A stretch of DNA of 64,000 bases from [Leptolyngbya] sp. PCC 7376 (lineage in GTDB: Bacteria > Cyanobacteriota > Cyanobacteriia > Cyanobacteriales > MRBY01): positions 4,882,036 to 4,946,035 of the forward strand of contig NC_019683.1 of the NCBI RefSeq assembly GCF_000316605.1, written 5' to 3'. Below are positions 1-64,000 of the stretch, one piece after another. The notes under the pieces were generated by a model. It had not been told where the DNA came from. It saw only the letters and a list, made by a program, of their open reading frames with translations, and made no database searches. Position 1 is the first letter of the stretch; the number at the start of each line of letters is the position of its first letter. Both the position numbers and the translations under genes were made by a program.

Positions 1-2451
1 ATTACGGGATTGGAGTGAAATTGATTCCACAGCCTGACGAATCATAATGCCACGGGATGTCACCAGCATTAATTCATTACCTGAATGAACGATCCGTAGA
101 GAAGCTAGGCGATCGCCCTTAGACTTAAATTTGATTGCCCGTAAACCAACGCCAGCACGATTTTGGAGTCGGAAACGCCCGACTTGAACACGCTTACCAA
201 AGCCTTTGGTCGTCACAGCCACAACCCAAGGGCCATTATCCACATCTTCAAGAATATCTTCGTTGTCCTCGTCCTCTTCCGCTTCATCCGATGCGGCGAT
301 CGCCGCCGTAATTTGTGCAGAAACAATGTCCATACTGACAAGCATGTCATCATCAGATTTGAGTTTCATCGCCCGCACACCACGGGTTGAGCGACCAAGG
401 GGACGAAGTTGTTTACTATCCGCTTGGAAATGAATGGCCATCCCTTCGCTACTCGCCACAATAATGCTGTCTTCTTGGCGAGCAAGGCGCACCCAATTGA
501 GTTGGTCACCATCTTCAAGGGAAATTGCGATTAAACCATTAGAACGAATGCGAGCAAATGCCGACAGAGTCGTTTTCTTGATATAACCATTCTGAGTCAG
601 CATTACAAGATATTCATCTTCCGTAAACTCACTGACCCGAATCATTGAAGTAATCTTTTCTTCCTTCGGAATCGGCAACAATTGAATAGCGGGCAAACCT
701 CTTGCCGTTCGGGAAGATTCAGGGATTTGGTAGGCATGGAGCGAATACACGACACCTCGATCTGTGAAGAACAACACATGGTCATGGTCACAACAGGTAA
801 GGAAGTGATCAATGCCATCGTCTTCCTTCATTTTTGCAGCCGCTTTACCGCGAGTCGCTCGGTTCTGGGCATCGAAAGTCGCCACAGGCATCCGTTTGAT
901 GTAACCTTGCTCCGTTAATAAAATTGCGGAGCGCTCATTGGCAATCAGGTCAATATCCTGTAAATCACCAGCGTCAAAGACAATCTCAGTGCGGCGATCG
1001 CTCTGGTGGATGGTCTTAATTTCGGTTAATTCATCTTCAATGATGGCGTCAACTCGCTCACGTCGCGCCAGAATATCTTCGAGATCAGTAATTTTGAGTT
1101 GCAGATCTTCATGCTCGGCCTGAATCTTATCTGCTTCAAGTGCTGTCAATCGACGCAACTGCATTTGAAGGATCGCATCAGCTTGAGGCTGACTTAGTTC
1201 GTAGCCTTCCATGAGTTCTGTACGAGCCGTTGCCGAGTCTGCTGCACGACGAATCAATGCAATTACAGCATCAAGATTACTGAGCGCAATTAACAAACCC
1301 TGCAAAATATGATCGCGTTCTCGGGCTTTGCGGAGTTCGTATTGCGTCCGGCGGGTAATGACTTCTACACGGAAGTCGAGGAACACAGTCAGAAACTGTT
1401 TTAGATTGAGGAGTTGAGGTTCACCATTAACCAAGGCCAACATATTTGCGCCAAAGTTATTCTGAAGTGGTGTGTGTTTGTAGAGATTATTCAGTACCAC
1501 CTGCGCATAAGCATCACGCTTCAGCTCAATCACAATCCGCATTCCTTGGCGATCGCTCTCATCGCGAATATCAGAAATACCATCGAGTCTCTTATCGTTT
1601 ACCATGTCGGCAATACGCTCGATCAAACCTGCTTTATTGGTTTGATAAGGAAGCTCTGTGACGATAATTGCTTCTTTTTCACGACCATTTTGGCGAAGCA
1701 TTTCAACCTCAGCCACACCACGCATCGTGATCGAACCACGCCCAGTCAAATAGGCATCTTTAATACCGGAACGACCCAAAATTTGAGCCCCTGTAGGGAA
1801 ATCTGGTGCCGGAATAAATTGCATCAATTCCTGAATCGTAATCTCAGGATTATGGATGAGAGCTGTTGCACCATCAATAATTTCGCCAAGGTTATGGGGG
1901 GGGATATTGGTTGCCATGCCCACCGCAATTCCGGAGGAACCATTCACCAAAAGTTGAGGAACTCGTGCAGGGAGAACAACGGGCTCTTGTTGCGAACCGT
2001 CAAAGTTATCGGCAAAATCAACGGTTTCTGACTCTATATCCCGCAATAACGCATTCGTCGTTAAAGACTGCAAACGCGATTCGGTATAACGCATTGCTGC
2101 GGGCGGATCGTTATCAATGGAGCCAAAGTTACCATGACCATTAATTAACGGATCTCGCATTGAGAAGTCCTGAGCCATCCGCACCAATGCATCATAAACC
2201 GCTGTATCACCGTGGGGATGGTATTTACCGAGCACTTCACCGACCACACGAGCACATTTTCGAAACGGGCGTTCGGGGGTCAAACCCAACTCATACATTG
2301 CGTAGAGAATACGGCGGTGAACAGGTTTTAAACCATCCCTCGCATCTGGCAATGCCCGACCAACGATGACACTCATCGCATACTCTAAGTACGAGCGAGA
2401 CATCTCGTTACTCAGATCAGTGGGAATAATGCGCTCCTGTGGGGAGGTCAT
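1..2451 (-). CDS. gyrA: DNA gyrase subunit A (3' end cut by window edge)
   Basis: Type IIA topoisomerase subunit that cuts and rejoins DNA; with GyrB it introduces negative supercoils. 817 codons are visible and the frame is still open at base 1, so the C-terminus is missing. The N-terminus ([17 protein letters not shown]) leads into the breakage-reunion domain, with the conserved HPHGD segment and the catalytic tyrosine in AAMRYTES. That tyrosine is residue 122, the same number as in E. coli GyrA. After the coiled coil, repeated beta-pinwheel blades follow, including a GyrA-box-like QNRATRGK, which is a loose match to the QRRGGKG consensus. The ATG at 2449-2451 is the first start that gives this N-terminus. 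A ParC-type paralogue is the alternative, because cyanobacteria can carry two GyrA-like genes; the pinwheel favours GyrA. Confidence 0.93.
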
Positions 2452-2493
2452 AGGTTTTCGGCTCCGATACGTTGAAAATTAGTCAATAACCAC

Positions 2494-2530
2494 AAAAAAA
2501 GAGTAAAAACGACGAAAATTCACTCTTTTT
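2494..2530 (-). terminator. Possible terminator between comEC and gyrA
   Basis: An inverted repeat AAAAAGAGT (2496-2504) / ACTCTTTTT (2522-2530) has a 17-nt loop. Read on the minus strand it is followed by a run of T, as expected for an intrinsic terminator behind comEC. The stem is AT-rich, so it may be weak, and gyrA starts only about 45 bases further on. Confidence 0.35.
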
Positions 2531-2618
2531 AAGTCAGGATTATTTATCTTATTAGGCATTATTTTAGCATATTTCCTAAAGCGTCTAAACGAGACAGAAC
2601 GGGAGATTAGAGGTCTTA

Positions 2619-4805
2619 TCACTTTGGCGCAACAGAAATTAATCCTTGCTTGGGAGTCCATTGAATTACACCATCTTCATCAGTCCAGTAAATGATGGAA
2701 TTTGCCGCCAGAAAATGGTCACGACGAGAACCTATGGCGATCACCCCTTGAGGCTTGAGAGTTTCCCAAAGTTTAAGATCTATATTTTTTGGATTCGTGA
2801 TCAAATAGCCTTTCGATAGTTCGAGCAATGGTGGGTCATCCGCATGGCAATCGCCCAAAATATAAAACGTGTTTTCTGCGACTCTTAATTCAAACAATAA
2901 AGGTTTTTCTTGCAGGATTTGAAATCGTATATTTCCAATCTTTTTTTGCTCAAAAGGTTGAAGATAATGGCTGTCATCCTGATTGATTCCAGTCACATAT
3001 TCGTCTTCAATTTTATATCTATTCTCAAGCACGGAGTCTACAATTAAGTCTTCTGATTTTTGTGGTTTGACTAAAGCATCAATCTCACTTATCCCAGCTT
3101 GATCAAGAAAAGAAAATAAAGAAGATTCAACAGATTTTTCTAGTGAAGACTCAAATACAATTGTTTTACCGTTTACTTGAGCTATTAAAGTTGGTTGATC
3201 GCCAGCTGCAAAAACAACTATTTTTGTTGTTGTATAGTGTTTCACTACCAAGAAACTAACAAATAAAAAACAAAGGCCAAGACCTAATATTTTGCTTTGT
3301 CGCTGTCCCCATTTCGTTAGCCAAATAGAGAGCATTATGCCGTAAATAATCATGAGCTGCGACCAATGTAATGATGCAACTGATAAATTGCTGGCTGGCA
3401 ATGCAACAACTTTTTCCACCAACCACAACATCGCACTAAGAGGAAATCCCACTAAATAGGCGATCGCCCCACCAAGAATAGGAATAAATAAACCAATAGC
3501 TCCACTAAGCATTCCTCCCAAACTCACAATTGCAATTGGCAGTGAAAACAAGATACTAAGAGGGATACTATAAGTTGCGATCACATTAAACTCATAGGCG
3601 AGAAGAGGTAATATCCATAAACTTGCTGCCATCGGAATAGCGATCACGGTAGCTATAGTTGGCGGAACAAAATCTAGCTTTTTTTGAATCGGATCGAGCG
3701 TTGTCAAGAGCCCAAATGTCGCTAAAAAACTAAGCTGAAAACCCAGATCCCAGATCCATAAAGGATTATACAAAAGTAACAATGTCGCAGCGAGCAACAG
3801 CAAACTCAGCGGTTTAACTTGCCGATCTAAAACAAGTGCAGTAAGTCCGGCTCCTCCCATCAAAGCAGCTCTCAATATAGATGGCTGAAAACCAGTCAAC
3901 AAAACATAAAAAGAAAGAATAGTGACACCAGCATAAAATTGCATTTTCACTGTTTTTTTTCTCGTCAACCATTGCGTAAATCCAAGCAACAGAGAGACAT
4001 GAAAGCCCGAAGCCGCAACTGTATAAGCCAGCCCGGCTTTCACCCATAAGTGATAGAGAGATTCAGGAAGATCGACAACTTTCTGACCTAGAACCATTGC
4101 ACTTAATAAAGTTGCTTTATCTGGATCTAAAAACCTTTGGTGAATATTAATAATTTTCTCTCTAACTCTAGAGATTCCAAAACTTGATGATTGAGAAGAT
4201 AGAATTTTCCAGCTTTTAAATCCAAAGAAAGCATTATTTTTTTGAAGGTATTTTGCAAAATCAAATGACCAAGGATCTTTTGGAGATTTTGGTTGATATA
4301 GACGACCCTGCAATGTGGCATTATCACCAGCCTTTATTTCCTGTTCTATCTCATCAAGAGTTATGTAGAGTTTCTCTTGGATAGGAAATTGCTCGAATTT
4401 TGTTGTCAGTATTTCTGTAGTAAACCAAAAAGTTTGTTTTCCAGTACTTTTTGTACGAGGTTGACTTGCGATTTTACCGGAGATTTCGATTGGATATTTT
4501 AATAAAGTTGCTTCTTCTTGAGTCAGTTGAAAGAGTGGGCTTCTTGCTAGATTCGGTGTTCGGAATTGAAAGTAACTGACTGCCAACAATGCAATCAAAC
4601 CAGAGTTCAATACAAGTTGAGCTCTCATTTGCCAAAAATGTCGTGGCAGAATCCAGATCAATAACCCAGTTAGAGCGGTGATCGCCCCTAAGACAGTGAC
4701 CCATTGTAAAACTGTAGGATTAGCATTAATCCCTCCCCACAGACAAGTCAAAAATAAACCGAGCACATAGCCAAAACAAAGAATTGCACCATGATTAATA
4801 TTCAT
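2619..4805 (-). CDS. comEC: ComEC/Rec2-type DNA uptake channel, C-terminal nuclease-like domain degenerate
   Basis: Inner-membrane channel family that moves single-stranded DNA into the cytoplasm during natural transformation. The 728 residues run as two N-terminal membrane segments, a periplasmic OB-like region (about 90-205, DUF4131 type), and then the polytopic Competence domain (about 225-510) with the typical VAASGFHVSLLLGF and GFQPSILRAALMGG stretches. The C-terminal 200 residues align by eye with the metallo-beta-lactamase domain of ComEC (VVFAAGDQPTLIAQVNGKTIV, like DVGQGDATLI...NGKTILID). Where the HxHxDH metal motif should follow, the sequence reads LVKPQKSED. The gene is monocistronic on the minus strand upstream of gyrA. 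Family assignment is firm; a working nuclease activity is doubtful. Confidence 0.85.
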   Translation of the reverse strand: MNINHGAILCFGYVLGLFLTCLWGGINANPTVLQWVTVLGAITALTGLLIWILPRHFWQMRAQLVLNSGLIALLAVSYFQFRTPNLARSPLFQLTQEEATLLKYPIEISGKIASQPRTKSTGKQTFWFTTEILTTKFEQFPIQEKLYITLDEIEQEIKAGDNATLQGRLYQPKSPKDPWSFDFAKYLQKNNAFFGFKSWKILSSQSSSFGISRVREKIINIHQRFLDPDKATLLSAMVLGQKVVDLPESLYHLWVKAGLAYTVAASGFHVSLLLGFTQWLTRKKTVKMQFYAGVTILSFYVLLTGFQPSILRAALMGGAGLTALVLDRQVKPLSLLLLAATLLLLYNPLWIWDLGFQLSFLATFGLLTTLDPIQKKLDFVPPTIATVIAIPMAASLWILPLLAYEFNVIATYSIPLSILFSLPIAIVSLGGMLSGAIGLFIPILGGAIAYLVGFPLSAMLWLVEKVVALPASNLSVASLHWSQLMIIYGIMLSIWLTKWGQRQSKILGLGLCFLFVSFLVVKHYTTTKIVVFAAGDQPTLIAQVNGKTIVFESSLEKSVESSLFSFLDQAGISEIDALVKPQKSEDLIVDSVLENRYKIEDEYVTGINQDDSHYLQPFEQKKIGNIRFQILQEKPLLFELRVAENTFYILGDCHADDPPLLELSKGYLITNPKNIDLKLWETLKPQGVIAIGSRRDHFLAANSIIYWTDEDGVIQWTPKQGLISVAPK

Positions 4806-5501
4806 GATTTTTTCGTAGTAGCCAATTCAATAAAATACAATTACAAAATTCAGACAAACTATCTGCATTATTCAGAACAGCGAAGTAAACGAAAATATCG
4901 CTCAAGATCACCGATATTGTCCATGGTGAAACAGCCAAGAATTAGCATTCTAGAGATTTACAACCAAAACTTTAGAGATAGCAGACAAGACACACTATGT
5001 GTATACATGACAAAGTATAAAGCTTTTCCAGTAAATCACACACTAAGAAAAATATTTATACGTAATGGTAAATTACAAAAATTCAATAAGTATCATAGAT
5101 AAAGCCATATAAACAACAAATCTCACAGCATTTCACATCTATATATTCATATTTTCTTAATCTTAATCTTCTGTTTTTCAGCCAAAAGTCGCATTCAAAA
5201 TTATCGGAAACTGAAATACAATCATATATATACAATTAAGTTCTTAAGCTAGTAGAAGTAATATTTCACCAAACTAAAATATCAAGGAAATGAGTTCCAA
5301 TAAAGTCAAGATATTCAGCTCTAAGTATCTCAAATCAATATAAAAAAGAGACTTAAAGCTAGACTTCGAAGAAGTGTTTTTTTGATATTTCTCAGAGTGT
5401 ATATATAGCTTTATCTTTATTCAAAAGAGAAAAGACAATAGCTTAATAAAAAACTCCAGACTCTCTCTCTGAGAGCCATTTAAGCTTGATATTGACCAGA
5501 G
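4806..5501. other. AT-rich intergenic region between divergent comEC and the GGDEF-EAL gene
   Basis: About 700 bases of strongly AT-rich DNA separating divergently transcribed genes. A 103-codon frame beginning near 4791 has a basic, low-complexity translation and no ribosome binding site, so I do not accept it as a gene. Promoters for both neighbours must lie here, but I cannot name one with confidence. Confidence 0.5.
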
Positions 5502-8204
5502 ATGAAAAATTTCACAACCCAGATTACTGAAGAAAAAAATATATCTAGATATCTATCAAGACAGCTTTGGCAGAAAAAAAGTGATACCTTTGCGAATTCA
5601 CAGAACAAAATAATCATCAAAGCTATCAGTAATCTACTTAGTCAAGAAATTGAATTTCGAAATCAAATTATTAATGCCTTACCAGATTTAGTTTGGCTAA
5701 AAGACTCTAATGGTTTTTATCTTGCCTGCAATAAACGCTTTGAGGATTTTTTTGGCACAACGAAACAAGAAATTATTGGGAAGACAGATCGCGATTTTAT
5801 GGAGTCTGAACTAGCCAATTTTTTCAGCAAGCAGGCTCAGAAAGCGATCAAGAAAGGTTCATCAGTCACAAACGAAGAATGGATTACATTTGCAAAAGAC
5901 GAACATCGTAAGCTTTTAAAAACAACAAAACTACCGATATATAACCAAAACAAAAAATTGATTGGTGTCTTAGGCATTGGACACAACATCACAAAGTCTA
6001 GAAAATCCGAAGAAAGTTTAGGACATCGTGAAGAGCGATTTTCGCTCGCGATGCGTGGTGCCAATGACGGTTTATGGGACTGGAATTTAGAGACAAATGA
6101 AACCTACTATTCACCCCGTTGGAAAAGTATGCTGGGGTATGAAGAAGAGGAACTAGAAAATCAATTTAGTACTTGGGAAAAGCTTGTACACCCCGATGAC
6201 AAAAATATTGTCTTAGATAGAGTTCAGGATTATTTAGCAGGTGCCATAGATGCATTCGAAGTGGAAATGCGAATGATTCATAAAGACGGCCATAACGTTT
6301 TTGTCTTGTCTCGTGCCTTTCTGGTGCATCGTGAATCTGATGACAAGGCGACCCGTCTCGTCGGCACCCATGTTGATATTACAGATCGAAAAAAAGCTGA
6401 GGCATTTGATAATAGAAATGCCGAAATTTTAGAAATGATTGCCACAGGTAAGCCAGCATCAGCTATCTATGCTGAAATTGCTTTGCTGTATGAAGAACGT
6501 CACCCAGGCCTCCGATGCTCAATGCTGGAATTAGAGAATGGCAGGTTGTTACACGGGGGGGCACCAAGCTTACCACAAGCATATTGTGATGCAGTCCATG
6601 GTCTCAAAAATGGCCCGAATGTCGGCTCCTGCGGCACTTCAACATATACAGGGAAACGTGTCCTTGTCGAAAATATTGAGACTGATCCTAAATGGGCAAA
6701 AATCAAACATGTAGCCCTTCCCCATGGCATGCGCTGCTGTTGGTCTGAGCCAATCAAAAGCTCTTCGGGGAAAGTACTCGGCGCATTTGGAATGTACTAT
6801 GACTACCCGGCCTTACCGAATGAAGAGGAATCTAATGATCTCACGTCTGCGGCGAGGTTAGCCGGGATTGTGATGGAGCGAGATCATGCCCAAAAACGTA
6901 TTCGGGAGTTAGCTTATACCGATGAATTAACTAAACTTGCTAGTCGTGCCCACTTTTATGAAGATCTTGAGGAATTAATCGAAATTAGCGATCGCCACAA
7001 ACGCCGTTTTGGTCTTCTTTATATCGACTTAGACAATTTCAAAGGGGTTAATGACAGTCTCGGACATGATGCTGGCGATGTACTGCTTCAGAAAATTGCT
7101 AAGCGTTTAGAAAAAATTAGTCGTACAGGTGATTTTGTTGCCCGACTCAGTGGCGATGAATTCTGTATTCTCGTTAAAGATATTGATGACGATTATGCCA
7201 CAGCCCATGTTGCCCAGCGTTGTCTAGAAAGAATCTCCAAACCTGTCGAGTTATCAGGTCGAAAGTTCACCCCTGCATGCAGTATTGGCATTGCCCATTA
7301 TCCCGACGATGGTCAGGATTTATCCACTTTGCTGAAAGCTGCGGATACGTCACTTTATGCCGCTAAAGAACGCGGCAAAAATCAGTATGCCTTCTACGAA
7401 CAAAAATTTACGGATCAGGCAGAATATCGTTTTCGGGTAGAACAGAATTTGAGAGAGGCAGTCGAAACACAACAATTGTCCCTCGTTTATCAACCCAAAA
7501 TTGAGATGAGTACTGGCAAAATTATTGGGGTTGAGGCCTTGTCACGGTGGTATCACCCAAAATTAGGACAAGTGCCACCGAATGAGTTTATTGATACGGC
7601 GGAAAGAATTGGGATGATTAAACCGCTCACAGAGTGGGTTTTAAAAATCGCTTGCAATCAAGCTGTTGCGTGGAAAAGGCAAGGTTTACCGTCATTAAGG
7701 ATGGCTGTAAATATTTCTCCTAGTCATTTTCTCGATAATGATTTTATGCCCTTAATTAGTAGAGTCATCGCGGAGACAGGGATAAATCCCGAGAATCTGG
7801 AATTAGAGGTTACGGAAAGTGTTGTGCAGACTGACCCACAGAATCTTGAGATTTTCCAACAGTTAAAAGAGCTTGGTATTTCACTAGCCATTGACGATTT
7901 TGGGATCGGTTACTCATCTTTTGCCTCTCTCAAACATTTGGCAGTGGATTATTTAAAGATTGATAAATACTTTGTGAATGACATGCTTACTGATCAGAAA
8001 TCAAAACTTCTAGTAGGCTCAATGGTTGAAATGGGACATATTCTAGGTCATGAAATTGTTGCAGAAGGGATTGAGACAGTTGAGCAATATCAAATACTTA
8101 AAAGTTTTGGTTGTGAGGTTGCTCAAGGCTATTTATTCAGTAGAGCTGTCAATGCAGAGACCATTACCAACCTATTAAATAAAAATGTCATACACCCTGA
8201 ATAA
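5502..8204 (+). CDS. PAS-PAS-GAF-GGDEF-EAL cyclic-di-GMP signalling protein
   Basis: 900-residue soluble sensor predicted to make and/or degrade cyclic-di-GMP. Order: PAS about 50-165 (INALPDLVWLKDSNGFYLAC), PAS_3 with PAC about 175-300, GAF about 305-465, GGDEF about 475-635, EAL about 645-895. The GGDEF signature reads SGDEF (S550), a substitution found in active cyclases. An RxxD inhibitory site (RTGD, 541-544) sits exactly five residues upstream, as in product-inhibited cyclases. The EAL domain keeps EAL (678-680), the Asn of NISP, the Glu of EVTES, the DDFGIGYSS loop, the Lys of LKIDK and the Glu of EGIE, so it should be a competent phosphodiesterase. No membrane segments were seen. The GAF domain lacks the Cys-His pair of bilin-binding types. 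Which activity dominates cannot be told from sequence. Confidence 0.93.
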   Translation: MKNFTTQITEEKNISRYLSRQLWQKKSDTFANSQNKIIIKAISNLLSQEIEFRNQIINALPDLVWLKDSNGFYLACNKRFEDFFGTTKQEIIGKTDRDFMESELANFFSKQAQKAIKKGSSVTNEEWITFAKDEHRKLLKTTKLPIYNQNKKLIGVLGIGHNITKSRKSEESLGHREERFSLAMRGANDGLWDWNLETNETYYSPRWKSMLGYEEEELENQFSTWEKLVHPDDKNIVLDRVQDYLAGAIDAFEVEMRMIHKDGHNVFVLSRAFLVHRESDDKATRLVGTHVDITDRKKAEAFDNRNAEILEMIATGKPASAIYAEIALLYEERHPGLRCSMLELENGRLLHGGAPSLPQAYCDAVHGLKNGPNVGSCGTSTYTGKRVLVENIETDPKWAKIKHVALPHGMRCCWSEPIKSSSGKVLGAFGMYYDYPALPNEEESNDLTSAARLAGIVMERDHAQKRIRELAYTDELTKLASRAHFYEDLEELIEISDRHKRRFGLLYIDLDNFKGVNDSLGHDAGDVLLQKIAKRLEKISRTGDFVARLSGDEFCILVKDIDDDYATAHVAQRCLERISKPVELSGRKFTPACSIGIAHYPDDGQDLSTLLKAADTSLYAAKERGKNQYAFYEQKFTDQAEYRFRVEQNLREAVETQQLSLVYQPKIEMSTGKIIGVEALSRWYHPKLGQVPPNEFIDTAERIGMIKPLTEWVLKIACNQAVAWKRQGLPSLRMAVNISPSHFLDNDFMPLISRVIAETGINPENLELEVTESVVQTDPQNLEIFQQLKELGISLAIDDFGIGYSSFASLKHLAVDYLKIDKYFVNDMLTDQKSKLLVGSMVEMGHILGHEIVAEGIETVEQYQILKSFGCEVAQGYLFSRAVNAETITNLLNKNVIHPE

Positions 8205-8350
8205 TCCATAGATTAATATCCATATTTTTCGTTTTTCAAAGCTTCATTTAGAACATTTTTTTCTCATGGCGAGAGGAAAAAATGAGATTGATTAAAGAAA
8301 ATTAGAGGGAAGAGTTTCTGTCAGAAAAAGGGAAAGGCGATCGCCTGCTG

Positions 8351-8356
8351 TATAAT
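8351..8356 (+). promoter_or_regulatory. Candidate -10 element of the B12-uptake locus
   Basis: A perfect TATAAT lies about 10 bases before the first paired base of the cobalamin riboswitch, where a transcript carrying the complete aptamer should begin. No convincing -35 box is visible at the normal spacing; a HIP1 octamer (GGCGATCGCC) occupies part of the spacer. Confidence 0.5.
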
Positions 8357-8361
8357 GATGG

Positions 8362-8495
8362 CCTTATCGGTTTTGTCGAGGAACAGTCGACAAAAGCAAT
8401 GGGGAAAGAATGGTGCAAATCCATCGCTGTCCCGCAACTGTAATGAAGGTTTAGTGATTACTAGCTTCTGAGTCAGGATGCCCGCCGATAGTTAT
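8362..8495 (+). promoter_or_regulatory. Cobalamin (B12) riboswitch aptamer
   Basis: The leader of the TonB-receptor gene carries the signature blocks of the cobalamin riboswitch. These are a closing arm pair TTTTGTCGA / TCGACAAAA (8371-8394), the core GGGGAAAGAATGGTGCAAATCC (8401-8422; first and last ten bases match GGGAAn..GGTGnAAnTCC), the nearly invariant B12 box CCCGCAACTGTAA (8431-8443), and the 3' block GAGTCAGGATGCCCGCC (8470-8486). These regions fold into the four-way-junction aptamer that binds adenosyl- or methylcobalamin and lowers expression of downstream uptake genes. The approximate limits are set by the recognisable blocks. Which corrinoid subclass it binds cannot be decided by eye. 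Confidence 0.93.
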
Positions 8496-8548
8496 ACGTA
8501 CATGATCACTATTTACATCTGCGAGGTACGGATGCTGTATTCCATTCC

Positions 8549-8573
8549 ATTGGCGATCGCCAATCAATTTTTT
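8549..8573 (+). terminator. Candidate riboswitch expression-platform terminator built on a HIP1 palindrome
   Basis: A perfect 16-nt palindrome, ATTGGCGATCGCCAAT (8549-8564), centred on HIP1, is followed after CAA by six T (8568-8573). It can form a 6-bp stem with a GATC loop. Its position, about 55 bases behind the B12 aptamer and over 200 bases before the receptor start, suits transcription termination control. The stem is short and the T run is offset, so control of translation is an alternative. Confidence 0.4.
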
Positions 8574-8796
8574 AGTTCTCTTAAATATTTTTCTGCTGCG
8601 TTTCTGTTCTCACCACACAACGCAAAGACGTAGATTTCAAAAGCTTTTTAATGTCTAAATATTATTTACTTTAGCTCAATTCAAATTGAGTGATATTTCC
8701 TTTGCTTTAATGCCATTTTTATCGCAGGACAGTATTTCTTCAATCGATCTATAAATCACCATTTTTTTAATCTTTTGCCACCGACTTCCCAAAAAT

Positions 8797-10824
8797 ATGA
8801 AAATCAAATCTTTATCCCTTGCAGCTTTCTTGGTTGCCTTAGGTCATAGCGCGGCGATCGCCCAAACAGAAATCCCGACATTTCAAATAGACGAGGATTT
8901 AGAAAATAACTCTCAAGAAGAAATTCCGGTTACTCCCATCAATCTCAATGAGACTTATGATTTCGAATTTACGATTATCGATGAGATCTTAAATCAAGCA
9001 ATTTATGCACCGTTGCGACAAGAAAGTACTGTCAAAGAATCGACTCGCGCGGCTTATGTAATTAATCGTGAGCAAATTGAAGCCCAAGGATATCGCACGG
9101 TAAATGAAGCTTTGCGTTATTTCCCTGGCGTTTTTATTGATAGTTCGGCAGGTAACCGCCTCGGTGCGTTGAGTAGCCAAATTATTCGCGGTGGTAATAG
9201 TTCGGCTCAAACACTGATTTTGCTCGATGGTCGCCCCATTAATACATTCAATGATGGGCGTTTTGACCTGTCGAGTTTGAGTACATCCAATGTGGAACGA
9301 ATCGAACTGATACCCGGTGGCGGTTCAACTTTATTTGGGTCTAATGCGATCGCCGGTGTGATTAATATTGTGACGCGCGAGCCAGAAGCCAATGCGGGTT
9401 GGGTTGCGGAAGTCGGTGCGGAGATTGGGAACCTGGGCTATAACCGTCAGGAAATTGCAGCCAGCTACAGCGAAAAAAATAGTGCGGTTCGGATTGCGTA
9501 TGATCGCACTGCTGCCGAAAATGATTATGACTACGATAACGGCACTTTTACTGGCACACGGGAAAATGCCGAAGCCGATCTCCAAAATATCAATTTACTT
9601 GCCAGCACAAAGATTGGCGATCGCCACGAACTGAGATTTAACGGCATTTACTCCAGTAAAGATATTGGCGTGCCAGGCAGTATCGATGATGTGTCCCTAT
9701 TCAGTAGCCGCAGCCTCACCGCCAACCAATATTCTGACGATTGGCTGTTGTCCCTAGAGCTGCAATCTCGTTTAGGTAATGCCGATGACTCACAACTGAC
9801 AGCGCGGGTTTTTGCTGACTTTGGCGATCTATTTTTCGTCAATCGCGAATCCTTTATTGACACAGAATTAGACAATAGTTCGGTTGGTGTACAGGTTCAG
9901 CACGATTGGCAATTCACCGAAAATCAAGGGATCACCTACGGCGTTGACTATCGCAGCAGCGACATTATCGCCACAAGTTTTGACGTTGTAGATTACGACG
10001 AAAATCTTTCCCAAGGTGCGCTGTTTGCCCGTTACTCCGCTAGGGTTAGTCCAGAAGTGGATCTCAATCTTGGCATTCGACAGGACTTTAACAGTTTGGC
10101 GGATGGTTCTTTCACCTCTCCCAGTGCTGGGATTAAATGGCAAGCAGGCGATCGCACCGCCCTCCGCGCCAACTATGCTCGAAATTTCCGAGTTCCCACC
10201 GCCCTCGACCTCTATTTCCCCGGTTTCAGCAATCCTGATTTGTCTCCCGAAACCAGCAATAGTTTTGATATCGGTATTGACCAAGAGATTGGCGATCGCG
10301 CCCTATTCCGCCTGACCTATTTCAACAACACTATCGACGACGCAATTAATTTCGTCTTTGATCCAGTAACCTTTGCAGGGCAACCTGAAAATATCGGTAA
10401 AGTCCGCAACCAAGGTCTTGAAGCTGAGCTGAGTTTGCAATTTAACGAAACGCTGCGGGGCTTTGTGAATTACACCATGAATAATTCCAAAATCCTTGAG
10501 GACAATGACGCCAGCGTTATCGATAATGAAGTACGTTTCGCCGGGACAGATTTCTTTAATGTTGGTCTCGCCTACGAAAATCGTCGTGGTGCTTATGTCG
10601 GTCTTTTCCTCAAACATGTTGGCGATCGCGTCACCAATAACACCAATACCGCATCGCTTGATTCCTATACCAATGTAGATATTCGCGCCCGTTATCCCAT
10701 TAACGAAAACGTGAATCTCACAGCCAGTTGGGAGAATATTTTTGACGAAGATTTTGAAGTCTTCGATAATTTTCCCGGTGTTGGAAGCCGCTTCCAAATT
10801 GGTGTCAATGCCAAATTCCGTTAA
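8797..10824 (+). CDS. btuB: TonB-dependent outer-membrane receptor, probably for cobalamin (BtuB-like)
   Basis: 675-residue outer-membrane receptor predicted to import a corrinoid with energy from TonB. It has an N-terminal signal peptide (MKIKSLSLAAFLVALGHSAAIAQ ending, cleavage about residue 22). The plug domain spans about 60-170 with RAAYVINREQIEAQGYRTV and GGNSSAQTLILLDGRPIN. About 500 residues of alternating beta strands follow, and the protein ends in the aromatic/charged RFQIGVNAKFR typical of the last strand recognised by the BAM machinery. Length fits BtuB-sized receptors rather than siderophore receptors with a signalling extension. The substrate is inferred mainly from the cobalamin riboswitch in its leader; receptor sequence alone would not separate B12 from iron chelates. 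Confidence 0.88.
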   Translation: MKIKSLSLAAFLVALGHSAAIAQTEIPTFQIDEDLENNSQEEIPVTPINLNETYDFEFTIIDEILNQAIYAPLRQESTVKESTRAAYVINREQIEAQGYRTVNEALRYFPGVFIDSSAGNRLGALSSQIIRGGNSSAQTLILLDGRPINTFNDGRFDLSSLSTSNVERIELIPGGGSTLFGSNAIAGVINIVTREPEANAGWVAEVGAEIGNLGYNRQEIAASYSEKNSAVRIAYDRTAAENDYDYDNGTFTGTRENAEADLQNINLLASTKIGDRHELRFNGIYSSKDIGVPGSIDDVSLFSSRSLTANQYSDDWLLSLELQSRLGNADDSQLTARVFADFGDLFFVNRESFIDTELDNSSVGVQVQHDWQFTENQGITYGVDYRSSDIIATSFDVVDYDENLSQGALFARYSARVSPEVDLNLGIRQDFNSLADGSFTSPSAGIKWQAGDRTALRANYARNFRVPTALDLYFPGFSNPDLSPETSNSFDIGIDQEIGDRALFRLTYFNNTIDDAINFVFDPVTFAGQPENIGKVRNQGLEAELSLQFNETLRGFVNYTMNNSKILEDNDASVIDNEVRFAGTDFFNVGLAYENRRGAYVGLFLKHVGDRVTNNTNTASLDSYTNVDIRARYPINENVNLTASWENIFDEDFEVFDNFPGVGSRFQIGVNAKFR

Positions 10825-10841
10825 CTAAAAATTGTCGAGAT

Positions 10842-10866
10842 GCCACTTGCTAGCATGGTGAGTGGC
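10842..10866 (+). other. Intergenic hairpin between receptor and phosphoesterase genes
   Basis: GCCACT (10842-10847) pairs with AGTGGC (10861-10866) across a 13-nt loop in the 69-base gap. There is no T run behind it, so it is more likely a processing or stabilising element in a polycistronic mRNA than a terminator. Confidence 0.3.
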
Positions 10867-10893
10867 GCTTGACATTTCTCGGGGTCGAACACA

Positions 10894-11658
10894 ATGGTCA
10901 GAATTGCCCAAATCACAGATACTCACCTCCTCGCCCACAAGGAAGATGACATGCGAGGTGTCCAAACCTGGTATTCTCTCAAAAAAGTTTTAGAGACAGC
11001 GAAAAAGGCTGAGCCTGAACTAATTCTTTTGACGGGAGATCTCGCCCATGATGGGGAATATGAAGCTTATCAACATCTCAAAGAACTGATTGAGAAGACA
11101 GCAATTCCGGCTTATTGGCTACCGGGCAATCATGATAATTACAGTCTTATGCAGTCGGCATTATCCAGCCAATATCTTCGCCCTCAGAAACTTTTTCACC
11201 ACAAAAATTGGTGTTTTATTCTCTTAAACTCTTGCCTAGAAACAGCTCAATATGGTGAAGGTACGTTTGCACAAACAGAACTTGATTGGTTAGCAGAAGA
11301 GCTCGAAGCAAATAGCAATAACCCCACGGCGATCGCCTTTCACCATCACCCAGTCGATACCGGCATTGATTGGCTTGAACAGATGTCGGTTTTAAATTCG
11401 ACTGACTTTCACCAGATTTTGGCGCAGCATCCCCAAGTAAAAGTAGTTTGTTTTGGGCATATCCACCATCAAGTGGATGTTGAAAAACATGGCGTGCAAT
11501 TCTACGGGACACCAGCCACTTGCACCCAAGTCACACCTGCCAAGAAAGAGTTGATCGACGGCAAAATTCAAACTTGGCAACAACCAGGATTTCGATTAAT
11601 TGAGCTGGGCGAAAATGGCAAAGTCACAACTGAGGTGCATCGAATTCAATGGTTTTAA
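10894..11658 (+). CDS. Calcineurin-like metallophosphoesterase (CpdA/Icc family)
   Basis: 254-residue cytoplasmic phosphoesterase with all signature blocks of the dinuclear-metal CpdA-type family: D9-x-H11 (ITDTHL), G48-D49 (LLTGDLAHDG), G78-NHD (79-81), the H150-H-H-P segment, and G188-H189-I-H191. Such enzymes hydrolyse 3',5'-cAMP or other phosphodiesters; sequence alone cannot fix the substrate. The gene sits between the TonB receptor and the binding-protein gene, and its end overlaps the next start by 10 bases, so translation is probably coupled. That places it under the B12 riboswitch. A role in processing a corrinoid or its nucleotide loop is possible but is inference only. Confidence 0.85.
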   Translation: MVRIAQITDTHLLAHKEDDMRGVQTWYSLKKVLETAKKAEPELILLTGDLAHDGEYEAYQHLKELIEKTAIPAYWLPGNHDNYSLMQSALSSQYLRPQKLFHHKNWCFILLNSCLETAQYGEGTFAQTELDWLAEELEANSNNPTAIAFHHHPVDTGIDWLEQMSVLNSTDFHQILAQHPQVKVVCFGHIHHQVDVEKHGVQFYGTPATCTQVTPAKKELIDGKIQTWQQPGFRLIELGENGKVTTEVHRIQWF

Positions 11659-12890
11659 AACTATGGCGATCGCCTCAAAGATCATCCCAAGTCACTAATT
11701 ATTTTCGACCGACTAAAACGATTTCATTTGCCCTTAGTTTTGGATTCTTTCTAACAGCTTGCCAATCTACTGTTACAACACCAGAAATTGCATCAAATAA
11801 TGATTGTGTTGAGCAGTTTGACAAAAATACAGACTATTTCCCTGACAAAGTCGATCCTCAATTTGCCCAAGGATTTGAAGTTGAATACCACACAAATTAT
11901 AAAGTTGTCACTGTCAAACAACCTTGGGAAGAAGCAGCAGAAGATTTAAATTATATTTTTGTTCAATGTGGCACACCTGCACCAACAGACTATCCGAATG
12001 CGACAATCGTTGAAATCCCAACCCAACGGGTTTTGGCGATGTCCACGACTTATCTGCCCCACATTGAAAAGTTAGACCAATTAGAGTCTTTAGTGGGCGT
12101 TACGGATCGCCGTCTTATTTATAGTGACATTATCCGAAAAAAAATTGAAGAAGGCGTTATTCAGGAAGTTGGCGATTTACAATCTGATGCCGAAAAAATC
12201 CTCAATTTACAAACCGATGTCATTTTAAGTTATCGCCTCGATAATACTGAAAGCAGTGGGTTTAAAACTCTAGAAGCCCTAAATCAACCGATTGTTTTAG
12301 ATGCTGCCCATCTCGAGGCAACGCCTTTAGGTCGAGCTGAATGGCTAAAATTTACAGCTTTACTTTTTAATGGAGAGGCCAAAGCTAACGCAGAGTTTAC
12401 GGCGATCGCCCAACGTTACCAAGACCTAATTAAACAAACTCAAACCCTCGCCAATTCACCAACGATTTTGAGTGGTTCCCCTTTTCAGGGGGTTTGGTAT
12501 ATGCCCGCGGGGAAAAGTTACGTGGCACAATTTTTCCGGGATGCAAATATTAATTATCCTTGGTCAGAAACAGATTCCCGTTTAAGTTTGCCGTTAGATT
12601 TAGAGGCTGTTTTAGATCAAGCAAAAGATGCAGATATTTGGGTCAATGTAAATCCGGCTTGGCAGTCTGCAAAAGATGTCTTAGCAGAAGATAAACGCTA
12701 TGGACTATTCGCTGCCTTTGAGACAAAACAAGTCTATGCAGCCAACGCCCGTGTTGCTCCTGAAGGTGGCAATGATTTCTGGGAAAGTGGCGTTACAAAT
12801 CCCGATATTGTCCTTGCTGATTTAATTAAAATTGCCTATCCAGAACAATTGCCAGAACACGAACTCTATTATTATCAGCAGCTAAATTAG
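11649..12890 (+). CDS. btuF: ABC transporter substrate-binding lipoprotein, probable cobalamin binder (BtuF-like)
   Basis: 413-residue solute-binding protein of the Peripla_BP_2 (FecB/BtuF) type, predicted to deliver the ligand to the permease encoded next. A hydrophobic stretch (about 25-37) ends in the lipobox L35-T-A-C38, so it should be a lipoprotein; about 20 extra basic residues precede the signal if the overlapping ATG is used. A 60-residue N-terminal segment precedes the first lobe, which starts near IPTQRVLAMSTTYLPHI. The second lobe covers about 260-410. The long N-terminal segment is unlike compact E. coli BtuF (about 266 residues). Assignment to B12 rests on operon position behind the riboswitch and on the FecCD partner; an iron-chelate ligand remains possible. 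Confidence 0.8.
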   Translation: MVLKLWRSPQRSSQVTNYFRPTKTISFALSFGFFLTACQSTVTTPEIASNNDCVEQFDKNTDYFPDKVDPQFAQGFEVEYHTNYKVVTVKQPWEEAAEDLNYIFVQCGTPAPTDYPNATIVEIPTQRVLAMSTTYLPHIEKLDQLESLVGVTDRRLIYSDIIRKKIEEGVIQEVGDLQSDAEKILNLQTDVILSYRLDNTESSGFKTLEALNQPIVLDAAHLEATPLGRAEWLKFTALLFNGEAKANAEFTAIAQRYQDLIKQTQTLANSPTILSGSPFQGVWYMPAGKSYVAQFFRDANINYPWSETDSRLSLPLDLEAVLDQAKDADIWVNVNPAWQSAKDVLAEDKRYGLFAAFETKQVYAANARVAPEGGNDFWESGVTNPDIVLADLIKIAYPEQLPEHELYYYQQLN

Positions 12891-12895
12891 TATTT

Positions 12896-13972
12896 GTGAA
12901 AGTCCCTTTTCAACAGACAATATTCGATTATTTTTCAGTGTCATTACCGAAAGTATTTCGGTGGCAAAAGTCATCTTACATTACTGTTTTAATAGGGCTG
13001 TTTTTTCTTTGGTTTTGTTTATTCAGCATTAGTTTATGTCTAGGCTCAGTAACAATTCCATTTAATAAAGTTCTAGAAATCATCTTTTTGCGAGATTCCC
13101 AACAGACAGAAGTTTGGCAACAAATCATTTGGCAATTGAGATTTCCACGGGCGATCGCCGCCACTTTTGCGGGAGCAGCATTGGGCATCGGTGGCATCCA
13201 AATGCAGACCTTATTTAATAATCCTCTCGCTGGGCCTTTTGTGCTGGGCATCAACTCTGGCGCGGGTTTAGGAGTCGCCCTTGTCATCCTAGGCAGTGGC
13301 TTTATTGGTGGCGTTGCGGGCAGCTTTAGTGTGGCGGTGGCTGCCAGTTTGGGGGCGATCGCCGTGTTAAGTTTAGTGCTCCTCATTGCTCGTCGAGTAC
13401 CTCACAATGCCACGCTATTAATTTTGGGATTGATGTTAGGTTACGTCAGTAATTCTTTGGTGACCATGCTGCTGCATTTTAGTCCAAGTGAAGCAATGCG
13501 ACTTTACCTGAGTTGGACCTTTGGTAGTTTTGCTCAAATTCAACGAGAGCAATTACCAATTTTTTCAGTTTTGATTTTAGTGGGTGGCATAATGGCTTAC
13601 CTATCAGCCAAGTCCTTAAATGCGCTTTTATTAGGAAAACAATATGCCCAAAGTTTAGGTTTAAATATTAGAAAAACTCGCCGTCAAGTGATTATGAGCA
13701 CCGCAATTTTATCGGGCACTGTCACTGCATTTTGTGGCCCTATTTCATTTGTTGGTTTAGCGGTACCTCACCTATGCCGATACTTACTAAAAACCGTCAA
13801 TCATCGCCTCCTCATTCCGGCGATCGCCCTGATGGGAGCCAGCCTTGCCCTCCTCGCAGATATCATTGCGCAATTGCCTGGAAGCCAACTCACTCTGCCA
13901 CTAAATACAGTGACAGCCTTATTTGGTGCACCCATCGTGATCACCATTATTTTGCGCCGCCATAAACCCTAA
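12896..13972 (+). CDS. btuC: FecCD/BtuC-type ABC transporter permease
   Basis: 358-residue inner-membrane permease with about ten hydrophobic segments. Family signatures include RFPRAIAATFAGAALGIGG, the NPLAGPFVLGINSGAGLG loop and the C-terminal GPISFVGLAVPHLCRYL, which contacts the ATPase. It starts with GTG (12896), five bases after the stop of the binding-protein gene, so it belongs to the same transcription unit. No BtuD-type ATPase gene follows: the next gene is convergent and its stop codon overlaps this one. The ATPase must be encoded elsewhere or shared with another importer. Confidence 0.88.
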   Translation: MKVPFQQTIFDYFSVSLPKVFRWQKSSYITVLIGLFFLWFCLFSISLCLGSVTIPFNKVLEIIFLRDSQQTEVWQQIIWQLRFPRAIAATFAGAALGIGGIQMQTLFNNPLAGPFVLGINSGAGLGVALVILGSGFIGGVAGSFSVAVAASLGAIAVLSLVLLIARRVPHNATLLILGLMLGYVSNSLVTMLLHFSPSEAMRLYLSWTFGSFAQIQREQLPIFSVLILVGGIMAYLSAKSLNALLLGKQYAQSLGLNIRKTRRQVIMSTAILSGTVTAFCGPISFVGLAVPHLCRYLLKTVNHRLLIPAIALMGASLALLADIIAQLPGSQLTLPLNTVTALFGAPIVITIILRRHKP

Positions 13973-15579
13973 AGCGAATGCACTGGCAATGGCACGGAAG
14001 GGTAGGGGGAGTGCATCAACAAGCCATACTCAATCCCTTCCACCACCGCCCGGTAAGATGCTTCCAAAATATTTTTTGAGACGCCCACCGTTGTCCAACG
14101 CGTTTTGCCATCACTTGATTCCACCAGCACCCGCGTTTTCGCCTCAGTGCCCGCTGCGCCATCTAAAATCCGCACTTTATAATCCGTCAACCCAAAGTTG
14201 GCGATCGCCGGATAAAACTTGGTGAGGGCTTTTCGTAATGCCGCATCCAATGCCGCCACTGGGCCATTTCCCTCTGCAGCTTCTAATAATTTCTTGCCGT
14301 GAACCTCTAACTTAATAGTGGCGATCGCCAAACTCGAATCATTTCCTACATCACAATTCACATGGAATCCCTGTAACGAGAAGAATTCTTGTCGTTGCCC
14401 TAAGGCTGAGCGAATCAACAACTTAAAACTCGCTTCCGCTGCCTCAAACTGATAGCCTTCATGCTCCAAATCCTTTAACTGTTGGAGAATTTCCCGACAT
14501 TCAGGATTACTTTTATCTAGCTCAATCCCAAAACTTTGGGCTTTCGACAAAATATTACTCAAACCTGACTGATCCGAAATCACAATTCGCCGCTCATTCC
14601 CAATCGATTCCGGCGCAATATGCTCATAAGTCAATGGATTTTTCTGCACCGCCGACACATGAATACCACCCTTATGGGCAAACGCAGAACGACCCACATA
14701 GGGTGCATGCTCATCTGGCGCAAGGTTCACAATTTCACTCACCAAACGACTCGTTGCTGTTAATCGATTTAGAGCCATCGACTCAAGACATTGACGCTTT
14801 AATTTCAGCTGCAAGGTCGGCATTAGGGTGCAGAGATTTGCGTTGCCACACCGTTCGCCATAGCCATTAATCGTCCCTTGCACCATCGTTGCTCCAGCCT
14901 GAACTGCCATCACCGCATTCGCTTCTGCCATTCCCGCATCATTGTGCGTGTGAATGCCGAGAGGCACTTGTAAATCAGGCAATTTCAGATAAATCTCTTC
15001 GATAATTTCAATCACTTCATGGGGGAGGGTACCACCATTCGTATCACATAGAACTAACCATTCTGCCCCAGCATCAACCGCCGTCTGTAAGGTTTGTAGC
15101 GCATAGTCAGGATTATGTTTATAGCCATCGAACCAATGCTCTGCATCATAAATAACGCGACGACCTTGGCTTTTCAGAAATCGAATACTGTCATCGATCA
15201 TCGCTAAATTTTCAGCGAGGCTAGTATGCAGACCTTCTGTGACATGAAGATCCCAAGATTTCCCAAAAATTGTGACCCAAAGGGTTTCTGCTGCCAAAAT
15301 TGCTTTCAATAATTTGTCGTCTTTTGCAGAAATATTAGGACGGCGAGTCGAACAAAAAGCAACAACTTGGGCTTGCTTAAGGGGATTTTCGCGCAGATGC
15401 CAAAAGAATTGAACGTCTTTGGGATTCGCACCAGGCCACCCACCTTCAATAAACGGAATCCCCATTTCATCTAAAGTTTGGGCGATACGAATTTTGTCTT
15501 CAAAGGATAAGGCGAGTCCCTCACGCTGGGAACCGTCGCGTAATGTAGTGTCGTAAATCCAAACCTGCTGCTCTTTCAT
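13969..15579 (-). CDS. cimA: Citramalate synthase
   Basis: Condenses pyruvate with acetyl-CoA to (R)-citramalate, the entry to threonine-independent isoleucine synthesis. The alpha-isopropylmalate-synthase-like TIM barrel occupies about 1-280 with the metal/substrate signature YDTTLRDGSQREGLALS, the GIHTHNDAGMAEANA metal site and NGYGERCGNANL. The C-terminal LeuA-dimer regulatory domain covers about 390-520 (GNGPVAALDAALRKAL). The ATG at 15579 puts YDTTLRDG at the usual distance; a TTG six codons upstream is less likely. The stop overlaps the stop of the convergent permease gene by two bases. Homocitrate synthase and LeuA are alternatives, but the GGWPGANPKD segment is typical of the CimA subgroup. 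Confidence 0.9.
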   Translation of the reverse strand: MKEQQVWIYDTTLRDGSQREGLALSFEDKIRIAQTLDEMGIPFIEGGWPGANPKDVQFFWHLRENPLKQAQVVAFCSTRRPNISAKDDKLLKAILAAETLWVTIFGKSWDLHVTEGLHTSLAENLAMIDDSIRFLKSQGRRVIYDAEHWFDGYKHNPDYALQTLQTAVDAGAEWLVLCDTNGGTLPHEVIEIIEEIYLKLPDLQVPLGIHTHNDAGMAEANAVMAVQAGATMVQGTINGYGERCGNANLCTLMPTLQLKLKRQCLESMALNRLTATSRLVSEIVNLAPDEHAPYVGRSAFAHKGGIHVSAVQKNPLTYEHIAPESIGNERRIVISDQSGLSNILSKAQSFGIELDKSNPECREILQQLKDLEHEGYQFEAAEASFKLLIRSALGQRQEFFSLQGFHVNCDVGNDSSLAIATIKLEVHGKKLLEAAEGNGPVAALDAALRKALTKFYPAIANFGLTDYKVRILDGAAGTEAKTRVLVESSDGKTRWTTVGVSKNILEASYRAVVEGIEYGLLMHSPYPSVPLPVHSL

Positions 15580-15805
15580 AAACGGGCCATTATCCAAGGA
15601 ATGCCGTCAATTCTAACAACAGCCTTGGGGCTCTTAAGTTTGCCAGTATCGAAACACAAACATTAGAGATGTTTATTTAAACTAATTTTTAATTGGTAAC
15701 AGTTTGTCTTGCTGACGCAATAATCGGCTATCAAAAAGAAAAGTTGCACGTCGGATACACTAGAAATTGATGTATTGTTTCGCTCGCTACAAATCTGTAA
15801 TCACA

Positions 15806-16303
15806 ATGGCAAGTAAGTTAGGTCGCTGGGTATGCGCATTTTCAATCGCCACAGGTCTCGTCAGTTGTAATCCTTGGAGTGTTAATTCGCAACAGCAGCA
15901 GTCTGACAAGCCTTTTATCAGTATCGCTCGCAATAATTCTAAGATTGTGGCGATCGCCGCCCTATCGGATCTAGAGCAAGGCATAGAAATTAAAATTCAG
16001 GGTACTGTTGCCCAAACGGCTCCTTTTATTAATGGTGGCGCCTACGAAATCACTGACTCAACAGGCAGTATATGGGTGATCACTGAAACATCACCGCCAG
16101 CTTCTGGTACCAAAATCCAAGTGGCAGGCCAATTGAAATTTCACGATTTACAGCTCGGCAATAGTAATTTTGGCGAAATTTTCATTACTGAAAATCAAAC
16201 CTTAGAGCCCACAGCAATCGAAGAGCCACAAACAAATAATGTCACCCCACCAAAACGAAACCTTGAATCTTATTTACTGCCTCATAAAGAAAACAGTAAA
16301 TAA
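15806..16303 (+). CDS. Small lipoprotein with an OB-fold-like domain, function unknown
   Basis: 165-residue protein. Starting at the ATG at 15806 gives a clean lipoprotein signal (basic n-region, hydrophobic core, lipobox LVSC, then NPWSVN). Starts at 15767 (TTG) or 15770 (ATG) would add twelve or thirteen residues ahead of the signal. Residues about 50-130 (LEQGIEIKIQGTVAQTAP...YEITDSTGSIWVIT...IQVAGQLKF) have the strand pattern of an OB fold of the bacterial periplasmic type. I do not recognise a named family. The last 14 codons are part of a 19-bp perfect inverted repeat that runs past the stop. Confidence 0.7.
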   Translation: MASKLGRWVCAFSIATGLVSCNPWSVNSQQQQSDKPFISIARNNSKIVAIAALSDLEQGIEIKIQGTVAQTAPFINGGAYEITDSTGSIWVITETSPPASGTKIQVAGQLKFHDLQLGNSNFGEIFITENQTLEPTAIEEPQTNNVTPPKRNLESYLLPHKENSK

Positions 16304-16312
16304 GATTCAAGG
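16261..16312. terminator. Perfect 19-bp inverted repeat spanning a stop codon; probable bidirectional terminator
   Basis: CCTTGAATCTTATTTACTG (16261-16279) and its exact complement CAGTAAATAAGATTCAAGG (16294-16312) are separated by 14 bases. The right arm contains the TAA of the lipoprotein gene. On the minus strand the hairpin is followed by TTTCGTTTTGG, suiting termination of the convergent psb29 transcript. On the plus strand there is no tight T run. Confidence 0.6.
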
Positions 16313-16369
16313 TCAACAAGAAGTTTAGAGTTTTTAAGCGTTTTCAAACATAAAAATCACTCGAAACTA

Positions 16370-17110
16370 TTATTCAGATACAGCATCTGTTGTTTCAGTT
16401 TCTGGTTGAGTTTCTTCAGACTTACTATCTTCTGTTGTCGTTTCAGCTTCAGCTTTCTCACGACGCTTACGCTCTGCAACTAAAGCATCTTCAATAACAG
16501 CTAAAACTTGGGTCATCTTTTCGAGATTGCTGCGATAAAGATCGAGATCCTTTTTCATTTTTTCACCGGGCAAATTCATCGCCTCAGTTAATGTCGCCAG
16601 CATCTCATCACGCTTATCTGCATCTTCTAGAAGTGCAGGCTCAGCTTCACCTAAAAAAGTGTAGAGACCAATAGCAAACAAACGACTATATTTAAATTTT
16701 TTATTTGCGGCGATCGCCTCAACCTTAGCCCAAAGCTCCCCAGCACCTTCAGGAGCATTATCCTGGCGGAAACAATCAACCAACTGTTGACCAGAGCAAC
16801 GCTTTGCTAACTCAACAAGAGCCGTTGCATCGTTTTTGTAGAATTCAGCGGAACCACCAACAGCTTGGCACATTGCCTGAAAAATAGAAATTTTGTCAGA
16901 TTCAGGACGATATCCTTGCATAAACCGCTCATAGGACGTGACAATCCCAAGCGCATAGAAGGGATCATAACGAAAATCAACATTGACAGAGACTAAGTGC
17001 ATTTCCACTAAAAGCTCTTCAACAACCCGACGGAAAATTGAATTAATCGGACGAGTATGTTGTCCGTAGAAATCACGTTTGGCATCGGAGACTGTGCGAA
17101 CTTGATTCAC
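16370..17110 (-). CDS. thf1: Photosystem II biogenesis protein Psb29/Thf1
   Basis: Conserved protein of cyanobacteria and plastids needed for photosystem II assembly and repair; known work links it to FtsH protease amount and thylakoid formation. The core TVSDAKRDFYGQHTRPINSI, VEELLVEMHLVSVNVDF and YDPFYALGIVTSYERFMQGY are diagnostic. The GTG at 17108-17110 gives VNQVRTVSD, the usual family N-terminus; an ATG nine codons upstream (17137) would add MKYKFRVLF. The protein is mostly helical, with a coiled-coil region about 185-225. The C-terminal tail is rich in Glu and Thr (TTEDSKSEETQPETETT) and lies outside the conserved domain. Confidence 0.92.
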   Translation of the reverse strand: MNQVRTVSDAKRDFYGQHTRPINSIFRRVVEELLVEMHLVSVNVDFRYDPFYALGIVTSYERFMQGYRPESDKISIFQAMCQAVGGSAEFYKNDATALVELAKRCSGQQLVDCFRQDNAPEGAGELWAKVEAIAANKKFKYSRLFAIGLYTFLGEAEPALLEDADKRDEMLATLTEAMNLPGEKMKKDLDLYRSNLEKMTQVLAVIEDALVAERKRREKAEAETTTEDSKSEETQPETETTDAVSE

Positions 17111-17477
17111 GAATAAAACCCTAAACTTATACTTCACTTAATATATTGTGACTTTTTCAGAGAGATTTGCCAAGGTGAACTTCCGACAGGAGCATCAAAT
17201 CTCATCCAAAAGACCTCAATCATTGACAAAAAAACTGCCAAAACATGGCTATTAATTTCTTATTTATCAATAGCTCTTCCATGCAAAGATCAAATTGAAT
17301 AAGCATCCGTAAAATCTTAATGCACTATACTTCTTTGAAATTTCAGACTCAATATTCTGACAGATTATCTCGCATTTCCATGGTGATTTTTTCGATTTCC
17401 TACATATCAGTCAAATAAAAAAGAGTGACCGAAGCCACTCCTAAAAATATGATTAATTTCTGATGTCAGTCTCTAAC
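17111..17477. other. Intergenic region between psb29 and the ATP synthase operon
   Basis: About 360 bases holding the psb29 leader and promoter (not pinned down) and, at its far end, the operon terminator listed separately. No credible reading frame was seen. Confidence 0.5.
17413..17440 (-). terminator. Intrinsic terminator of the ATP synthase operon
   Basis: On the minus strand GAGTGGC-TTCG-GTCACTC forms a 7-bp stem (one G-U pair) closed by a stable TTCG tetraloop and followed directly by TTTTTTATTT. It lies about 37 bases behind the gamma-subunit stop. Confidence 0.92.
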
Positions 17478-18422
17478 TTAGAGAGCGTTCGCACCAGCTA
17501 CAACCTCTGCAAGTTCTTGGGTAATGGCAGCTTGACGCGCCTTGTTATAAGAACGGGTCAAATCCTTCATCAACTCACTTGCATTCTCGCTAGCATTGTT
17601 CATTGCAGTCATTCGTGCGGCTAATTCACTAGCTGCACCTTCTTGCAAAGCACGCAGTAACTGATTGCTGAGATATAGAGGCAAGAGTGCATTCAAAATA
17701 TCTTGGGGAGCTTGCTCAAAGATCATGTCTTTCGGCAAGTCCTTCAGGTCAGCTTCGACCTTAGAGCGTTCAACTTGGAACTTACCACCACGGGTAATCA
17801 GGTTAAATGTCTCATCATCAGCATCTGTTAGAGCTTCTGGAATCAGCGGTAACAAAGTCTGAATTACGGGTTGAGAACTAATCAACGAAACAAATCGCGT
17901 ATAGATCAACTCGATCTTGTCGACACTGCCAGACAAAAACAGAGAAAGTAGTTCGTCAGCAACTTGCGAAGCTTCAGAAGCAGAAGGAATCTGTTCTAGA
18001 CCAACGTAAGTTTTGCTGATGGGTGCCTTCCGATTTTGGAAATACTGGGTTGCCTTACGACCAACGAGCACAAAAGTATATTTAATACCTTGCTTTTCTA
18101 GCTCTTTGGCACGCTGTTCTGCTTTACGGATAATGTTGGCATTATAACCACCACATAGTCCGCGATCGCCTGTAATTACAAGTAGACCAACAGACTTGAC
18201 ATCGCGCTGTTTCAAAAGAGGCAAATCTGCTTCTTCTAAACGCAAACGGCTCTTCAGACCATACAAAACTTGCAGTAATGTATTCGCAAAAGGACGAGTC
18301 GAGGTTACCTGCTCTTGTGCCCGGCGAACTTTCGCTGCCGCAACCAGACGCATTGCTTCGGTAATTTTTTTGGTGTTTTTCACCGATTGGATTCGATCAC
18401 GAATCCCTTTTAGGTTTGGCAT
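17478..18422 (-). CDS. atpC: ATP synthase F1 gamma subunit
   Basis: Central rotor shaft of the thylakoid/plasma-membrane F1Fo ATP synthase (atpG in E. coli-style naming). The 314 residues start with the N-terminal helix [20 protein letters not shown] and end with the matching C-terminal helix ([18 protein letters not shown]); together they form the coiled coil inside the alpha3beta3 ring. A cyanobacterial/plastid-type insertion occupies about 198-230 ([20 protein letters not shown]). It lacks the pair of redox cysteines present in the chloroplast protein, as expected for cyanobacteria. It is the last gene of the operon, 72 bases behind atpA and directly before the terminator. Confidence 0.97.
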
Positions 18423-18494
18423 AGTTAATATCCCTTAGTTCGACCCAAAGTCATCCATCTCCATTTATCCCAGAGATAGATGACTCATTGATAT

Positions 18495-20012
18495 TTATAC
18501 AGAAACAGAGAAAGCCTGCTTTTGCTCGGTGATCGCATCCTTGAGGAGGGTTTCTGCCTCATCAGTTAGCTTCGCTTCAGCTGCAATGATTTCACCATAC
18601 TTAGCTTTACTAGTCGTCAAATATTGACGTAAGCCAGTGGTGAATTCAACAACCTGATCAACAGGGATCTCATCAAGGTAGCCATTCAAGCCTGCGTATA
18701 CAATCGCAACTTGCTCAGCAACGGAGAGAGGAGAGTTTTGAGGCTGCTTAAGAATCTGACGAAGGCGCTGACCACGAGCCAACTGATTCTGAGTCGCGGC
18801 ATCAAGATCAGATGCAAACTGCGCAAATGCTTCAAGTTCAGCAAATTGAGCCAATTCAAGCTTCAACTTACCCGCAACCTTCTTCATTGCTTTGGTTTGT
18901 GCTGCAGAACCTACACGGGATACGGAGATACCCGCATTAATTGCAGGACGGAAACCAGCGTTAAAGAGGTCAGAAGACAAGAAGATTTGACCGTCAGTAA
19001 TCGAAATAACGTTTGTCGGGATATAAGCCGATACGTCACCCGCTTGGGTTTCAATGATCGGTAATGCCGTCATGCTACCGCCACCGAGCTTATCGCTGAG
19101 CTTTGCAGCACGTTCAAGAAGACGGGAGTGTAGGTAGAAAACATCACCAGGGTATGCTTCACGTCCAGGCGGACGACGGAGCAAGAGAGACATTTGACGG
19201 TAAGCCTGTGCTTGCTTCGTCAAGTCATCATAAACAACGAGTGTTGCTTTGCCTTTGTACATGAAATACTCGGCGATCGCCGCACCAGTGTAAGGCGCGA
19301 GATATTGGAGAGTTGCAGGGTCGTTTGCATTTGCAGCAACAATGACAGTGTAGTCAAGCGCACCTTTCGCTTCGAGGGTTGCAACAACTTGAGCAACAGT
19401 AGAAGCCTTTTGACCAACCGCAACGTATACACAGATAACGTCTTGGTCAGCTTGGTTAATGATAGTGTCAACTGCAACAGCAGTCTTACCAGTTTGACGG
19501 TCACCAATAATAAGTTCACGCTGTCCACGACCAACCGGAATCATCGCGTCAATCGCGGTAATACCTGTCTGCATTGGCTCGTGAACGGAGCGACGGTCAA
19601 TAATACCGGGCGCCATGAATTCGATGAGGCGGTTATCAGTTGCTGCGATGTCACCCTTACCGTCGATAGGACGAGCAAGGGCATCAACAACACGACCAAC
19701 AGTTGCATCACCAACAGGAATTTCTGCAATACGGCCAGTCGCTTTAACGCTACTACCTTCTTGGATATCGCGGCCATCACCCATCAATACCGCACCAACG
19801 TTGTCTTCTTCAAGGTTGAGGGCGATACCAACTGTGCCATCTTCAAACTCAAGAAGTTCGCCTGACATAGCTTGCTCAAGACCGTAGATACGGGCGATGC
19901 CATCACCGACTTTAAGAACGGTTCCTACACTATCGACTTGAACCTTTTGGTCATAAGACTCAATTTGTTGACGAATAATACTACTAATTTCGTCGGGTCT
20001 AATATTAATCAT
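18495..20012 (-). CDS. atpA: ATP synthase F1 alpha subunit
   Basis: Non-catalytic nucleotide-binding subunit of F1. The 505 residues have the N-terminal crown barrel, the P-loop GDRQTGKTA (170-178) and the family signature [17 protein letters not shown] in the C-terminal half. Length is standard for cyanobacteria (about 503-506). Start [18 protein letters not shown] is canonical. It lies between atpD and atpC on the minus strand with short spacers. The catalytic beta and the epsilon subunits are not in this operon, which is the usual cyanobacterial arrangement. Confidence 0.98.
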
Positions 20013-20115
20013 GTCTATACTGCTATATAACGGTTAATTTGAGGGACAGTCTATAGAGACACTTTAAATCAAGGGGTTTTATAGAATCGCCCTATCTAGG
20101 GAACAATGGAGAATA

Positions 20116-20658
20116 TTAGTTTGTACCCAATAAACCCATGCTAATACGTCGAATTTGTCCTCTTAAGCTGGCGTCGAATACTTGAGAACCAACTTTAATA
20201 ATCACACCACCAATCAAGCTGGTATCGGTTGTGATTTCCAGTTCTATATTGTTCGAACCAGTTATTGATTTAACTTGCTCGGCGATCGCATCTTCTTGTT
20301 CACGGCTTAAGGCCGTTGCACAAGTGATTTGAGCTAGAACAATGTTCTTTAATTCTCGTTGTAATGCGATAAACCGCTCAAAGAGAGCTTCCGAAAAAGC
20401 AATGCGACGACGATCTACCAACAAAAATAGAAAATTCAAAAAATAAGCATCAATATCTTTACCGCAGATGCTTTTTAAAACACCCTTTTGTTCCTCAGCA
20501 TCAAGCAAAGGATTAGCAATAAAGAAACGGAATTCCTCCGATTCCTTAAATGCAGTGAGGAAAGAACGGGAGTAGTCTGCAAAGTCATCAACTTTGCCAG
20601 TATCCTTAGCCAGAGACATTAATGCCTCAGCATAAGGCTCAACCAATTGTGCACTCAT
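20116..20658 (-). CDS. atpD: ATP synthase F1 delta subunit
   Basis: Peripheral stalk subunit joining F1 to the b/b' dimer (OSCP type; atpH in E. coli-style naming). The helical N-terminal domain (EPYAEALMSLAKDTG) and the C-terminal signature IGGVIIKVGSQVFDASLRGQ are clear. Two starts are possible. The upstream ATG at 20673 overlaps the atpF stop in an ATGA arrangement. The ATG at 20658 is preceded by AAGGA at good spacing and gives MSAQLVEPYAEA, which I prefer because homologues begin close to this point. The product is 180 residues from that start. Confidence 0.95.
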   Translation of the reverse strand: MSAQLVEPYAEALMSLAKDTGKVDDFADYSRSFLTAFKESEEFRFFIANPLLDAEEQKGVLKSICGKDIDAYFLNFLFLLVDRRRIAFSEALFERFIALQRELKNIVLAQITCATALSREQEDAIAEQVKSITGSNNIELEITTDTSLIGGVIIKVGSQVFDASLRGQIRRISMGLLGTN

Positions 20659-20669
20659 TGCACTTCCTT

Positions 20670-21197
20670 TCATGAGTTACCTCCTAGCTGAGCAATACTA
20701 CGATCAATGAGTCTCGACTGAGAAGCATCATCAAGGCGATCGCGTAATTCACTCTCAACCCTTTCTAAAGCAAGCTGTGCAATACGCTGTTTAAGATCAG
20801 CAACTACTTTTGCCTGCTCATTATCAAGCTCCTTGACAGCATTAGCCTTTAGCTTCTCAATTTCTTCACGACCTTGAGCTAAAACATTAGACTTAGCCTT
20901 CTCAGCTGAAACCTTGGCTTCTTCACGGATCACTTGAGCTTGCTTTTGAGCCTGCTCAAGATCTTTCTGTGCCTTAGTCAAAGCAGCTTTCGCATTCTTC
21001 ATTCGGGTTTCAGCATCTTCGAGATCAGCAACAATTTTTGCCTTGCGCTCATCCAAAAGATCACTAATAAATTTTCGCCCATAAACGAAAAGAAGAGCAA
21101 GAATAATCCCAAGGTTGATAAGATTCGCTTCGATAATGTCGAAGTTTAAATGAAAACCACCTTCTGATGTGGTGGCAAAATAGGAAAAGAATCCCAT
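20670..21197 (-). CDS. atpF: ATP synthase Fo b subunit
   Basis: Membrane-anchored half of the peripheral stalk. The 175 residues contain one N-terminal membrane helix (about 24-45, LINLGIILALLFVYGRKFI) followed by a long charged amphipathic helix rich in Ala, Glu, Lys and Gln (DLEQAQKQAQVIREEAKVSA) that pairs with b'. The stop overlaps the upstream delta ATG, showing tight coupling. Presence of separate b and b' genes is a photosynthetic-type feature. Confidence 0.97.
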   Translation of the reverse strand: MGFFSYFATTSEGGFHLNFDIIEANLINLGIILALLFVYGRKFISDLLDERKAKIVADLEDAETRMKNAKAALTKAQKDLEQAQKQAQVIREEAKVSAEKAKSNVLAQGREEIEKLKANAVKELDNEQAKVVADLKQRIAQLALERVESELRDRLDDASQSRLIDRSIAQLGGNS

Positions 21198-21337
21198 GAT
21201 ATCGCTCTACCTCAGCGTTATTTTGCTTACGGTGTATACATCTAAAACTCGATGGATAACCATTCAATAAAAACTTAGTTTCACGAGGTTTCCATCTCAG
21301 CAGCGAAGAAAATTATATGAACTTACTCGAAGCGAAG

Positions 21338-21823
21338 TTATGATCCGGCTCCAACGAGCTTTTCAACAATCTGACTAGTCAGTCCGTCGACATCTCGCTC
21401 TAAGGATTCAAACGCAGACTTACGCTGAGCTTCAATTTCTAAGGCAACCTTTTCTCGTTCAGCTAAAGCTTGCTCTTGAGCAAGTTTCATCTCTTTAGCT
21501 ACAACTTTCTGAGCCTCTGCTTGAGCCATCGCTACAACTTCTTGAGTTTCCCGACGGACATCACGCAATTCCTGCTCATACTGGAGAGCAAGACTTTCTG
21601 CCTTATCTTGACGTTCTTTCGCTCCCAATAGATTTGTTCGAATATAATCCGAACGCTCGTCAATTACTTCACCAATAGGTTTGTAAAAGAGCTTATTCAA
21701 AACAATTGTTAAAACGATGATTTGAAGTGCCATTAAAGGCAACGTCGCATCAAAATCAAAAAGACCACCTTCAGCGGTTTTCTCAACTGCTTCTGTTGCT
21801 AAAAAAAGTGTCCAGTGCGTCAT
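21338..21823 (-). CDS. atpG: ATP synthase Fo b' subunit
   Basis: Second, divergent form of the peripheral-stalk b subunit (atpF2 in other naming), present in phototrophs. The 161 residues carry a membrane helix at about 28-48 (LPLMALQIIVLTIVLNKLFY) and then a coiled-coil helix (AESLALQYEQELRDVRRETQ) reaching the C-terminus. It is placed between the c-ring gene and atpF, as in other cyanobacteria. Confidence 0.96.
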   Translation of the reverse strand: MTHWTLFLATEAVEKTAEGGLFDFDATLPLMALQIIVLTIVLNKLFYKPIGEVIDERSDYIRTNLLGAKERQDKAESLALQYEQELRDVRRETQEVVAMAQAEAQKVVAKEMKLAQEQALAEREKVALEIEAQRKSAFESLERDVDGLTSQIVEKLVGAGS

Positions 21824-21981
21824 TATTACCCGACCCCACCGTATTTGGGTCTGTTAGTTGGTTTATGTATTCAGAGCAATTCGCCCCTTACCAGAGAAAC
21901 CGAGTGCTTCTAGGCTGTTCATGACAGTCGAGATACAAATATCGAAAGCAGTTGAACAGCCGAAGAGTTCACTAAGGTTCT

Positions 21982-22248
<267 letters not shown>

Positions 22249-22418
22249 TTAAAAGTTTACAAAAGTTTGGGTTGACAATTCCCAAGAAAAAAATAACAGA
22301 AAAAGTCCCCAGAAAAACATATTTATTTATGATTTCTGGCCTTGACTTACACTTTAAGTACTACATTTCAAAACCAACAATGGTTGAAATATAGTCTCAA
22401 GATCTCACACCTATGTCT

Positions 22419-23159
22419 TTAGTGGTGATCTTCTAGGGCTTCACCGATATAGACCGCAGCCAAAGTGGCAAAGACTAAAGCCTGAATAGCGCTAGTAAAT
22501 AGACCTAAAGCCATAACAGGAACGGGAATAAATAAAGGCACTAATAAAACCAATACCGCCACTACCAATTCATCAGCAAGAATATTACCGAAGAGACGGA
22601 AGCTTAGGGAGAGAGGCTTGGTAAAGTCTTCAAGAATATTGATAGGCAACAAAATAATTGTTGGCTGAACATATCTTGCAACGTAACCCAATCCTTTTTT
22701 CTTAAAGCCTGCATAAAAATATGCGAGGGAGGTTAACAGTGCTAAGGCAACTGTTGTGTTGATGTCATTTGTTGGTGCTGCGAGTTCACCTTCTGGAAGT
22801 CCAATAAGCTTCCAAGGAAGTAGTGCTCCAGACCAGTTAGACACAAAGATAAATAAGAATAAAGTACCGACGTAGGGAACCCAAGGACGATACTCTTTTT
22901 CCCCAATTTGATTTTTGGTCAAATCACGCAAAAATTCCAAGACATACTCCATGAGGTTTTGGACACCGCTTGGAATACGCTGGGCGCTTTTGCTCGCAAG
23001 AACAGAAACGACAAGTAAGATGGAAATAACAAACCAAGATGTCAAAAAAACTTGACCATGGACATGTAATCCACCGAACTCCCAATAAAGGTGTTTGCCG
23101 ATTTCTAGTTCAGCAAGGGGGAAATTTTGAAGTGTTGTTAAACTATCGAACATCTGCAT
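22419..23159 (-). CDS. atpI: ATP synthase Fo a subunit
   Basis: Stator channel subunit that passes protons to and from the c-ring (atpB in E. coli-style naming). The 246 residues have five to six membrane helices. The essential arginine lies in [20 protein letters not shown], and the last helix is the [23 protein letters not shown] signature region. It starts at ATG 23159 (MQMFDSL); an alternative ATG two codons in is equally possible. Confidence 0.97.
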
Positions 23160-23211
23160 GCGATGGTCTTTCCCCAGTTCTTTAGCAAGAATTTAACTAC
23201 TATTAATGGTT

Positions 23212-23763
23212 TTATTCTTCCTTTAAATCTGGCATTAGACTCTGTAGCCCAACGTAGCCAATGATGACTACTTTATAGGTTAGGAATCCTAGGAACACAG
23301 GTAAAATAGAGAGTTGTTCAACGCGGGCAGCAACAACGATCATCCCGACGAATACGGCGAGGCGACCTGATGCAATTTGCTGTTGAGCAACGTTTATTTT
23401 TTCTACGTATTTAGCCAGCATTCTCAAGTAAATTAAGCCGACAGCGGCCCCAAATAAATAGTTAAGTGCTATTTGAAGGGACAAGGCAACCCAAGTAATA
23501 AGGAAAGCAATTCCTGTTATTCCTAGAGTGACTAATAAGAGCGAAGTTTTGAGCTGATAAAACTCATCCATCGATCTAGTTTTGCTTTCGATTCCGGCAT
23601 TCTCTGATGTTTTTTCAGGGAGTTCGGAATCAATCGGATTTTCCTGAGAATTAGATGAATTCACATTTAGTAAAATTGGAGACCAATATGATTGATCAGG
23701 TTGATTGACTGTGCTCTTTGTCGAATAAAACAAAGGGCAACGAGACAAACCACGTGCAATCAT
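23212..23763 (-). CDS. atp1: ATP synthase assembly protein I (Atp1)
   Basis: First gene of the operon, encoding the small four-helix membrane protein that helps c-ring assembly. The conserved part starts near MDEFYQLKTSLLLVTLGITG (residue 65 of the longest frame), with membrane segments LLLVTLGITGIAFLITWVALS, LNYLFGAAVGLIYLRML, LAVFVGMIVVAARV and ILPVFLGFLTYKVVIIG. The longest frame (from 23763) has 183 residues against about 120 in most homologues. A GTG at 23664 (VNSSNSQEN, about 150 residues) or the ATG at 23571 are realistic starts; no clear ribosome binding site separates them. The N-terminal part is Ser/Asn/Glu-rich and unlikely to be ordered. Confidence 0.85.
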   Translation of the reverse strand: MIARGLSRCPLFYSTKSTVNQPDQSYWSPILLNVNSSNSQENPIDSELPEKTSENAGIESKTRSMDEFYQLKTSLLLVTLGITGIAFLITWVALSLQIALNYLFGAAVGLIYLRMLAKYVEKINVAQQQIASGRLAVFVGMIVVAARVEQLSILPVFLGFLTYKVVIIGYVGLQSLMPDLKEE

Positions 23764-23934
23764 ATCATGGCATTGTCACAAAAGTTAAAAAGTTGAAAGG
23801 TGCCGTTATAGAGTCTGAAAATACTTTTAGGGTAAGGCTTTGGGGGTTTGCCAAAAAATCCATCGTAATTGCAACATCGGTTTTGGTACGCTTAATAGTC
23901 CACTAAGTAAATGTTTGTTGTAAGGGGCAATTAG

Positions 23935-24030
23935 ATGATGGTGTCTTCTATGCTGGATTGGGTGGCGATCGCCGGGTATTTTGGTGTGACGCTGTTAGTG
24001 TGTTGGCAAATTTTCAGCCGTAGCAGTTAA
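23935..24030 (+). CDS. Putative 31-residue single-pass membrane micro-protein
   Basis: Short frame ATG ATG GTG TCT ... TAA preceded by AAGGGG at a spacing of seven bases. The product has a short polar N-terminus (MMVSSMLDW), one hydrophobic helix (VAIAGYFGVTLLVCWQIF) and a basic/serine tail (SRSS). It begins between the divergent atp1 and the aldo/keto reductase gene, 56 bases upstream of the latter. I recognise no named photosystem or NDH small subunit in it. A HIP1 octamer inside supplies the VAIA residues, which can mimic a membrane helix by chance, so the call is tentative. Confidence 0.4.
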   Translation: MMVSSMLDWVAIAGYFGVTLLVCWQIFSRSS

Positions 24031-24086
24031 ACCGCTACAAGCTTTACAAAAGACTCCTCCTTTTCCAAACTCATTTTCCAAACAGT

Positions 24087-25067
24087 ATGACCACAAACAA
24101 TCCCCTTTCTTTACCGACTCTAGGCTGTGGGACGTGGGCTTGGGGAAACCGTCTCCTCTGGGACTATTCGCCTGAAATGGATGCTGAATTACAGCAGATT
24201 TTTGATTTTTGCGTATCCCAAGGAATCACGTTTTTTGATACCGGAGATTCTTACGGTACAGGTCGCCTCAACGGTCGCAGTGAGAGCTTACTTGGTCAAT
24301 TTTCTCAGGAGTACAGAGGTGCTCATCAACAAGACATTATTTTGGCAACAAAGCTGGCTCCCTATCCCTGGCGACTAACGTCAAACTCAATGAAGCGTGC
24401 CTATAAAGATTCGTCTAAACGTTTACAGCGCCCAGTGGATTTGGTGCAGCTCCATTGGTCAACAGCAAATTACGCACCCTGGCAGGAAAAGCCTCTATTA
24501 AAGGGTCTTGCAGGGCTTTATGAAGCAGGAAAGGTTAGGGGAGTTGGCGTCTCGAATTTTGGAGGCAAACGTCTTCGAAAAATTCATAGCTGGCTACAGG
24601 ATTGGGGGGTTCCGATTAAAACGCTGCAAGTACAATACTCATTGCTCTCGACAACACCTGTGACAGAACTATCGGTTAAAGAAGTTTGTGATGAGCTTGG
24701 GATTCAGTTAATTGCTTATAGTCCATTGGCTTTGGGATTATTGACAGGTAAATATAATCTTGCTCGCCCATTGCCTAAAGGATTACGGCGACGAGTCTTC
24801 AAACAAGTTTTACCGAAAATGAAGAGTTTACAGGGTTGTCTCGGGGAATTAGCAACGCTGCATGGGAAATCGATACCACAAGTGGCTCTAAATTGGTGCA
24901 TTTGTAAGGGGACATTGCCAATTCCAGGTGCAAAAACATTAGCTCAAGCGCAAGAAAATGCTGGGGCGCTGGGTTGGTCTCTTACGGCGGCAGAAGTCGA
25001 GGCTTTAGACAAAGAAGCATCTCAGGTCACAAAGACAATGGTGCAAAATCCATTTCAATCTCGCTAG
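24087..25067 (+). CDS. Aldo/keto reductase
   Basis: 326-residue NADPH-dependent oxidoreductase with a TIM-barrel fold. The catalytic tetrad is visible: Asp in FFDTGDSYG, Tyr three residues on, Lys in LATKLAPYPW and His in VDLVQLHWS. The cofactor-binding C-terminal region is IPIPGAK-like (GTLPIPGAKTLAQAQENAGA). N-terminal LPTLGCGTWAWGN matches cyanobacterial family members near plant chloroplast pyridoxal-reductase-like proteins. The physiological substrate is not evident. Confidence 0.92.
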   Translation: MTTNNPLSLPTLGCGTWAWGNRLLWDYSPEMDAELQQIFDFCVSQGITFFDTGDSYGTGRLNGRSESLLGQFSQEYRGAHQQDIILATKLAPYPWRLTSNSMKRAYKDSSKRLQRPVDLVQLHWSTANYAPWQEKPLLKGLAGLYEAGKVRGVGVSNFGGKRLRKIHSWLQDWGVPIKTLQVQYSLLSTTPVTELSVKEVCDELGIQLIAYSPLALGLLTGKYNLARPLPKGLRRRVFKQVLPKMKSLQGCLGELATLHGKSIPQVALNWCICKGTLPIPGAKTLAQAQENAGALGWSLTAAEVEALDKEASQVTKTMVQNPFQSR

Positions 25068-25249
25068 AGGCGATCGCCACGAAATCTGGGCAATATGGGA
25101 CGTTTTTTGGAGAAAACGGTTTCTATAGAGAGGATTTTCGGGTCTAATGGGGAGATTTACGATTTGTGATTACCTTCCCTGATCTTCTATATTTGGTATA
25201 TATTTGAAGGGAAGTTGCGTTTTCAAACACTACATTTAGTGTTTAAAGA

Positions 25250-25627
25250 ATGAGTACAGAATTAGTTCCAGACTTCGAAATAGATACAGCGCAGCAGTTG
25301 GCAGAATACTTAGCTCAAGCGGAAACTTGGTCAGAAATTGAGCGGTTAACAGAAGCTTTTAAAGCCCTAAAAGTTGAAGCATGGGGTCTACTTAGTGAGG
25401 AGCAGCAGCAACATATTCTCAAAATCAAGCAGTGGAAGGATCATGAAATTGCTCAAATTTTTCCACTCGGCTCAACAGTTCAGCGCCGTGACGATCCAGA
25501 GAAAAAACAAGGTGTTGTCACAGATTATTGGACTGCCTATGACATCGATTATGTCACATTCACCGTGAATGGATTTACGGATTGGTGCCAAGGGAAACAC
25601 CTAAAGCGTATCTATTCAACCACTTAG
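25250..25627 (+). CDS. Conserved hypothetical protein
   Basis: 125 residues, acidic N-terminal helical half (TAQQLAEYLAQAETWSEIER) and a C-terminal beta-rich part about 75-120 (STVQRRDDPEKKQGVVTDYW...VNGFTDWCQGKHLKRI). The latter has the pattern of a small SH3-like or KOW-like barrel. No signal peptide or membrane segment. I recognise it only as the type of small cytosolic protein common in cyanobacteria. A strong terminator lies about 65 bases behind it, so it is monocistronic. Confidence 0.7.
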   Translation: MSTELVPDFEIDTAQQLAEYLAQAETWSEIERLTEAFKALKVEAWGLLSEEQQQHILKIKQWKDHEIAQIFPLGSTVQRRDDPEKKQGVVTDYWTAYDIDYVTFTVNGFTDWCQGKHLKRIYSTT

Positions 25628-25693
25628 TTTCCACTGCTAGATCATCAAATCTTTTTATTGAGTTAGCCAATTTAATTACATTTTTCAATCGAT

Positions 25694-25714
25694 GATGCTT
25701 CGGCATCTTTTTTT
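25694..25714 (+). terminator. Intrinsic terminator behind the 125-residue hypothetical gene
   Basis: GATGC-TTCG-GCATC (25694-25707), a five-base-pair stem with a TTCG tetraloop, is followed immediately by seven T. Confidence 0.85.
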
Positions 25715-25855
25715 ATATCTGTCATCATGGCGATCGCCAACCAAAGCTTTCAGATTACTTAATTGAAAAAATTAGACAATATGTATCTTTTTGGAGCTCC
25801 TTTCCTTAGATCATGTTATCTAGAGAAGGTGACCATCTAGCAAGAAGACTGTTCC

Positions 25856-26068
25856 ATGCGCGATACCTCTGAAATTCGTTTTCGACTCCACCACGAACTA
25901 AACAATTTCTATCATCAACTCTTTGATGGTCTCGCTAATGCTGAAATCAAAGAAGGCGATGCAGCAACAGTTGCTCAGCTCCTCTTAAACTCTCGTCTTG
26001 ATGCTCTGAAACATCTTGTTTCAGACGATGAAATGGATGCTTATGATGCAGCGTATCCTGATGATTAA
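25856..26068 (+). CDS. Small conserved hypothetical protein
   Basis: 70 residues, acidic, predicted to be two helices (RFRLHHELNNFYHQLFDGLA and the C-terminal DALKHLVSDDEMDAYDAAY). No cysteines, signal or membrane segment. Its own small gene with 228 bases upstream and a convergent GST gene downstream. Not recognised; codon use resembles the neighbours, which supports a real gene. Confidence 0.6.
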   Translation: MRDTSEIRFRLHHELNNFYHQLFDGLANAEIKEGDAATVAQLLLNSRLDALKHLVSDDEMDAYDAAYPDD

Positions 26069-26124
26069 TTTCAAGAAAATCAAGATTATTCAGACGATAA
26101 AAAAGTTAGGCGATCGCCACAATT

Positions 26125-26730
26125 TCAGGCATCAGTAATTTTCAAATGATTTGGTTGCCTAGCAACTCGTTCCAACCATGCTCTAACAAAAGGATAATCA
26201 CTCAAGTCAAAATTGCCTTCATGAGCAACGTGAGTATAGGCATATAAAGCAATATCAGCAATAGAATATTTTTCATCCACAAAGAATTGATATTGGGCTA
26301 AATGACTCTCTATTACATCTAAAGCTTGATAGCCTTCCTTTTGCTTTTTAGCTAAATTATTTTGATACTTTTCTGGTTGTTTTAAAATCGAAATCCAGTA
26401 GCGAGAAGTTGCAATATTTGGCTCATGGCTATACTGTTCAAAAAATAGCCACTGCAACACTTTAGCCTGCATCCATGATCCCTGTGGCAAGAACTTTGTT
26501 CCTTGGCTCAAATAAAACAAAATTGCATTAGACTCTGCTAAATGCTGGCCATTTTCAATTTCCAAAACAGGAATACGGCCATTAGAATTTATCTTTAAAA
26601 ATTCCTCAGTTCTGGTTTCTCTATTTAAAATATTGACGTCAATACGTTCATACGGAATTTCTAGTTGGTTAAGTAACAAACGTACTTTATAACTATTTCC
26701 CGACGGCAAAAAATCATAGAGTTTGTACAT
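26125..26730 (-). CDS. Glutathione S-transferase family protein
   Basis: 201-residue thiol transferase-like protein. The N-terminal thioredoxin fold starts MYKLYDFLPSGNSYKVRLLL, where Ser is in the active-site position of Ser-type GSTs, and continues to NGRIPVLEIENG and the glutathione-binding LAESNAILFYLSQ. The all-helical C-terminal domain has YSIADIALYAYTHVA, the N-capping box typical of GSTs. I chose the ATG at 26730 because GAGG lies at proper spacing and the fold begins directly; the frame extends upstream to 26766. Confidence 0.9.
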   Translation of the reverse strand: MYKLYDFLPSGNSYKVRLLLNQLEIPYERIDVNILNRETRTEEFLKINSNGRIPVLEIENGQHLAESNAILFYLSQGTKFLPQGSWMQAKVLQWLFFEQYSHEPNIATSRYWISILKQPEKYQNNLAKKQKEGYQALDVIESHLAQYQFFVDEKYSIADIALYAYTHVAHEGNFDLSDYPFVRAWLERVARQPNHLKITDA

Positions 26731-26768
26731 TTTCTTTCCTCTTCTTAGATATCTCATTCTTACCAAAG

Positions 26769-26803
26769 AAAAAGCCGACTGGTCTTGTACCAGTCGGCTT
26801 TTT
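26769..26803. terminator. Bidirectional intrinsic terminator behind the EF-G gene
   Basis: AAAAAGCCGACTGGT (26769-26783), a five-base loop, and the exact complement ACCAGTCGGCTTTTT (26789-26803) form a 15-bp hairpin with T runs on either strand. It ends transcription of the EF-G gene on the minus strand. Confidence 0.93.
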
Positions 26804-26853
26804 GAAAATTTATTTAGTTCATAACAATAACGTTATGAAGTTGAAAGCATTAC

Positions 26854-28944
26854 TTACTTAGACTTTGCCTCAGCACGCTCTTTTGCTTCCTTAATAACGT
26901 CTTCAGCAACGTTCTTCGGACAAGGAGCATAATGGTCGAACTCCATGGAGAACTGACCGCGACCAGAAGTCATTGTACGCAGATCACCAATGTAACCGAA
27001 CATCTCACTAAGAGGAACTTCAGCCTTGATGCGCGCACCAGTGGAAGCAGCATCTTGACCTTGGATCATGCCACGACGACGGTTAAGGTCACCAATTACA
27101 TCACCAACGTAATCATCGGGAGTAAAGACGTCTACCTTCATGATGGGCTCAAGAATTTGAGGGCCAGCTTTAGGTAAAGATTGACGGTAACCACTTCTTG
27201 CTGCAATCTCAAAGGCGATCGCCGAAGAGTCTACAGGGTGGAAGCCACCATCTGTGAGCGTAACCTTAAGGTCAACACAAGGGAACCCAGCAAGCACACC
27301 TTTCTCGATGGACTGCTCGAAACCTTTCTGAACCGCAGGCCAGAATTCACGAGGCACATTACCACCAGTAACCTTAGACTCGAACTGGAAGCCAGTACCA
27401 GCTTCACCGGGCTCGATTGTATAGTCAATCTTACCAAACTGACCAGAACCACCAGACTGTTTCTTGTGGGTATAGCTGTCATTAAGCAGCTTAGTAATAG
27501 ACTCACGATAAGCAACCTGAGGCTTTCCTACTTCAACTTCAACGCCATAGGTACGCTTAAGGATGTCAACCTTAATATCGAGGTGAAGCTCACCCATACC
27601 CTTGATAATCGTTTCACCACTCTCAGAGTCGGTTTCAACTTGGAAAGAAGGATCTTCTTTCATCATCTTACCGAGAGCAACACCCATCTTCTCGTTACCA
27701 CCTTTGTTCTTGGGGGTGATCGCGATAGAGATTACAGGGTCAGGGAAGACCATTGCCTCGAGGGTTGCGGGATTGTCCTTATCACAAAGCGTGTGACCCG
27801 TTTGGACATTCTTCATACCCACAATCGCGATGATGTCACCAGCTTGCGCAGTGTCAATCTCTTCACGAGAATCAGCGTGCATTTCTACCATGCGGCCAAT
27901 ACGCTCAGTTTTACCTGTCGCAGTATTGAGGATGGTGTCACCTTTATTAAGCGTACCGGAGTAGATACGAGTAAAGGTCAATGCACCGAAACGGTCATCC
28001 ATGATCTTGAATGCCAATGCGCGGAAAGGCTGCTCGGGATCAACCAAGGCATAATTACCAGTGGGATTTCCTTCTTCGTCAGTCTCTGGCTGAGGATTAA
28101 CCTCCTTAGGGTTAGGGAGATAATCGACAACTGCGTCAAGAACGAGCTGTACACCCTTATTTTTAAAGGAAGAACCACAGTAAGTGGGAAAGAAATCTAG
28201 GTTGCGAGTACCTTTACGGATACATTCTTTGAGCTCATCAATAGAAACTTCCTCACCTTCGAGGTATTTTTCCATGAGGTCATCATTCTGCTCAACCGCT
28301 GTCTCAATAAGCATTTCACGGTATTCAGCAACTTTCTCAGCCATGTCTTCGGGGACATCTTTGATTTCGTAGTTCATGGGATCCATCGAATCATCCCAGA
28401 TCCACGCTTTCTCAGTGAGGAGGTCAACAACACCAACAAATTCTTCCTCTGTTCCGATAGGCAGAACCATGACGAGAGGACGCGCATCAAGAATCTTGTC
28501 TACTTGGCCTACAACCTTGTAGAAATCTGCGCCTAGACGGTCGAGTTTGTTGACATAAATAATTCGTGCAACTTTGGATTCGTTAGCATAGCGCCAGTTT
28601 GTTTCGGACTGGGGCTCTACACCACCGGAACCACAAAATACACCGACACCGCCATCTAATACTTTGAGAGAACGATAAACTTCAATGGTGAAATCAACGT
28701 GACCGGGAGTATCGATAATGTTGAGTTGGTGCTCTTTCCAAAAACAGCTTGTTGCTGCGGACTGAATTGTAATTCCGCGCTCTTGTTCTTGGTCCATGAA
28801 GTCGGTAGTTGCCGCTCCTTCGTGAACTTCACCAATCTTGTGGATTTTTCCGGTTAACTTCAGGATACGTTCGGTGGTGGTTGTTTTACCCGCATCGACG
28901 TGAGCGAAGATACCGATATTACGATATTTGGTCAGGTCTTTCAT
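26854..28944 (-). CDS. fusA: Elongation factor G paralogue
   Basis: 696-residue translational GTPase that drives ribosomal translocation. G1 is [13 protein letters not shown], the switch I region holds [12 protein letters not shown]3 is DTPGHVDF and G4 is NKLD (instead of the more usual NKMD). Domains II-V follow to the C-terminus (about 290-690), including [20 protein letters not shown]. It stands alone with its own terminator and is not next to rpsL, rpsG or tuf, so it is probably not the str-operon copy. The segment [21 protein letters not shown] resembles the second EF-G of cyanobacteria (Synechocystis Sll1098 type). Full-length domains argue for function in translation rather than a tetracycline-resistance protein. 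Confidence 0.9.
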
Positions 28945-29299
28945 AGGTTTATGTTCGCTCTATAAAATTTAAAGTACTAAGATTTACTAGGGTGATCACT
29001 AAGTTTGGGTTGAATTAATGTACATCTGAACGTTCCTCAAGCTGTTTTAGAGCAAATCTTCAGGTCGAGGAAGGTGAGTGTATCAGTTAAAACACTTTCT
29101 TGTATTATAAGTGTCACTCATTTGTTTTGTATAAGCCGCGGAAGAATTCAAGCGAAACTTGTATCTTTGGCATCAGCAAAGAATATTAAAATCCTTACCA
29201 GCCACTATGGCAACATTACAGATTGTAAATTATCTTGTGGTGATTATAAATAGTGATAGTTGGTTGAGGTAATGATGATCGTCTAATTTTTAGAAGGTT
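28945..29299. other. Intergenic region between divergent EF-G and zinc-ribbon genes
   Basis: 355 bases without a credible frame. The rightward half holds TTGTAA (29223-29228), 16 bases, then TATAAA (29245-29250), a plausible promoter for the gene at 29300. The EF-G leader occupies the other side. Confidence 0.35.
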
Positions 29300-29686
29300 A
29301 TGTCTGAGAATCCCAGCGAAATAGATGTCTATGCGATCGCCCAGCAACTCGGTGATGAGAAGCAAGTGCGCCGCAGTACGGCAGGGCGGGATGAGCCGGA
29401 AGGGTTACAAGAAAAGTTCGATAAACTCTCTGAAAAGTACGAGGAATTGTACTGTCTAAGTCGCTCTGTTTGGGAGTTGTTGGAGGAGACAACGGATCTT
29501 CAAGAAAGTGATCTCCAAGCAAAGTTAGCCATAGTTAAAGCGCGTCAACAGCCCGCAACAAAACCGAAAGCTGAGGGTTGTCCGGAATGTGATCGCCCGC
29601 TCCAACGCATCGAAGGAAAACATCATCGCTGTATTTATTGTGGCTATATCCAAGAATTTAAGAGTCCTTTTGACAAGCTACTCTAG
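29300..29686 (+). CDS. Zinc-ribbon protein, function unknown
   Basis: 128 residues with a helical, charged N-terminal two-thirds (coiled-coil tendency about 45-80, FDKLSEKYEELYCLSRSVWE). The C-terminal zinc ribbon is CPEC...CIYC (about 96-117). AGAAGG precedes the ATG. The two-Cys-pair knuckle suggests binding of nucleic acid or protein, but the family is not one I can name. It is 40 bases upstream of the methyltransferase gene, likely cotranscribed. Confidence 0.7.
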   Translation: MSENPSEIDVYAIAQQLGDEKQVRRSTAGRDEPEGLQEKFDKLSEKYEELYCLSRSVWELLEETTDLQESDLQAKLAIVKARQQPATKPKAEGCPECDRPLQRIEGKHHRCIYCGYIQEFKSPFDKLL

Positions 29687-29726
29687 GCGATACCGTCAAT
29701 TTTGTTTTTAAGGGGATCTAAATCGT

Positions 29727-30482
29727 TTGAGCAGTTTCGATCATATTCGCATTGTCATTGTTGAGCCTGCGGGTGCTTTAAATGTTGGTTCTGTTGCCCG
29801 CGTCATGAAAAATATGGGGCTGTCGCAATTAATCCTTGTAAATCCTCGGTGTGATCATCTTGGCAAGGAAGCACGGTTAATGGCGGTAAAAGCACCGGAA
29901 ATTTTAGAGCATGCGACGGTGATGGATAGTTTGGCGGATGCGTTGCAGGGTTGTCACAAGGCGATCGCCACCACAGGTCAACCGCGAGAGTTATCGACAC
30001 CAATGGAAACGCCTAAACAGGTTTTACCGTGGGTTCTAGAGGATGATACGCCGAGTGCGATTATTTTCGGGCGAGAGGATAACGGTTTAACGAATACGGA
30101 GCTGAACCATGCCCAACGCTTCCTCTGTATTCCGACGGGCAGTGAATATACCTCTCTAAATCTAGCTCAGGCGATCGCCGTCTGCTGTTATGAGCTGCAA
30201 AGTTTGAGCACAATGGTACAACCAGTGGCTGAATCTCCCACCCAAGATTTGGCAGATCTCAAAGATCTCGAAGGCTATTATCAACATCTAGAACAGCTCT
30301 TACTAAAAATTGGCTATCTACAACCCCACACGGCTGCTGCACGTATGAATAAATTTCGGAGTTTATACAATCGGAATCAGTTAACCCAAGCAGAAACGTC
30401 GATGCTCAGGGGTATTCTTCGGCAAACAGCATGGGCGATCGCCAATCCAGACAAACTCCAATCGGAACAGCCAGACGAATAG
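29727..30482 (+). CDS. trmJ: SpoU/TrmH-family RNA 2'-O-methyltransferase (TrmJ-like)
   Basis: 251-residue SAM-dependent methyltransferase of the SPOUT fold with a trefoil knot. Motif 1 is VEPAGALNVGSVARVMKNMG, motif 2 is IIFGREDNGLTNTEL and motif 3 is IPTGSEYTSLNLAQAIAV. The N-terminal EPAGALNVGSVAR and the C-terminal extension (about 170-250, helical) are characteristic of TrmJ, which methylates tRNA position 32. It starts with TTG at 29727 preceded by AAGGGGA. A different tRNA or rRNA target is possible. Confidence 0.85.
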   Translation: MSSFDHIRIVIVEPAGALNVGSVARVMKNMGLSQLILVNPRCDHLGKEARLMAVKAPEILEHATVMDSLADALQGCHKAIATTGQPRELSTPMETPKQVLPWVLEDDTPSAIIFGREDNGLTNTELNHAQRFLCIPTGSEYTSLNLAQAIAVCCYELQSLSTMVQPVAESPTQDLADLKDLEGYYQHLEQLLLKIGYLQPHTAAARMNKFRSLYNRNQLTQAETSMLRGILRQTAWAIANPDKLQSEQPDE

Positions 30483-30509
30483 TCTTAGAATCAAGCATCA
30501 ACTCAGCCG

Positions 30510-30905
30510 TTAATTATTGCCACTAGAGTAATTTTGGAGGAATTTGAGCACAATACTCACTTGGGTCCGAATCTCAGTAGTGCAAGCATTAATTTGTCCA
30601 AGATCCTCTACACGGGCTGCATCTTCAACGGCACTACATAAATCTGGAATTTTCTTAACACTAACTGTTGCAGTCGAACCTTTCAGGCGATGGGCTTCAT
30701 ATAAAATTTTTGCCATATCACTATCGGCGATCGCGGCTTCCAACTTGGCAAAATATTTCGGTAAAATTTGCATCAGCTCCTCAAATGCAAACTGAAACAT
30801 AGACGAATCATCGCCATAAAGCTCATAAAGACCCTCAAAGTCAATGGGAGAATCCAGAGAATTTAAGGTGAATTGGTCTGGGGATTTAGACTCAGGGACA
30901 ATCAT
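30510..30905 (-). CDS. Stand-alone Hpt (histidine phosphotransfer) protein
   Basis: 131 residues: a four-helix Hpt domain with the phosphoacceptor histidine H72 in EAHRLKGSTATV, after a Ser/Asp-rich N-terminus. It should relay phosphate between a hybrid kinase and a response regulator, as in other phosphorelays. No receiver-domain gene is adjacent. A second Hpt protein lies at 57272. The gene is convergent to trmJ with 27 bases between the stops. Confidence 0.9.
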   Translation of the reverse strand: MIVPESKSPDQFTLNSLDSPIDFEGLYELYGDDSSMFQFAFEELMQILPKYFAKLEAAIADSDMAKILYEAHRLKGSTATVSVKKIPDLCSAVEDAARVEDLGQINACTTEIRTQVSIVLKFLQNYSSGNN

Positions 30906-31415
30906 TAATTAGTTAGATGTAATGCTGATAGATTTTTGAGGCAACGTCATAACACGGTCTGAAACATAGCGAAATAACTCGAGGCAAACAGACCACCATA
31001 TATTTTTTATCAATCCTCTAAAGCATTAGCGATGATTGCCACATCTATTTTCCGATGTGACTAAATCTTTTCGAATTTACAATTCACTAAAGTAAAGTCA
31101 TTTCCATCGAGTTTTCGTATTTAGGAGTGCCTATACATTAATCGTAACCATTATCTTTAGGGTACTGAGACGCGATCATGCTCATTTTTGGCACAGCCCA
31201 AATACCCATAAAACAAGCATTACAGTCAATTAACAACTATCAAAAATTCAGAACTTCAGCGATCGCTCCGACAAGCTCACCAAGATAGCGATCAATAGTA
31301 GAGGTCAAAATAGTTTGTAGAGAGTACGACTCTGAATGCTCACCCATCCGAATCGACAAAACTTCGGGCATAATAGGGAAATAATTTGTGACAATTTCAA
31401 GTTGAGGAGTGACCC
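30906..31415. other. Intergenic region with a doubtful short minus-strand frame
   Basis: 510 bases. A 66-codon frame on the minus strand (31240-31440; MPEVLSIRMGEHSESYSLQT near the middle) overlaps the start of the beta-lactamase-fold gene and has no ribosome binding site. I treat it as unproven. The GAGGAG ribosome binding site of the downstream gene sits at 31403-31408. Confidence 0.4.
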
Positions 31416-32747
31416 GTGGTTGAGAAATCACGCCGTACAAGGCGAAAAAGAAAGATTTCTTCCCAGTCCCAAGGATCTAAGTCTGGTGGCTCGAAAGAAG
31501 CTAAATCTGGCGGAAAAGTCGTTTCTTTATCTTCTCGTCGCCGTCGCCCCAAAGCCACATCCAACAAATTAAGGCCAAAAACAAATTTACAGAAGGCAGC
31601 ATCACCATCCGGAACAAAACAGGCGTCTCCACAGCGTAAAACTCGACGACGGCCAACGGCAAAATCGAGCCGTTCCAATAATCAAGCACGGCGGTTACGT
31701 CTCAAGCTTCCCAAGCCGATTTTATATCCAATCCGTTTCGCGATTGTAGGCATTGGTATCGGAGCGTTTATTGGGACTCTATTAGCAATTTCAAACTCAC
31801 GTCCCTACATTAGTGTCACCCAAGATACGGAAGAGCGTAGTCAATCTTTCGCTCCAGACGAATCGGCAAATCCTCTGCCTTTAGAGACATCGCTCGTGAC
31901 AATGCGTGAATCGGTACAGGTGGCGATCGCCGCAGACCCAGAGCTAGATGCCACGATGTTATTTGTGGATTTGGATACGGGGGAATATTTAGATGTCGCC
32001 TCTTCCCGGAGTATTTCTGCCGCAAGCACGATTAAAATCCCTGTCCTTGTCGCTTTTTTAGAAGCAGTCGATCAAGGCACAGTACAGCTACAGGACTCTC
32101 TAATAATTACCGATAATGTCAAAGGTGGAGGCTCTGGTAATTTTCAGTACAAAGATAATGGCACTGAGCTATCTGCGTTATTTGTTGCCTCTGAGATGAG
32201 CATCAATAGTGACAATACTGCCACCAACATGATTATTGAGCAGCTCGGTGGTTTTGAAGTCTTAAACCAGAAATTTCAAAGTTGGGGTCTCCAGCAAACA
32301 CAGCTTAATGCGCCTTTGCCAGATTTAGAGGGGACAAACTTGACCACGGCAAGGGATTTAGCGTTTCTACTCGCAAAAATTAGTCGAGGAGACATTTTGT
32401 CTAACCGCTCCCGCGATCGCCTGATACGGATTATGAGTTCAACTCGAAACGATAACTTATTACCCCAGACTCTGGGGCAAGGAGCGGCGATCGCCCATAA
32501 AACCGGCGATATCGGCTATATCATTGGCGACGCTGGCATTATTGATCTGCCCAACGGCAAACGCTATATTGCATCGATTTTTGTCGAGCGCCCCTATGAT
32601 GCGCCGAAAGGCAAAGAGCTTTTACACAAAATTGGCAAGCTATTTTATCAACATGCCGAGAAAAATCAACCTCAGCCTATCCCAACAGAACCCCAAGAAT
32701 CCGATAAATCCTTAGAGACAGCATCTTTCCCGGAAGAGACAAACTGA
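31416..32747 (+). CDS. Membrane-anchored serine hydrolase with class A beta-lactamase fold
   Basis: 443 residues: a long Arg/Lys/Ser-rich cytoplasmic tail (1-105), one membrane helix (about 108-128, FAIVGIGIGAFIGTLLAI), then an extracytoplasmic hydrolase domain. The active-site motifs are S204-T-I-K207, SDN (INSDNTATN) and KTG (HKTGDIG), the order found in class A beta-lactamases and low-molecular-weight PBPs. I do not see an equivalent of the catalytic Glu166 (ExxLN), so drug hydrolysis is not implied; a cell-wall role is likelier. It starts with GTG at 31416 behind GAGGAG at six bases. Confidence 0.85.
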   Translation: MVEKSRRTRRKRKISSQSQGSKSGGSKEAKSGGKVVSLSSRRRRPKATSNKLRPKTNLQKAASPSGTKQASPQRKTRRRPTAKSSRSNNQARRLRLKLPKPILYPIRFAIVGIGIGAFIGTLLAISNSRPYISVTQDTEERSQSFAPDESANPLPLETSLVTMRESVQVAIAADPELDATMLFVDLDTGEYLDVASSRSISAASTIKIPVLVAFLEAVDQGTVQLQDSLIITDNVKGGGSGNFQYKDNGTELSALFVASEMSINSDNTATNMIIEQLGGFEVLNQKFQSWGLQQTQLNAPLPDLEGTNLTTARDLAFLLAKISRGDILSNRSRDRLIRIMSSTRNDNLLPQTLGQGAAIAHKTGDIGYIIGDAGIIDLPNGKRYIASIFVERPYDAPKGKELLHKIGKLFYQHAEKNQPQPIPTEPQESDKSLETASFPEETN

Positions 32748-32765
32748 GGCCATTAAACCAATCCT

Positions 32766-33944
32766 TTAACTACGGATTTGTACTGGCATAATCAAATAGG
32801 TCATTTGCATTGCACCGAGTGGACTAAAAATGACGGGCTGATTATTTTCGTTGAGCTGCATTTGAATGTCATTACTCGGTAAAGCCTTTAGCCCTTCCGT
32901 CAAATATTTCACATTAAAGGCGATTTCGAGACTCTCTCCTGTCACTTGAGCATTGAGGGCTTCTTCACCGCTACCAACATCCTGTGCCTCCACTGATAAA
33001 TGGAGCTTTTGTCCAGCAGCATCCAATCTAAATTTCACAATATTATTTTTTTGATCCGCTAAAACGGCGACCCGCTCAATACTACTGACCAAACTGCGGC
33101 GCTCTAGAGTGACCTGACGATTAAACTGACTCGGGATGAGCTGATGGTAGGCGGGATAAGCTCCATCCAATTTACGGCTGGTTAATCTTTGATCATTGAT
33201 TTCAAAAATCACCTGGCCCTCATCTAAATGCAGTGCAACCAAATCAGATTCGTTAGCACTCGTTAACATTCGCTCCAATTCTCTCAGGGCGCGAGCAGGA
33301 ATAGTTAAAGCAAAATCCTCAAGCTCTGGCACAGGCAATTTGCCTTCTTCAGTTTCATCCTGTTCTGCTTGATCGCTTGTTTCCACTAACGCTAAGCGGT
33401 GGCCATCAGTAGCAGCAAATTCGAGGCAATCTTGTTTGTGGGTGAGGTGCACGCCTGTTAATACTTGTTTCGTTTCATCAGCACTCGCCGCAAATAAAAC
33501 ACCACTTAATCCTTCACTCAGGGCGATCGCCGGCAACATCAATTTTGTCCCTCCTTCGATAGTGGGCAATTCAGGAAACTCTTCCGCTCCAAGCCCCCGC
33601 AACTGAAAACGACCGGCCGCGGCAGTTAGCGTCGCCTGAGCGTCTCCTTCGCCCAAAGATTCTTGCGGACAGCTAAGGGACACTTCGCCTTCTGGTAGAC
33701 GAGACACAATATCATTCAACAATTTCGCCGGCAGCGTTAACGTGCCACTTTCAAGCACCTGAGCAGGAAAACTCGTCCGAATTCCCAAACTTAGGTCAAA
33801 AGCCGTTAACTGAATCTCATGGTGTCCAGCATCCGCCTTTAATAAGACGTTCCCCAAAATTGGATGAGTAGGACGCGAAGGCACAGCCCGACTCACCAGA
33901 GACAGTTGACTATTTAAATCACTTTGGCTGCAAACAAACTTCAT
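32766..33944 (-). CDS. dnaN: DNA polymerase III sliding clamp (beta subunit)
   Basis: Ring-shaped processivity factor that tethers DNA polymerase III. The three DnaN domains cover about 1-125, 130-270 and 275-392. Recognisable pieces are SRAVPSRPTHPILGNVLLKA at the start and YLIMPVQIRS at the end; MPVQ-like C-termini are typical. The ATG at 33944 (MKFVCSQSDLN) gives the standard N-terminus, whereas the frame extends seven codons upstream. Length 392 is slightly longer than E. coli (366) because of an acidic insertion about 205-220 (ETSDQAEQDETEEGKLPVPE). Confidence 0.96.
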   Translation of the reverse strand: MKFVCSQSDLNSQLSLVSRAVPSRPTHPILGNVLLKADAGHHEIQLTAFDLSLGIRTSFPAQVLESGTLTLPAKLLNDIVSRLPEGEVSLSCPQESLGEGDAQATLTAAAGRFQLRGLGAEEFPELPTIEGGTKLMLPAIALSEGLSGVLFAASADETKQVLTGVHLTHKQDCLEFAATDGHRLALVETSDQAEQDETEEGKLPVPELEDFALTIPARALRELERMLTSANESDLVALHLDEGQVIFEINDQRLTSRKLDGAYPAYHQLIPSQFNRQVTLERRSLVSSIERVAVLADQKNNIVKFRLDAAGQKLHLSVEAQDVGSGEEALNAQVTGESLEIAFNVKYLTEGLKALPSNDIQMQLNENNQPVIFSPLGAMQMTYLIMPVQIRS

Positions 33945-34331
33945 GGCGTACGGGGAAATAATCAAATAGAGCAGCTAGATTCTACTACAACATTCTCCTG
34001 ATCATCCGAACTCAAACACATTAGTTTTCAGGAGTCTCAGCCCTAATCTAACACCACTATTTTAGGTACGGTGATCACGAGTCAAGCTTGAACAATCACA
34101 CCCAAATTACTGCTGTACAATGAAAATTGTAGGGAGGCAAAGCTAGGTTAATTTACGCTCTACTGACTCGCTAGATGCATGAATCTATTCGCATGATGTT
34201 GAGGGGAAAATGTCCTTACTCCATACGTTTCAGTCGATGTCGTTGTTTCATTTTTTGTGATCAAAATTGAAACAAATTTAGACTTGGCTGGATGCATTAC
34301 ATAAAAACGCAAACAATAAAAAAGAAGATTC
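33945..34331. other. Intergenic region between divergent dnaN and cp12
   Basis: 387 bases containing the divergent promoters of dnaN and cp12. I saw no credible reading frame and no clear consensus promoter. Confidence 0.5.
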
Positions 34332-34553
34332 ATGACTAACATTCAACAACAAATTGAAAAGGAACGCGACGCAGCACGTGAGGCTTGCAACACTGATGCC
34401 ACTTCTGGTGAATGTGCTGCGGCTTGGGATGCAGTAGAAGAGCTCCAAGCTGAGGCTTCTCACCAACGTGAACAGGAACCTGAAAAGACGGAACTCGACA
34501 AGTTCTGTGATGCCAATCCAGATGCTGATGAGTGCCGTATTTACGAAGACTAA
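34332..34553 (+). CDS. cp12: Calvin-cycle regulator CP12
   Basis: 73-residue intrinsically disordered redox switch that, when oxidised, brings glyceraldehyde-3-phosphate dehydrogenase and phosphoribulokinase into an inactive complex in the dark. Both cysteine pairs are present, C19/C28 and C59/C68. Also present are the core AWDAVEELQAEASHQ and the C-terminal DANPDADECRIYED that inserts into the dehydrogenase. Length is standard. A strong terminator follows, so it is transcribed alone. Confidence 0.97.
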   Translation: MTNIQQQIEKERDAAREACNTDATSGECAAAWDAVEELQAEASHQREQEPEKTELDKFCDANPDADECRIYED

Positions 34554-34682
34554 TTTTTCTATCGAGTAGGGTGGCGATCGCCCCGGCATTTTCGTCGCAC
34601 TACTCTAAACAACAACATATTGTCTAAGCAGATAGAAAGCTCGCTGATGTATCAGTGGATTCTATCTCCTAACTAAAACCTC

Positions 34683-34719
34683 AAACAGTGGTCACTTTCC
34701 TAAGTGCCACTGTTTTGGT
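34683..34719 (+). terminator. Intrinsic terminator of cp12
   Basis: AAACAGTGG-T-CACTT (34683-34697), the loop TCCT, then AAGTG-CCACTGTTT (34702-34715) gives a 14-bp stem with one bulged T, running into a T-rich tail. Its location also argues against a translation start at 34704 for the next gene. Confidence 0.8.
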
Positions 34720-34769
34720 TTGTGTATACTAAAACAGTCAAAAACGACCGCGAAGAACAAGATAAAACT

Positions 34770-35363
34770 ATGGATGAAGCATTACTTCGGCAGCTGGCGT
34801 GGATGGATTATCGTCTTGCCGTTATTTTCACTGTCATCACGCCTATTGTGCTGCTGATCTGGAGCCTCGTTAGCAAGATCGAATCCATGCAGCGACTCCT
34901 CGGGATCTATTGGAAGGTCGCAAGCCTTCTCATGATCACCGTCTATTTACTCATTCCTAGTTGGTCAGTCGGCTATCTCACAGGTCTGCTATCTCGCATC
35001 CTTATCCCCATTAGCCTGTGGTTTTGGATCGATCTTAATGAAGAAATCCGTGACCAGCCCGCTAGTAAACTCAAACTTGTTTTTACGTCTTGGCGCTGGG
35101 CAATGACTGCGTATTGCGCAATCGGAGCATTAATTAACCTGCCGTTCTTTTCTTGCATTTTTTCAGCAACAACAAAGCAAGGTGCCTATTGTCAGGTTTG
35201 GTTAGAAGCCCCCATACGCTACAAAGAAATCCTACATGCCAACTCTTCGGCCGGTTTCCTTGGATTCCTCGGGGCCACAGGCCTCATTGTTTATGGCATT
35301 TATCTTCTATCATTTTTGATTTTTCGCCTTGGTCGACAGGGTCGTATTGCAATTGAGCAATAA
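34770..35363 (+). CDS. Polytopic membrane protein, DUF3177 type
   Basis: 197 residues with five to six hydrophobic helices: RLAVIFTVITPIVLLIWSLV, ASLLMITVYLLIPSWSVGYL, ILIPISLWFWI, WAMTAYCAIGALINLPFF, and a final GLIVYGIYLLSFLIFRLG. It matches my memory of the DUF3177 family of cyanobacteria; no function is known to me. The ATG at 34770 (MDEALLRQLAWMDYRLAV) was chosen because the 34704 start lies within the cp12 terminator hairpin. It is followed by the tRNA-Phe gene. Confidence 0.75.
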   Translation: MDEALLRQLAWMDYRLAVIFTVITPIVLLIWSLVSKIESMQRLLGIYWKVASLLMITVYLLIPSWSVGYLTGLLSRILIPISLWFWIDLNEEIRDQPASKLKLVFTSWRWAMTAYCAIGALINLPFFSCIFSATTKQGAYCQVWLEAPIRYKEILHANSSAGFLGFLGATGLIVYGIYLLSFLIFRLGRQGRIAIEQ

Positions 35364-35402
35364 GCCGAATTTAAACGTGCATAAATTTTTCAAGAAAAAC
35401 TC

Positions 35403-35431
35403 TTGCCAATCGAAAATTGTTTTGCTATCTT
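35403..35431 (+). promoter_or_regulatory. Promoter of the tRNA-Phe gene
   Basis: TTGCCA (35403-35408), 17 bases, TATCTT (35426-35431), with an extended -10 TG one base before. Predicted start of transcription is about 35438, 12 bases before the tRNA. Confidence 0.6.
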
Positions 35432-35449
35432 AGAACTTGTGCGCAAAAC

Positions 35450-35522
<73 letters not shown>

Positions 35523-35534
35523 CTTAATAATTTC

Positions 35535-35566
35535 AAGGGACTTACAGCGATTGTGAGTCCCTTTTG
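35535..35566 (+). terminator. Intrinsic terminator behind tRNA-Phe
   Basis: AAGGGACT (35535-35542) pairs with AGTCCCTT (35556-35563), with an inner ACA/TGT pair extending the stem; TTTTG follows. It lies 12 bases behind the tRNA. Confidence 0.8.
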
Positions 35567-35743
35567 TTATGGGAATATTTTCTGGGGAAGTTGGGCGATC
35601 ACCAACACTTTTTTACTGAAAATTATTTCGAGAAAATAAGTCTTCACAATTGTGAACCAGACCAGAAAGCTTATTTGCTGATTCTGGATAAAGCTGGTTA
35701 GGATACGTAATTAGAGATCGAGCCTTTTCAGAGATCGTTGGAC

Positions 35744-38323
35744 ATGTCGCCAAATCCTAAAATTAATGCTTTGCAACAGGCCGCACACCAGCTTGCAGTC
35801 TGTACCGATCAGCTTTTCCAGCAGATTGAGCAAGAGCAAGTCTTGGATGGCATTATCGAGCGTATTCGTTCGTGTCTTGAGTTAGATGATGTTTTTCATG
35901 AAACATCAACCTCAATCCGGCAATTACTAAGTGCAGATAGGGTTGGAGTCTTTCGCTTCACTCCCGGCAGTGGCTGGGACGAAGGAGAGTTTGTTGCTGA
36001 GAACGTCAGAAAAGAATTTCCATCAGCAATGGCAGCGAAAGTTTATGACCATTGTTTCGGTTCACAATACGCTGTCCACTACACAGAAGGACGTATACAA
36101 TCCGTTGCAGATATTTATGATGCAAATTTGAGTGATTGTCATATTCAAATCCTTGAGCAGTTTCAAGTGCGGGCAAACTTAATTGTGCCTGTCTTGAAAG
36201 GAAAAGAATTATGGGGATTATTGTGTATTCATCAATGCTCCCATCCTCGACGATGGCAGCTAGCAGAAATTGGGTTTGTCCAGAAAATTGCAATCCATTT
36301 TGCCATTGCCCTACAACAGGCAGAAAACCGCGAACAAATTAAGCTCCAGGCAGCTCAACTCATTCAGGCAAAGGCTCAGCAAGAAGCTTTAACTCGCCAG
36401 AAAGCCCTCGTTAAAATCGTCAGCAATATCAGACAATCTTTAGATTTTGCCGATATTTGTAACACGACAACAGCAGAAGTACGTCATTTACTAGAGGCAG
36501 ATCGTGTCATTATCTATCGCTTTAATCCTGATTGGAGTGGCAATTTTCTATTCGAGTCAGTTGCCGCGGAATGGAAACCTTTAGTTGGGGTTTCTCCTTC
36601 CATTGAAGATACTCACCTAATGGAAACGCAAGGTGGTCGCTATGCTGCCGGGGAGACCTTTGCCATCCCGAATATCTATGAAGCAGGGCATTCTGACTGT
36701 CATGTCGAATTGTTAGAAGAGTTTCAAGCCAAAGCTTATGCGATCGCCCCAATTTTCCGAGATGACAATCTGTGGGGTTTACTCGCGACATTCCAAAACT
36801 CTAGCCCACGCCACTGGCAAACTGATGAAGTAGAGCTCCTTGCCCAAGTCGGAGAACAACTCGGTATTGCTCTCCAACAAGCGAGTAAACAAACAAAAGC
36901 AATCAACCGACAAAAAATCCTAGTCAAACTCGTTAGTAAGATCCGCCAATCCCTTGAATTAGAAGAAATTTGCCAAACAGCAACGACAGAAATACGTCAA
37001 CTGCTAAATGCGGATCGTGTCACTATTTACCGTTTTAATCCCGATTGGAGTGGCAACTTTTTATTTGAATCAGTCACATCAGAATGGCAACCCTTGGTTG
37101 GCGTTTCCCCTGTCATTGAAGATACCCACTTGATGGATACTCAGGGAGGCCGCTACGCAGCAGGGGAAACATTTGCCATCCCAGATATCTATGACGCGGG
37201 ACATTCCGATTGTCACATCGAACTATTAGAACAGTTTCAAGCTAAAGCCTATGCGATCGCCCCTATTTTTCAGGATGATCATCTGTGGGGTTTGCTCGCG
37301 ACATTCCAAAACTCTGGACCACGTCATTGGCAAACTGACGAAGTAGAATTACTGGCTCAAGTTGGCGAACAACTCGGCATCGCCCTACAACAAACAGAAT
37401 TTGTCCGACAACTCCAATCGCAATCAACAGAATTAAAAGATCTATTCGAAGCTTTACAACAGTCTCAATTACAGCTCATTCAGAATGAGAAAATGGCCAG
37501 TTTAGGGCAATTAGTAGCTGGCGTTGCCCATGAGATCAACAATCCCATCAATTTTATTCACGGCAACCTGCCCCATATCAACGATTACGTTAAAGATCTT
37601 TTAATCCTAGCTTGCGAATATCAGAAAACCAGCCCTAACTCAGCCGAAGACATTCAAAAGCTTCAAGAGCGCACCGAAGAACTCGATCTCGACTTTATCT
37701 TGGAAGATCTCCCCAAAGTCCTATCTTCAATGCAAATGGGGACAGATCGGATTCGACAAATTGTTCTATCTCTCCGGAATTTCTCTCGTTTAGATGAAGC
37801 TGAATTTAAAGCGGTTAATATTCACGAAGGGCTCGATAGTACGTTACTGATTTTAGGTAATCGATTGAAATTCTGTGATACAAATACCAGCATTGACATC
37901 ATCAAGAAATATAGTGATATTCCACTAGTAGAGTGTTTTCCAGCTCAACTCAATCAGGTGTTTATGAACCTTTTGTCAAACTCAATTGATGCTATCGAAG
38001 AAGTCTTAAGAAAGAAAGCAAAAAGCACATCAAAAAAAACAAGGAATTGGAAGCCAAAAATCTGGATCAAGACCCAACTAGATGGAATAGATCATATACA
38101 GATTTCCATTCGAGATAATGGTATCGGTATACCAGAGACTGACGAGAATAAACTTTTCGACCATTTCTTCACAACCAAATCGATTGGCAAAGGTACGGGT
38201 TTAGGTTTGTCTATTTCCCATGAAATCATCAGTCAAAAACATGGTGGGCAATTAAATTTCAAATCCATCAAAAAAGGAGGAGCTGAATTCATCATCAGAT
38301 TGCCTATTAAGTTTCAAGGTTAG
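35744..38323 (+). CDS. Triple-GAF histidine kinase with a predicted DXCF cyanobacteriochrome domain
   Basis: 859-residue sensor kinase. GAF1 (about 48-195) carries DHCF with Cys104 and SDCH with Cys132, 28 residues apart, the DXCF-to-canonical spacing of TePixJ-type cyanobacteriochromes, plus the following FQVRANLIVPVLK and LWGLLCIHQCSHPRRW. GAF2 (about 219-388) and GAF3 (about 390-560) are near-identical repeats with a 171-residue period. They keep the Cys-His (Cys319, Cys490), but the DXCF position reads DTHL. A coiled coil leads to the HisKA box VAHEINNP (His596), then N box MNLLSNSIDAIEE, DNGIGIP, and GKGTGLGLS of an intact HATPase. No receiver or output domain. ATG at 35744 was preferred over TTG at 35738. 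Bilin binding is a prediction. Confidence 0.9.
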   Translation: MSPNPKINALQQAAHQLAVCTDQLFQQIEQEQVLDGIIERIRSCLELDDVFHETSTSIRQLLSADRVGVFRFTPGSGWDEGEFVAENVRKEFPSAMAAKVYDHCFGSQYAVHYTEGRIQSVADIYDANLSDCHIQILEQFQVRANLIVPVLKGKELWGLLCIHQCSHPRRWQLAEIGFVQKIAIHFAIALQQAENREQIKLQAAQLIQAKAQQEALTRQKALVKIVSNIRQSLDFADICNTTTAEVRHLLEADRVIIYRFNPDWSGNFLFESVAAEWKPLVGVSPSIEDTHLMETQGGRYAAGETFAIPNIYEAGHSDCHVELLEEFQAKAYAIAPIFRDDNLWGLLATFQNSSPRHWQTDEVELLAQVGEQLGIALQQASKQTKAINRQKILVKLVSKIRQSLELEEICQTATTEIRQLLNADRVTIYRFNPDWSGNFLFESVTSEWQPLVGVSPVIEDTHLMDTQGGRYAAGETFAIPDIYDAGHSDCHIELLEQFQAKAYAIAPIFQDDHLWGLLATFQNSGPRHWQTDEVELLAQVGEQLGIALQQTEFVRQLQSQSTELKDLFEALQQSQLQLIQNEKMASLGQLVAGVAHEINNPINFIHGNLPHINDYVKDLLILACEYQKTSPNSAEDIQKLQERTEELDLDFILEDLPKVLSSMQMGTDRIRQIVLSLRNFSRLDEAEFKAVNIHEGLDSTLLILGNRLKFCDTNTSIDIIKKYSDIPLVECFPAQLNQVFMNLLSNSIDAIEEVLRKKAKSTSKKTRNWKPKIWIKTQLDGIDHIQISIRDNGIGIPETDENKLFDHFFTTKSIGKGTGLGLSISHEIISQKHGGQLNFKSIKKGGAEFIIRLPIKFQG

Positions 38324-38500
38324 ATTTCAGCTGTGAAATAATCTCTGAGTAATATTCAAAACAAGTATTCAACACCAGACTTCCTAATATAAATTCATAT
38401 AGTTTTCAAGATGATTTTTGATGAATAAATAGCACAAAGAATCACTAATGACGAATGCTCAAAAAGTGAGCTCATTTTAACGGTTTAAAAGACTACGTCT

Positions 38501-40132
38501 ATGACCAGCTTTGCCAACCAAGCTATATCACAGCACTTAAATGATTACATCATTGATGATGGCCTTTCGATTTGTAACTTAGAAACAGGCCAGATTATCA
38601 ATGTTGATCCGATTCAATGCAAAATGACAGGATATTCCGAAGCGGAATTGACCAGCCAGCAATTGTTCGAGTTCATTCATCCTGATTCTCTGAACTTATT
38701 TGATAGTTTTCTCGACACTCTCCGAGCCGATAAAGAATTTTATTGTCAGGCGATCGCCCAACGAAAGGATGGCAGCTGTTTTGATATCGAAGTTAGAGCA
38801 GTGGCCTGCCTCTATGACGGCAAACCCCATGGCCTAATCACAATGCAAGATATTAGCCAACGCAAAGCAGCAGAAGTCGCTCTGGCAGAAAGTGAAGCCT
38901 ACCATCGTAACTTATTAGAACAATCCTCCATGGGTTTACTGCTCTGTCGGATGAATGGGGAATTTGTCTATGCCAATCAAGCTTTTGCGGGGATTCTCGG
39001 TCGCGAAAATGAGGATTTATCTGTCCTAAGCTATTGGGAAATCACTCCCGAGAAATATGCCCCTCAAGAACAAATACAGCTCCAAAGCCTATCTAAAACC
39101 GGGCGCTATGGCCCCTATGAAAAAGAATATATCCACAAAAATGGCTCCCTTATCCCGGTCAGGCTATCGGGAAGAATTGTTGAGCGACATGGCGAAAAAT
39201 TTATTTGGTCAAGCGTCGAAAATATCAGCGATCGCAAAGCAGCAGAAGCGATCATTTTGCAAAAATCACAGGAGTTGGAAAAAGCCTTAACGCAACTGCA
39301 AACGACTCAATTACAAATGGTGCAACGTGAAAAAATGGCCACCCTAGGGAATCTAGTAGCAGGAGTTGGTCATGAAATAAACAATCCGATGGGCTTCCTC
39401 AACGGCAGTATTAATAATGCCAAGGATTATATACAAGAGCTGTTTGAATATTTGGCGATTTATCACTCACAACATCCCCCGAATAATAAAGTTCAAGATG
39501 TGGCAGATGATATCGATTTAGAATTTATCCTTGAAGATTTACCGAGACTCTTAGAATCAATGACAACGGCAACAACTCAAATTAAAAGCATTAGTAGAAG
39601 CCTTCGTATTTTCTCGCGCGCTGAAACAAAAGAAAAAGTGAGTATAGATTTGCATGATGGCCTAAACAGTACGTTGCTTATCCTCAAATATCGACTAAAA
39701 GCAACGGAATGCCGTCCAGCGATTGAAGTCAAAAAAGACTATGGTGAGTTACCTGAAATCAAATGCTTTTCTAGCCAGCTCAATCAAGTATTTATGAACA
39801 TCTTGGCTAATGCAATTGATGCTTTAGAAGAAGCTAGTGAAGGTCATAGTTTTGAAGATCTAGAAGATAATCCCCAACACATTACTATTCGTACTTCAGT
39901 GGATAATCAACACATTAAAATCAGTATTGCCGATAATGGTTTAGGGATTCCCAAAAAGGATCAAGCGAGAATTTTCAACAATCTATTTACGACAAAAGCG
40001 ATTGGCAAAGGTACGGGCTTAGGGTTGGCGATCGCCAGACAAATTATCGTTGAAACCCATGAGGGAAGCATCGACGTCATCTCCGATATCGATCAGGGTT
40101 GTGAGTTTTGTATTTACCTGCCCATAACGTAA
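38501..40132 (+). CDS. PAS-PAS sensor histidine kinase
   Basis: 543-residue soluble sensor kinase. Two PAS domains (about 12-130 and 135-255, each with a PAC-type C-terminus) are joined by a short coiled coil to a HisKA box with VGHEINNP (His291). The HATPase has N box MNILANAIDALEEA, DNGLGIP and GKGTGLGLA. The kinase half is clearly related to that of the gene upstream (same HEINNP subgroup, same FILEDLP-type linker), so the pair probably arose by duplication. No cofactor-binding motif is evident in the PAS domains, and no response-regulator gene is adjacent. Confidence 0.9.
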   Translation: MTSFANQAISQHLNDYIIDDGLSICNLETGQIINVDPIQCKMTGYSEAELTSQQLFEFIHPDSLNLFDSFLDTLRADKEFYCQAIAQRKDGSCFDIEVRAVACLYDGKPHGLITMQDISQRKAAEVALAESEAYHRNLLEQSSMGLLLCRMNGEFVYANQAFAGILGRENEDLSVLSYWEITPEKYAPQEQIQLQSLSKTGRYGPYEKEYIHKNGSLIPVRLSGRIVERHGEKFIWSSVENISDRKAAEAIILQKSQELEKALTQLQTTQLQMVQREKMATLGNLVAGVGHEINNPMGFLNGSINNAKDYIQELFEYLAIYHSQHPPNNKVQDVADDIDLEFILEDLPRLLESMTTATTQIKSISRSLRIFSRAETKEKVSIDLHDGLNSTLLILKYRLKATECRPAIEVKKDYGELPEIKCFSSQLNQVFMNILANAIDALEEASEGHSFEDLEDNPQHITIRTSVDNQHIKISIADNGLGIPKKDQARIFNNLFTTKAIGKGTGLGLAIARQIIVETHEGSIDVISDIDQGCEFCIYLPIT

Positions 40133-40205
40133 AAATCACGCAGCAATGCCACGGCTTTCCCGTTACGCTAAACAATGATGATGTTTGGCAAGGAGAAGGA
40201 AGTCC

Positions 40206-40280
40206 GTGAGTGTGATTACAATTTTGGTGGCGATCGCCGTCGTATTTGTGGTGCTCGTCCTCGTCGTTAAAGACGTCTAA
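40206..40280 (+). CDS. Putative 24-residue hydrophobic micro-protein
   Basis: GTG-started frame preceded by AGGAGAAGGA (40191-40200), an excellent ribosome binding site at five bases. The product is almost entirely one hydrophobic segment ([18 protein letters not shown]) and ends KDV. The stop overlaps the convergent lysC stop. A HIP1 octamer supplies the VAIA residues. I recognise no named family, so this is a candidate only. Confidence 0.4.
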
Positions 40281-42091
40281 GCAGGCATCTCCACTTTCGC
40301 CTCACCGGCTAAATCAAAGGCTTTATGTACAAGTTGTAGAGCTTCTTTACCTTGCTCCTCAGGGACGACGCAGCTAATTTTGATTTCTGAGGTGGTAATC
40401 ATCTGGATATTGATATTGTCATCCGCTAGGGCTTGGAAAAGTTTCGCGGCAATGCCCGGTGCGCCAATCATCCCAGAGCCAACAACACTCACTTTGGCGA
40501 TCGCCGGATTGACTTCAATCTCACCAAAATCAAGCTGTTCAGCAATACCACTTAAAGCCAAACGCGCGGCTTCAGCGTCACTCTGGGCAACGGTGCAAGC
40601 AATATCGCGAGTATTAATGCCATTGCGCACCCGACAACGCTGGGACTGAATAATCATATCGACGCTAATATTTTGCTGTGCCAAGAGCGTAAAAATTTTG
40701 GCAGCCATCCCTGGTGCATCGGGCACATGACGAATCGCGAGTTGAGCTTGTTTGAGATCTAGGGCAATACCCCGTACAGCGGGTGCTTCAGTTTGAGCCT
40801 GAGCGGTGGGTGATGCAGTCAGCGCCGAGGATGCAATCTCAAATACATCGCATAAAGTGGCGATCGCCTGGTCGCGGTCAGCCTGCTGAATCACGCAACT
40901 CACCTTCACCTCAGACGTCGAAATCATTTCGATATTAATACCAGCATCTGCCAAACTCTGAAACATCGTGGCAGCAATCCCAGGTCGGCCAATCATACCA
41001 GCCCCAGAAATGGTGATCTTGGCAATATCGCTTGAGGTTTTAACCATGACATCATCGGCTGTTTGTCCAACCTCTTCGCAAAGTGTCGGGGCGATCGCCG
41101 CCACAATCTTTTGAGCCTGATCAGCATCCTTTTCCGTCACCGTAAACGCAATATCGTTACTATTACCGTCATGAATCGACTGAATAATTAAATCCACATC
41201 GACATTGTGAGAAGCAATTTCTCCAAATAATTTTGCGGCAACGCCAGGGCGATCAGGAATATGCAGCATTGCTACCCGTGCCTGATCTAAATCAAATTCA
41301 ACCCCATCAACCGCATTGGTAATTTCGAGATCCAGTAACGGGCGATTATCCACTGCCACAGAAGTCACTTTTGTGCCTGGCTCATCTGTCCAACTCGACC
41401 GAACGACTAAAGGAACACCATAATTTTTGGCAATTTCCACCGCGCGGGGATGTAAAACCTTTGCCCCGAGGCTCGCCAGCTCTAACATTTCATCCGACGT
41501 CACCTCTGGCATTAATTGGGCTTCTGGCACAATGCGCGGATCTGTCGTTAAAATTCCCGGCACATCCGTATAGATTTCACAACAGGACGCTTTCAACGCA
41601 GCGGCGATCGCCACTGCAGACGTATCAGAACCGCCTCGCCCAAGAGTTGTAATTTCGAGTTCACGACTTTCACTGACCCCTTGGAAGCCAGCCACAACAA
41701 TCACTTGACCTTGATCTAAATGCTTTTCGATACGCTCAGTCTTAATCTCTAGGATCCGGGCCCGACTATGCTCCGCTTCCGTGACAATGCCCACCTGAGC
41801 ACCAGTTAGCGATACTGCAGGCTGACCCAACTCTTGCAGCGCCATACTGAGTAACGCAATAGTCACCTGTTCCCCTGTCGAGAGCAACATATCCATCTCA
41901 CGACGACTCGGATTAGAACTAATCTCATTGGCCAATTTCACCAACGTATCCGTCGTTTTACCCATCGCAGAAACCACAACCACTAACCGATTGCCAGCCT
42001 GTACCCGTTTATAAATGCGCTTGGCAACAGCTTGAATGCGTTCGACCGATCCGACAGAGGTACCGCCGTATTTCTGCACAATCATTGTCAT
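40277..42091 (-). CDS. lysC: Aspartokinase with two ACT-domain pairs
   Basis: Phosphorylates aspartate, the first step to lysine, threonine and methionine. The 604 residues start with the kinase domain (about 1-245; [33 protein letters not shown]). The regulatory part holds four ACT domains as a tandem duplication (about 265-425 and 440-600; compare [18 protein letters not shown] with [17 protein letters not shown]). E. coli LysC has a single regulatory pair, so this is the long, cyanobacterial form. The ACT repeats bind end-product amino acids for feedback control. It starts at ATG 42091 or 42085. Confidence 0.95.
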
Positions 42092-42725
42092 GGCTCTGCT
42101 TTTTACTCCCCAAACTCCTAAAGATTACGTTCCATTTGTAATGGAAAATTGGAAATCCACTGTATCAAATCCTATAGGGTTTTCTAATAAATCCTTCATA
42201 CTCCGTTGTTTTAAATAATCTTTTCCTGACTGTAAAAACAAGCATTCTTCACTTCTCTCCATTGCGCCAAAATGGCTATATTCATTAACTTACAGAGGAT
42301 TATATTGTCGTTTTCCTTACCATTTTGAGAGAGCGAAAGTCAGTGATCTTTAGCGCAGAATCATAAAAACAAACAAAAGAAAATATTAAATCCCTTGTAT
42401 TTCTAAGCTCAGTAGCCCATAATGTTGCACTCGGTAGTGTGATACATTTTGTAATGTTTCCGATAAGCATTACCGCACCATACTTTTCCGTATCACAACG
42501 CGGATTGAGGAGAAGAAACTGTTTCTGCAGAGTCAGGCAATAAGTCTTCCAAATCTACTCAGGGCATAATCAACACTGAATGACCAGTATTTCTACAGCT
42601 AAACACTATAGGCACAGTCAAAGGCGATCGCAGCGTAATTAGCTTTTGACGCCGTATTTCATTGTCGAAATGACCTGAAGATCAAAGTTTTTAATGACAA
42701 CACCCACCCCCTAGGAGGTTATTCT
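42092..42725. other. Long leader region upstream of the RNA-binding-protein gene
   Basis: 634 bases without a credible frame. It includes the lysC promoter side and a leader for the downstream RRM gene, ending in the strong ribosome binding site TAGGAGG (42712-42718). Long leaders are a known feature of cold-responsive rbp genes in cyanobacteria; here that is inference. Confidence 0.4.
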
Positions 42726-43172
42726 ATGTCCGTCCGTTTATACGTCGGTAATTTACCCAAAGATGTCGTCGAGAAAGACGCCCTCACCACATTTTTCGCA
42801 GATGCAGGCGAGAACGCTAGTACTAAAGTGATTAAAGACCGCAAAACTGGCAAGTGCCGTGGTTTTGCATTCGTAACCGTTCCCACTGACGAAGAAGCAG
42901 ATGCTTTCATCGAAAAGTACAACGGCCAATCCTTCATGGATAGCGAGCTCAAAATTGAGAAAGCACTTCCCCGCGCTAAGACCGATGAGAAGCCCAGCAA
43001 TGCTGGTGGCAACACAGGTAGTAAAGGCGGTGGCGGTAAGCGTAAGCGTGGCGACAAGAAGCCTATGACTTACTCTAGCGGTGGCTCCTCCTCTGCACAG
43101 CCTGACCCTCGTTGGGCTAGCGAACTCGAAAAGCTTAAGGACATGCTCCAGAAGCAAACCACAAACGTCTAA
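42726..43172 (+). CDS. rbp: RNA-binding protein, single RRM (cyanobacterial Rbp)
   Basis: 148-residue RNA-binding protein. The RRM spans about 1-83 with RNP2 LYVGNL (5-10) and RNP1 KCRGFAFVTV (about 54-63). A Gly/Lys/Arg-rich linker follows (GGGGKRKRGDKK). An unusual extra C-terminal helix DPRWASELEKLKDMLQKQ ends the protein. Such proteins act as RNA chaperones, often in cold response or mRNA localisation. TAGGAGG lies eight bases upstream of the ATG. The gene has its own terminator. Confidence 0.9.
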   Translation: MSVRLYVGNLPKDVVEKDALTTFFADAGENASTKVIKDRKTGKCRGFAFVTVPTDEEADAFIEKYNGQSFMDSELKIEKALPRAKTDEKPSNAGGNTGSKGGGGKRKRGDKKPMTYSSGGSSSAQPDPRWASELEKLKDMLQKQTTNV

Positions 43173-43192
43173 GACGATTTAGACAAATCTTT

Positions 43193-43221
43193 CCTGCTAC
43201 AGTCTTTGTGGCAGGTTTTTC
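43193..43221 (+). terminator. Intrinsic terminator of the RRM gene
   Basis: CCTGCTAC (43193-43200) pairs with GTGGCAGG (43208-43215; one U-G pair) around AGTCTTT, followed by TTTTTC. Confidence 0.88.
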
Positions 43222-43278
43222 TATATCTACGCATTTTTTAGCGTGGCAAAAACATAGCAATTAAGGAGGGTATTTTAG

Positions 43279-43980
43279 ATGGATCCAGTAAAGGTAATGA
43301 AACAAGAAGTTGGACGTGCAGCCGCAGCAATGGTTGAGTCCAATACCATCGTTGGTCTAGGCACAGGTTCAACTACTGCTTACGCCATTCAGTTCATTGG
43401 TGAGCGATTGGCTGCTGGCGAAATTGAAAATATTGTTGGTATTCCCACGTCTTTTCAGGCAGAGGTTTTATCCAAGCAGTACGGCATTCCTCTCGTCGGT
43501 CTTGATGCAGTTGATCATATTGATCTCGCTATTGACGGTGCAGATGAGGTTGACCCCAACAAAAATTTGATTAAGGGTGGTGGTGCAGCTCACACTCGTG
43601 AAAAGGTGGTGGATGCCCTGGCAAATAAGTTTGTTGTTGTCGTTGACAGCGGTAAGCTCGTAGATAGTCTTGGTTCGACTTTCCTCTTGCCTGTTGAAGT
43701 GATTCCGATGGCTATTACACCTGTGATGCGCCAGCTTGAAGCACTCGGTGGTAAACCTGAATTAAGGATGGGCGTGAAGAAGGCAGGCCCTGTCGTTACT
43801 GATGAAGGTAACTTGGTAGTCGATCTTAAGTTTGAAAGCATTGCTGATCCAGCGGCTCTCGAAATTGCGATTAATAATATCCCTGGTGTCCTTGAGAATG
43901 GTTTATTTGTCGGTGTGGCAAATACAATTCTCGTGGGTGAGATTATCGATGGTGAGCCCAAGGTACGTACTATTAACTAA
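43279..43980 (+). CDS. rpiA: Ribose-5-phosphate isomerase A
   Basis: Interconverts ribose-5-phosphate and ribulose-5-phosphate in the Calvin and pentose phosphate cycles. The 233 residues have the family signatures [35 protein letters not shown] (Asp, Glu, Lys active site) and the following [18 protein letters not shown] at proper spacing precedes the ATG. Length matches the bacterial RpiA family. Confidence 0.96.
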
Positions 43981-44004
43981 GTTTAATCTCTAAAGAATTG
44001 AAAA

Positions 44005-44036
44005 CTCTTCTGGTCTAACGGCTGGGAGATTTTTCT
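44005..44036 (+). terminator. Possible terminator between convergent rpiA and ruvA
   Basis: TCTTCTGG (44006-44013) can pair with CTGGGAGA (44022-44029) through eight pairs, three of them wobble, followed by TTTTT. The stem depends on wobble pairs, so confidence is moderate. Confidence 0.45.
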
Positions 44037-44038
44037 TT

Positions 44039-44668
44039 TTAGGCACTGAGGAGGGCGATCGCCTGTCGAATCCATTCATCAGCATTAGGGTTTTGGGCAA
44101 GAAGCGAATCCTGGGATAGGGTAGTCACGGCACGGCGAATTTCATCATCCTCATAACCGAGGGCTAACAGTGTCATTTCTAAATCCTCAAAAATGCCAGC
44201 TTGAGGGGTAGAAACATCAGCTTGAGGTAATCCGGTTTGATCACGCCACTGAGCAAGCTTGGTGCGGAGTTCAAGAGCCAAGCGTTCCGCTGTTTTCTTG
44301 CCAATACCTGGTGCCTTCGCCAATAGTTTATGGTTTTCGCTGACGATCGCCTGTACCAGTTCCGATAGAGTTAGGGTATCGAGCAGGGCGATCGCCGACT
44401 GAGCTCCAATACCACTCACTCCAATCAATTGACGAAATAAATCGCGCTCAGCTAAAGACTCAAAACCGTAGAGAATCACCAGATCTTCACGTTGCTGATA
44501 ATGAATAAAAACCTGTCGAATTTTCTCATCAGCTAAATTAATCTCAAGGGCAAAACGACTGGAAATTTGGATCTCGTAGCCAATGCCGCCCACCTCTAAG
44601 ACGAGAAAGGTTCGATTCTGTAAATTTCTTTGCAAGGCGATCGCCTGACCCTTGAGGTAGCTAAACAT
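44039..44668 (-). CDS. ruvA: Holliday junction branch migration protein RuvA
   Basis: Binds Holliday junctions as a tetramer and loads the RuvB motor. The 209 residues have an N-terminal OB domain (MFSYLKGQAIALQ...VGGIGYEIQIS). The helix-hairpin-helix region contains GVSGIGAQSAIALLD and KAPGIGKKTAERLALELR. The C-terminal three-helix domain (about 155-209) contacts RuvB. ruvB and ruvC are not adjacent. The start is canonical. Confidence 0.95.
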   Translation of the reverse strand: MFSYLKGQAIALQRNLQNRTFLVLEVGGIGYEIQISSRFALEINLADEKIRQVFIHYQQREDLVILYGFESLAERDLFRQLIGVSGIGAQSAIALLDTLTLSELVQAIVSENHKLLAKAPGIGKKTAERLALELRTKLAQWRDQTGLPQADVSTPQAGIFEDLEMTLLALGYEDDEIRRAVTTLSQDSLLAQNPNADEWIRQAIALLSA

Positions 44669-44786
44669 AACTTCCAGCCAAAAAACTAAAATTATCCTGC
44701 CATGCCAACGACCTTATCCTCAACAAACTGCGCAGGACAGAAGCGAGCAGTACAGTTAAACTAAGATATTCCCCATTTCCCGGACT

Positions 44787-46151
44787 ATGGCAGACTCCAC
44801 GCCGACTTTTTCAAACCGCTCCCTTCCACCCCAAAACATTGACGCAGAAGAATCAATCCTTGGCGGTATCCTGCTCGATCCAGAGGCAATGGGACGCGTG
44901 GTCGATATTCTCATCGTTAATGCCTTCTACGTCCAAGCACACCGCGATCTCTACAAAGGACTGCTCATCCTCCATGCCCAAGGGAAACCCACAGATATCG
45001 TTACCCTCACATCATGGCTACAGGATCAAAAACTATTCGAGAAAATTGGTGGCACTGCAAAATTAGCCACTCTCGTTGATCGCACTGTTTCTGCCGTTAA
45101 CGTCGATCGTTATGCTCAGCTCGTGATGGACAAATATGTTCGTCGCCAGCTCATCGCTGGAGGAAATGAAATTATCGACTTGGGTTATGACACAACAACT
45201 CCCCTCGAAGAAGTCCTCGACGAATCAGAGCAAAAGATTTTTAAACTTACCCAAGAACGCCCCCAAGATGGCTTAACACCTATCGCCGAAACCATTGTCG
45301 AAACGTTTAACAATATCGAGGATTTACATCAAGAAATTACACTGCCGGGCTTAAGCTGCGGTTTTTATGATCTTGATGCAATGACTAGTGGCTTCCAGCG
45401 CTCAGACTTAGTGATTATTGCGGGTCGTCCAGCGATGGGGAAAACCAGTTTTTCGCTCAATGTCGCCGTCAATGTCGCCACCACTCATAAGCTACCTGTC
45501 GCCATCTTTAGCCTAGAGATGTCCAAAGAGCAGCTGGTGCAACGACTACTGGCTGGAGAAGCCCAAATTGAAAGTAATAGGCTTCGCGCTGGTCGCCTTA
45601 CCCAAACGGACATGGAGCCGTTGATTAATGCAGTGGAATCTTTATCAGATGTGCCCTTATTCATTGATGACACTGCTAATTTGACGGTGGCACAGATGCG
45701 ATCGCAGGCCAGAAAGCTTCAAGCGGAACAGGGCGGAAAGTTGGGCCTAATCATGCTCGACTATCTTCAGCTTATGGAAGGTGGTGGCGATAACCGTGTC
45801 CAAGAAATTTCAAAGATTACGCGGGCGCTGAAGGGTCTTGCACGTGAACTGAATGTGCCAATTTTGGCTTTATCGCAGCTAAGCCGTGGTGTAGAAGCTC
45901 GGACAAATAAACGTCCCATGATGTCAGATTTGCGAGAATCTGGCTCGATTGAGCAGGATGCTGATCTGATTATCATGCTGTACCGCGATAGCTACTACAA
46001 TCCCGATTCCCCCGACCATGACATTGCCGAAGTGATTATTACCAAACACCGGAATGGCCCCACAGGAACCGTGAAACTAATCTTCCAACCAGAACTTACA
46101 AAATTCCTAAACCTAGCCAATGCAGGCAATAGTTACGCAGAAGTCTATTAG
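44787..46151 (+). CDS. dnaB: Replicative DNA helicase DnaB
   Basis: Hexameric 5'-3' helicase of the replication fork. The 454 residues have the N-terminal DnaB domain (about 12-115, LPPQNIDAEESILGGILLDP), a linker, and the RecA-like C-terminal ATPase with Walker A GRPAMGKTSFSLN, Walker B LIMLDYLQLM, and the DLRESGSIEQDADLIIMLYR arginine-finger region. No intein interrupts the ATPase, unlike several cyanobacterial dnaB genes. Confidence 0.97.
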   Translation: MADSTPTFSNRSLPPQNIDAEESILGGILLDPEAMGRVVDILIVNAFYVQAHRDLYKGLLILHAQGKPTDIVTLTSWLQDQKLFEKIGGTAKLATLVDRTVSAVNVDRYAQLVMDKYVRRQLIAGGNEIIDLGYDTTTPLEEVLDESEQKIFKLTQERPQDGLTPIAETIVETFNNIEDLHQEITLPGLSCGFYDLDAMTSGFQRSDLVIIAGRPAMGKTSFSLNVAVNVATTHKLPVAIFSLEMSKEQLVQRLLAGEAQIESNRLRAGRLTQTDMEPLINAVESLSDVPLFIDDTANLTVAQMRSQARKLQAEQGGKLGLIMLDYLQLMEGGGDNRVQEISKITRALKGLARELNVPILALSQLSRGVEARTNKRPMMSDLRESGSIEQDADLIIMLYRDSYYNPDSPDHDIAEVIITKHRNGPTGTVKLIFQPELTKFLNLANAGNSYAEVY

Positions 46152-46542
46152 ATATCTGTTTAGACAAATGAGTGGGCTAGATAAATGGGTGGGCGATCGC
46201 CACTAAATTCCTGAAATCACTAATTTCTCGGACAAATCAAGCCAAAGTCATCAGATTAACGGATGAATATGGGGAGTTAGTGATATTTTTCGGGAATTTT
46301 CTTAATATGATTCAGAGATATTTCAGGTCGGGTGCTAAGATTCTGCTAACTATGACTTTGATGAGTTGTTGGTCAGCTGCCGAAATTTGTTTTCATCGGT
46401 ACCCTTAATTGTTTGCTTTTACCGAAATAATTCAGAGAAGCAACTATAATTATGGCCTTCCAATCCAGTCTCTAATTATGCTTTTGCAGACCTAGGGAAA
46501 CTGTCAATTTTCTCTTTTTCTTTCAACTACATCTAACTTTTC
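46152..46542. other. Intergenic region behind dnaB
   Basis: 391 bases, no credible frame, terminator or repeat recognised. The AT-rich half before 46543 presumably holds the promoter of the next gene. Confidence 0.4.
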
Positions 46543-46947
46543 ATGCACGCCTACCAGCCCCAACGGCAAACCCAGAGACCAACTCCGCCTCGGAAAAAAG
46601 TACGACGCCAACCTCAACAACGCCAAGCACAACAATCTCGACGCAACCGTGCAGTTCTAATCGAGCTGAGTCTGCAAACGACGGTGAATTGTGCCTTAGT
46701 CGGTGTGGCTATTGCGGCGATCGCCAACTTGTTACCCCACCACATGTCTCAACAAGAGAGAATTGCAGAAATTCGTACAGAAGTAGCAGAAGCAGAGTAT
46801 CGAGTGAACCAACTCCGAGAAGATTTTAACGGCAACTTTGATGCTTACGAATCCCAAGACCTTATTCGTGAACATAGCGATAAAGTGGATCTCCTAGAAA
46901 AACGTATTATTTGGGTAGAGCCCGATTCAGAACCAATCCAAAATTGA
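46543..46947 (+). CDS. Small membrane-anchored coiled-coil protein, unknown function
   Basis: 134 residues: a Gln/Arg/Pro-rich basic cytoplasmic tail (1-42), one membrane helix (about 48-67, TVNCALVGVAIAAIANLLP) and an extracytoplasmic coiled coil (about 72-120, IAEIRTEVAEAEYRVNQLRE). This topology resembles bacterial FtsL/FtsB division proteins and other scaffold factors, but I see no specific motif and do not assign it. It ends near a strong terminator shared with rnj. Confidence 0.65.
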   Translation: MHAYQPQRQTQRPTPPRKKVRRQPQQRQAQQSRRNRAVLIELSLQTTVNCALVGVAIAAIANLLPHHMSQQERIAEIRTEVAEAEYRVNQLREDFNGNFDAYESQDLIREHSDKVDLLEKRIIWVEPDSEPIQN

Positions 46948-47012
46948 TCTGGCAATCTTTTCTTTTCTAAACCTGATGCGTCATGAAAATATTATTGAAA
47001 TGAAATACACAC

Positions 47013-47040
47013 AAAAGGAGGATCTGAGATCCTCCTTTTT
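47013..47040. terminator. Bidirectional intrinsic terminator between the coiled-coil gene and rnj
   Basis: AAAAGGAGGATCT-G-AGATCCTCCTTTT (47013-47039) is a nearly continuous palindrome giving an 11-bp stem with a five-base loop; T runs occur on both strands. Confidence 0.9.
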
Positions 47041-47100
47041 CTTTGATATTTAGTTAGTGAAATTTAAACGAATTGCAATAACCTTTGCGCTAACTATCTT

Positions 47101-48906
47101 TTAAGAAGCAGCAGCAGTAGGACGACGGCGACGACGTTGTTGAGAACGACCACCAACTTCCTCACTCACCTGCATCAAAAAGACGATCAAAGGCTGACTC
47201 TTAAGTTCACGACGGGCAAGACGTTGGAGAGATTGCTCAACTTCAATGCGAACATCTGTCCAATCGATCTCTTCTTTCGCGCGCTTACCATTCTCTTTGT
47301 ACTCAGCAGTGCGATCGCCAATCGTACTTTCAACATTGCGTTGAATGAGCTGATGGATAAGCTTATTATTCGCCGAAGCCACAACCCCACGAATATGGAT
47401 TTCAGGAGGCGCAACCAATTTCCCATCTTGGGCAACAGCTGCCGCAACAGTGATGACCCCTTGCTCAGCAAGCTGTTGACGATCCTGGAGGACACTATCG
47501 TGAACAATCCCAGAACGATCTACAAGTTCAATACCCGATTCAACCTTACCGACAGTACCAATCGAATTTTCCGTCAATTCAACAATGTCACCATTATCAA
47601 TAATGACAATATTCTCTTCCGGCACACCCATAGATTGAGCTGTTTGCGCATGCTTAATTAACATGCGATGTTCGCCGTGGAATGGGATAAAGAATTTAGG
47701 CTTGGTCAATGCCAGCATCAACTTATGTTCATCCTGAGAGCCATGGCCTGAAACGTGAATACCTTGGCGCTTACCATAAACAACATTCGCGCCAAGCATC
47801 ATTAAACGGTCAATTGTATTCACAACGGCAATCGTATTACCAGGAATCGGATTCGCGGAGAAGACAACCGTATCGCCTTCCTTAATCTTGATGTGACGGT
47901 GTTCACCCTTCGAAATACGAGTCATTGCCGATAGGCTTTCACCCTGAGATCCTGTGCTCAAAATTAGCAAGTCTTCATCACGCATGCTCTTCGCTTGGCG
48001 CAATGGAATAAACAAGTTATCCAAACATTTGATATAGCCAAGATTTCGCGCGTGGGAAATCACATTAAGCATTGAGCGACCCACAATCGCAACCTTACGA
48101 TTATGCTTCTCAGCAAGCTGCAAAATAATGTTGACGCGGTGCACAGAGGACGCAAAAGTAGTCACCATCAAACGTCCTTTAGCCTGACCAAAAATCCGGT
48201 CTAGATTTGGTTTAACTGAGGCTTCGGAAGGGGTATGGCCGGGGACTTCAGCATTCGTCGAGTCGCTCAACAAACACAGCACACCTTTTTCACCATGTTC
48301 AGCCAAGCGCTGAAAATCAAAATGTTCGCCATCAACTGGTGTGTAGTCGACTTTAAAGTCACCGGTGTGGATAATCACGCCTAAAGGAGTATGAATAGCA
48401 ACGGTAAAGCTATCGGCGATGGAGTGGGTATTACGGATATATTCAACAACAAAATTCTTGCCGATTCTCACCATGTCACGGGGCATGACGCTATTGAGTT
48501 TGGTGCGATCGCTGACACCAGCTTCGTCCAGTTTGTCACTGAGAAGGGACATCGCTAGACGAGGGCCATAAATAACTGGAATATCAAACTGCTTAAGATG
48601 GTGGGCAATACCACCAATATGATCCTCATGACCATGGGTCACAATCATGCCTTTAATTTTGTGGCGATTGTCACGAAGATAAGTCGTATCAGGTAAAACG
48701 ATATTTACGCCATGCATTCCATCAGTGGGGAATGCCAATCCTGCATCAAGCAGAATAATCTCGTCATCATATTCAAAGACGCAAGTATTTTTCCCAATCT
48801 CATGGAGTCCGCCGAGGGGAATAATTTTAATAGAATCCTCATTGCTGCTGGGTTGAGGAGCTGCTTTGGCTTTCTTGGCGACGAGTTTGGGTTTGTTATT
48901 GTTCAT
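47101..48906 (-). CDS. rnj: Ribonuclease J
   Basis: Metallo-beta-lactamase/beta-CASP ribonuclease with 5' exo- and endonuclease activity in RNA processing and decay. The metal site is THGHEDHIGG, with further metal His/Asp in HTGDF and LLSDSTNAEVPGHTPSE, followed by the beta-CASP region (VTTFASSVHRVNII, STGSQGE) and SGHGSQDE. A basic N-terminal extension precedes the domain (NKPKLVAKKAKAA), and an Arg-rich tail (RSQQRRRRRP) ends the protein. The ATG at 48906 (MNNNKPKL) is favoured over the further upstream 48984 start. It lies downstream of dapA, as in many cyanobacteria. Confidence 0.95.
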   Translation of the reverse strand: MNNNKPKLVAKKAKAAPQPSSNEDSIKIIPLGGLHEIGKNTCVFEYDDEIILLDAGLAFPTDGMHGVNIVLPDTTYLRDNRHKIKGMIVTHGHEDHIGGIAHHLKQFDIPVIYGPRLAMSLLSDKLDEAGVSDRTKLNSVMPRDMVRIGKNFVVEYIRNTHSIADSFTVAIHTPLGVIIHTGDFKVDYTPVDGEHFDFQRLAEHGEKGVLCLLSDSTNAEVPGHTPSEASVKPNLDRIFGQAKGRLMVTTFASSVHRVNIILQLAEKHNRKVAIVGRSMLNVISHARNLGYIKCLDNLFIPLRQAKSMRDEDLLILSTGSQGESLSAMTRISKGEHRHIKIKEGDTVVFSANPIPGNTIAVVNTIDRLMMLGANVVYGKRQGIHVSGHGSQDEHKLMLALTKPKFFIPFHGEHRMLIKHAQTAQSMGVPEENIVIIDNGDIVELTENSIGTVGKVESGIELVDRSGIVHDSVLQDRQQLAEQGVITVAAAVAQDGKLVAPPEIHIRGVVASANNKLIHQLIQRNVESTIGDRTAEYKENGKRAKEEIDWTDVRIEVEQSLQRLARRELKSQPLIVFLMQVSEEVGGRSQQRRRRRPTAAAS

Positions 48907-49053
48907 AAATTTCCTAACTAAATTAAAAGATAAAAGAAGAGAAAAAACTGTGTAATGCGAAAGGGTGAATAGGCCAGGGAGCATGCCCTCTGGTCAGTTA
49001 AATCGCAATATTTGGTTGTCAAACCTGCTGTGGGTCACATTGGTATCGATGAC

Positions 49054-49944
49054 CTAGAGCAGAGAAAGATCTTTTAGCACCTGAGTCAACTGTTTAGTAC
49101 GGTGCGGATCGAGAGGATACAAGGGGGGACGGAAACTACCAAGGCTCCAGCCTTGAAGGATTAGAGCTGTTTTTACGGGTAAAGGATTGGTATCACAAAA
49201 CAAGACTTTCAATAACGGAAATAGTTTCAGATGGATGGCGATCGCCTTTTCATTTTCACCGGCTAAAAAGGCCTGAATCATCTCTTGCATTGGCTTACCA
49301 ACAAGATGACTCGCGACGCTCACTACACCCTGGGCACCAACGCTCATTAAGGGCAATGTAAGACTGTCATCACCAGAGTAGATCTCAAAATCATCGCTGA
49401 CAGCACAGCGGATTTGAGCGGCTTGGTCAACGTTACCACTGGCTTCTTTGATTGCAACGATGTTATCAATCTCCGCTAACCGAATCACGGTTTCCGGAGC
49501 AAGGTTACAACTTGTACGCCCAGGGACGTTGTAGAGCATCAAAGGGATGTCAGGACAAGCTTCGGCGATCGCCTGATAGTGGTGGTAGAGACCCTCTTGG
49601 GGAGGCTTATTATAGTAGGGCACCACTTGTAATGTGCCATCTAGTCCTAATGCCTCAGCTTTTTTCGTCGCGGCGATCGCCTCACTCGTTGAATTAGAAC
49701 CAGTACCAGCAATAACCGTTGCCCGGCCAGTAGCAGCACTTTTCACCGCTAGAAATAGCTGATGTTCCTCTTCCCAAGTCAAAGTTGGCGATTCACCAGT
49801 TGTGCCACAGACGACCAAGCCATCACTACCATTATCAATAAGATGGGAGGCAAGCTTCTCAGCCATCGCATAATTTACTTGACCCTCTTCAGTAAAGGGC
49901 GTCACCATTGCGGTGATTACTCGACCAAATCTTGTACTCGTCAT
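49054..49944 (-). CDS. dapA: 4-hydroxy-tetrahydrodipicolinate synthase
   Basis: Condenses aspartate semialdehyde with pyruvate, the committed step to diaminopimelate and lysine. The 296 residues form a TIM barrel with [10 protein letters not shown] (binding Thr-Thr), the Tyr of [10 protein letters not shown] and the Schiff-base Lys in [10 protein letters not shown]. The ATG at 49944 gives [17 protein letters not shown]; a start seven codons upstream is possible but less typical. asd lies 37 bases upstream and rnj downstream, forming an asd-dapA-rnj unit. Confidence 0.96.
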
Positions 49945-49981
49945 AAAAGCATCGACACAACACACCTAACATCATACGGAC

Positions 49982-51025
49982 TTAGACCGCTGCTGCAACC
50001 GTATTAGACTGCAACAAACCTTGTTCACAAAGCAGTTCAGCAATCTGCACCGCATTCAGAGCAGCACCCTTACGGATTTGGTCTCCACATAACCATAGTT
50101 CAAGGCCATGATCTTGAGAAATATCCTTACGAATTCGACCAACAAGCACAGGGTCTTTGCCAGTCGCATCAATAGGCATCGGGAAATAATTTTGTTCCCA
50201 GTCCTCAACAATGGTCACACCAGGCGCAGTGGAAAGAATTTCCTTTGCCGCAGGCGGTTCAAAAGGTTCTTCAAACTCTAGGTTAATCGCTTCCGAGTGA
50301 GCGCGCAGTACGGGTACACGTACACAAGTCGCAGAAACTTTTAAATCCGGCTCCCCAAAAATCTTGCGCGTTTCATTCACCATCTTCATCTCTTCCTGGC
50401 AATAGCCTTGCTCATCGAGAGGGGAATTGTGGGGGAAAAGATTAAACGCAAGAGGATAAGGAAAAGATTCTGTCTTCGGTGCATCACCAGCCAAAATTGC
50501 TTCGGTCTGATGCTTCACCTCTTCCATCGCCCGAGCACCAGCCCCGCTAGCGGACTGATAAGTAGACACGACAATGCGCTTAATGGGTTGCACCTTATGC
50601 AAAGGGTAAATCGCAACGCCCATCAAAATAGTTGTGCAGTTAGGGTTCGCAATGATGCCTTTGTGATCTTTGGCGGCTTCAGGGTTAATCTCCGGCACGA
50701 TCAATGGAACCTCTGGATCCATTCGAAACGCGCTGGAATTATCTACCACGACAGCGCCAGCTTCCACGGCGATCGCCGCCCATTTTTTAGACGTTGCTCC
50801 ACCTGCTGACGCAAGCAAAATATCAACACCCTTAAAAGACTCAGCTGAAACTTCTTCAACCGTAATCTCTTGACCCTTGAATGTTAGGGTTTTGCCCGCT
50901 GAACGGGGTGATGCTAATAGCTTTAAAGTTTTAACGGGAAAATCACGCTCTTCTAGAAGCTGGAGCAACTCAGCTCCGACAGCCCCCGTTGCCCCAAGAA
51001 TGGCAACATTTACTAATTCTGACAA
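49982..51025 (-). CDS. asd: Aspartate-semialdehyde dehydrogenase
   Basis: NADPH-dependent reduction of aspartyl phosphate to aspartate semialdehyde, feeding dapA. The 347 residues have the N-terminal NADP loop ILGATGAVGAE (9-19) and the catalytic Cys130 in ANPNCTTILMG. Other conserved features are the SGAGARAMEE loop and the HSEAINLEFEEP segment near the active His. Length matches the bacterial enzyme. Divergent from tig. Confidence 0.96.
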   Translation of the reverse strand: MSELVNVAILGATGAVGAELLQLLEERDFPVKTLKLLASPRSAGKTLTFKGQEITVEEVSAESFKGVDILLASAGGATSKKWAAIAVEAGAVVVDNSSAFRMDPEVPLIVPEINPEAAKDHKGIIANPNCTTILMGVAIYPLHKVQPIKRIVVSTYQSASGAGARAMEEVKHQTEAILAGDAPKTESFPYPLAFNLFPHNSPLDEQGYCQEEMKMVNETRKIFGEPDLKVSATCVRVPVLRAHSEAINLEFEEPFEPPAAKEILSTAPGVTIVEDWEQNYFPMPIDATGKDPVLVGRIRKDISQDHGLELWLCGDQIRKGAALNAVQIAELLCEQGLLQSNTVAAAV

Positions 51026-51390
51026 CGACGAAACCTCCTAATTGGATTTGAACTTGGATAAGTGGACAAAAAAACTTTATGGAAATGGCTGGGTGATCAG
51101 CAAAGTACTGTGTTGAATGTGATCACTACGATTTCAAACGAAAACCAGGCTAACAGCTTAGCTAAAACAAAACTGTATACGCAAAGACTCTAACTATACT
51201 ATTATCAGTAAGGCAAACCGACAGATAAACGCTTAAAACTGTTCCAAACTGATTTGGAAATATAGCATTGCGGATTGCTCCACTAGGATATCACGGAGCG
51301 TTCAAATCCTGCTCAATAAAGAGAGATTAACCATCCTTGTTCCTAGTCAATTTAGTTGTAATTTGTATTATTTAGAGCCTTAAAACATCG
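51026..51390. other. Divergent promoter region between asd and tig
   Basis: 365 bases with no reading frame of interest. Both genes must be transcribed from here; no consensus promoter stood out. Confidence 0.4.
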
Positions 51391-52779
51391 ATGAAAGTTA
51401 CTCAGGAAAAGCTTCCTGCCAGTCAAGTTGGATTAGAAATTGAAGTCTCCGCTGACGTGACCCAGAAAGCCTATAACAATGCCGTCAGTAAGCTTGCCCG
51501 CACTGTAAATCTACCGGGATTTCGGAAGGGTAAAGTTCCCAGACAGATTTTAATTCAGCGTCTAGGCTCTGGTCGGATTAAGGCAACAGTGCTTGAAGAC
51601 CTGATTGACGATAGTTTGAAGGCAGCAATTGACCAAGAGAAAATTGAAGCTCTAGGTAACTACAAGCTCACATCTTCTTTTGATGAACTAATTGCTAATT
51701 ACAAGCCTGGTGAGCCTTTCACATTTAAGGCCTCTGTGGACGTCCCTGCAAGCGTCACTCTCGGCACCTACAAAGGCTTAGAATTTAAGGCTGAGCAAAC
51801 AGACTACGACCCCAGCAAGCTCGATGAGTTTGTAGAGCAAAAGCGTTCAGAGGCTGCAACACTCGTACCAGTCGAAGATCGTGGTGCACAAATGGGAGAT
51901 GTGGCGATCGCCGACTATGAAGGCCGCTATGTCAACGACGCAGGCGAAGAAGAAGGTGAGATTATCCCCGGAACTCAAGCGGAAGACTTCTCTGTAGAAA
52001 TGGAAGAAGGCAAATTTGTGCCTGGCTTTATCGAAGGCTTTATTGGTATGAAGCTTGAAGAAACGAAGAAGTTTGTCGTTACTTTCCCTGAAGAGTACGG
52101 TAATGAGGAGATGGCAGGCAAAGATGTCTCCTTTACAGCAACGCTTAAGGAACTCAAAGAGCGTGAATTACCTGAGCTAGACGATGAGTTTGCTTCTGAC
52201 ATCAGCAATGAAGAGTTTGAAACTCTAGATGCTTGGAAAGCCAGCCTCGAAGAGCAGTTCAAAAAGAATGCTGAGATTACGACGAAAAATAGCGTTCGTC
52301 AGCAAATGCTTGATCTCCTCGCCCAAAATAACGAAGTTGATTTACCCGAAGTCAGTGTCAATGAAGAAATCACTGCTGTTTTAAGCCAGCAAATGATGGA
52401 ATTCAGCCGCATGGGCATCGATATTAATCAGATTTTCACGAAGGACATGGTTCCTAAGCTCCGTGAAAATGCTCGTCCTGAAGCAGAACAGCGTCTCGGG
52501 AATTCCTTGATTTTGACTGAGATTGCCAAAGTCGAAAAGATTGAGCCTGATGAAGAAAAGTTCAACGAGCGTTTAGAGCAGGCTAAGTCTGAAATCGAGC
52601 AAGATTTTGACGAGGATCGTCTCAAGGAAGCCATTACAGAAGAGATTGTCATCGAAGCAACTCTCGATTGGCTCCAAGAACAATCCAAGATTGAGTTTGT
52701 TCCGGCTGGCACTCTAGAGGCTGAAGCTGAGGAAACAGAAGAAACAATTGAAGTTGAAGCGGAAGAGGAAGAGGAATAA
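51391..52779 (+). CDS. tig: Trigger factor (ribosome-associated chaperone)
   Basis: First chaperone met by nascent chains at the ribosome exit tunnel. The 462 residues have the ribosome-binding domain (about 1-125) with the signature loop LPGFRKGKVPRQI, a PPIase-type FKBP domain (about 155-245, DRGAQMGDVAIADYEGRYV), and the helical C-terminal substrate cradle. The C-terminus is a pure acidic tail (EVEAEEEEE), somewhat longer than in E. coli. The terminator of this gene is displaced by a small inserted repeat element. Confidence 0.96.
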   Translation: MKVTQEKLPASQVGLEIEVSADVTQKAYNNAVSKLARTVNLPGFRKGKVPRQILIQRLGSGRIKATVLEDLIDDSLKAAIDQEKIEALGNYKLTSSFDELIANYKPGEPFTFKASVDVPASVTLGTYKGLEFKAEQTDYDPSKLDEFVEQKRSEAATLVPVEDRGAQMGDVAIADYEGRYVNDAGEEEGEIIPGTQAEDFSVEMEEGKFVPGFIEGFIGMKLEETKKFVVTFPEEYGNEEMAGKDVSFTATLKELKERELPELDDEFASDISNEEFETLDAWKASLEEQFKKNAEITTKNSVRQQMLDLLAQNNEVDLPEVSVNEEITAVLSQQMMEFSRMGIDINQIFTKDMVPKLRENARPEAEQRLGNSLILTEIAKVEKIEPDEEKFNERLEQAKSEIEQDFDEDRLKEAITEEIVIEATLDWLQEQSKIEFVPAGTLEAEAEETEETIEVEAEEEEE

Positions 52780-52794
52780 TTTAATTATTTCTTA

Positions 52795-52926
52795 GAGGAT
52801 GTCTGAAAAGGGTCTGACCGTAACTTTTGTCGAAATGAGTTGCACGTAAAAATAAGCACTTCAGGCGATCAACCTGGCGGAATTTATGCAGCATTTATCG
52901 AACATAAAGACTTTTCAGACAACCTC
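52795..52926. mobile_element. 132-bp MITE-like element with TTA target duplication
   Basis: Inverted repeats of 21 bases with two mismatches: TCTTAGAGGATGTCTGAAAAG (52790-52810; first 20 given by positions) against the complement of 52911-52931. If the ends are GAGG...CCTC, each end is flanked by TTA (52792-52794 and 52927-52929), a three-base duplication of the TNA form made by several IS5-family groups. The interior carries no transposase; a 68-codon frame starting TTG at 52840 spans the right end and is not convincing. It lies between the tig stop and the tig terminator. Confidence 0.6.
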
Positions 52927-52954
52927 TTAGAAAGACTAACAATAGATTATGTGG

Positions 52955-52981
52955 GGATTCATTATTTTGAATCCTTTTTTT
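52955..52981 (+). terminator. Intrinsic terminator of tig
   Basis: GGATTCA (52955-52961), the loop TTATTT, TGAATCC (52968-52974) and seven T. The 132-bp repeat element lies between this hairpin and the tig stop. Confidence 0.85.
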
Positions 52982-53051
52982 ATGCAATTTTTTTGAGAGA
53001 AGGAGGCGATCGCCACTCCACAAACAGTCCAGCCAATACTATTTGACATGT

Positions 53052-54221
53052 CTAAATTCGGGCTTCTAAATTCGGTGGTGTCGGTAATTCAAGTGAAGGA
53101 GTGTGGGAGCAGAGAGAACGATACAACGCTTCGAGCTGAGCAATATTATTACTAAGCGTATATCGATCTAGGACTCGCTGTCTGGCCTTATTACCCAGTA
53201 AAGTCACTAGTTCTGGCTGATCTCGAAAGAGTGGTAATAATGTTTTGAGCTGTCCAGTTACACCTTGGGTATCGAGAACAACACCAGTTCCATCGTTGAG
53301 CACTTCGCCATCTGCACCAGCATCGGTCGCAATACAAGCTAAACCACAGGCCATCGCCTCAAGCAAAGATAAAGACAAGCCCTCCACAAGGGAAGGCAAA
53401 ATAAAGACATCGGCAGACTGCAAGGTTTCAATGCGTTTTGTTTCATCTCCAATAAACCCGAGCCAGATAACACCCAAATCTTCGTTATACAAAGGCTCTA
53501 AGGATGACTTTAAAGGTCCATCACCAATGATCAATAGCTTACAATCGTCGCCCATATTGGCCAATCGCCAAGCTTTGAGAAGGCTTTCGACATTCTTTTC
53601 AATGGCGATTCGACCTTGATAAACAAATAGACGTTTGGCTTTAAATTTTTGTTTGAGCCCACCGTAGCCTGGTGTGTATTTTTTTTGATCGACACCATTC
53701 GGAATTATTTTGACAGTACCTCTTGGAATGCCTAACTTCACCAACATATCTTTCTGGATTTCAGAGAAGACAATCACTTGATCGTAATTGGCGAGAAAAG
53801 GTGCATAGAGTTGATAGGTCAAGTACTGGGTACTGGATTTAAGGTTACGAAGCTTGCTATCAAATGGTGGATGAAAAGTCGCAACGAGTGGAATACCTAA
53901 TTCACGACAAATATCAGGCAACCGAAAATCAAGGGGAGATAGAGTCAGCGAAGCATGGACAATATCTGGCTTAAATTCCCGTAGCGATCGCATTAAAACT
54001 TGGCTAGATTTTGGACTGGGAATTGTATAAATCTGGGATTTGTAGAGGAAGGGTAGAAAAACTTCTGGGCACTCATTCCATTTTTGGTCACACTCTTCCT
54101 GCTGGGCGAAGTGGAAAAAACTAACTTGATAACCCCGTTCGAGGAGATGATTTGTGATTTCTCTGCCGTAGGTGACATTGCCACAAAAAGGGGATTTTTT
54201 ACCAAGCCAAGCGATGTGCAT
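53052..54221 (-). CDS. Glycosyltransferase, family 4 type
   Basis: 389-residue GT-B glycosyltransferase. The N-terminal lobe starts MHIAWLGKKSPFCGNVTYGREI, with the glycine-rich loop for the acceptor. The C-terminal lobe has the GT4 retaining-enzyme signature E-x7-E in PSLVEGLSLSLLEAMACGLA and the nucleotide-sugar loop IPNGVDQKKY. The MFS transporter gene lies 21 bases upstream, so they are probably cotranscribed. The substrate is unknown; glycolipid or exopolysaccharide synthesis is the general family role. Confidence 0.9.
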   Translation of the reverse strand: MHIAWLGKKSPFCGNVTYGREITNHLLERGYQVSFFHFAQQEECDQKWNECPEVFLPFLYKSQIYTIPSPKSSQVLMRSLREFKPDIVHASLTLSPLDFRLPDICRELGIPLVATFHPPFDSKLRNLKSSTQYLTYQLYAPFLANYDQVIVFSEIQKDMLVKLGIPRGTVKIIPNGVDQKKYTPGYGGLKQKFKAKRLFVYQGRIAIEKNVESLLKAWRLANMGDDCKLLIIGDGPLKSSLEPLYNEDLGVIWLGFIGDETKRIETLQSADVFILPSLVEGLSLSLLEAMACGLACIATDAGADGEVLNDGTGVVLDTQGVTGQLKTLLPLFRDQPELVTLLGNKARQRVLDRYTLSNNIAQLEALYRSLCSHTPSLELPTPPNLEARI

Positions 54222-54242
54222 GTAGACGCATCCAGAGATTAT

Positions 54243-55589
54243 TTATGTTTTGACTGCAATATACCAGTTCAACATTCCACCGGCGATCGCCAACGCCGAT
54301 AGTCCAAGTAAAACAGGCTGCAATCCTAAAAATGTTTCTGCGACACCAGCTAGGGCCAGCGGCAGAGATAGAGCAATATTAACAGCATTATTCTGCAATC
54401 CAAACACTTTACCGCGCATGGCTGGAGGGGTTTCGCCTTGGATGGTCGTCTGCATCGGAATCCCAATGAGAGCGGCAAAAATACCTAAACCCCCAACGCT
54501 ACACAGGGTCAAGATCAAATTTTGGGTCGAAAAGGATAGAGCAATCAGGGCAATCGCCATACCAACAGAACCCCAAAGACTGAGCAAACGATAGGACAAA
54601 TTTTCGCCCCAGTTGCCCAGAAAGAAAGCACCAATGGCCATTCCCACACCGCCAGCAGCCAACAGAAAACCAAATTGTTCTGCCTTCAAACCGGGAATCT
54701 GCGCCGCTAAACTAACGGCCAAAACAGCTAATGCCGCAAACACACTAAACAGAATGACCAGCTGAATTAGGGCATTTCGTACCTGCTCATTTTGCTTGAG
54801 GTAGCGGATGCCGTCTTTAATATCTGCCCAGACATGGGGTTGTTCGAGCTGTCGGTCTTCTGGTTTTTCATTAGTTTGTAAGGCAATTAGTAATAGTCCG
54901 GCGATCGCATAAGCTCCACCCACCAATAATTCTTTGCCGAATGACCAATTTAGACCAAGGCCATCTATGAGGCGATCGCTCAACTGTAATAATGGTTCAC
55001 CCACCGCAAATCCTACAATCACAAGCACCATCATTGTCGTGGTGTAGAGAGAATTTGCGGCCAATAAATTCTTATTTTTGATAATTAGCGGTAAGACAGC
55101 TTGTTCTGCTGGCGCAAAAAATTGGGTGAGAGTTGAGACGAGAAACGTAATTCCCAGCAAAAACAAAAATCCGAGAGGCACTCCGAACACCGCCTGTTGC
55201 ACTTCCACTAACCACAGCAACAACGGTACACAAAGTACAAACAGTCCCCGTAGTAAATTCGAAACCACTAAAACACGCTTTTTTGACCAGCGATCAACAT
55301 ACACACCAGCCACAGATCCAAACAAAATTGCTGGGATTGTAAACGCAATCATGATGGCTGAAACCCAACCACTAATACTTTCATTCGCGATCTGAAAATT
55401 ACTCGCGATCAAAGCAATCATTAATACTAGATAAATCTTGTCCGCCAACTGCGAAAAAATTTGACCACTCCACAACACCAAAAATTTTGGGTTTTTCAGG
55501 ACTGGCATAAAACCATCAATTGTTTGAGCTGCTTCTATTGAAGGAGTTTCAGAGCCTTGTTTAATTGGTAATTCCGTTTCCGTTGGCAT
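54243..55589 (-). CDS. MFS transporter (drug/siderophore-exporter type)
   Basis: 448-residue major facilitator with about 12 hydrophobic helices in two halves, separated by a cytoplasmic loop (about 205-230, ALQTNEKPEDRQLEQPHVWA). The first half has the GXXXDRXXXKR-type motif as YVDRWSKKRVLVVSN (motif A). The pattern is that of the MFS_3 exporter group (enterobactin or multidrug exporters). The substrate is not evident. It sits immediately upstream of the family 4 glycosyltransferase. Confidence 0.85.
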   Translation of the reverse strand: MPTETELPIKQGSETPSIEAAQTIDGFMPVLKNPKFLVLWSGQIFSQLADKIYLVLMIALIASNFQIANESISGWVSAIMIAFTIPAILFGSVAGVYVDRWSKKRVLVVSNLLRGLFVLCVPLLLWLVEVQQAVFGVPLGFLFLLGITFLVSTLTQFFAPAEQAVLPLIIKNKNLLAANSLYTTTMMVLVIVGFAVGEPLLQLSDRLIDGLGLNWSFGKELLVGGAYAIAGLLLIALQTNEKPEDRQLEQPHVWADIKDGIRYLKQNEQVRNALIQLVILFSVFAALAVLAVSLAAQIPGLKAEQFGFLLAAGGVGMAIGAFFLGNWGENLSYRLLSLWGSVGMAIALIALSFSTQNLILTLCSVGGLGIFAALIGIPMQTTIQGETPPAMRGKVFGLQNNAVNIALSLPLALAGVAETFLGLQPVLLGLSALAIAGGMLNWYIAVKT

Positions 55590-55692
55590 TGGCTAGGCGG
55601 TTTTCTGGTAAGTCCTCTCCTTAGTATAAAACCGGCGATCGCCTGATGCCCGAAACAATCTAAACCTTCACAGTTTCGAACAAACCAATTTT

Positions 55693-57219
55693 CTAATCTT
55701 CGTCTTCCTCTCGCTCTTCTGCTTCTTCTGCGGCTTCTCTCTCTTTCTCTTCAGCCATAAGCTGTCGCACAATATCTTGAATTTCTTCGTGTCGGTTAAT
55801 CCCTTCAAAGGTGTAACGGTCATAATTTTGGCTGACAATTTGAGTTTGAATGTTATCGACCCGTTCATCGATGCCGGGGTGAGTCGATAGCCAAGTAGGT
55901 TGCGCCACACGATCTGGGTCATTATTTAACGTCACCGTCAAATTGTATAAACCATCAGCAGCATAGGGGCTAGAGGCTAAAATTTGTGTTCCGAGGGCAT
56001 CGGCCTGACGCTCCATATCACGGCTGTGATTCATCACAATTAGGCTGCCAGCAATACGGCCAAACGGTAGGGTGCTAGTGATATTGGCAGTTAAGTTTCC
56101 TTCCGTAACCAATTGAAAACCATGGGACAAAGCAGCATGGGCAATTTCATGGGATATCAGACCCGCCAATTCAGATTCAGATCTTGCCTCAAGAATTGCG
56201 CCTGCATAGATAAATATTTTGCCGCCTGGTAAAGCAAAAGCGTTTAATTCTTCATTGAGGACAACATAAAATTCATAGTTAAACCGATCTTGACCGACAT
56301 AAGTGGTGAGGCGATCGCCCATCTCTCGGACATAGGCTAAAACCGTCTCGTCTTCCACCATGGGTGCCACCTCTTGGATACGCTCACTAATGCGACTCCC
56401 AACAGCCTCTTCCCCTTCAAGAATGAGTACAGAACTCTCCAGCGCTGTGATCGGGCCTAGCAAACTTCCCGTTAAAGCAAACCCGATCGCCCCAGTAATG
56501 AAATTTGCAAAGGTATTTCCTCGAATCTCTGCTCGTAGATCTGATTGGTATTCTTCCCAATATTCATCCGCTAGGGTCATGAATGTTTCGTGCTGTTCAT
56601 TCTCTGGGTGTAAAAGTGCAAACCGCCGAGCCGCTAAAGAGGCAGCAAACCATTGCTCCGTCTGTTCATAAAACTCGATGGCATAGGTCATCAATTCCAT
56701 CGAACTGCCGTATCCACTCAGGGCATTTCCCAAGGATTCTGTGGCAGCTTCCACTTCTTCCTCAAGCAACAATTGCTCAATTTGAGTGATGCGGCCAGGA
56801 ATAAAATGCGGTGATTCTTCGGTCAATAAATTGAGAGAGATCAGCGTTTTGTTGGTCAGGTCTTGCTCTAAGCCTTCCTGGGTATTACGCCAATATACTC
56901 GTCCGGCAGGAGAGAGAGTCTCAGCATCACTAGTTGGTTCGAGGATTGCGTCTGTAATCTGGTTATCAAAGGCAGGTTTAGCAATCTGATAATATTCTCG
57001 CGCTGGAATTTTTTCTCCTTCATCCCACAGGCGATCGCCGATCCGGAGTTGCTGTTTGGCAAGATCAGCGGCGGGGCGCTCTGGTTGCAGCTCTGATTGA
57101 TGTCCCAATGGTTCAAATGCTCTAGTCGGCTGTAATGGGGACAAACCTAAAGCCAGCACCAAACCCAGCTGACCAAAATACATCCAACGATTGTGACGTA
57201 GACCGCGTGACTTTGCCAT
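55693..57219 (-). CDS. M48-family zinc metalloprotease with helical N-terminal region
   Basis: 508-residue secreted or periplasmic peptidase. N-terminal signal (YFGQLGLVLALGLSPLQPTRA, cleavage about residue 34). A TPR-like helical region covers about 110-215. The M48 domain has the zinc motif HEIAHAALSHG and the downstream Glu region DMERQADALGTQIL, with the preceding ALPGGKIFIYAGAI typical of BepA/LoiP-like members. The tail is nearly all acid (KEREAAEEAEEREEDED). The TTG start two codons before ATG 57219 is less likely. Possible role in outer-membrane protein quality control, by family analogy. Confidence 0.88.
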   Translation of the reverse strand: MAKSRGLRHNRWMYFGQLGLVLALGLSPLQPTRAFEPLGHQSELQPERPAADLAKQQLRIGDRLWDEGEKIPAREYYQIAKPAFDNQITDAILEPTSDAETLSPAGRVYWRNTQEGLEQDLTNKTLISLNLLTEESPHFIPGRITQIEQLLLEEEVEAATESLGNALSGYGSSMELMTYAIEFYEQTEQWFAASLAARRFALLHPENEQHETFMTLADEYWEEYQSDLRAEIRGNTFANFITGAIGFALTGSLLGPITALESSVLILEGEEAVGSRISERIQEVAPMVEDETVLAYVREMGDRLTTYVGQDRFNYEFYVVLNEELNAFALPGGKIFIYAGAILEARSESELAGLISHEIAHAALSHGFQLVTEGNLTANITSTLPFGRIAGSLIVMNHSRDMERQADALGTQILASSPYAADGLYNLTVTLNNDPDRVAQPTWLSTHPGIDERVDNIQTQIVSQNYDRYTFEGINRHEEIQDIVRQLMAEEKEREAAEEAEEREEDED

Positions 57220-57271
57220 GTTCAACCACAGTTTACAAACTGCCTAGATAATTTGTTGTCATAACCAAGGT

Positions 57272-57634
57272 TTATAACTTATTCAATTCTGCCTCTAAAG
57301 CCTGTGCAATAACTTCAAAGTTTTGGCAAAGTTTTGGCATTTCTTCTGTAATGACTGGCCAGTCTGAATTTTTGGCACAGGCTTCTATCGTCTGGCATTG
57401 CGTCGCAAATTGCTCCGCCCGAAAGAGACGGCTGCTGGATTTCAGGGTGTGGGCATTCCGTTCTAAAACTTCTAGATCTTTAGCGTCAAAGGCTTCTTTC
57501 ATGCCATCCAGTAATTTTGGGGAATCTTCCAAGAAAGCATTAACAACATCCCGAAGGACATCAGGATCATCACCGACGATACTCGTCAGGTCATCTAAGC
57601 TAATTGCGGAAACGGAAAGTGAATCATCAGACAT
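57272..57634 (-). CDS. Stand-alone Hpt (histidine phosphotransfer) protein
   Basis: 120 residues; four-helix Hpt domain with the phosphoacceptor His62 in RNAHTLKSSSRLF. Serine after the Lys-Ser pair matches classical Hpt proteins. It is the second orphan Hpt in this window, with different flanks and low similarity to the 30510 protein outside the motif. No hybrid kinase or receiver gene is adjacent. Confidence 0.9.
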   Translation of the reverse strand: MSDDSLSVSAISLDDLTSIVGDDPDVLRDVVNAFLEDSPKLLDGMKEAFDAKDLEVLERNAHTLKSSSRLFRAEQFATQCQTIEACAKNSDWPVITEEMPKLCQNFEVIAQALEAELNKL

Positions 57635-58173
57635 TGCAGCTTTATTTTGTCGTGTATTTCAATTGATTTTTGATAACTCTAGTGAATCGGTTCGTTAGGG
57701 ATCTCATCTCTAAATACGAACAACAAACAACGGTCAATCGCCTATTATACGGTTGAATCAGCTTTCGGATCGTCATTAGTAAATACTTGATTTTGACGAT
57801 GGCAAGTATTCTCTATTTCTCCATAAGCCTGCTTAAATATTAACGCCTTAGTCCAGCGGAATCAGAGAAACAATCCATATTCAAGAATTATTGATTTGCT
57901 CTGATCCCTGGCTATATTGCTTGTCATCCCCCATATTTTTTGGAATAAGGGTGATCGCCTTGCTCTTTACAACATGATGTCGCGATAAACAATTTTTCTG
58001 GAGCAGAACTATACAAGCTTAATTTAAGGCTGGAGTATAGACCTCTATGACTTTAAGAACTGTGACTAAAACAAGACTTTGGACAGCAGAATCCCCCCAA
58101 TTCTACGGGACTAGGCAAGTCCTTCGGTAAAATATATTGGGCAATTTTTCGATAGGAATAAAAGACAATCAGA
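57635..58173. other. Intergenic region between the Hpt gene and purD
   Basis: 539 bases without a credible frame. AATACTTG (57782-57789) and CAAGTATT (57803-57810) form an eight-base inverted repeat with a 13-base gap, which might be an operator but could be chance. Confidence 0.35.
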
Positions 58174-59439
58174 ATGAAGATATTAGTGATCGGTAGTGGC
58201 GGTAGAGAACATGCGATCGCCTGGAAGTTACTCCAGTCTCCAAATGTCGATGTGGTGGTTTGCGCTCCGGGTAATGGTGGCACTGCAACGCTAGAGAATT
58301 GTGAGAATGTGGCGATCGCTGTCGATGATTTCGAAGGAATTGCCAAAATCTGCACTGATCAAACCATTGATTTTGTTGTTGTTGGCCCAGAAGTCCCTTT
58401 AGCAATGGGTTTAGCCGATTTCCTCGCTGAGAAATCAATTCCTGTATTTGGCCCGAAAAAAGAAGGCGCGATTATTGAGGCGAGTAAGGCTTGGGCAAAA
58501 GCTCTAATGGACGAGGCAGGTGTCCCTACTGCAGCATCTGGAACATTCACAGACCCCCAAGCAGCCAAAGATTACATCCAAGCTCAAGGTGCCCCGATTG
58601 TCGTGAAAGCAGATAGTCTCGCTGCGGGTAAAGGGGTAATCGTCGCAGAAACAACTGATGAGGCGATCGCTGCCGTCGACAAACTCTGGGAACAGGGCTA
58701 TGACACCCTCGTCGTCGAAGAATTTTTAATTGGGCAGGAAGTTTCCGTATTGGCGCTCTGTGACGGTAAAAGTATTCGCCCACTTTTGCCTTCCCAAGAC
58801 CACAAACAAATTGGAGAAGGAGATACGGGCGAAAATACGGGTGGCATGGGCGTATATGCTCCCACTCCTCTTGCGCCACCGGATGTGATGGCAAAAGTCC
58901 AAGTCGATGTCCTCGAAGCAACCTTAAAAACCTTACAAGCCCGAGGCATCGATTATCGCGGCATCCTCTATGCAGGTTTGATGATTAGCCCGGACGGCGT
59001 AATTAAAGTTCTCGAATTTAATTGCCGTTTCGGTGATCCAGAAACCCAAGCCGTTTTACCGCTCCTCGAAACGCCCCTCGACAAAGTGCTCCTCGCTTGC
59101 GTTAATCAAACCTTAGCTGAACTCCCACCGCTGACATGGTATGACGGAAGCGCAGTCTGCGTTGTAGCAGCTTCGGCCGGTTATCCAGGTGCTTATGAAA
59201 AAGGCAAAGTAATTACAGGTCTCGAAGCAGCAGAAAGTCTTAAGGCGACAATCTTCCATGCTGGGACAAAATTAGAAGGAGAAAAGCTTGTAACCAATGG
59301 TGGACGTGTGCTCGGGGTTACCTGCCTCGGTAAAACTTTCGATGAGGCGATCACCAATGTTTACCAAGCCATCCCGAACGTAAACTTCGAAGGAATTTAC
59401 TATCGAAGTGATATCGGACATCGCCTCAAGAAAGCATGA
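58174..59439 (+). CDS. purD: Phosphoribosylamine-glycine ligase (GAR synthetase)
   Basis: Second step of purine synthesis. The 421 residues form an ATP-grasp enzyme: N-terminal KILVIGSGGREHAIAWKL, the conserved VGPEVPLAMGLAD, the ATP-binding VVKADSLAAGKGVIVAE, and the metal/ATP signature VLEFNCRFGDPETQ. Length matches the family. nblS follows 68 bases downstream on the same strand, so cotranscription is likely. Confidence 0.97.
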   Translation: MKILVIGSGGREHAIAWKLLQSPNVDVVVCAPGNGGTATLENCENVAIAVDDFEGIAKICTDQTIDFVVVGPEVPLAMGLADFLAEKSIPVFGPKKEGAIIEASKAWAKALMDEAGVPTAASGTFTDPQAAKDYIQAQGAPIVVKADSLAAGKGVIVAETTDEAIAAVDKLWEQGYDTLVVEEFLIGQEVSVLALCDGKSIRPLLPSQDHKQIGEGDTGENTGGMGVYAPTPLAPPDVMAKVQVDVLEATLKTLQARGIDYRGILYAGLMISPDGVIKVLEFNCRFGDPETQAVLPLLETPLDKVLLACVNQTLAELPPLTWYDGSAVCVVAASAGYPGAYEKGKVITGLEAAESLKATIFHAGTKLEGEKLVTNGGRVLGVTCLGKTFDEAITNVYQAIPNVNFEGIYYRSDIGHRLKKA

Positions 59440-59507
59440 TTTGCAACAAAACGTTACATTGTATTTAATATAAACAACCCAACTGCTGTTATTTCCCAAA
59501 AAGTACC

Positions 59508-61499
59508 TTGCTAACCCTCATCACCAAACTCCGCGACATCATCTCCCGCTGGTGGTCAGAATTCACCCTCCAAACCAAGCTCATGGCGGCAGGGACCCTG
59601 GCTGTGTCGCTTTTGATGAGTGGCTTTACTTTTTGGGCAGTGAACTCTATCCAACAGGATGCCAAGCTAAACGACACTCGTTTCGGTAGTGACTTGGGAC
59701 TTTTATTAGAAGCCAATGTCTCGCCCCTTGTGGCTTCGGGTAGTGTTAACGATTTAGCCGAATTTACAAGGCGTTTTTACAACAGCACAGAGAGTGTTCG
59801 TTACCTGATTTATGCCAATGTCGATGGCGATATCTTTTATGGCATTCCCTATTCCGAAGCAGAAATTCAGAATAGTCTAACAATCGCCCGCCGCATCACC
59901 CCACCTGATGACTATGCACCAGATAGTTATCGCCCCATCTCCAAGCAGCATGCCACTCCCAATGGTGAAGTGACTGATGTTTTTGTGCCGCTCCACCAAA
60001 ATGACAAATATTTAGGCGTAATGGTAGTTGGCATTAATCCCAATGCCACCGTTGTCGCTTCTTCTAACCTCACTCGCGATGTCACCCTTGCGGTGTTCGT
60101 CTTTATTTGGGTGATGGTCATTCTGGGGGGGGTTTTCAATGCTTTAACGATTACTCGGCCAATTAAAGAATTGCTCGATGGGGTCAAAAATATTGCAACA
60201 GGGAATTTTCAGCAGCGGATTGATCTACCGTTTGGTGGCGAATTAGGAGAGCTAATTTTGAACTTTAACGAGATGGCAGAGCGTCTCGAAAGTTATCAAG
60301 AACAAAATATTGATGAGCTGACATCCGAAAAGGCAAAACTCGAAACATTAGTCGCCACTATTGCGGATGGTGCAGTACTTCTCGACACGGATCTCAAGGT
60401 AATTTTGGTCAATCCCACCGCGAAGAAAATCTTTAATTGGGATGAACAGGCGATCGCCGGAGAAACGGTTTTATATCACCTACCCGCATCCGTTACCACT
60501 CAAATCACCAAGCCACTCTTCCAAATTGCTGCAGGTGAAAATCCAGACTCAGACTTCGCAATTGAGCACCATTCCATTCCCTCAGAGGGTTCTGAAAACA
60601 TACGCGGCAACGAATTTAAAATTAACCTCAATGATTTAGATGAATCGATTGAGCCAAAAACTGTCCGTATTCTGTTGACAGAGGTCACAGATAACACGAA
60701 AGGTAGCGTACGAGGCATCGCGATGACGGTGCAGGACATCACGAAAGAAGCGGAGCTCAATAAAGCCAAGAGCCAATTTATTAGTAACGTTTCCCATGAA
60801 CTACGCACCCCGCTATTTAATATCAAATCTTTTATCGAGACGCTCCACGAATATGGAGAAGATCTGTCTGAAACTGAAAAGCAAGAGTTTTTAGCCACCG
60901 CGAATCACGAAACCGATCGCCTCACTCGATTAGTAAATGACGTCTTGGATTTATCGCGTCTCGAATCTTCTCGGGTTTACAACTTAGAAGCGGTTGATCT
61001 TGTTCAGCCTATCGAACAGACTTTGCGGACTTATCAATTAAACGCCCGCGATCAAGGCATTGAATTAGCCTATTGCATTGACCCTGAGTTACCTCAGGTT
61101 TTAGGGCATTACGATCTGTTGTTACAGGTGCTGACAAATTTAGTGGGGAATTCCCTCAAATTCACTAAAGATGGCGGCAAGATTGTGATTCAGGCTTATA
61201 CATTACCTTCTGTTGACGATACGGTGAGAATTGAAATTGCGGACACTGGCATCGGCATTGACCCCGAAGACCAAGAGGCAATTTTTGACCGTTTCTTTAG
61301 GGTCGAGAACCGCGTTCATACCTTGGAAGGTACAGGTTTAGGGCTCTCAATTGTTCAAAATATTATTGAGAAGCACAATAGCCGCATTAATTTAATTAGT
61401 GAGGTCGGTATTGGCACAACATTTTGGTTTGAGTTATCGACGCCTCAAGTAGCCTTGCCAGAGTCTCAAACACAGGCAATGGATTTAACTCTGTCCTAA
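59508..61499 (+). CDS. nblS: Membrane sensor histidine kinase NblS (Hik33/DspA)
   Basis: Conserved cyanobacterial and red-algal plastid (ycf26) kinase controlling responses to high light, nutrient stress and cold. The 663 residues have two membrane helices (about 27-47 and 188-210), an extracytoplasmic sensor between them, HAMP (about 212-265), PAS (about 280-400), the HisKA box VSHELRTP (His430), and a complete HATPase (N box LVGNSLKF, DTGIGI, EGTGLGLS). TTG at 59508 gives MLTLITKLRDIIS; the next ATG would cut into the first membrane helix. The purD neighbour is consistent with the synteny I recall for this gene. Confidence 0.93.
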   Translation: MLTLITKLRDIISRWWSEFTLQTKLMAAGTLAVSLLMSGFTFWAVNSIQQDAKLNDTRFGSDLGLLLEANVSPLVASGSVNDLAEFTRRFYNSTESVRYLIYANVDGDIFYGIPYSEAEIQNSLTIARRITPPDDYAPDSYRPISKQHATPNGEVTDVFVPLHQNDKYLGVMVVGINPNATVVASSNLTRDVTLAVFVFIWVMVILGGVFNALTITRPIKELLDGVKNIATGNFQQRIDLPFGGELGELILNFNEMAERLESYQEQNIDELTSEKAKLETLVATIADGAVLLDTDLKVILVNPTAKKIFNWDEQAIAGETVLYHLPASVTTQITKPLFQIAAGENPDSDFAIEHHSIPSEGSENIRGNEFKINLNDLDESIEPKTVRILLTEVTDNTKGSVRGIAMTVQDITKEAELNKAKSQFISNVSHELRTPLFNIKSFIETLHEYGEDLSETEKQEFLATANHETDRLTRLVNDVLDLSRLESSRVYNLEAVDLVQPIEQTLRTYQLNARDQGIELAYCIDPELPQVLGHYDLLLQVLTNLVGNSLKFTKDGGKIVIQAYTLPSVDDTVRIEIADTGIGIDPEDQEAIFDRFFRVENRVHTLEGTGLGLSIVQNIIEKHNSRINLISEVGIGTTFWFELSTPQVALPESQTQAMDLTLS

Positions 61500-61522
61500 G
61501 GTTGCTTTTTAATGAGAGCTGT

Positions 61523-62557
61523 TTAAATTAGGCAACGTCGGTTAATCACCTGAATAATATTAAAAATTTCCTGCTTATACTGAATCTGGCTTTTATCCAT
61601 TTTCCGTAAGCAATCTAGCCATTGGCGATCGCCCAAATTAATACTTTGCAGTAGCTCGAAAATCAGATTGTAGCCTTGGGCGTACTGATAATTTTGGAAG
61701 CAATTATTAATGTACTGGAACAGTTGACGGGCGATCGCCTGCTGAGCCAAATCCATTTCTTGGCGTGAATAGCAAGCATGGCGTGATCCAATCAACTTTA
61801 GAAAAGACTGAGACAGTTGACCACTATGACGAAAAAGCTGACCCGTCTCTTCATCGAATGCCACATTACAAATTGAACGCGGTACATAAAACCATCGAAA
61901 ACAACCATGGGCTAACCGTCGCAGTAATTCCCACAACGCAGCATCAGCCAGTTCAGGCTTTAGGCCGCCGCTACTATACCAAAGATATTTCCGAAAAAGA
62001 GTCGATCCAAACCTTAAAGGATTTTGATACAGGAAATGATATTTAAATGCTTCTGTCACAAAGCCTTCAGACTCTAACATTGGAGATTTTTCAATCACCT
62101 GCTGCTCATCGTTCAGACGATTAAACCGACAAGAAATAAGTTCGATATCAGGAGCCTCTTTAATCGCTGCCGTAAACTCAAAAAATGCTGATTTAAAAAG
62201 TTGATTATCAGTCTGAGAAATATAAATCCATTCCCCGTTCGCCACACGCACTGCTTCGTTCAATGCCCCATTAAAGCTTGAGGCATCATCGCCCTGAATC
62301 GCAGTAAGAAAAGAAAAACGATAGGGTGAGCTCTCAATCTCTTCGTAATAACAGTCTAAAAGCTTTTCCCATTGGCTTTTTAGATATTCACTAGCATCCA
62401 TTTCAGGCAAGACTAAAATAACTTCTGTAAGTTGATGATGACCTTGCATCAAAAGACTTTTTAGCCAGGTTTCTGACGCAGACCAGGACGATCTAAATGG
62501 TGCAATAATCGAAAATTCAATTTGTTTATCCGCCACAAAACAATGGGGATTTAACAT
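61523..62557 (-). CDS. Glycosyltransferase-like protein (GT-A fold, catalytic motif degenerate)
   Basis: 344 residues. N-terminal half resembles GT2 enzymes (FSIIAPFRSSWSASETWLKS; GALNEAVRVANGEWIYISQ). The DxD motif expected next reads QTDNQ, so metal binding may be lost. The second half (about 200-340) is helical with no recognised motif. Possible roles include surface polysaccharide assembly or a non-catalytic paralogue. Convergent with nblS. Confidence 0.6.
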   Translation of the reverse strand: MLNPHCFVADKQIEFSIIAPFRSSWSASETWLKSLLMQGHHQLTEVILVLPEMDASEYLKSQWEKLLDCYYEEIESSPYRFSFLTAIQGDDASSFNGALNEAVRVANGEWIYISQTDNQLFKSAFFEFTAAIKEAPDIELISCRFNRLNDEQQVIEKSPMLESEGFVTEAFKYHFLYQNPLRFGSTLFRKYLWYSSGGLKPELADAALWELLRRLAHGCFRWFYVPRSICNVAFDEETGQLFRHSGQLSQSFLKLIGSRHACYSRQEMDLAQQAIARQLFQYINNCFQNYQYAQGYNLIFELLQSINLGDRQWLDCLRKMDKSQIQYKQEIFNIIQVINRRCLI

Positions 62558-62598
62558 CTTTCAGTTTGAAGAGAGGAGCCCTTTTATTTACAAAATCA

Positions 62599-63174
62599 TT
62601 ACTGTCTCTTCAGGAAAAGCTGTGTGAAATAATAGACACCTTCTTCATTTTTTACGACGCCAATGCCCGTCAGATGATAGTCACCAATAATATTTTCGTG
62701 GTGTCCCGGACTGTCAATCCAGCCTTCCACAGCTGTAGTCGCCAAGTCTTCATAGCCTTGTAAGAGGGCCAGATTTTCACCGACACTTGCATACTTGAGG
62801 GCTTTCTTTTCTAGGTTTTCAGCACGTTGATCAAAACCATCATGGGAAAATTCAGCTGCGCCAGACGCCATTTTGCCGCTGAATTTACGAGACTCATCAA
62901 TAATCCGATAGTCCAATTCGAGAGGGCTTAAACCGCGGCTCTGACGATAAGTATTAATTTGTGCGTGAATCTCGGTTTCAATCTGCGCTGTAGAGGGATG
63001 ACGAAGTTTCTGGGTTGATGGAGCTGATGATTGTGAAACCGCAGTCTGTGGCGCAGTAATGGGTGAAGTCGGCTGTTGAGTTTGAGGAGCATTTTCTGTC
63101 CGGTTTAGTACGACACGACTCCCAAAGTAGAAAAGTAAAGGGATGATGAGTCGTACAATCCAAGGCTGTCTCAT
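62599..63174 (-). CDS. CAP-superfamily (SCP/PR-1-like) extracytoplasmic protein
   Basis: 191 residues: N-terminal uncleaved anchor or signal (about 7-20, VRLIIPLLFYFGSRVV), a Gln/Thr/Pro/Ser-rich linker, then a CAP domain (about 60-190). The family features are the His in AAEFSHDGFDQRAENL, ENLALLQGY, and the WIDSPGHHENIIGDY signature with a second His. Bacterial members (YkwD type) are common, but their function is mostly unknown. Confidence 0.85.
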   Translation of the reverse strand: MRQPWIVRLIIPLLFYFGSRVVLNRTENAPQTQQPTSPITAPQTAVSQSSAPSTQKLRHPSTAQIETEIHAQINTYRQSRGLSPLELDYRIIDESRKFSGKMASGAAEFSHDGFDQRAENLEKKALKYASVGENLALLQGYEDLATTAVEGWIDSPGHHENIIGDYHLTGIGVVKNEEGVYYFTQLFLKRQ

Positions 63175-63256
63175 TATTTAGTTACCAAACAATTTTTATT
63201 GTGAGTCTTAATCAAAGCATCCTTCTTTCTATTGTAAAAATCCGGATCTGGAATGA

Positions 63257-63742
63257 CTATTTGTCGGCGATCGCCACAGGTTCTTCTTGAAATTGTTGCT
63301 CATCATTTAGCCGCCAGCTAAGGGTTTGAGAGACTTGCTGTGCTGTAACAGACATAATCAAGTAAGAATACATTTGCCATGCAATTTGGCGATCATATTC
63401 GGAGGGAATAGCGGGATGATCAGGGTGGGAATGGTAAATGCCAATGATCTCTAAATTTTCATTTCGAGCGTATTTTTGAGCACGGAGAATCTCAATCGGG
63501 GCGATCGCAAATCGATTTAAACGAGAAGGCTTGGAGTTTGTGTTGGATAAATTAGTTCTTGTTTTTGAGGATTCCGACATCAAAAAATCAGCAGTCCAAC
63601 TATTTTCGGTTCGCCATAGTTGAACTACTTGCACAACGTCCTCTATTCGCTGGCCAAGCATTAGTCCACAGCATTCTTCTGGGTAACATTCATGGGCATG
63701 AAGATGAAGCTGTTCTAAATGCTCTGGCTGCAATTTGAGCAT
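63257..63742 (-). CDS. JAMM/MPN+ metalloprotease (Mov34 type)
   Basis: 161-residue zinc isopeptidase-fold protein. The catalytic Glu lies in YPEECCGLMLGQ, and the JAMM motif HSHPDHPAIPSEYD is complete. AAGGAG precedes the ATG. Bacterial stand-alone JAMM proteins can cleave C-terminal tails from ThiS/MoaD-like sulphur carriers (cysteine or cofactor pathways), but no carrier or E1-like gene is visible in this window. It lies 12 bases behind the partial gene upstream, so the two are one unit. Confidence 0.88.
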   Translation of the reverse strand: MLKLQPEHLEQLHLHAHECYPEECCGLMLGQRIEDVVQVVQLWRTENSWTADFLMSESSKTRTNLSNTNSKPSRLNRFAIAPIEILRAQKYARNENLEIIGIYHSHPDHPAIPSEYDRQIAWQMYSYLIMSVTAQQVSQTLSWRLNDEQQFQEEPVAIADK

Positions 63743-63754
63743 TAAAAAGCTCCT

Positions 63755-64000
63755 TTAGGGACGGAAAATCGAGTCTGAGTTTGCCATAGATAGCGCCATA
63801 TAGAGCATATTTTGGCGTTCACGCTGGGGAAAACTCAAAGTATGAATCATATTATCTTGAGACCACATTACCGTCGCAAAAGCACTGGCACTTTGGGGTT
63901 GATCACTGTCGATCACATACCCTAAGACCCCATCCTTGAGAGTAATACGAATGCCTTGATTCTTGTGGCGCGCCAATTCGGACTGGGCTGGAGAGCTATT
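63755..64000 (-). CDS. Partial conserved hypothetical gene (5' end outside the window)
   Basis: 82 codons are visible and the frame is open to the window edge (NSSPAQSELARHKNQGIRIT); a TTG at 63976 might be a start but more coding sequence lies upstream. The C-terminal part LSFPQRERQNMLYMALSMAN is helical and charged. I do not recognise the family. It is tightly linked to the JAMM gene. Confidence 0.65.
   Translation of the reverse strand, partial: NSSPAQSELARHKNQGIRITLKDGVLGYVIDSDQPQSASAFATVMWSQDNMIHTLSFPQRERQNMLYMALSMANSDSIFRP

Follow-up and report, generated by a model that had tools for sequence, protein, structure and literature searches.

A sensor histidine kinase encoded in the window, the 64,000-nucleotide stretch of DNA analysed here, carries three GAF domains that fall, by sequence, into two cyanobacteriochrome lineages. 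Motif, tree and predicted fold all identify the first, GAF1, as a DXCF cyanobacteriochrome domain. The second and third, GAF2 and GAF3, are tandem duplicates that their sequences place in a Trp-less branch within the XRG (red/green) side, and in both of them the Trp that usually sets the colour and a Tyr of the pocket are replaced, which, by analogy with characterised domains, probably shifts their colours.

Gene and domain layout

The gene lies on the + strand at 35738..38323 and is real; its reading frame opens with TTG at 35738 or with ATG at 35744, giving 861 or 859 amino acids. All residue numbers are counted from the ATG, and on this count the positions given in a preliminary description of the locus (Cys104, Cys132, Cys319 and Cys490) are right. 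Pfam matches are GAF with an E value of 1.5e-72 over three stretches, HATPase_c with 1.1e-23 and HisKA with 2.1e-6; the latter two, both above the Pfam cut-off, identify a sensor histidine kinase. The HisKA dimerisation/phosphoacceptor domain spans 37502..37792 (+) and the HATPase_c catalytic domain 37943..38308 (+). The kinase module contains GVAHEINNP, with its His at codon 37529-37531, DNGIGI and GKGTGLGL, which we take to be the histidine kinase boxes.

GAF1 belongs to the DXCF side

GAF1 (35846..36328, +) has Cys104 (36053..36055, +) in a DHCF motif as the second Cys, and the canonical bilin Cys, Cys132 (36137..36139, +), in DCHI, where His133 follows it. The two Cys are 28 residues apart, a spacing for which TePixJ had earlier been named as a parallel and which we also count in the TePixJ sequence. 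We aligned 318 near-complete GAF rows from the relatives' loci (labelled L below) and from stretches of solved structures. Of these, 256 have the canonical Cys, and 89 of the 256 are of the DXCF type; the loop ahead of the motif has 14 residues in 88 of the 89, and likewise in GAF1. GAF1 thus resembles TePixJ (4fof) and other DXCF domains in its DXCF Cys, its canonical Cys 28 residues on and its loop of 14, and it has His at the place of AnPixJg2 Y352, as do 97% of the DXCF rows surveyed. It differs from TePixJ in belonging to another DXCF sub-branch, with 36% identity to 4fof in the fold alignment.

In a tree of 112 rows, from which the motif columns had been removed, GAF1 lies on the DXCF side and not outside the cyanobacteriochrome clade, which agrees with the preliminary assignment of GAF1 to the DXCF domains. 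Seven of the eight rows of its sub-branch in this tree keep the DXCF Cys, the exception being L005. In a second tree of 76 rows (see below) GAF1 was assigned to the outgroup beforehand, and hence its position there is no independent test. The AlphaFold model of GAF1 has a pLDDT of 94; its best matches in the PDB are the dual-sensor kinase structures 6ob8 and 6oap (TM 0.88-0.89 for 6ob8), and it matches TePixJ 4fof with a TM of 0.86 and an rmsd of 1.4. Among solved structures, the CBCR domain of 6oap and miRFP670nano are nearest to GAF1 in sequence; both lack the second Cys, so the photocycle of GAF1 cannot safely be equated with that of TePixJ. The 6oap domain, closest to GAF1 by both sequence and fold, reads DQYF in place of a motif with the DXCF Cys. 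The dual-sensor histidine kinase to which it belongs (6oap/6ob8/6oaq), presumably PPHK, resembles the present kinase in that several bilin domains feed one histidine kinase; its CBCR is, we assume, paired with a different sensor domain. The miRFPnano series was derived from NpR3784, according to the available part of PMC10357936.

GAF2 and GAF3 descend from the XRG side

GAF2 (36398..36886, +) has DTHL at residues 289-292 and its canonical bilin Cys at Cys319 (36698..36700, +), and GAF3 (36911..37399, +) has DTHL at 460-463 and Cys490 (37211..37213, +); both show the XRG combination of a canonical bilin Cys without the DXCF Cys. The exact period of 171 residues reported earlier is borne out by 135 identities over 172 positions at that offset, against 6-13 at the 12 other offsets between 165 and 177. 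The domains share 135 of 163 residues, and 75% of bases are identical over 513 positions. Nei-Gojobori estimates of dN (0.107) and dS (1.53) give a ratio of 0.07, which indicates that the duplication is old and that strong purifying selection acts on both domains; we therefore reject the reading that they are decaying copies.

The preliminary description had correctly placed His at the position of the second Cys in both domains, which read DTHL, and had concluded that the pair had lost this Cys. A recent loss from DXCF-type domains would fit the His at the aligned site, and such losses are known elsewhere, since GAF1 of L005 reads DQWF inside the GAF1 branch. The trees, however, speak against it. 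The 112 rows of the quick tree were dereplicated and stripped of loop and motif columns, so that these traits could not drive its split, which has a support of 100. One side holds 46 rows (35 DXCF, five without the Cys but with its Phe, and six others) and the other 66 (62 XRG-type and four others), GAF2 and GAF3 being among the 66. The 76-row tree, likewise without loop and motif columns, drew 63 of its rows from the 66 on the XRG side and 13 from the 46 on the DXCF side, leaving out long or odd ones, and was accompanied by 200 bootstrap trees; here the XRG-side descent of GAF2 and GAF3 has a support of 100/99. A tree constrained to hold the two together with the 13 outgroup rows of the DXCF side is worse by 20 log units and is rejected (p-AU 0.025). 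The residue after the His of DTHL is Leu and not Phe, and Arg301, Phe308, His318 and Tyr334 are as in XRG domains. Moreover, the best solved relatives of GAF2 and GAF3 by sequence, NpR6012g4 and AnPixJg2, are both red/green and read WEDTHL, so DTHL is not a damaged DXCF motif but ordinary XRG sequence. We therefore reject a recent loss of the Cys, which the tree split and the constraint leave very improbable. The available part of Hoshino et al. 2024 (PMC11284453), citing Rockwell & Lagarias 2023, traces the entire XRG lineage back to DXCF lineages that lost this Cys, and only on this deep timescale does the earlier wording hold.

The GAF3 model has a pLDDT of 91 and matches AnPixJg2 (3w2z) best in the PDB, with a TM of 0.94 and an rmsd of 1.6. 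As both domains read IEDTHL and not the WXDXXL motif, we regard them as XRG relatives by descent and do not file them as typical red/green cyanobacteriochromes. The insert-Cys cyanobacteriochromes (PMC5240096, available part) are, like GAF2 and GAF3, a Trp-less branch of the XRG side. They differ in having a loop of 32-46 residues with a Cys, a feature of all 55 long-loop domains in our alignment, which from their sequences appear to be of the insert-Cys type. An insert-Cys assignment for GAF2 and GAF3 was rejected, the loop having 16 residues and no Cys before the DTxL motif.

An altered pocket

GAF2 and GAF3 share DTHL, the canonical Cys-His and 12 of the 14 pocket positions compared with AnPixJg2 (3w2z), and are likewise similar to NpR6012g4 (6bhn) in DTHL and Cys-His. 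The conserved positions include D291, R301 and H322 as well as the BV4 positions H293, F308, H318 and I336, whose identity we took from the available part of PMC8156171. The two exceptions are common to both domains. At the lid site, AnPixJg2 W289 in the WxDxxL of XRG domains, they have Ile287 (36602..36604, +) and Ile458 (37115..37117, +), and at the site of Y352 they have Phe350 (36791..36793, +) and Phe521 (37304..37306, +). In addition, the loop ahead of the lid motif has 16 residues, compared with 18 in AnPixJg2-type domains. The preliminary description did not mention the exchange of Trp for Ile and of Tyr for Phe.

Each of the 78 Trp-bearing domains whose loop has 18-20 residues carries Tyr at position 352, though many of them are close relatives of one another. 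The 50 Trp-less domains with loops of 15-17 residues divide into 37 with Tyr, 12 with Phe and one with His. The 12 Phe352 domains come from eight genes, namely the present gene, L001, L002, L005, L008, L009, L014 and L023; the same-genus relatives L102 and L103 retain Tyr, as does L046. None of the 38 XRG-type domains with a loop of exactly 16 in the 318-row alignment has Trp, nor has any of ten such domains in a second domain set, three of which (L134, L135) reread genes of the first. The link between loop and lid is not strict in reverse: a loop of 18 goes with Trp in 40 domains and with another residue, mostly Leu, in 16 (second set), and three Trp domains in the 318-row alignment have a loop of 17.

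In the open-licence literature, beyond which most subscription papers lie, we recognised no account of a natural XRG domain with an Ile lid or Phe352, or of the branch that combines an Ile lid with a short loop. Trp-less XRG domains as such are already known (Hoshino et al. 2024, PMC11284453), which makes the present pocket a variant and not a new kind. The CxDxxL domains MBD0393953g, WP_106260381g2 and MCC3606390g2 described in the available part of that paper are, like GAF2 and GAF3, natural XRG domains without the lid Trp, although their lid residue is Cys instead of Ile. MBD0393953g and WP_106260381g2, which have orange/yellow dark states, also share the helper residues Thr and Ala with GAF2 and GAF3 (PMC11284453, available part).

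Predicted photochemistry

We consider it reasonably probable that the protein is a multi-colour histidine kinase under light control, whose three GAF domains, drawn from two lineages, all bind bilin; GAF1 would be blue/green-like, and GAF2 and GAF3 would carry phycocyanobilin (PCB) with an orange dark state. Several bilin sites of different type, which the preliminary description had offered as one option, is also the reading that best fits a GAF1 on the DXCF side beside a GAF2 and GAF3 on the XRG side. GAF1 would bind PCB at Cys132 and isomerise it to phycoviolobilin, and Cys104 would form a reversible second bond, placing the dark state in the blue and the photoproduct in the green or teal. 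In GAF2 and GAF3, PCB would be held at Cys319 and Cys490. Because no Trp lid is present, the A ring would twist and the dark state would move to the blue, from red (about 640-650 nm) to orange (about 580-620 nm), while the photoproduct would be green. Little or no conversion to phycoviolobilin is expected in these two domains, since Thr and Ala are kept at the helper positions, and no preference for biliverdin, since all four BV4 positions carry PCB-type residues. The states of the three GAF domains would act together through helical linkers on the one HisKA/HATPase kinase, whose output would follow the balance between blue/green and orange light.

The prediction of orange/green cycles for GAF2 and GAF3 draws on the CxDxxL domains and on Trp variants of Slr1393g3. 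In the available part of Hoshino et al. 2024 (PMC11284453), isomerisation is mapped to a trio corresponding to AnPixJg2 W289, T292 and A350; natural CxDxxL XRG domains with the helpers Thr and Ala bind PCB and have dark states at 574 and 604 nm, and those with Val and Ile are green/teal and contain phycoviolobilin. The trio reads Ile, Thr and Ala in GAF2 and GAF3. For Slr1393g3, the available part of PMC11733413 reports that W496H, W496Y and W496L shift the dark state by 26-30 nm to the blue with little change in the photoproduct maximum, and that in W496L the majority is a short-wave population. From such analogies we infer the colours of GAF2 and GAF3; light sensing and the coupling to the kinase are likewise inferences. 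The literature examined offered no spectrum for this kinase or for any of its closest group.

One alternative is that GAF2 and GAF3 convert PCB to phycoviolobilin and are green/teal switches like the CxDxxL domains MCC3606390g2 and WP_007354189g2. Restoring Trp at the lid site had the largest inhibitory effect on isomerisation in the available part of Hoshino et al. 2024 (PMC11284453), and TePixJ, an isomerising domain, also has Ile at this site (IEDPCF). The Thr and Ala of GAF2 and GAF3 are, however, the letters of the PCB type, and the two CxDxxL domains with this pair bound PCB only (PMC11284453, available part), which makes isomerisation improbable.

A second alternative, unlikely but deserving more weight than isomerisation, is that GAF2 and GAF3 bind PCB but barely photoconvert, as a fluorescent or poorly switching pigment or a structural spacer, leaving GAF1 alone to sense light. 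AnPixJg2 W289, D291, R301, H322 and Y352 are called crucial for the stability of the cofactor in the available part of PMC8156171, and two of these five, W289 and Y352, are replaced in both domains. The exchange of Tyr for Phe lies outside the mutants described and, together with that of Trp for Ile, could make GAF2 and GAF3 weakly photoactive; the loop, shorter by two residues, may also repack the pocket beyond what single mutants predict. Against poor switching stand the canonical Cys, Asp291, Arg301 and His322, all of which are kept, and the dN/dS of 0.07. Moreover, red/green photocycles are stated to be possible without the Trp, and photoproducts are shown for Slr1393g3 with this residue exchanged (PMC11733413, available part). 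We favour switching, orange-absorbing GAF2 and GAF3 domains.

A Trp-less short-loop branch beside DXCF domains

In the 76-row tree, Trp-less short-loop rows form a branch of their own (27 rows, 97/81; 98% of the 200 bootstrap trees); the support for this group in the 112-row quick tree is only 80. Rows resembling the insert-Cys type also form a branch (15 rows, 98/95), as do Trp rows with a loop of 14 (three rows, 100/99), and Trp rows with a loop of about 18 are weakly supported (18 rows, 90/55). Trp-less and insert rows are joined as one side with only 77/77, and a tree that keeps every Trp-bearing row in one group is not rejected (p-AU 0.389), so the data fit a single gain of Trp as well as its loss. 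Outside the XRG side, the lid site is Ile in TePixJ and Val in GAF1, so the Ile of GAF2 and GAF3 could have been kept from DXCF ancestors instead of replacing a Trp.

Trp-less short-loop domains are found directly after a DXCF domain, with copies of their own class skipped, in 34 of 50 cases, compared with 2 of 78 Trp-bearing domains, and they share a protein with a DXCF domain in 45 of 50 cases, compared with 28 of 78. Of the 16 that have no DXCF domain directly ahead, nine come after an insert-type domain in Nostoc-like kinases whose first domain is DXCF. The rest include L005 and L023, with a decayed first GAF, L009, where the gene is split by a frame break, and L078, L128 and L136. Retrieval of most loci with the whole protein favours this pairing pattern. 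In one source of loci, 18 (directly after) and 27 (sharing) of 31 are paired, and in a second source 7 and 8 of 9. When GAF3 only was used for the search (28 loci, L134 excluded), seven of eight Trp-less domains directly followed a DXCF domain and all eight shared a protein with one, whereas none of the 40 Trp-bearing domains did the former and one did the latter. L135 in this last set is a gene already in the second source, and others may be species of the first.

The number of tandem Trp-less copies is one in L008 and L014, two in the present gene, L001, L002, L005 and L102, and three in L103. In the 76-row tree GAF2 is the sister of GAF3 (100/96), and the pairs of L005 and L103 are sisters too, while L001 and L002 share their copies by position. 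Two of the L103 copies hardly differ over roughly the first 350 of their 513 bases but part ways after that, with 456 bases identical in all, a pattern that looks like gene conversion. Judged from these sequences, the tandem Trp-less copies behave as a repeat array.

A more speculative and rather unlikely reading is that a DXCF domain and a Trp-less short-loop XRG domain form a conserved two-colour module, that the branch is an intermediate between DXCF and red/green domains, and that the Phe352 group is a new spectral class. The intermediate state would show in the loss of the second Cys, the retention of a DXCF-like aliphatic lid residue and the series of loop lengths of 14, 16 and 18. If so, the pocket of the Phe352 group would contain neither the Trp lid nor, at the Y352 site, a side chain able to form hydrogen bonds. 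The layout of NpR5113 from Nostoc punctiforme may be that of L063, in which a Trp-less XRG domain stands between two DXCF domains; if it is, the Trp-less branch already has one characterised photoactive member. NpR5113g2 is named among the domains with red/green cycles in the available part of PMC5240096.

Gene origin, neighbours and pigment genes

The kinase tree was given 19 proteins, of which L001, L002 and L157 were dropped for having no single match over 200 residues. In the resulting 17-row tree the kinase module groups with those of L008, L009, L014 and L023 (99/99), and the modules of the same-genus proteins L102 and L103 stand together elsewhere (97/97). Three of five other genomes of the genus searched gave no match at E 1e-80, and a tRNA-Phe lies about 200 bases ahead of the gene. 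Both lateral gain and differential loss of the gene are possible. Around the same-genus orthologues (L131, 18 kb; L132, 17 kb), no open reading frame besides the GAF kinase matched any of 12 window proteins. A PAS-PAS histidine kinase is the neighbour in the window (38501..40132, +), with a kinase module 46% identical to that of the GAF kinase; in L001 and L023, two of the 12 loci compared, a PAS histidine kinase like it lies upstream and not downstream of the gene. The genome encodes PcyA, the 15,16-dihydrobiliverdin and phycoerythrobilin ferredoxin oxidoreductases of the PEB pathway and two haem oxygenases.

Implications

Light sensing by the kinase itself is expected and unsurprising. Most of the protein is a known kind of photoreceptor. 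Optogenetics uses cyanobacteriochromes as compact colour switches, and in the red/green lineage the lid Trp is regarded as one of the main residues that set the colour. A Trp-less branch that occurs naturally and is under selection, with two near-copies in one kinase and the additional exchange of Tyr for Phe, provides a test set for the minimal pocket and the colour that results from it. The branch also bears on the origin of the red/green lineage from two-cysteine ancestors.

Neighbouring features of the window

Two further features of the window were considered. A cobalamin riboswitch (Rfam RF00174) lies at 8351-8503 and is followed downstream by two open reading frames that were read from the sequence by eye, the nearer resembling a TonB-dependent receptor (8797-10824) and the farther a periplasmic binding protein (11649-12890); together, the three look like ordinary control of B12 uptake. 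About 5 kb from the three-GAF kinase, a small stand-alone protein (30510-30905, minus strand) resembles, also by eye, a histidine phosphotransfer (Hpt) domain, and a phosphorelay could join this putative Hpt protein with the kinase.

Related GAF domains

Besides GAF2 and GAF3 of the kinase, only one domain of the organism's own genome falls on the XRG side of the quick tree of 112 dereplicated GAF rows. It belongs to a hybrid kinase (L089, 295-2496, minus strand; contig C1, ~3.31 Mb), carries IEDTYL and a long insert containing a Cys, and is an insert-Cys-like domain. At ~1.92 Mb of the same contig, an open frame of 1470 codons (L091-L100) encodes six or more GAF-like domains. The canonical bilin site is occupied by a Cys in three of these domains, and a clean DXCF or DTHL motif occurs in none of them.

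In the same-genus relative L103 (G005), two tandem GAF copies (979-1980, minus strand) are nearly identical for ~350 bases and clearly different beyond, the near-identical stretch being a likely gene-conversion tract.

In two other relatives, the DXCF-like first GAF domain (GAF1 of L005, within 3568-5340; the first GAF of L023, within 6290-8557) no longer has its second Cys or has degenerated. Retention of the Trp-less XRG copies in both suggests that these can be important by themselves.
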